This document shows, piece after piece, positions 1 through 14,933 of a DNA stretch of 14,933 nucleotides. The stretch lies in assembly GCA_007134725.1 (NCBI GenBank), contig SLKF01000284.1, positions 1 to 14,933 of the forward strand. Direction: 5' to 3'. The stretch comes from Clostridiales bacterium (lineage in GTDB: Bacteria > Bacillota > Clostridia > Peptostreptococcales > T1SED10-28). Position 1 is the first letter of the stretch, and every line of letters starts with the position of its first letter. The position numbers and the translations under genes were made by a program. The notes under the pieces are model-generated. The model was given only the letters and a program-made list of their open reading frames with translations, made no database searches and had not been told where the DNA came from.

Positions 1-733
1 AGATAACACTTAAATCATGGGATATAAAAAGATAGGTCAGGCCGAAATCCTGTTGCAATTCAATCAGCAGATTGAGTACCTGGGATTGTATTGAAACGTC
101 CAGGGCGGATACCGCCTCATCTAAGACAATCAGCTTCGGGTTTAGAATTAAGGCTCTGGCCACGCCGATCCGCTGCCGCTGTCCTCCGGAAAATTCATGG
201 GGATAACGATAAATCTGCTTTCGATTCAGGCCCACTTTTTCCATGATTTTCTCGATCAGTTGGATCCGTTCTTCCCTGGTACCGATTTTATGGGCTTTTA
301 AGGGCTCCATCAGGATATCCAGCACCTTCATTCGAGGATTCAGCGAGCTGTAGGGATCTTGAAATACAATCTGAGCGTCCTTTTTTCGGTTGATCAGCTC
401 CTGGCCCTTAATTTTTGTCCAGTTCACCCCGTTGATGATTACCTCTCCCTCGGTGGGATCCACCAAATTTAACAGCACTTTACCCATGGTGGATTTTCCG
501 CAACCGGACTCCCCTACCAGACCGAAGGTCTCTCCTTCATTGATGGATAAGCTGACGCCGTCCACGGCCTTTACCTGCCCCACCACTTTGTTTAATATCC
601 CGCCGTATACGGGAAAATGTTTTTTCACATTTTTCACTTGGACCAGGGCTTTTTTATCCATGGCATTGAAAGAGGATTTCTGGTCGTGCTTAGGATTTAC
701 AGAAATATTTTCTTCAACCATTACATTACTCAT
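1..733 (-). CDS. oppF: Peptide ABC transporter ATP-binding protein OppF (partial, C-terminus beyond window)
   Basis: Cytoplasmic ATPase of an oligopeptide/dipeptide importer; pairs with OppD to power uptake. Translating the minus strand from ATG 733 gives 244 residues with every ABC motif in order: Walker [10 protein letters not shown] (74-82), Q-loop Q125 in FQDP, signature FSGGQRQR (181-188), Walker B LIVLDEA (201-207) and H-loop H239 in ISHDL. The YGGIL...AVDGVSL stretch (43-62) is typical of OppF/DppF. The frame runs open off the window edge; about 70-90 C-terminal residues should follow. The start is supported by AGAGGTG seven bases upstream. The ATG overlaps the oppD stop by 8 nt (726-733), implying translational coupling. 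A tail of about 29 residues precedes the ATPase domain. Last visible gene of the operon. Substrate specificity cannot be told from this subunit. Confidence 0.93.
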   Translation of the reverse strand, partial: MSNVMVEENISVNPKHDQKSSFNAMDKKALVQVKNVKKHFPVYGGILNKVVGQVKAVDGVSLSINEGETFGLVGESGCGKSTMGKVLLNLVDPTEGEVIINGVNWTKIKGQELINRKKDAQIVFQDPYSSLNPRMKVLDILMEPLKAHKIGTREERIQLIEKIMEKVGLNRKQIYRYPHEFSGGQRQRIGVARALILNPKLIVLDEAVSALDVSIQSQVLNLLIELQQDFGLTYLFISHDLSVI

Positions 734-1871
734 GAAAACGCACCTCTTCTCCGTCGATCTTCGTATATAAAAAGCACCGGCAATAATGCTCTTTTTCAAT
801 TTCTAAAAATTCCGGATCCTGCTGATGACAAATCTCCATTACCTCCGCGCAGCGATCCCGAAATTTACACCCATGGGTAAAGGTTCCCGGCAGCGGTACC
901 TGCCCCGGAATAGAGGGAAGTATTCCCCGGGTTTGACCGATCTTGGGAATGGATTTCAAAAGACCCCGGGTATAGGGATGTTTGGGATTTTTGTACAGCT
1001 CATAGACATCGGCCTGCTCCACGATTTCCCCGGAATACATGACCGCCACCCGGTCACACATTTCCGCCACCACTCCCAGGTCATGGGTAATAAAAAGAAT
1101 GGAGGTATCAATTTCGTTTTTCAAGGTTCCCATCAGCTCCAGAATCTGGGCTTGGATGGTTACGTCCAGGGCCGTGGTGGGCTCATCGGCGATTAGAATG
1201 TTAGGTCCGCAGGCCAGCGCGATGGCGATCATCGCCCGTTGTCGCATGCCTCCCGAAAGCTCATGGGGATAGGCTTTATAGATCTCCTCCGGCCGGGGGA
1301 TCCGAACCTTTTTCAGCATATCCACCGCTTTGATTTTGACTTCTTTTTTCGTCAGTTTCGTATGAATAAATAGAGACTCTTCAATTTGAGCCCCGATGGT
1401 GATAACGGGATTCAGAGAGGTCATAGGCTCCTGAAAGATCATGGAAATATCATTTCCCCGGATCTTTGCCATTTGGTTTTCCGTCTTTTTTAACAGATCT
1501 TCCCCGCGATAAATAATTTCTCCCGTGGGATAATTCCCCGGAGGACTGTCAATGAGCCGCATAATCGACATGGAGGTCACGCTTTTCCCACATCCCGACT
1601 CGCCCACAAGCCCCAGGGTTTCCCCTCTTCGAATATAAAGGGACACTCCGTTTACCACCCGTACCACCCGGTCTTCACTTTTAAATTCCAGGCTGAGGTT
1701 TTTGATCTCCAGCACATTTTCAGAAGTTTGCTGATCCTTTCCCTGGATTGCCTGGCCCTTACGCTGGCCCTGATTTATCCATGCTTCCGATGCATCACCG
1801 TTTTCCCGGCGATCGATGTTATTGGTTGAATCCTCTATTGTATCCTTCGGTAATTTTGTTGTAGTTTGCAT
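726..1871 (-). CDS. oppD: Peptide ABC transporter ATP-binding protein OppD
   Basis: Second ATPase of the peptide importer, 381 residues. Motifs in order: Walker A GESGCGKS (90-97), Q-loop Q147, signature LSGGMRQR (205-212), Walker B ILIADEP (225-231), H-loop H263. The C-terminal family domain (about 290-370) has a [10 protein letters not shown] motif and cysteines C335, C341, C348 and C364. This pattern matches OppD/DppD proteins, for which an iron-sulfur cluster has been described; cluster binding here is inference. ATG 1871 has GAGGAGGG eight bases upstream. A hydrophilic tail of about 50 residues, rich in N, D, Q and K, precedes the ATPase fold, whereas most homologues start the domain within about 5-10 residues. 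Fifteen bases separate it from oppC, and its 3' end overlaps oppF by 8 nt. Confidence 0.95.
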
Positions 1872-1886
1872 GTCTTTCCCTCCTCG

Positions 1887-3542
1887 CTAATCTTTCAGTT
1901 TCGGATCCAAGGCGTCACGAAGTCCGTCTCCCAGTAGATTAAAAGCCAGTACCGTCATGACGATGGCCAATCCCGGGAATAAGGTAGGATGGAAAACATT
2001 TCGACTGTTATCCTTCGCCGCATTCAGCATGGCTCCCCACTCCGGCGCTGTAATATCTCCACCAAGTCCCAGATAACTGAGGACCGCACCAATGATGATC
2101 GCCGTACCGATTCGCATGGTCAGATACACAATTATAACCGATAAGGTTCCCGGTAGAATATGGCGGAAAATAATAACGTAATCCTTCACTCCGATGGATT
2201 TTGCCGCCTCCACATAGGTCATGTTTTTCACCGACATGGCCGAAGAGCGAACAATCCGTAGAAAGATGGGGACCGTAAACACCGCTACGGCAAAAATGAT
2301 GTTGATGATTCCCGGTCCTAAGATGGCAATCACCGCAATGGCCAAGAGTACCCCGGGAAAGGCCAGCAGTACATCGGATGCCCGGGTAAGCAGTGAGTCG
2401 ATTCGACCTCCATAATACCCGGCGATCAATCCCAAGGTGGTCCCCAGCAGGGCTCCGAGAATGACGGAAACAAAACCGATGGTAAGGGTTTGTCGGGTTC
2501 CTACCAACACCCGGCTGAAGATGTCCCGATTCTGATGATCCGTTCCGAAAAAATGCAGCGTGGAGGGGGGTTGATGTTTGTATAAGTCCACAAGCTGGGC
2601 TTCGGTTTCCTGAAACTGAAAGGCGGTCACGATCGGTTCCGCCTGGCCGAGAGCAGTAGGGCCTACAGGAATTTGCACTACGGTGGATAGACCACCCAAA
2701 CTTACCTGAACCGTGCCCACCCCTTCCTGGGCTGCGATAATCCTACCGTCCTCTTCTATGGTTAAGATTTCTTCATCCATATTTCCAAAAATGATGCCAA
2801 GGACGCCCTCTTCTACTGTTTCCACCTGCTGACCCACAATCCGTCCTCCTGTAGTGTCCTGGCTTCCTTGGAGTTCTTCCATTTCTTCAATAACCCGGGC
2901 AATCTCTGACCGGTCTTCCAAAACTTCTCCGTCACTGAGGTGTCCTTTAATTTCCAAGGTGATTTCCTCTCCGGGGGCAAAATAATCCTTCCCGGGGGTC
3001 ACTTCCACAGCCGTAAGTATGGGACGATAAAATTGGCTTTGGGTCACCACAATCCGTAGATAATTGGTCACATTTTCATGGCTGACCGCCACAAAGGTTT
3101 CCCCTTCGTTGACCGCCGTGGCCGTGATACTATCGGCGGAGCCTCGGGCATTGACCACCCTTCGATTTCCACTGTCTACCATGGGAACCCGGGTAGCTTC
3201 CACCACACTGCCGTCACTTAAAACCCACTGATAGCCGATATTTATACGATTGTCTCCCAGCTGGTCCTGATCTTCCTGGCTGTACTGGGAAAGCACATCC
3301 ACCGTAGGGTCGAAGGGTACAATGATCGGCGCCAGGATCGCCACAACAATGATAATAGCGATGGCAAAAAAGGCAATCAAAGCCATCTTTTGCTTGGAAA
3401 ACTTCTTCACAAAATCCTTAAAGGGGGAGTAGGGCTTTTCCTTTTCTCCACCGCCATTTTCTCTATGATCATCTCCCGGAGTCGTTCTTTCTCCGGGAAG
3501 GGGGCTGACACTTTTCGCTTGTTTCTCTGATTTATTTTTCAA
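1887..3542 (-). CDS. oppC: Peptide ABC transporter permease OppC with large extracytoplasmic Ig-like insertion
   Basis: Inner permease subunit of the peptide importer. The C-terminal half (about 330-551) is a normal OppC/DppC: entry motif HFFGTDHQNRDIFSRVLVGT, several membrane segments, and the EAA loop YVEAAKSIGVKDYVIIFRHI (443-462) that docks the ATPase. The protein has 551 residues; the family usually has about 290-320. After a hydrophilic 50-residue N-tail and TM1 (about 52-75), some 250 residues (81-330) are inserted in the first outside loop. Within it, SDG, EEDGRIIAAQEGVGTVQVSL and VVQIPV resemble the strand and turn pattern of bacterial Ig-like group 2 (BIG2) domains. There may be two modules, about 100-167 and 174-293. 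The start is TTG at 3542 with AAGGAG nine bases upstream; the next in-frame Met lies at TM1, so a later start would lose the tail. The oppB stop is 16 nt upstream. Confidence 0.92.
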   Translation of the reverse strand: MKNKSEKQAKSVSPLPGERTTPGDDHRENGGGEKEKPYSPFKDFVKKFSKQKMALIAFFAIAIIIVVAILAPIIVPFDPTVDVLSQYSQEDQDQLGDNRINIGYQWVLSDGSVVEATRVPMVDSGNRRVVNARGSADSITATAVNEGETFVAVSHENVTNYLRIVVTQSQFYRPILTAVEVTPGKDYFAPGEEITLEIKGHLSDGEVLEDRSEIARVIEEMEELQGSQDTTGGRIVGQQVETVEEGVLGIIFGNMDEEILTIEEDGRIIAAQEGVGTVQVSLGGLSTVVQIPVGPTALGQAEPIVTAFQFQETEAQLVDLYKHQPPSTLHFFGTDHQNRDIFSRVLVGTRQTLTIGFVSVILGALLGTTLGLIAGYYGGRIDSLLTRASDVLLAFPGVLLAIAVIAILGPGIINIIFAVAVFTVPIFLRIVRSSAMSVKNMTYVEAAKSIGVKDYVIIFRHILPGTLSVIIVYLTMRIGTAIIIGAVLSYLGLGGDITAPEWGAMLNAAKDNSRNVFHPTLFPGLAIVMTVLAFNLLGDGLRDALDPKLKD

Positions 3543-3558
3543 GGCTTTGCACTCCTTT

Positions 3559-4479
3559 CTAGCTGTACCGTATTTGTGGATTCAGATAAGCGTAGGTTAA
3601 ATCCACCAAAAGATTTACCCCTAAAAACTGTAGGGAAAACAGCATAATCAAGGCCTGCACCACGGGATAATCCCGATTGATGATGCCGTCGATCAAATAA
3701 CTGCCCAGCCCCGGCCAGGAAAACACGGTTTCAATGGCAATGGCGCCGCCGATCAGAAACCCGAACTGGAGTCCCGTCATGGTTACTACGGGAATCAGGG
3801 CATTGCGAAGGGCGTGCTTAAAGATTACGTTACGCCGAATCTGTCCTTTTGCCCGGGCGGTTCGGATATAGTCCTCACCCAGGGTTTCCAGTAAACTGGA
3901 GCGGGTAAATCTTGCCACAATGGCCGCCACGGTGGCTCCCAGTACAAAGGCGGGCATGATCAAATGCCTTATGCCGCCTATGCCGCTGGTGGGAAGCCAA
4001 CCCAGGCGTACCGCAAACACCTGCATCAACAGGAGTCCCAGCCAAAAAGAAGGAATGGAGATACTGGCTACGGATAAGGTCATTACCACCCGATCCAGCA
4101 GGGAGTTTCTTTTTACCGCGGAAATAATCCCCACCACCAATCCCGCCAAGGTTGCCCAAATCATACTGACCGAGGCCAGCACAAAGGTATTGATAAAGCG
4201 CCTGCCGATTTCGCTGGATACATTGGCCCGGGTCCGATAGGACACCCCAAAATCTCCCCGGACAACATTTCCCATATAGCGCACATACTGCACCGGCAGG
4301 GGATCATTAAAGCCTTCCCGTTCCCGCAGCTGCTGATAGGTATCCTGGTCGATTTCAATACCGTACATAATTCGTATGGGATCTCCCGGAGTTAAATGAA
4401 CAAATAAAAATGCCAAAATCGATACAATCAGGAGAATCGGTATCATTTGTAGCAGTCTTCGAACAATATAGGTTGCCAT
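3559..4479 (-). CDS. oppB: Peptide ABC transporter permease OppB
   Basis: Membrane permease that pairs with OppC to form the import channel. It has 306 residues, normal for OppB/DppB. TM1 is at about 8-29, followed by the family motif HLTPGDPIRIMYG (28-40), the loop DPLPVQYVRYMGNVVRGDFGVS (59-80), further membrane segments, and the EAA loop GEDYIRTARAKGQIRRNVIF (201-220) for ATPase contact. The conserved end SWPGLGSYLIDGIINRDYPVVQ (254-275) is present. ATG 4479 has AGAGGTGG six bases upstream. It is separated from the binding-protein gene by 368 bp of repeat-rich spacer, but oppC follows after only 16 nt. Higher expression of the binding protein than of the channel is common for such operons and would fit this spacing; that is inference. 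Confidence 0.95.
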   Translation of the reverse strand: MATYIVRRLLQMIPILLIVSILAFLFVHLTPGDPIRIMYGIEIDQDTYQQLREREGFNDPLPVQYVRYMGNVVRGDFGVSYRTRANVSSEIGRRFINTFVLASVSMIWATLAGLVVGIISAVKRNSLLDRVVMTLSVASISIPSFWLGLLLMQVFAVRLGWLPTSGIGGIRHLIMPAFVLGATVAAIVARFTRSSLLETLGEDYIRTARAKGQIRRNVIFKHALRNALIPVVTMTGLQFGFLIGGAIAIETVFSWPGLGSYLIDGIINRDYPVVQALIMLFSLQFLGVNLLVDLTYAYLNPQIRYS

Positions 4480-4543
4480 GTTCTTCCACCTCTTTTTCTC
4501 TAATCAGTTCCATAGTCCGTTCTCTAACCAATACATAATTAAT

Positions 4544-4572
4544 TCTATAATCAATCAGACTCTTATTTTCAA
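4544..4572 (-). promoter_or_regulatory. Candidate sigma-A promoter upstream of oppB
   Basis: On the minus strand TTGAAA (4572-4567) and TATAGA (4549-4544) are separated by 17 bp, a fair -35/-10 pair (5/6 and 4/6 matches). It sits about 65 bp upstream of oppB and could give the permease/ATPase genes a basal supply independent of the sigma-54 promoter. A/T-rich DNA yields such matches by chance. Confidence 0.3.
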
Positions 4573-4594
4573 CTTTTGGTTATTGCAAACCGAC

Positions 4595-4616
4595 GGGAAG
4601 AGTTTTGCCTCTTCCC
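4595..4616 (-). other. Perfect 8-bp stem-loop between the binding-protein gene and oppB
   Basis: GGGAAGAG and CTCTTCCC form a perfect stem with a 6-nt loop. In the transcribed (minus) direction no U-tract follows, so it is not a classical terminator for this operon. On the plus strand a T-run starts about 8 nt after the stem, but no plus-strand gene precedes it. A role as RNA processing or 3'-end stabilising stem for the binding-protein mRNA is inference. Confidence 0.4.
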
Positions 4617-4708
4617 ATCAGCTTTTTTTATTCTTTTGATACTTCTTTGATACCTCTTTCATATTTCTTCCGGCTTCTTTGTCTACCTTAAAAATTTATT
4701 GCTTTTCA

Positions 4709-4790
4709 GCATTTTTCTTGTGCGCAAGCATTTTTGTAACGCGAAAGCATTTTTCTTGCACAAGCATTTTTATAACGCGCAAGCATTTTT
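4709..4790. repeat. Five degenerate ~19-bp tandem repeats in the spacer before oppB
   Basis: The octamer GCATTTTT recurs at 4709, 4728, 4747, 4764 and 4783, i.e. at 19, 19, 17 and 19 bp. The tails between copies fall into two kinds, one like CTTGYGC or CTTGCAC and one like RTAACGCG, so neighbouring units alternate. On the transcribed strand the unit reads AAAAATGCTTGCGCGTTAT. It lies just after the binding-protein stop codon in the 368-bp gap 4480-4847. Besides this array, the gap holds the hairpin at 4595-4616 and a weak promoter candidate; I see no gene in it. Function unknown. Confidence 0.8.
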
Positions 4791-4847
4791 CTTGCATTTC
4801 AGGATTTCCTTGCTTTACGGTGCTTTTTTCCTTGCTTTTTAGTACTG

Positions 4848-6494
4848 TTATTGATTAATAAAATGTACACCGTTCATATCCACCGAGCCGTCCTGCATGA
4901 TATAGATTCCGCCGACTTCTGTTCGTTGTGCCGCTACGGCGTCCACCACATGTAAGAACACCCATGGAGCGTCTTGATAAATAATTTCCTGAGCTTGATG
5001 ATACAGTTCTAAACGTTCTTCTTCATTGGGATTTTCCAAGGCATCGTTTAGCAATTGATCCACTTCTTCATTAATATAAAAACCCGAGTTGTTATAGTTT
5101 GGTGGTACACGGTCAGATGCAAAGTTTGGTCTAAGACCCCAATCCGCTTCCCCGGTTCCCGGAGACCATCGACCGATCCATAAATCCGTACCGTCATTGT
5201 TATCCAGCATATCAAACAGGGTTCCACTCTCATAAGCCTGTACATCTACTTCGATACCGATTTCCCGAAGCTGCATGGCTACAAATTCAGCAATAGCCGT
5301 AAACTCTGTGGAGTTTCGGGTCCAAAGAGTGGCTTCAAAACCATCTTCCATACCGGCTTCCGCCATTAAGTCCAAAGCGCCGTCGATATCATATTCGTAT
5401 ACTGCCTGGGGACTGTAACCATATACCGGAGGCGCGATTGGAGAATCCGCTACCCGACCAAATCCGTCCACTACTTGGGCGATCAATTGATCTTTATCCA
5501 CTCCGTGGTTCATGGCACGACGAACATTTTCATCCTGATACTTCTCTTCCTGAAGATTCATTCCAATATAAAACACATTCATGGAAGGACCGGAAAACAC
5601 ATTAACGTATTCTTCGTCCATCAAACTGTCCGCTTCTCCTGTTGGCAGGGTGTCCACAAAATGAACTTCTCCTGTTTTCAGTTGATTTACCCGGGTGCTG
5701 GCTTCCTGAACCGAAGTAAACCGAATACTTTCCACCTGGGCCATATGATCCTGATCCCAGTAATCTTCATTTTTCTCTACTACCACATGCTGACCGTCTA
5801 ACCATTCCACATATCGGAAAGGTCCGGTTCCTATGGCATTTCGATCCAGATTATAGTCAGGATCCTCCATTTTTTTCTCCAACTCGTCCAAAGACTTCAT
5901 TCCCGCAGTAGGATGGGCTAAATAAGAAGCCATGGAAGCATTGGGCTCGGAAGCATGGATGATGATCTCAAATTCATCCGCCACTTCCACTTCCTCAATA
6001 AAGTTAAAGAAACTTCGTCTGGCCAAACCGTTGTCTTCATCCAGAACAAAGTCGAAATTTGCCTTTACCACTTCCGCATTAAACTCGGTACCGTCATGGA
6101 AGTTGATTCCTTCCCGAAGGGTAAACCGAAGTTCCGTAGCATCATCATTATACTCATAGGATTCTGATAGATAGGGAACAATATCCAGATTCTCGTCAAA
6201 TCGCAGCAAACCTTCAAACATGGTTTTTTGCACGGAGGTAGATACTCCGTCGGTGGAGTTGAAAGGATCCAAAGAGGTAGGCTCCGCCTCCAGGGCTACT
6301 ACGATCTCATCTCCCGCTTCGATCATGCCGCTTTCATCTTCTCCCTCTTCTTCTTCTTCGACGGGATCATCGGTACCTTCGGTTTCTTCCCCGTTTTCTT
6401 CATCCACAGGGTCTTCCACGTCACTACAGGCACTTACAAAAACCAGCATCGTTACCAACAACAATACAAACAATAGCATCTTTTTCTTCTTCAA
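4848..6494 (-). CDS. Peptide/glutathione-type ABC transporter substrate-binding lipoprotein (SBP family 5)
   Basis: Extracytoplasmic receptor that delivers peptides, or glutathione-like ligands, to OppBCDF. From the TTG at 6494 it has 548 residues: KKKK and a hydrophobic helix, then lipobox VSAC with the lipidated Cys at 23. An acidic linker follows (about 24-60, mostly E and D), then the mature family-5 fold beginning EIVVALEAEPTSLDPFNSTD. Motifs such as LREGINFHDGTEFNAE, NAIGTGPFRY and GEADWGLRPNFASDRVPPNY resemble the GsiB/DppA group more than classical OppA; this is judged from memory, not by a search. AAGGAGAGG lies seven bases before the TTG. An upstream in-frame ATG at 6623 would add 43 residues, has no ribosome binding site and would bury the signal peptide, so it is rejected. 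First gene of the importer operon, behind a sigma-54 promoter. Confidence 0.93.
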   Translation of the reverse strand: MKKKKMLLFVLLLVTMLVFVSACSDVEDPVDEENGEETEGTDDPVEEEEEGEDESGMIEAGDEIVVALEAEPTSLDPFNSTDGVSTSVQKTMFEGLLRFDENLDIVPYLSESYEYNDDATELRFTLREGINFHDGTEFNAEVVKANFDFVLDEDNGLARRSFFNFIEEVEVADEFEIIIHASEPNASMASYLAHPTAGMKSLDELEKKMEDPDYNLDRNAIGTGPFRYVEWLDGQHVVVEKNEDYWDQDHMAQVESIRFTSVQEASTRVNQLKTGEVHFVDTLPTGEADSLMDEEYVNVFSGPSMNVFYIGMNLQEEKYQDENVRRAMNHGVDKDQLIAQVVDGFGRVADSPIAPPVYGYSPQAVYEYDIDGALDLMAEAGMEDGFEATLWTRNSTEFTAIAEFVAMQLREIGIEVDVQAYESGTLFDMLDNNDGTDLWIGRWSPGTGEADWGLRPNFASDRVPPNYNNSGFYINEEVDQLLNDALENPNEEERLELYHQAQEIIYQDAPWVFLHVVDAVAAQRTEVGGIYIMQDGSVDMNGVHFINQ

Positions 6495-6651
6495 CGTTAT
6501 TCCTCTCCTTCTTAAAGATATTTTAGGTTTTTTAGGTAACCCGAAACCTGAAACCTGATCCGCTGTGGGTTCTAAGAGCTGAAAACCATTGTTTTCAACG
6601 TTCTTCAGCCTTTGTTGAACCAAGCGGTGTTTCTTAACACCTTACTTATAT
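6495..6651 (-). other. 5' untranslated leader of the binding-protein operon
   Basis: About 145 nt separate the predicted sigma-54 start site (near 6640) from the TTG start. The stretch contains an imperfect hairpin at 6525-6556 (AGGTT and AGGT pairing with ACCT and AACCT), just upstream of the ribosome binding site at 6502-6510. No known riboswitch motif is recognised. Confidence 0.4.
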
Positions 6652-6666
6652 GCAGGAATGGTGCCA
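6652..6666 (-). promoter_or_regulatory. Sigma-54 (-24/-12) promoter for the peptide importer operon
   Basis: The minus strand reads TGGCACCATTCCTGCA (6666-6651). Against the consensus TGGCAC-N5-TTGCA it matches every position except one T in the -12 element, with GG and GC at the required spacing. It is the right distance upstream of the binding-protein gene. The gene before it encodes a sigma-54 activator, so the promoter and activator explain each other. Transcription would start near 6640. Confidence 0.82.
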
Positions 6667-6721
6667 AAAGATTTTGAATCCGGGAAATTTTCTGTTATTT
6701 ATTCGGCTTTTTCCCTGAGGA

Positions 6722-6732
6722 GTCTTTAAGAC
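6722..6732. promoter_or_regulatory. Candidate activator-binding palindrome upstream of the sigma-54 promoter
   Basis: GTCTTTAAGAC is a perfect 5-bp inverted repeat with a 1-bp centre, about 60 bp upstream of the -24 element. A second inverted repeat, GTTCC-N6-GGAAC, lies at 6778-6793, about 120 bp upstream. Sigma-54 activators bind such upstream sites. Assignment to this activator is inference and short palindromes occur by chance. Confidence 0.3.
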
Positions 6733-6802
6733 GTTTACCTGAAAATCCTTCAAACCCTTATGATTACCCTGGGCAGCGTTCCTGGTGAGGAACCATGGCC
6801 AT

Positions 6803-6850
6803 AAAAAAAAGACCTTTAGAAAAATTTCAAAAGAAATTTTCAAAGGTCTT
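6803..6850 (-). terminator. Rho-independent terminator after the sigma-54 activator gene
   Basis: On the minus strand AAGACCTTT (6850-6842) pairs with AAAGGTCTT, extended by a second A/T-rich helix (GAAAATTTC / GAAATTTTT, one mismatch) around a TTTT loop, and is followed by a run of eight T. This is a strong intrinsic terminator. It separates the activator transcript from the importer operon, which then starts at its own promoter. Confidence 0.88.
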
Positions 6851-6903
6851 GGGGGTTTCTTTATTGGATGGAAAAACAGGATTTTTCTCTTTTGTTTTTT
6901 ATT

Positions 6904-6954
6904 AGTGCTTTATTGGTTATTATTTGGTGCTTAATTGTTGCTTACCTGGTGCTT
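6904..6954. repeat. Phased GGTGCTT-like short repeats downstream of the activator gene
   Basis: Related heptamers AGTGCTT, GGTGCTT, GTTGCTT and GGTGCTT begin at 6904, 6926, 6937 and 6948, i.e. 22, 11 and 11 bp apart, close to whole helical turns. They lie between the activator stop codon and its terminator, about 240-300 bp upstream of the sigma-54 promoter. A similar pair, TTGCTTTAC-GGTGCTTTTTT, occurs at about 4810-4828. They may be distant activator sites or merely low-complexity DNA. Confidence 0.45.
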
Positions 6955-6981
6955 TTTTACTGCCAGTGGTTATCATACATT

Positions 6982-9135
6982 TTATCGCTCTATCTTATTA
7001 AGATACGCCAAACCCTGTTCCGTCAGGGCGGTTCCATGTTTTCCCCGTTTTTTAACAATCAGTCCCAGGTTTTCCAAGCGGTTTAGTTTGGTTCTTATTT
7101 GGTTCGATGTCAATGGATATTCCGTGGATTTCATGGCCTCCGCCAATTTCTCCCGTCCAACCACATTTCTTTTTTTCATCAATCGATAAATCTCCTGCAA
7201 CAAAAGGATTTCCGCTTCTCCGGGCTCCAATTCCAATTTTTTTACCCTGGGTTTCATCTCCGTTTTTTTCGCTGAGGGTTCCATCTCCGGTTTTTTCGCC
7301 GCCGATTCCCTCTCCCAGGTTTTCCCTAGGGGCTCCACCGCTTCCAATCCTTCGGTGTTTGTTAAAATCTTTCCCATGAAAAATCCCCGGTCCGGTATAT
7401 CCTTTATCTCCAGACGATTTCCATCCCGAACCGCCAACATGTATTCCAACGTGTTTTTCAACTCCCGGACATTGCCGTACCATTCGTAGTCCCAGAGGGT
7501 TTCGATCACTTTCGGATTGATTAGGATCTCCGACTGGGTCTCCGTCGATACAAAATAGCGGATCATTTCTTGAAGGTCTTCCTTTCGATTTCGAAGAGGA
7601 GGAATCTTCACATAACCCATTTTTAATCGATAATATAAATCCTGTCGAAATTCTCCTCCCTTTACCATTTTGGAAAGATCCTTATTGGTCGCGGCGACGA
7701 TGCGAACATCCACGGTTTTGATCTGATGACCCCCGATGGGCATCACTTCCTTTTCCTGAAGCACCCGAAGGAGTCTGGCCTGTACCTTCATGGATATATC
7801 TCCGATTTCATCGAGAAAAATCGTACCTCCGTCGGCCTGCTCAAAGAGACCGATCCGTCCTCCTTTTTTCGCTCCCGTAAAAGCCCCTTCTTCGTAGCCA
7901 AAGAGCTCCGACTCGATCAGCTCATCGGGTAGGGCGCTGAAATTCACGGCTAAATAGGGTTTTTTAGAGCGGTTTGAATAATGGTGGATGGCGCTGGCAA
8001 ATAGTTCTTTTCCCGTACCGCTTTCCCCTTCCATTAGAATCGTCAAATCGGTTTTCGAAAGTTTTTTCACGATTTCCTTTACCCGGGTCATGGCTTCACT
8101 TTTTCCGATGATATCTTCAAAGGTGTATTTGGCAAAGTGACCCTTTTGTATCAGTTCCCGCTTCAATTGTTCATTGGATGCAATGGTTTCCTGAACATTT
8201 TTAAAAGTGGCTATGTAAGCGTTATTGCTTTGGAGGTAGATTTTTCGTACCGCCACTTCCGTATCTTCAAAACTGAAAATTTTCTCTCCCGATTCTTTGG
8301 GTTCCATCAGGAATGTGATCAGGGATTTATGATACAATACATCTTTTAACTTTTTTCCCGCGGTTTCCTGGGCAGGCATGCCGATAATCTTCTTTAGATT
8401 TTCGTTCAGTACGCTGATCTCCCCCCGGTCGTCGTATACCAAGAGTCCGTCGTTCAAGCCATCGATCACGGAATTCAAGTGATGATTCAAACTTGCCAAC
8501 TCCCCGCTGAACTCCGCAATGCGTTTGGACATGGAGATAATTTTCGTCAAGTATTTCTTGGAAATATCCTCGGCGCTTTGATCCAGCAGATCCAATCGGT
8601 TTAAAATCCCCGCAATGGTGGTGAAATCAAAAACCCGGGGGCCGATGTTGTAGATTTTTTCAATAAAGTCGGGAGCTTTGTCTGCCTCACCCGGTGTGAT
8701 GGCAATTTTCGGATACGTGGAAAAGACCCCGGTGTAACCAGGATAATAGGGGGTGTATTTCAGCTCATCTATCCCCAGTTCGATCAGTACCTGGATGGAT
8801 TCCAAGGCGGTTTCCAGCACATCGTTAACAAAGAGCACTTCCGTGCCCTTGGGAATTCGAAGAATTTTCGCCACATCCTCATAATTGATGGTCCGCTTTG
8901 CAATCAGAAGGTCTGAGGTGGGATCCAGACGCTCCAGTTCTTCCAGCTCCTTTTTCACGATGCCGCTGGAGACGATAACCAAATCATCACCAATCATCTC
9001 GGGCAGTCCTTCATCGATGGCATAGCTGCTGATTTTCATTTCTCCGGGAATAAATTCCTGAAGCTGTTCCAAAAGGGCCAGTCGTGTCTGCTCCGTTCCC
9101 GTTACTAAGGTAATTGAATTTTTGCCTTGCTTCAT
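6982..9135 (-). CDS. Sigma-54-dependent transcriptional activator, PAS + AAA+ with winged-helix C-terminus
   Basis: Cytoplasmic enhancer-binding activator, 717 residues. Residues 1 to about 200 form an alpha/beta sensor that I cannot assign (conserved-looking GIDELKYTPYYPGY and IAITPGE). A PAS-like domain (about 218-315) follows, then the sigma-54 AAA+ domain: Walker A GESGTGKE (370-377), sigma-54 loop GAFTGA (417-422), Walker B GTIFLDEIGD (437-446) and RQDLYYRL (497-504). A linker with three KKxEMEP-like nonamers (612-638) leads to a winged-helix-like C-terminus (about 640-717), where most relatives have a Fis helix-turn-helix. The start is ATG 9135, with AAGGTGG six bases upstream; ATG 9153 lacks such a site. 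It is followed by a terminator and then a sigma-54 promoter driving the peptide importer, its likely target. The inducer is unknown. Confidence 0.92.
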   Translation of the reverse strand: MKQGKNSITLVTGTEQTRLALLEQLQEFIPGEMKISSYAIDEGLPEMIGDDLVIVSSGIVKKELEELERLDPTSDLLIAKRTINYEDVAKILRIPKGTEVLFVNDVLETALESIQVLIELGIDELKYTPYYPGYTGVFSTYPKIAITPGEADKAPDFIEKIYNIGPRVFDFTTIAGILNRLDLLDQSAEDISKKYLTKIISMSKRIAEFSGELASLNHHLNSVIDGLNDGLLVYDDRGEISVLNENLKKIIGMPAQETAGKKLKDVLYHKSLITFLMEPKESGEKIFSFEDTEVAVRKIYLQSNNAYIATFKNVQETIASNEQLKRELIQKGHFAKYTFEDIIGKSEAMTRVKEIVKKLSKTDLTILMEGESGTGKELFASAIHHYSNRSKKPYLAVNFSALPDELIESELFGYEEGAFTGAKKGGRIGLFEQADGGTIFLDEIGDISMKVQARLLRVLQEKEVMPIGGHQIKTVDVRIVAATNKDLSKMVKGGEFRQDLYYRLKMGYVKIPPLRNRKEDLQEMIRYFVSTETQSEILINPKVIETLWDYEWYGNVRELKNTLEYMLAVRDGNRLEIKDIPDRGFFMGKILTNTEGLEAVEPLGKTWERESAAKKPEMEPSAKKTEMKPRVKKLELEPGEAEILLLQEIYRLMKKRNVVGREKLAEAMKSTEYPLTSNQIRTKLNRLENLGLIVKKRGKHGTALTEQGLAYLNKIER

Positions 9136-9173
9136 AATACGCCACCTTCCCATTGGGCATCGAAGACAGAGGA

Positions 9174-9232
9174 GACAGAGGGACGGAGTAATTGTCCGCC
9201 GAAAATACGCAACAGGACAATTACTCCGTCCC
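9174..9232. repeat. REPIN-like element: 18-bp perfect inverted repeat
   Basis: GGGACGGAGTAATTGTCC (9180-9197) and its exact reverse complement (9215-9232) flank a 17-nt spacer. The left arm with preceding GACAGAG (9174-9180) matches the direct repeats at 11828-11889 except for one base (TAATT against TCATT). The same short palindromic word at two loci in different arrangements is typical of REP sequences and REPINs mobilised by RAYT transposases. No transposase gene lies in the window. After it come copies of CTTGTCCTGTC (9234-9256). It sits in the 5' leader region of the activator gene, where the hairpin could affect the transcript. Confidence 0.8.
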
Positions 9233-9347
9233 CTTGTCCTGTCCTTGTCCTGTCCACTCTCCCACTTTTCCCGCTATACTTTTTTCTCGGTCCCTACCTT
9301 TATGTCCTTATGCCTTTTTGCCTTTTTGCCTTATCCCGTTTTTCATT

Positions 9348-10274
9348 TTAGCGGTACAAAATATCATTCAGTTCTTTCGCCAGGGCGGCGCCTACTTTAG
9401 CGTTGCTGTATAATAAGGCTCCGTTGCTTTCGATCCAGGCGTCCCCGACTTTGCTTTTGATATGATTATGCAAAAAAGCGGTCCAGGCTTTTCCCTGGAT
9501 ATTCTGCTTCTTCCCTTCAATCAAGCCTTCCTGTAAGCCTTCATCAATCAGCTTTTGATCCAAAGACTTGTCTTTGGGAATGGGGTTTGCTGCCACCACG
9601 CCGCCTTTTAGCCCCAGGGCCCATTTAAATTTAATGGCCAGGGCCAACTCTTTTTCATCTTCCACGGTGGCATTTACGCCGTAGCCGCTTTTTTCCGTGT
9701 AAAAAGCAGGAAACTCCGCCGTTTGGTAGCCGATCACCGGCACCCCTTTACTTTCCAGGACCTCTAAGGTCCGGCCGATTTCCTGGGTGGGTTTTACCCC
9801 GGAGCAAACCACGGCGACGTTGGTCCGGCTCAGCTCTTCTAAGTCTGCGGAAACATCGAAGGTGGATTCCGCTCCGTAATGCACCCCGCCGATGGCGCCG
9901 GTGACAAAGACTTTGATCTTTGCCAGATCCGCAAGAACCATAGTGGCGGCCACGGTGGTGGCCCCATGTTCTTCCCGGGCAAGGATCATGGGGATATCCC
10001 GACGGCTGGCCTTTTGAATCCCCGGAGTTTTTCCTAAAAACTCCAAATTCTCCTGGCTGAGTCCCACTTGAATACGGCCGTTGATAATGGCAATGGTGGC
10101 GGGCACCGCCCCCTGAGCACGAATAATATCTCCCACGGCTTTGACGATCTCCACATTTTGGGGATAGGGCAGGTTGTGGGAGAGAATGGTGGATTCCAAG
10201 GCCACCACCGGCCGTCCGTCCAATAAGGCATCCTTTACATCTTTCGCATATTCCAAATATCGATCAATTCTCAT
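9348..10274 (-). CDS. psuG: Pseudouridine-5'-phosphate glycosidase PsuG
   Basis: Cytoplasmic enzyme that reversibly splits pseudouridine 5'-phosphate into uracil and ribose 5-phosphate. It has 308 residues, the usual length. Family motifs in order: VVALESTILSHNLPYPQN (23-40), PATIAIINGRIQVGL (58-72), HGATTVAATM (103-112), VTGAIGGVH (124-132), ESTFDVSADL (136-145), CSGVKPTQEIGRTLE (157-171) and GGVVAANPIP (224-233). By motif position, E27, K88, D144 and K161 correspond to the known active-site residues, K161 being the Schiff-base lysine. ATG 10274 has AAAGGGTG upstream; ATG 10295, seven codons earlier, has none. It follows the AbrB-family gene by 47 nt, likely in one operon. The usual partner, pseudouridine kinase PsuK, is absent. 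The uracil produced links it to the nearby uracil permease gene. Confidence 0.95.
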   Translation of the reverse strand: MRIDRYLEYAKDVKDALLDGRPVVALESTILSHNLPYPQNVEIVKAVGDIIRAQGAVPATIAIINGRIQVGLSQENLEFLGKTPGIQKASRRDIPMILAREEHGATTVAATMVLADLAKIKVFVTGAIGGVHYGAESTFDVSADLEELSRTNVAVVCSGVKPTQEIGRTLEVLESKGVPVIGYQTAEFPAFYTEKSGYGVNATVEDEKELALAIKFKWALGLKGGVVAANPIPKDKSLDQKLIDEGLQEGLIEGKKQNIQGKAWTAFLHNHIKSKVGDAWIESNGALLYSNAKVGAALAKELNDILYR

Positions 10275-10321
10275 ACAATCACCCTTTCTGTCCATGGCAG
10301 TTTCTCTATTATTACCCCAAT

Positions 10322-11572
10322 CTAACTCATTAAAATCATAAAAGCAAAGGGTACCACCAATTTTATCGACATAATTCGACCCAAGTGCAGCATGGAGACG
10401 ATAAAAGGATTTTTATCATATTTGATGGCCAACGTGCTCATTACCGTAAACCCTGCAGGAGCCGCCGCCAAAAAACAGGTGGGGAAATCCCAGTCCGTAA
10501 TTTTTCCAAGAAGCACAGCCACCAACATGGAGCTTCCAAACACCACTACGGTGGATAACACCACAGGGACCACCAATTCTCCTGAAGTCAGCATCTCCAA
10601 GGTTTCTCTAGAGAAATTATCGGAAATGGTAACGGCAATCCCAATCAACAAAAATTCGAAGGTAAAAGAGGAAGGGGCTTTGATCTTCACGCCGTAAATC
10701 GAAGCCGCTGCGATGAAAACCATGGCTCCCACCATTCCTCCGGCAGGAACCCCCAAGTTGTAAAAGATATATCCTCCCAGGGCGGCAAGTCCAATGGATA
10801 TTCCTCGCACTTTAAAACTGGAAATAAATTTTGCTTTGCTGGAAAATAAGGTTTTAAGTTTCTGTTGAAATAACTGAAAGTCCCGGTAGTAGGGCGTCAA
10901 AAACAAGGGGATTCCCTTCCCTTTACGGTTCGTCTCCCCAGTTTCGCCAGTTTCCCCAGTTTCGCCAAGTCTTTGTCCATTTTTTTCCAGGCTTTCCGAA
11001 TCCGTCGAAGTCTTCCCGACGTCCCCATCCACCACGGTGTCCATCAGGGTTTTATCCTTCCGGGTCATAAACCGTTTGAAAACAATGGGAAACATAAACA
11101 TGGTAAGCATCATCCGAATCGTATGCATAATCACCACCGTAGTAATATCCGCCGAAGTTTCCATGGAGAGTATGGTCATCTCCGGAAGCCCTCCCATGCT
11201 GGATGAGAGAATCGCCGTAAACAGATCCAGATCCGAGACCCGGTAAAGTCCATAGCCGAAAACAAACACAATAACCATGGTCCAGGCGATGATTAACAGA
11301 GCGGGCTTCAGCAAGGATTTCAAATCCTTCACCGTATCCTTTGTGATTTTTGATCCAATAAAAATCCCCAGAACGATTTGTACAATCGGGGAGATAAAAC
11401 CGGGAGCATAGGGAAGGTCCACCTCTAAAATTCTAAGGGCACCGATAAATACCATGGTACCTAAAATCCCCGGCACAGGAAACTTTAAAAAAGAAAACAC
11501 CAGCCAGCCCAGCACGCCAATAGAAAAAAGCAGCATAGTGTCCATAACAATCTGTAGCCATCCTTCGATCAT
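10322..11572 (-). CDS. AbrB-family integral membrane protein (putative transporter)
   Basis: Polytopic membrane protein of 416 residues belonging to the AbrB family, a name unrelated in function to the Bacillus DNA-binding regulator; some members are labelled putative ammonia monooxygenase without proof. Two homologous halves are visible. The first has IVQIVLGIFIGSKITKDTV (63-81) and SMGGLPEM (125-132); the second has FEFLLIGIAVTISDNFSRE (305-323) and AAPAGFTVMSTLA (370-382). The halves are joined by a cytoplasm-type hydrophilic linker (about 168-255) containing four GET tripeptides (203-214). ATG 11572 has AGAGGAG nine bases upstream. An extended -10 promoter lies about 70 bp upstream. It is probably co-transcribed with psuG. 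A role in moving pseudouridine or another nucleoside is tempting from context but unsupported by the family. Confidence 0.85.
   Translation of the reverse strand: MIEGWLQIVMDTMLLFSIGVLGWLVFSFLKFPVPGILGTMVFIGALRILEVDLPYAPGFISPIVQIVLGIFIGSKITKDTVKDLKSLLKPALLIIAWTMVIVFVFGYGLYRVSDLDLFTAILSSSMGGLPEMTILSMETSADITTVVIMHTIRMMLTMFMFPIVFKRFMTRKDKTLMDTVVDGDVGKTSTDSESLEKNGQRLGETGETGETGETNRKGKGIPLFLTPYYRDFQLFQQKLKTLFSSKAKFISSFKVRGISIGLAALGGYIFYNLGVPAGGMVGAMVFIAAASIYGVKIKAPSSFTFEFLLIGIAVTISDNFSRETLEMLTSGELVVPVVLSTVVVFGSSMLVAVLLGKITDWDFPTCFLAAAPAGFTVMSTLAIKYDKNPFIVSMLHLGRIMSIKLVVPFAFMILMS
10931..10966. repeat. 9-bp in-frame tandem repeat (GET x4) in the AbrB-family gene
   Basis: Four 9-bp units (AGTTTCGCC, AGTTTCCCC, AGTTTCGCC, CGTCTCCCC on the plus strand) encode Gly-Glu-Thr four times in the linker between the two membrane halves. 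Units alternate at a single base, suggesting expansion as 18-bp pairs. Such tracts can change copy number by slippage without breaking the frame. Confidence 0.85.
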
Positions 11573-11644
11573 GTTGATGTCTCCTCTCTCATTATGTAGC
11601 GCAAACTCTTTCCGGTTTACGCTTAATTCTTCGTTATGCTAAAT

Positions 11645-11653
11645 ATTATAACA
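11645..11653 (-). promoter_or_regulatory. Extended -10 promoter for the AbrB-family/psuG operon
   Basis: The minus strand reads TG-T-TATAAT (11653-11645), a perfect -10 hexamer with the TGn extension; no good -35 hexamer precedes it at 17 bp. The predicted start near 11638 leaves a leader of about 65 nt. It lies between the terminator at 11686-11739 and the start codon at 11572, as expected for a new transcription unit. Confidence 0.55.
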
Positions 11654-11685
11654 CAACTGTATTATTTATGGCTTTCTCTGTAAGG

Positions 11686-11739
11686 AAAAATTTAAAGAGC
11701 CCGACGCCCTTTTTTAGTTTCGACTAAGGGGCAGGCTCT
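11686..11739 (-). terminator. Intrinsic terminator downstream of the uracil permease gene
   Basis: On the minus strand AGAGCC (11739-11734) pairs with GGCTCT (11701-11696), with further helices GCCC/GGGC and TTAGT/ACTAA around a CGAA loop. TTAAATTTTT follows. The internal loops make it weaker than the other terminators here. In the 320-bp gap 11573-11892 there is also a 23-bp direct repeat (11751-11789), the REP-like pair, and the promoter at 11645; no gene is seen. Confidence 0.62.
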
Positions 11740-11750
11740 CAATGTTGTTT

Positions 11751-11789
11751 TTCAATGCCGTTCTTTGTTCTTTTTCAATGCCGTTCTTT
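11751..11789. repeat. Two-copy 23-bp direct repeat downstream of the uracil permease
   Basis: TTCAATGCCGTTCTTT occurs at 11751 and again at 11774, a 23-bp period, with T-rich sequence in between. It lies between the REP-like repeats and the terminator. No function is evident. Confidence 0.6.
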
Positions 11790-11820
11790 CTTATTATATA
11801 TGGTTTTGCCTACACTTCCG

Positions 11821-11892
11821 AGTCGGAGGACAATGACTCCGTCCCTCTGTCCGCTCTAGTCGGAGGACAATGACTCCGTCCCTCTGTCCGCT
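11821..11892. repeat. Two tandem 37-bp REP-like repeats abutting the uracil permease stop codon
   Basis: A 35-bp unit starting AGTCGGAGGACAATGACTCC occurs at 11821-11855 and identically at 11858-11892, period 37. The unit contains GGACAATGACTCCGTCCC, which differs by one base from the arm of the inverted repeat at 9180-9232. The second copy ends exactly one base before the permease stop codon. Head-to-tail arrangement here and head-to-head at the other locus are both known for REP families. Confidence 0.88.
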
Positions 11893-13167
11893 TTATTCCG
11901 TGATGGTTTCTCCCCGGTTTAGGAAGGCGTTGAGTGCCACTCCTACGATGGCGGCCAGGCTTAGGCCGGTGATTTGTACCCCTTCGGTTACGGGGATTCC
12001 GATTACGATTCCGGTGTAGGTTTGAAGGTAGCTGGTTCCAAGTCCCAGCAGTAGGATGCTGGCAATGATCACAAGATTTTTCTTTTTAAAGGCCACTTCT
12101 TTGTTTTTCTTTAAGGTTTTGATGCCTACCAAGGCGATCATGCTAAAGAGCATCAGGCTGATGCCCCCCATTACCGCTACGGGAATGGAGGTCAGGACGC
12201 CCCCCAGTCTGGCAACAAATCCCAGGATGATGGCGAAGACGGCGGCGATCCGCAGTACTGCGGGATCGTAGTTTTTCGTGATGGCCAGGACGCCGGTGTT
12301 CTCACCGTAGGTGGTGTTGGCCGGTCCGCCGATCATACTGGCGAAAATGGTTGCGATTCCGTCCCCCAACAGGGTGCGGTTCAGTCCCGGATCTTTGATG
12401 AAGTTCTTGCCGACCACTTCTCCGTTGGTGGTGATATCTCCGATGTGTTCCATAAATACGGCAAGGACCACCGGTGCGATGATTAGAATGGCGCCGATAT
12501 CAAACTTCGGGGTGCTGAAGTTGGGCATTTGAATGAGGCTTGCCTCGGTGATGATGCTGGTATCCACAATATTGAATGCCAGGGCTACAGTGTATCCTGT
12601 AACTACGGCGATTAAGATCGATAACTGCTTTGAGAACCCTCGCCCAAATTTGGTGATGAGTAAGGCGGTTCCTAAGGTCAACACCGCAAGTCCGAATCCG
12701 GCGGAAGCCATGTCGATGGCAACGGGGATTAAGCTCAGTCCGATGACGATGATCATAGGGCCAATTACTTGGGCGGGTAAGTATTTTCGAATTCTTCCCA
12801 TACCGATTTTTTTAATCAGTAGGGATAAGATGATGTAAATCCCTCCGGCCACCATCAGCCCTCCCTGGGCGTAGGCTAAATCTCCGTAGGTGTTGGCTAC
12901 ATATAGGATGACGGGAATAAATGCGAAAGAAGACCCTAAAAAAACCGGTACCTTTCCCTTTGTTACCAAATGAAATAACAAAGTTCCTGATCCAGCTGCG
13001 ATAAGTGCTACCGAAGGGTCAAATCCGGTAATCATGGGAACTAAAATCGTGGCTCCAAACATTGCGATTAAATGCTGCAGTCCTAATATTACCCGTTTGA
13101 TATTGACTTGTATACGGCTTTGCTCTTTGGATGCTTCGATCTTTTTTACTACTGTACTTTCTGACAT
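11893..13167 (-). CDS. uraA: Uracil permease (NCS2 family, UraA/PyrP type)
   Basis: Proton-coupled uracil importer of the cytoplasmic membrane, 424 residues, about 14 hydrophobic segments. NCS2 signatures: LGLQHLIAMFGATILVP (28-44), FLGSSFAFIPVI (76-87), VFMEHIGDITTNGEVVGKNF (237-256) and GGPANTTYGENTGVLAITK (280-298). E240 and E289 sit in the two motifs that hold the uracil-binding glutamates of E. coli UraA (E241, E290). ATG 13167 has AAAGGAGG eight bases upstream; ATG 13197 lies inside the leader hairpin and is rejected. The PyrR-type leader directly upstream independently supports uracil as substrate over xanthine or other purines. It has its own promoter, so it is probably monocistronic; REP-like repeats and a terminator follow. 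In Bacillus the equivalent gene is named pyrP. Confidence 0.93.
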   Translation of the reverse strand: MSESTVVKKIEASKEQSRIQVNIKRVILGLQHLIAMFGATILVPMITGFDPSVALIAAGSGTLLFHLVTKGKVPVFLGSSFAFIPVILYVANTYGDLAYAQGGLMVAGGIYIILSLLIKKIGMGRIRKYLPAQVIGPMIIVIGLSLIPVAIDMASAGFGLAVLTLGTALLITKFGRGFSKQLSILIAVVTGYTVALAFNIVDTSIITEASLIQMPNFSTPKFDIGAILIIAPVVLAVFMEHIGDITTNGEVVGKNFIKDPGLNRTLLGDGIATIFASMIGGPANTTYGENTGVLAITKNYDPAVLRIAAVFAIILGFVARLGGVLTSIPVAVMGGISLMLFSMIALVGIKTLKKNKEVAFKKKNLVIIASILLLGLGTSYLQTYTGIVIGIPVTEGVQITGLSLAAIVGVALNAFLNRGETITE

Positions 13168-13201
13168 AAAAAAACCTCCTTTGTATGTTGTATACAAGGA
13201 G
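13168..13201 (-). terminator. Attenuator terminator overlapping the Shine-Dalgarno of the uracil permease
   Basis: A 10-bp stem (CTCCTTGTAT / ATACAAAGGAG, one bulged A) with a 5-nt loop is followed by G and seven T, then directly by the ATG. The 3' arm contains the ribosome binding site AAAGGAGG. The same hairpin can therefore stop transcription or hide the ribosome binding site. Confidence 0.75.
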
Positions 13202-13252
13202 AAGTCTTATTGCTCTTCTCCTTTTCCGGCCTCTCGGGACCGATTTAAAAGG
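13168..13252 (-). promoter_or_regulatory. PyrR-dependent RNA leader of the uracil permease gene
   Basis: Three exclusive pairings are visible on the minus strand. (1) PyrR hairpin: CCTTTT (13252-13247) with AAAAGG (13225-13220), capped by CGG-TCCCGAGAGG-CCG, which fits the conserved PyrR-binding loop of Firmicute pyr leaders. (2) Antiterminator: AAGGAGAAG (13223-13215) with CTTCTCCTT (13204-13196), a perfect 9-bp stem. (3) Terminator: CTCCTTGTAT (13201-13192) with ATACAAAGGAG (13186-13176), then T7. Pairing 1 blocks 2 and 2 blocks 3. By the established mechanism, PyrR with UMP would stabilise 1 and so switch expression off when pyrimidines are plentiful. Confidence 0.88.
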
Positions 13253-13285
13253 TGAACATATTATTCACTTTTTTTACTTCTACTT

Positions 13286-13314
13286 ATTTTATCACAGAAG
13301 ATTCCCCTGCACAA
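13286..13314 (-). promoter_or_regulatory. Promoter of the uracil permease leader
   Basis: TTGTGC (13314-13309), a 17-bp spacer and TAAAAT (13291-13286) with a TG-A extension form an extended -10 promoter on the minus strand. The start near 13279 places the PyrR hairpin about 27 nt into the transcript. Confidence 0.65.
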
Positions 13315-13352
13315 TAGTATTTGGTAAATCAGCAAAAAGAACATTTCCATGC

Positions 13353-13378
13353 AAAAACCCCCGGGTTTAACCCCGGAG
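13353..13378 (-). terminator. G+C-rich intrinsic terminator of the candidate small RNA / transglutaminase gene
   Basis: On the minus strand CTCCGGG and CCCGGGG form a 7-bp stem (one U-G pair) with loop GTTAAA, followed by a run of T. It ends the transcript from the right and insulates the uracil permease promoter at 13286-13314. Confidence 0.85.
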
Positions 13379-13510
13379 GCCGCTGCTATGTCTTATTTCA
13401 ACACGAGACTTGGACCGAACCGCCTTGTATTAAGGGGGGACCCTTGCCTCATAAAAGTATGTCGCTGTTATCGTACGCCAATGGAAACAAATAACTATAC
13501 TTTATTGCTA
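13353..13510 (-). ncRNA. Candidate structured small RNA of unknown family
   Basis: Between the transglutaminase stop codon and the terminator lies about 155 nt with clear structure and no convincing reading frame. ATAAAGTAT (13505-13497) pairs with ATACTTTTAT (13460-13451), enclosing GTTAT/ATAAC (13495-13491 with 13471-13467). A second domain is closed by GAGGC (13450-13446) and GCCTC (13380-13376), and contains GTCT/AGAC and a short AAGGG/CCCTT hairpin. GCCTC overlaps the 5' arm of the terminator, so the two pairings compete. A TATAAT box begins five bases before the stop codon of the preceding gene, so an independent transcript is plausible. It could equally be the structured 3' end of that mRNA. 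I considered 6S RNA because of size, but cannot show its central bubble. Confidence 0.5.
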
Positions 13511-13516
13511 CTATCT

Positions 13517-13545
13517 ATTATAACCTATGGGTTACAGAAAATCCA
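13517..13545 (-). promoter_or_regulatory. Candidate promoter for the small RNA
   Basis: A perfect TATAAT (13522-13517) overlaps the transglutaminase stop codon. At 17 bp upstream lies TGGATT, a poor -35 (3/6), and there is no TG extension. Transcription would begin near 13510, just before the first RNA hairpin. Confidence 0.4.
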
Positions 13546-14876
13546 CCGGAATTTTTTATCATGTCCACCGATTGTCCCCGTTGAACCAGGGAAGCGTCGT
13601 GAGTGGTATCAATGATTACCCATCGATCCTCATCGGCTATATACACTTCGTTCCAGGCATGATATACTGCACCATTTCCAATGGCCTGAGAATACCCCTT
13701 TACCATTCGGGTCGGGATTCCCTGACTTCGAAGCATGGCTGCAAAAAGGGAAGCATAGTCATAGCAAATTCCCTTATTGCTACTGAAGGTATTGTTGATA
13801 TTCGGTAGATAAAATACATTTAACTGATCCACTTTATCATGATCATATTTTACATTGCGCACCATATAATTATATACGCCCCGTACTTTTTCCCGGTCCG
13901 AAGACATGCCTGCAGTTAATTGAGAAGCTTTTTGAATTGCAGGATCCGATGAACTCCAATTGATCTCCTGGATGGAATTTAAGTACACCGCGTGCTTTTG
14001 TTGGCTTTTTAAGGTTACTTCCTGACGATACACCTCTCGGTAGCTGTTTCCTTCGGTGTTTTCCATGATCCGTACCAGATAGGTTCCGTCTCCCCGTTGT
14101 AAGGGATAGGTTGCTACGGCATTGGCGGTTTTGGATCCGTCATGAAGATTGTAGGCGGAACGTTCTCCACCTTTTTCAACCAGTACCCGCAGTCGCTTTT
14201 GAGGCGCATTGGGATATACTACGGTTACGGCGCCTTGATCATTATGATAAATCCCTATGCGATCCATGCTGTAAGAGGGTACATTGGGGGATCTCGGCGG
14301 TGTTGCGGCTACTGTTGTGATCTCAGCGGTGCTTTTGCTCTCGCCACTGCTTTTCCCAGCACTGGCAGGTTCGCTATTTGTTGAAGCCTTGGATGCGGTG
14401 CTGCTTGGAGCACTTGCTGCCTTTTCTTCCTTGGCCGCTGCTGCTTTTTCAGCTTCTTCTTCCGCTTCGGCTTGTTTTTCCGTCTCGGCTATGGCTTCTT
14501 TCTCTGCTTTGGCTTCCGCTTCTTTTTTCGCTTCCGCTTCTTTCTCGGCTTGAGCTATCCGAGTTTCCCGCGCTTCTTTACCGGGATCCAGACTCTCAAA
14601 GGTGTGCCAATTTCCATAATCATCCTCAATGAATCTGATCTGATACTGGTCGATTATAATGATTCCGTTCTTCAAGGTAGGGCCTTCGGTCTCTTTTTTT
14701 GAATTATCCCTTGCTTTTTCTACTGCTATGGATCCTGCTGCTGAAAGATTTTCCAATGCATCAGCTTCCGGAATTCCCGAAGGAATTTTTTCTGTATCTT
14801 TATTATTGTTTGCGAATAATAGTGTGGTTGTCGTCAATAACAGGGCAAATACCAATAAAATCATTACTTTTTTCAT
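13518..14876 (-). CDS. Secreted transglutaminase-like (cysteine protease fold) protein under c-di-GMP riboswitch
   Basis: Probable extracytoplasmic protein of 452 residues. A signal peptide with KK, a hydrophobic core and a likely cut after LLFA (about 22) is followed by a globular segment (about 60-95). Next is an E/K/A-rich region (about 100-155), probably a long helix or coiled coil, then a Ser/Thr/Ala/Pro-rich linker (155-200), a beta-rich domain (about 203-295), and a C-terminal transglutaminase-like domain. The Cys-His-Asp triad is complete: C371 in KGICYDYASLFAAMLRSQG, H406 in YHAWNEV and D423 in VIIDTTHD. Such domains act as proteases, peptidases or crosslinkers, and the substrate is unknown. 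ATG 14876 has AAAGGAGGAG seven bases upstream, directly after a c-di-GMP-I riboswitch, which points to a cell-surface or lifestyle-switch role. No lipobox or sortase motif is seen. Confidence 0.88.
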   Translation of the reverse strand: MKKVMILLVFALLLTTTTLLFANNNKDTEKIPSGIPEADALENLSAAGSIAVEKARDNSKKETEGPTLKNGIIIIDQYQIRFIEDDYGNWHTFESLDPGKEARETRIAQAEKEAEAKKEAEAKAEKEAIAETEKQAEAEEEAEKAAAAKEEKAASAPSSTASKASTNSEPASAGKSSGESKSTAEITTVAATPPRSPNVPSYSMDRIGIYHNDQGAVTVVYPNAPQKRLRVLVEKGGERSAYNLHDGSKTANAVATYPLQRGDGTYLVRIMENTEGNSYREVYRQEVTLKSQQKHAVYLNSIQEINWSSSDPAIQKASQLTAGMSSDREKVRGVYNYMVRNVKYDHDKVDQLNVFYLPNINNTFSSNKGICYDYASLFAAMLRSQGIPTRMVKGYSQAIGNGAVYHAWNEVYIADEDRWVIIDTTHDASLVQRGQSVDMIKNSGGFSVTHRL

Positions 14877-14893
14877 TTTCCTACTCCTCCTTT

Positions 14894-14933
14894 GGTAGCT
14901 GGCTGCCTTCTCAGGCCCTGTAGCTTTGCGTCC
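14894..14933 (-). promoter_or_regulatory. Cyclic di-GMP-I (GEMM) riboswitch, 3' half only
   Basis: The minus strand from the window edge reads GGACGCAAAGCTACAGGGCC, then TGAGAAGGCAGCCAGCTACC. GACGCAAAGC, the short GCCT-GAGA-AGGC stem and GCAGCCAG-UACC are the conserved 3' half of class I c-di-GMP riboswitches. The 5' half (CACGCACAGGGCAAACC-like) should lie just outside the window. The last riboswitch base (14894) touches the ribosome binding site (14893-14884) of the transglutaminase gene. With no room for a separate terminator, control is more likely at translation; that is inference. Confidence 0.88.

Follow-up and report, generated by a model that had tools for sequence, protein, structure and literature searches.

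A long OppC permease loop with a bacterial Ig-like domain in a clostridial opp operon

Opp and Dpp importers are textbook machines. Among type I importers, a folded outside region in one permease subunit is exemplified by the P2 region of MalF (about 180 residues), which has an Ig-like fold and sits between TM3 and TM4. The accessible text of PMC3150292 describes contacts of MalF-P2 (aa 91-271) with the binding protein MalE. In Escherichia coli Dpp, according to the accessible part of PMC12136057, the TM1-TM2 region of DppB forms a scoop motif (about 30 residues, helix-loop-helix) that itself contacts the binding protein by entering the cleft of DppA; the TM1-TM2 regions of DppB and DppC are not alike. 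The accessible portion of PMC11466899, which covers models of Bacillus subtilis ABC transporters, mentions an extracellular domain for none of OppC, AppC, and DppC. All OppC/DppC chains found by a PDB sequence search (five distinct sequences) comprise 287-302 residues, and in the open-access papers searched, we found no account of an Ig-like domain in OppC or of an OppC with RCC1. Importer permeases with an outside domain of Ig-like fold are already known in kind from MalF-P2; such a domain would be new in OppC.

Here, we analyze an opp operon in a window (the whole stretch of DNA under study, 14,933 nucleotides) in which OppC has a loop enlarged by about 235 residues. Like P2, this loop would be a folded outside region belonging to a single permease subunit in an importer of type I, but it is inserted between TM1 and the FGTD motif in another permease family; contact with the binding protein, established for P2, may by analogy also occur in OppC. 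The loop resembles the DppB scoop in location, lying outside between TM1 and TM2 of a permease subunit, and both belong to the same broad importer family, but it is far larger, Ig-like, and belongs to the C rather than the B subunit, whereas OppB in the window retains its ordinary length.

The opp operon and its oppC gene

The window encodes OppA, OppB, OppC, and OppD and, at its edge, part of OppF, the latter recognized by likeness only; this gene set defines an opp operon (Table 1). In OppC, matches to OppC_N (PF12911, aa 39-85, 43.8 bits against a cut-off of 23.9) and BPD_transp_1 (PF00528, aa 367-550, 105.9 bits against 26.4) flank the insert, one on each side, and their succession identifies an OppC/DppC-type permease with the normal C-terminal half that the preliminary description had assigned to it. 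The same description reported a 551-residue OppC in one open frame with an insert between TM1 and the HFFGTD motif, and this is what we found: the gene starts with TTG and runs without break, hydropathy places TM1 at about aa 53-71, inside the OppC_N match, and the motif occupies aa 330-335. The loop from TM1 to FGTD, as delimited by hydropathy, comprises 261 residues, compared with 23-28 residues in 27 of 47 OppC proteins measured in the same way, which leaves a net insert of about 235 residues.

Table 1. Features of the opp operon in the window
Feature	Positions	Strand	Residues	Remarks
oppF (partial)	1..724	-		ATPase; cut by window end; likeness to oppF of the sister locus L046
oppD	726..1871	-		ATPase
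oppC	1887..3542	-	551 aa	permease carrying the ectodomain insert; coordinates include the stop codon; one open frame
OppC permease core	1890..2564	-	aa 327-551	contains BPD_transp_1
Exit stalk	2553..2597	-	aa 316-330	QLVDLYKHQPPSTLH; 11/15 identical to G530
Ectodomain insert	2565..3305	-	aa 80-326	acidic
Distal module D2	2664..3023	-	aa 174-293	bacterial Ig-like (BIG2-type)
Proximal module D1	3042..3245	-	aa 100-167	37/68 identical to G530
OppC TM1	3330..3386	-	aa 53-71	hydropathy; inside OppC_N match
AAAGGAG	3552..3558	-		putative Shine-Dalgarno-like element; ends 9 nt before oppC TTG
oppB	3559..4479	-	306 aa	collinear with OppB of relatives over its full length
oppA	4848..6623	-		substrate-binding lipoprotein; SBP_bac_5 (Pfam)

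The draft genome that contains the window is fragmented (308 contigs, 79.87% complete), which might raise the suspicion of an assembly join or a frameshift. Such an artefact is excluded because a sister metagenome-assembled genome (MAG) shows the same OppC architecture, as does the one-contig genome G530, which belongs to another class. The sister OppC (G004:C8, locus L046, PWEO01000066.1, Clostridiaceae T1Sed10_77m) comprises 551 aa with 89% identity to that of the window, and the G530 protein (503 aa, ATG start) is 58% identical over 521 columns and carries an insert architecture identical in kind. Furthermore, comparison of the insert between the window and the sister shows 60.5 nonsynonymous and 99.5 synonymous differences, which corresponds to a dN/dS of 0.107.

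The best-scoring named NCBIfam models for OppC, OppB, and OppA were those of the Gsi system, all below cut-off (GsiD, 352.6 against 484; GsiC, 405.6 against 463; GsiB, 327 against 594, respectively), and the equivalog cut-offs of NCBIfam thus gave no assignment to the GsiBCD glutathione importer. OppB also scored 351.0 with Opp2B (nickel ABC transporter permease), one bit over the cut-off of 350; OppC reached 243.9 of the 300 required for Opp2C, and OppA stayed under the cut-offs of the nickel models. Directly downstream of the sister's opp operon lies an isoaspartyl dipeptidase fragment (L046:7702-8334, plus strand; 329.4 bits over 212 of 389 positions, cut-off 331.25), which fits peptide uptake and suggests aspartyl-type peptides as a possible substrate. 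An M55 D-aminopeptidase-like gene (L076:12450-13379, minus strand) is located near the opp operon of G530; the DppA-type NCBIfam model scored 52 bits with it, against a cut-off of 430. In OppA of the window, the cysteine is followed by a long linker of strongly acidic character, and the linker of G530 OppA is much shorter, so that OppA shows no obvious feature that varies with the insert. At the far end of the window (13518-14876, minus strand), a transglutaminase-like protein has a long Ala/Glu-rich stretch ahead of its catalytic domain.

Modules and fold of the insert

Judging from the topology of the family, the insert would lie outside the cell. It is acidic, with 41 D+E, 14 K+R, and no Cys (counted over aa 79-331), and appears to consist of two modules, D1 and D2, followed by the exit stalk. 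The repeated SDG turns noticed previously are two in number (aa 109-111 and 203-205), and the DGRIIAAQEGVGTVQV stretch cited along with them corresponds to aa 265-280. Within D2, aa ~210-249 form an acidic insertion that is helical.

Structure prediction for the insert alone yielded a usable model of D2 with an Ig-like beta fold, for which the best fold match was an Ig-like segment of LigA. Other fold or sequence matches included LigB and the S-layer proteins SbsC, EA1, and Sap, and the match lists also contained Ig-like domains of nuclear-pore, phage, glycosidase, and complement proteins. The Big-like Pfam family PF22359 exceeded its cut-off of 27 in the G530 homologue only (33.4, and 38.6 in a second scan) and scored below it in OppC of the window (16-21.3) and of the sister (17.7-23.4); Big_2 (PF02368) was under its cut-off of 22.8 in G530 OppC (12.3-13.9). 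By its fold, D2 is a bacterial Ig-like domain of the BIG2 type. It shares fold and weak sequence likeness with the BIG2-type domains of LigA/LigB and SbsC, but these are parts of surface or S-layer proteins, whereas D2 is part of a permease loop.

D1 showed no Pfam Ig match at E up to 10 in either the window or G530 protein, the sub-cut-off Pfam matches being Inhibitor_I42 (14 bits, window) and DUF7884 (15.4 bits, G530), and its block means of pLDDT in the model of the insert were 26-39. A weak self-match between aa ~142-181 and aa ~269-310 had an E value of 0.015 and a probability of 2.9%, and comparison of D1 and D2 as separate profiles gave a probability of 0.5%. A prediction for full-length OppC from a two-row alignment had a mean pLDDT of 35.5 and was left unused. 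The preliminary description of the whole insert as an Ig-like ectodomain is partly supported: it holds for D2, through the LigA match and PF22359 in G530, and D1 lacks a Pfam Ig match.

The insert is under purifying selection. Its dN/dS exceeds that of the permease core between the same two genomes (0.029), although both ratios are rough because dS is 1.08 for the insert and 0.66 for the core. Between the window and G530, 83 of 249 columns are identical in the insert versus 193 of 225 in the core. Conservation differs between the modules, with 54% identity in D1 and only 28% (29/102) in D2. In scans of G000, G004, and G530 with PF02368 and PF22359, we did not identify a donor gene for the Ig domain: PF02368 had no match in G000 and G004 and four matches in other frames of G530, and PF22359 matched nothing but the OppC insert in G000 and G004, with one weak match besides the insert in G530.

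Insert-bearing relatives and possible roles of the ectodomain

Among 297 genomes of the order, the insert is present in OppC of two, the window's own genome and that of the sister, and when 398 genomes from the phylum were scanned with a two-row insert profile, it matched two, that of the window and G530 (the sister is absent from that listing); both sets are draws from larger groups, and these counts do not imply absence elsewhere. At E 0.01, four of the 297 genomes gave a match, and the two marginal ones, G267 and G269 (E about 0.007), turned out to contain kinase-like frames with BIG-like ends (L044, L045), not OppC. No insert match was detected in three genomes of the same genus, G001 (98% complete), G002 (100%), and G003 (63%). 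In two further sets, the 13 genomes of the class to which G530 belongs and 61 genomes around G530, the only insert match is G530 itself. A scan of contigs used two peptide patterns derived from the window/sister pair, which inserts as distant as that of G530 would escape.

Each of the three operons found with the insert is an opp operon. A tree built from 47 OppC cores unites the window, sister, and G530 proteins in one clade with 100/100 support; several rows are on very long branches, and their placement is unsure. The remaining subunits follow the same pattern. The window proteins are 57% (OppA), 71% (OppB), and 67% (OppD) identical to those of G530, compared with 37%, 55%, and 57% for G015, an insert-less genome of the same order; for OppF, taken from the sister, the respective values are 70% and 58%. 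For the OppC core, the G015 value is 63% over 226 residues. Because the Opp proteins of G530, from another class, are closer than those of G015, this comparison, which involves G015 as the single insert-less comparator, suggests that the opp operon moved horizontally between distant lineages.

We favor the possibility, with a probability of about 0.42 for the reading as a whole, that the ectodomain is a docking arm for OppA. On this reading, the importer is a Gsi/Dpp-like one of type I, and the TM1-TM2 outside loop of its OppC has grown into the two-module structure. The ectodomain would stand beside the docking face for OppA on OppB/OppC, where the better-conserved D1 could contact OppA and D2 could serve as a strut, either holding the lipoprotein close to the entrance or setting its position, in a manner similar to the action of P2 in MalF. 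The insert would have been gained once in the opp lineage and now resides in two distantly related lineages, probably through horizontal transfer of the operon. Since OppB aligns collinearly with its relatives along all 306 residues, the OppC ectodomain is an addition, with the scoop region of OppB apparently kept.

Closeness to OppA, contact with it, and an effect on transport would follow from position and precedent, that is, from the place of the loop and from the DppB scoop and MalF-P2. We also counted in favor of the docking arm the conservation of D1 at about the level of OppA (54% versus 57% between the window and G530), the purifying selection on the insert, and the similarity of the window, sister, and G530 operons in all subunits, greater than with G015; the joint clade of the three OppC cores argues both for this role and for a single gain. 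Rapid divergence of the insert relative to the core was counted against it, since such divergence is as compatible with a spacer as with a docking arm. Also counted against it were the low pLDDT of D1, the difference in OppA linker length between the window and G530, and the score of OppB with the nickel model Opp2B.

A different proposal is that the Ig-like ectodomain reaches into the envelope and anchors the importer, or sets its distance, at the wall or surface layer. The S-layer proteins and LigA/LigB among the D2 matches point in this direction, but the same lists equally hold Ig-like domains from the nuclear pore, phages, glycosidases, and complement, and a fold in common says nothing of function; moreover, the Pfam scans of the window and G530 proteins listed no wall-binding module, and the ectodomain would be short against a thick wall. 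We regard anchoring as unlikely. Quite unlikely, too, is an acidic outer cap without a specific partner, selected in a salty alkaline niche because it stabilizes the outer face. The excess of D+E over K+R would agree with such a cap, as would the probable origin of the sister MAG: its code, T1Sed10, matches T1Sed, which the accessible text of PMC6146748 gives as the dataset of a soda-lake sediment study, and if the code is the link, the habitat is likely salty and alkaline. Against the cap stand the conservation of D1 at 37 of 68 positions and the three genomes of the same genus that show no insert match. Finally, the ectodomain, presumably close to the entrance, might bind the substrate alone and hand it over to the pore or to OppA. 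This appears improbable given that no binding motif was recognized in the insert and that all three insert-bearing operons have kept an OppA gene, and the peptidase genes near the sister and G530 operons speak only for a peptide substrate.

Loop domains across OppC proteins

The preliminary description held that known OppC/DppC proteins have only a short loop at this site, which does not apply to the proteins that we measured: the TM1-to-FGTD loop is at least 90 residues long in 18 of the 47 OppC proteins, from 16 genomes, a proportion that is not a natural frequency given that the sample is enriched for long frames. The set comprised the best matches of single genomes, most of the long open frames retrieved from among those listed, and G530; core matches not exceeding 60 bits, those covering fewer than 197 core positions, and duplicate core sequences were dropped before counting. 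This core rule removed most frames of ~600-860 residues, in which the permease core is N-terminal, with L060 kept among the 47.

With the sister's loop omitted, the 17 long loops fall into at least five groups without cross-matches (BLASTP, E 0.01): the Ig-like loops, RCC1-like loops (L040, L058), a type of 90-150 residues, to which the shortest members (L055, L057) are attached by short matches only, and the single loops of L042 and L052. On the OppC core tree, the presence of a loop of at least 90 residues requires seven changes (gains or losses), of which at least four are forced by starred branches.

Like the window protein, the RCC1-loop OppC proteins of L040 and L058 have their insertion at the same site (loops of 303 and 309 residues versus 261), but they contain RCC1_2 repeats (119.3 and 87.3 bits, cut-off 22, in a Pfam run on these two), belong to another OppC clade, and were seen in family f2 only. 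RCC1_2 repeats are not listed by Pfam for the Ig-like window OppC.

The sequences suggest that importers of this kind acquire outer attachments at the OppC loop. More broadly, the TM1-TM2 loop of OppC might be a modular port that gained unrelated folded ectodomains several times, each a lineage-specific docking or gating arm adapting one pore, an idea to which we give slightly less than even odds. Such arms (BIG2-type Ig, RCC1-like propeller, the 90-150-residue domain common in the order, and others) could, on this still tentative view, fit a conserved pore to differing binding proteins or envelopes. If true, repeated domain insertion would represent a receptor-handling layer in peptide import that is not visible in the PDB structures of OppC/DppC chains retrieved, and deletion and domain-swap tests could address how lipoprotein receptors stay at the permease.

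The RCC1-like propeller OppC of ~610 aa (L040:2471-4300, plus strand; L058:989-2818, plus strand; loci L077-L087) gave matches in 10 of the 297 genomes of the order, all in family f2 and in five genera; the open frames are 591-623 aa long in nine of these genomes and lie on two contigs in the tenth. Nine genomes (loci L056, L050, L054, L053, L032, L051, L048, L027, and L049) have in common a loop domain of 104-147 residues, without a Pfam match in the three proteins scanned (L056, L048, L049). The loops of L042 (2504-3868, plus strand; 197 residues) and L052 (1657-2841, plus strand; 117 residues) have no BLASTP match to other loops. A 543-aa frame in L039 (2596-4224, plus strand) combines a short-loop OppC core (aa 56-279) with, as we read it, a following OppD-like ATPase.
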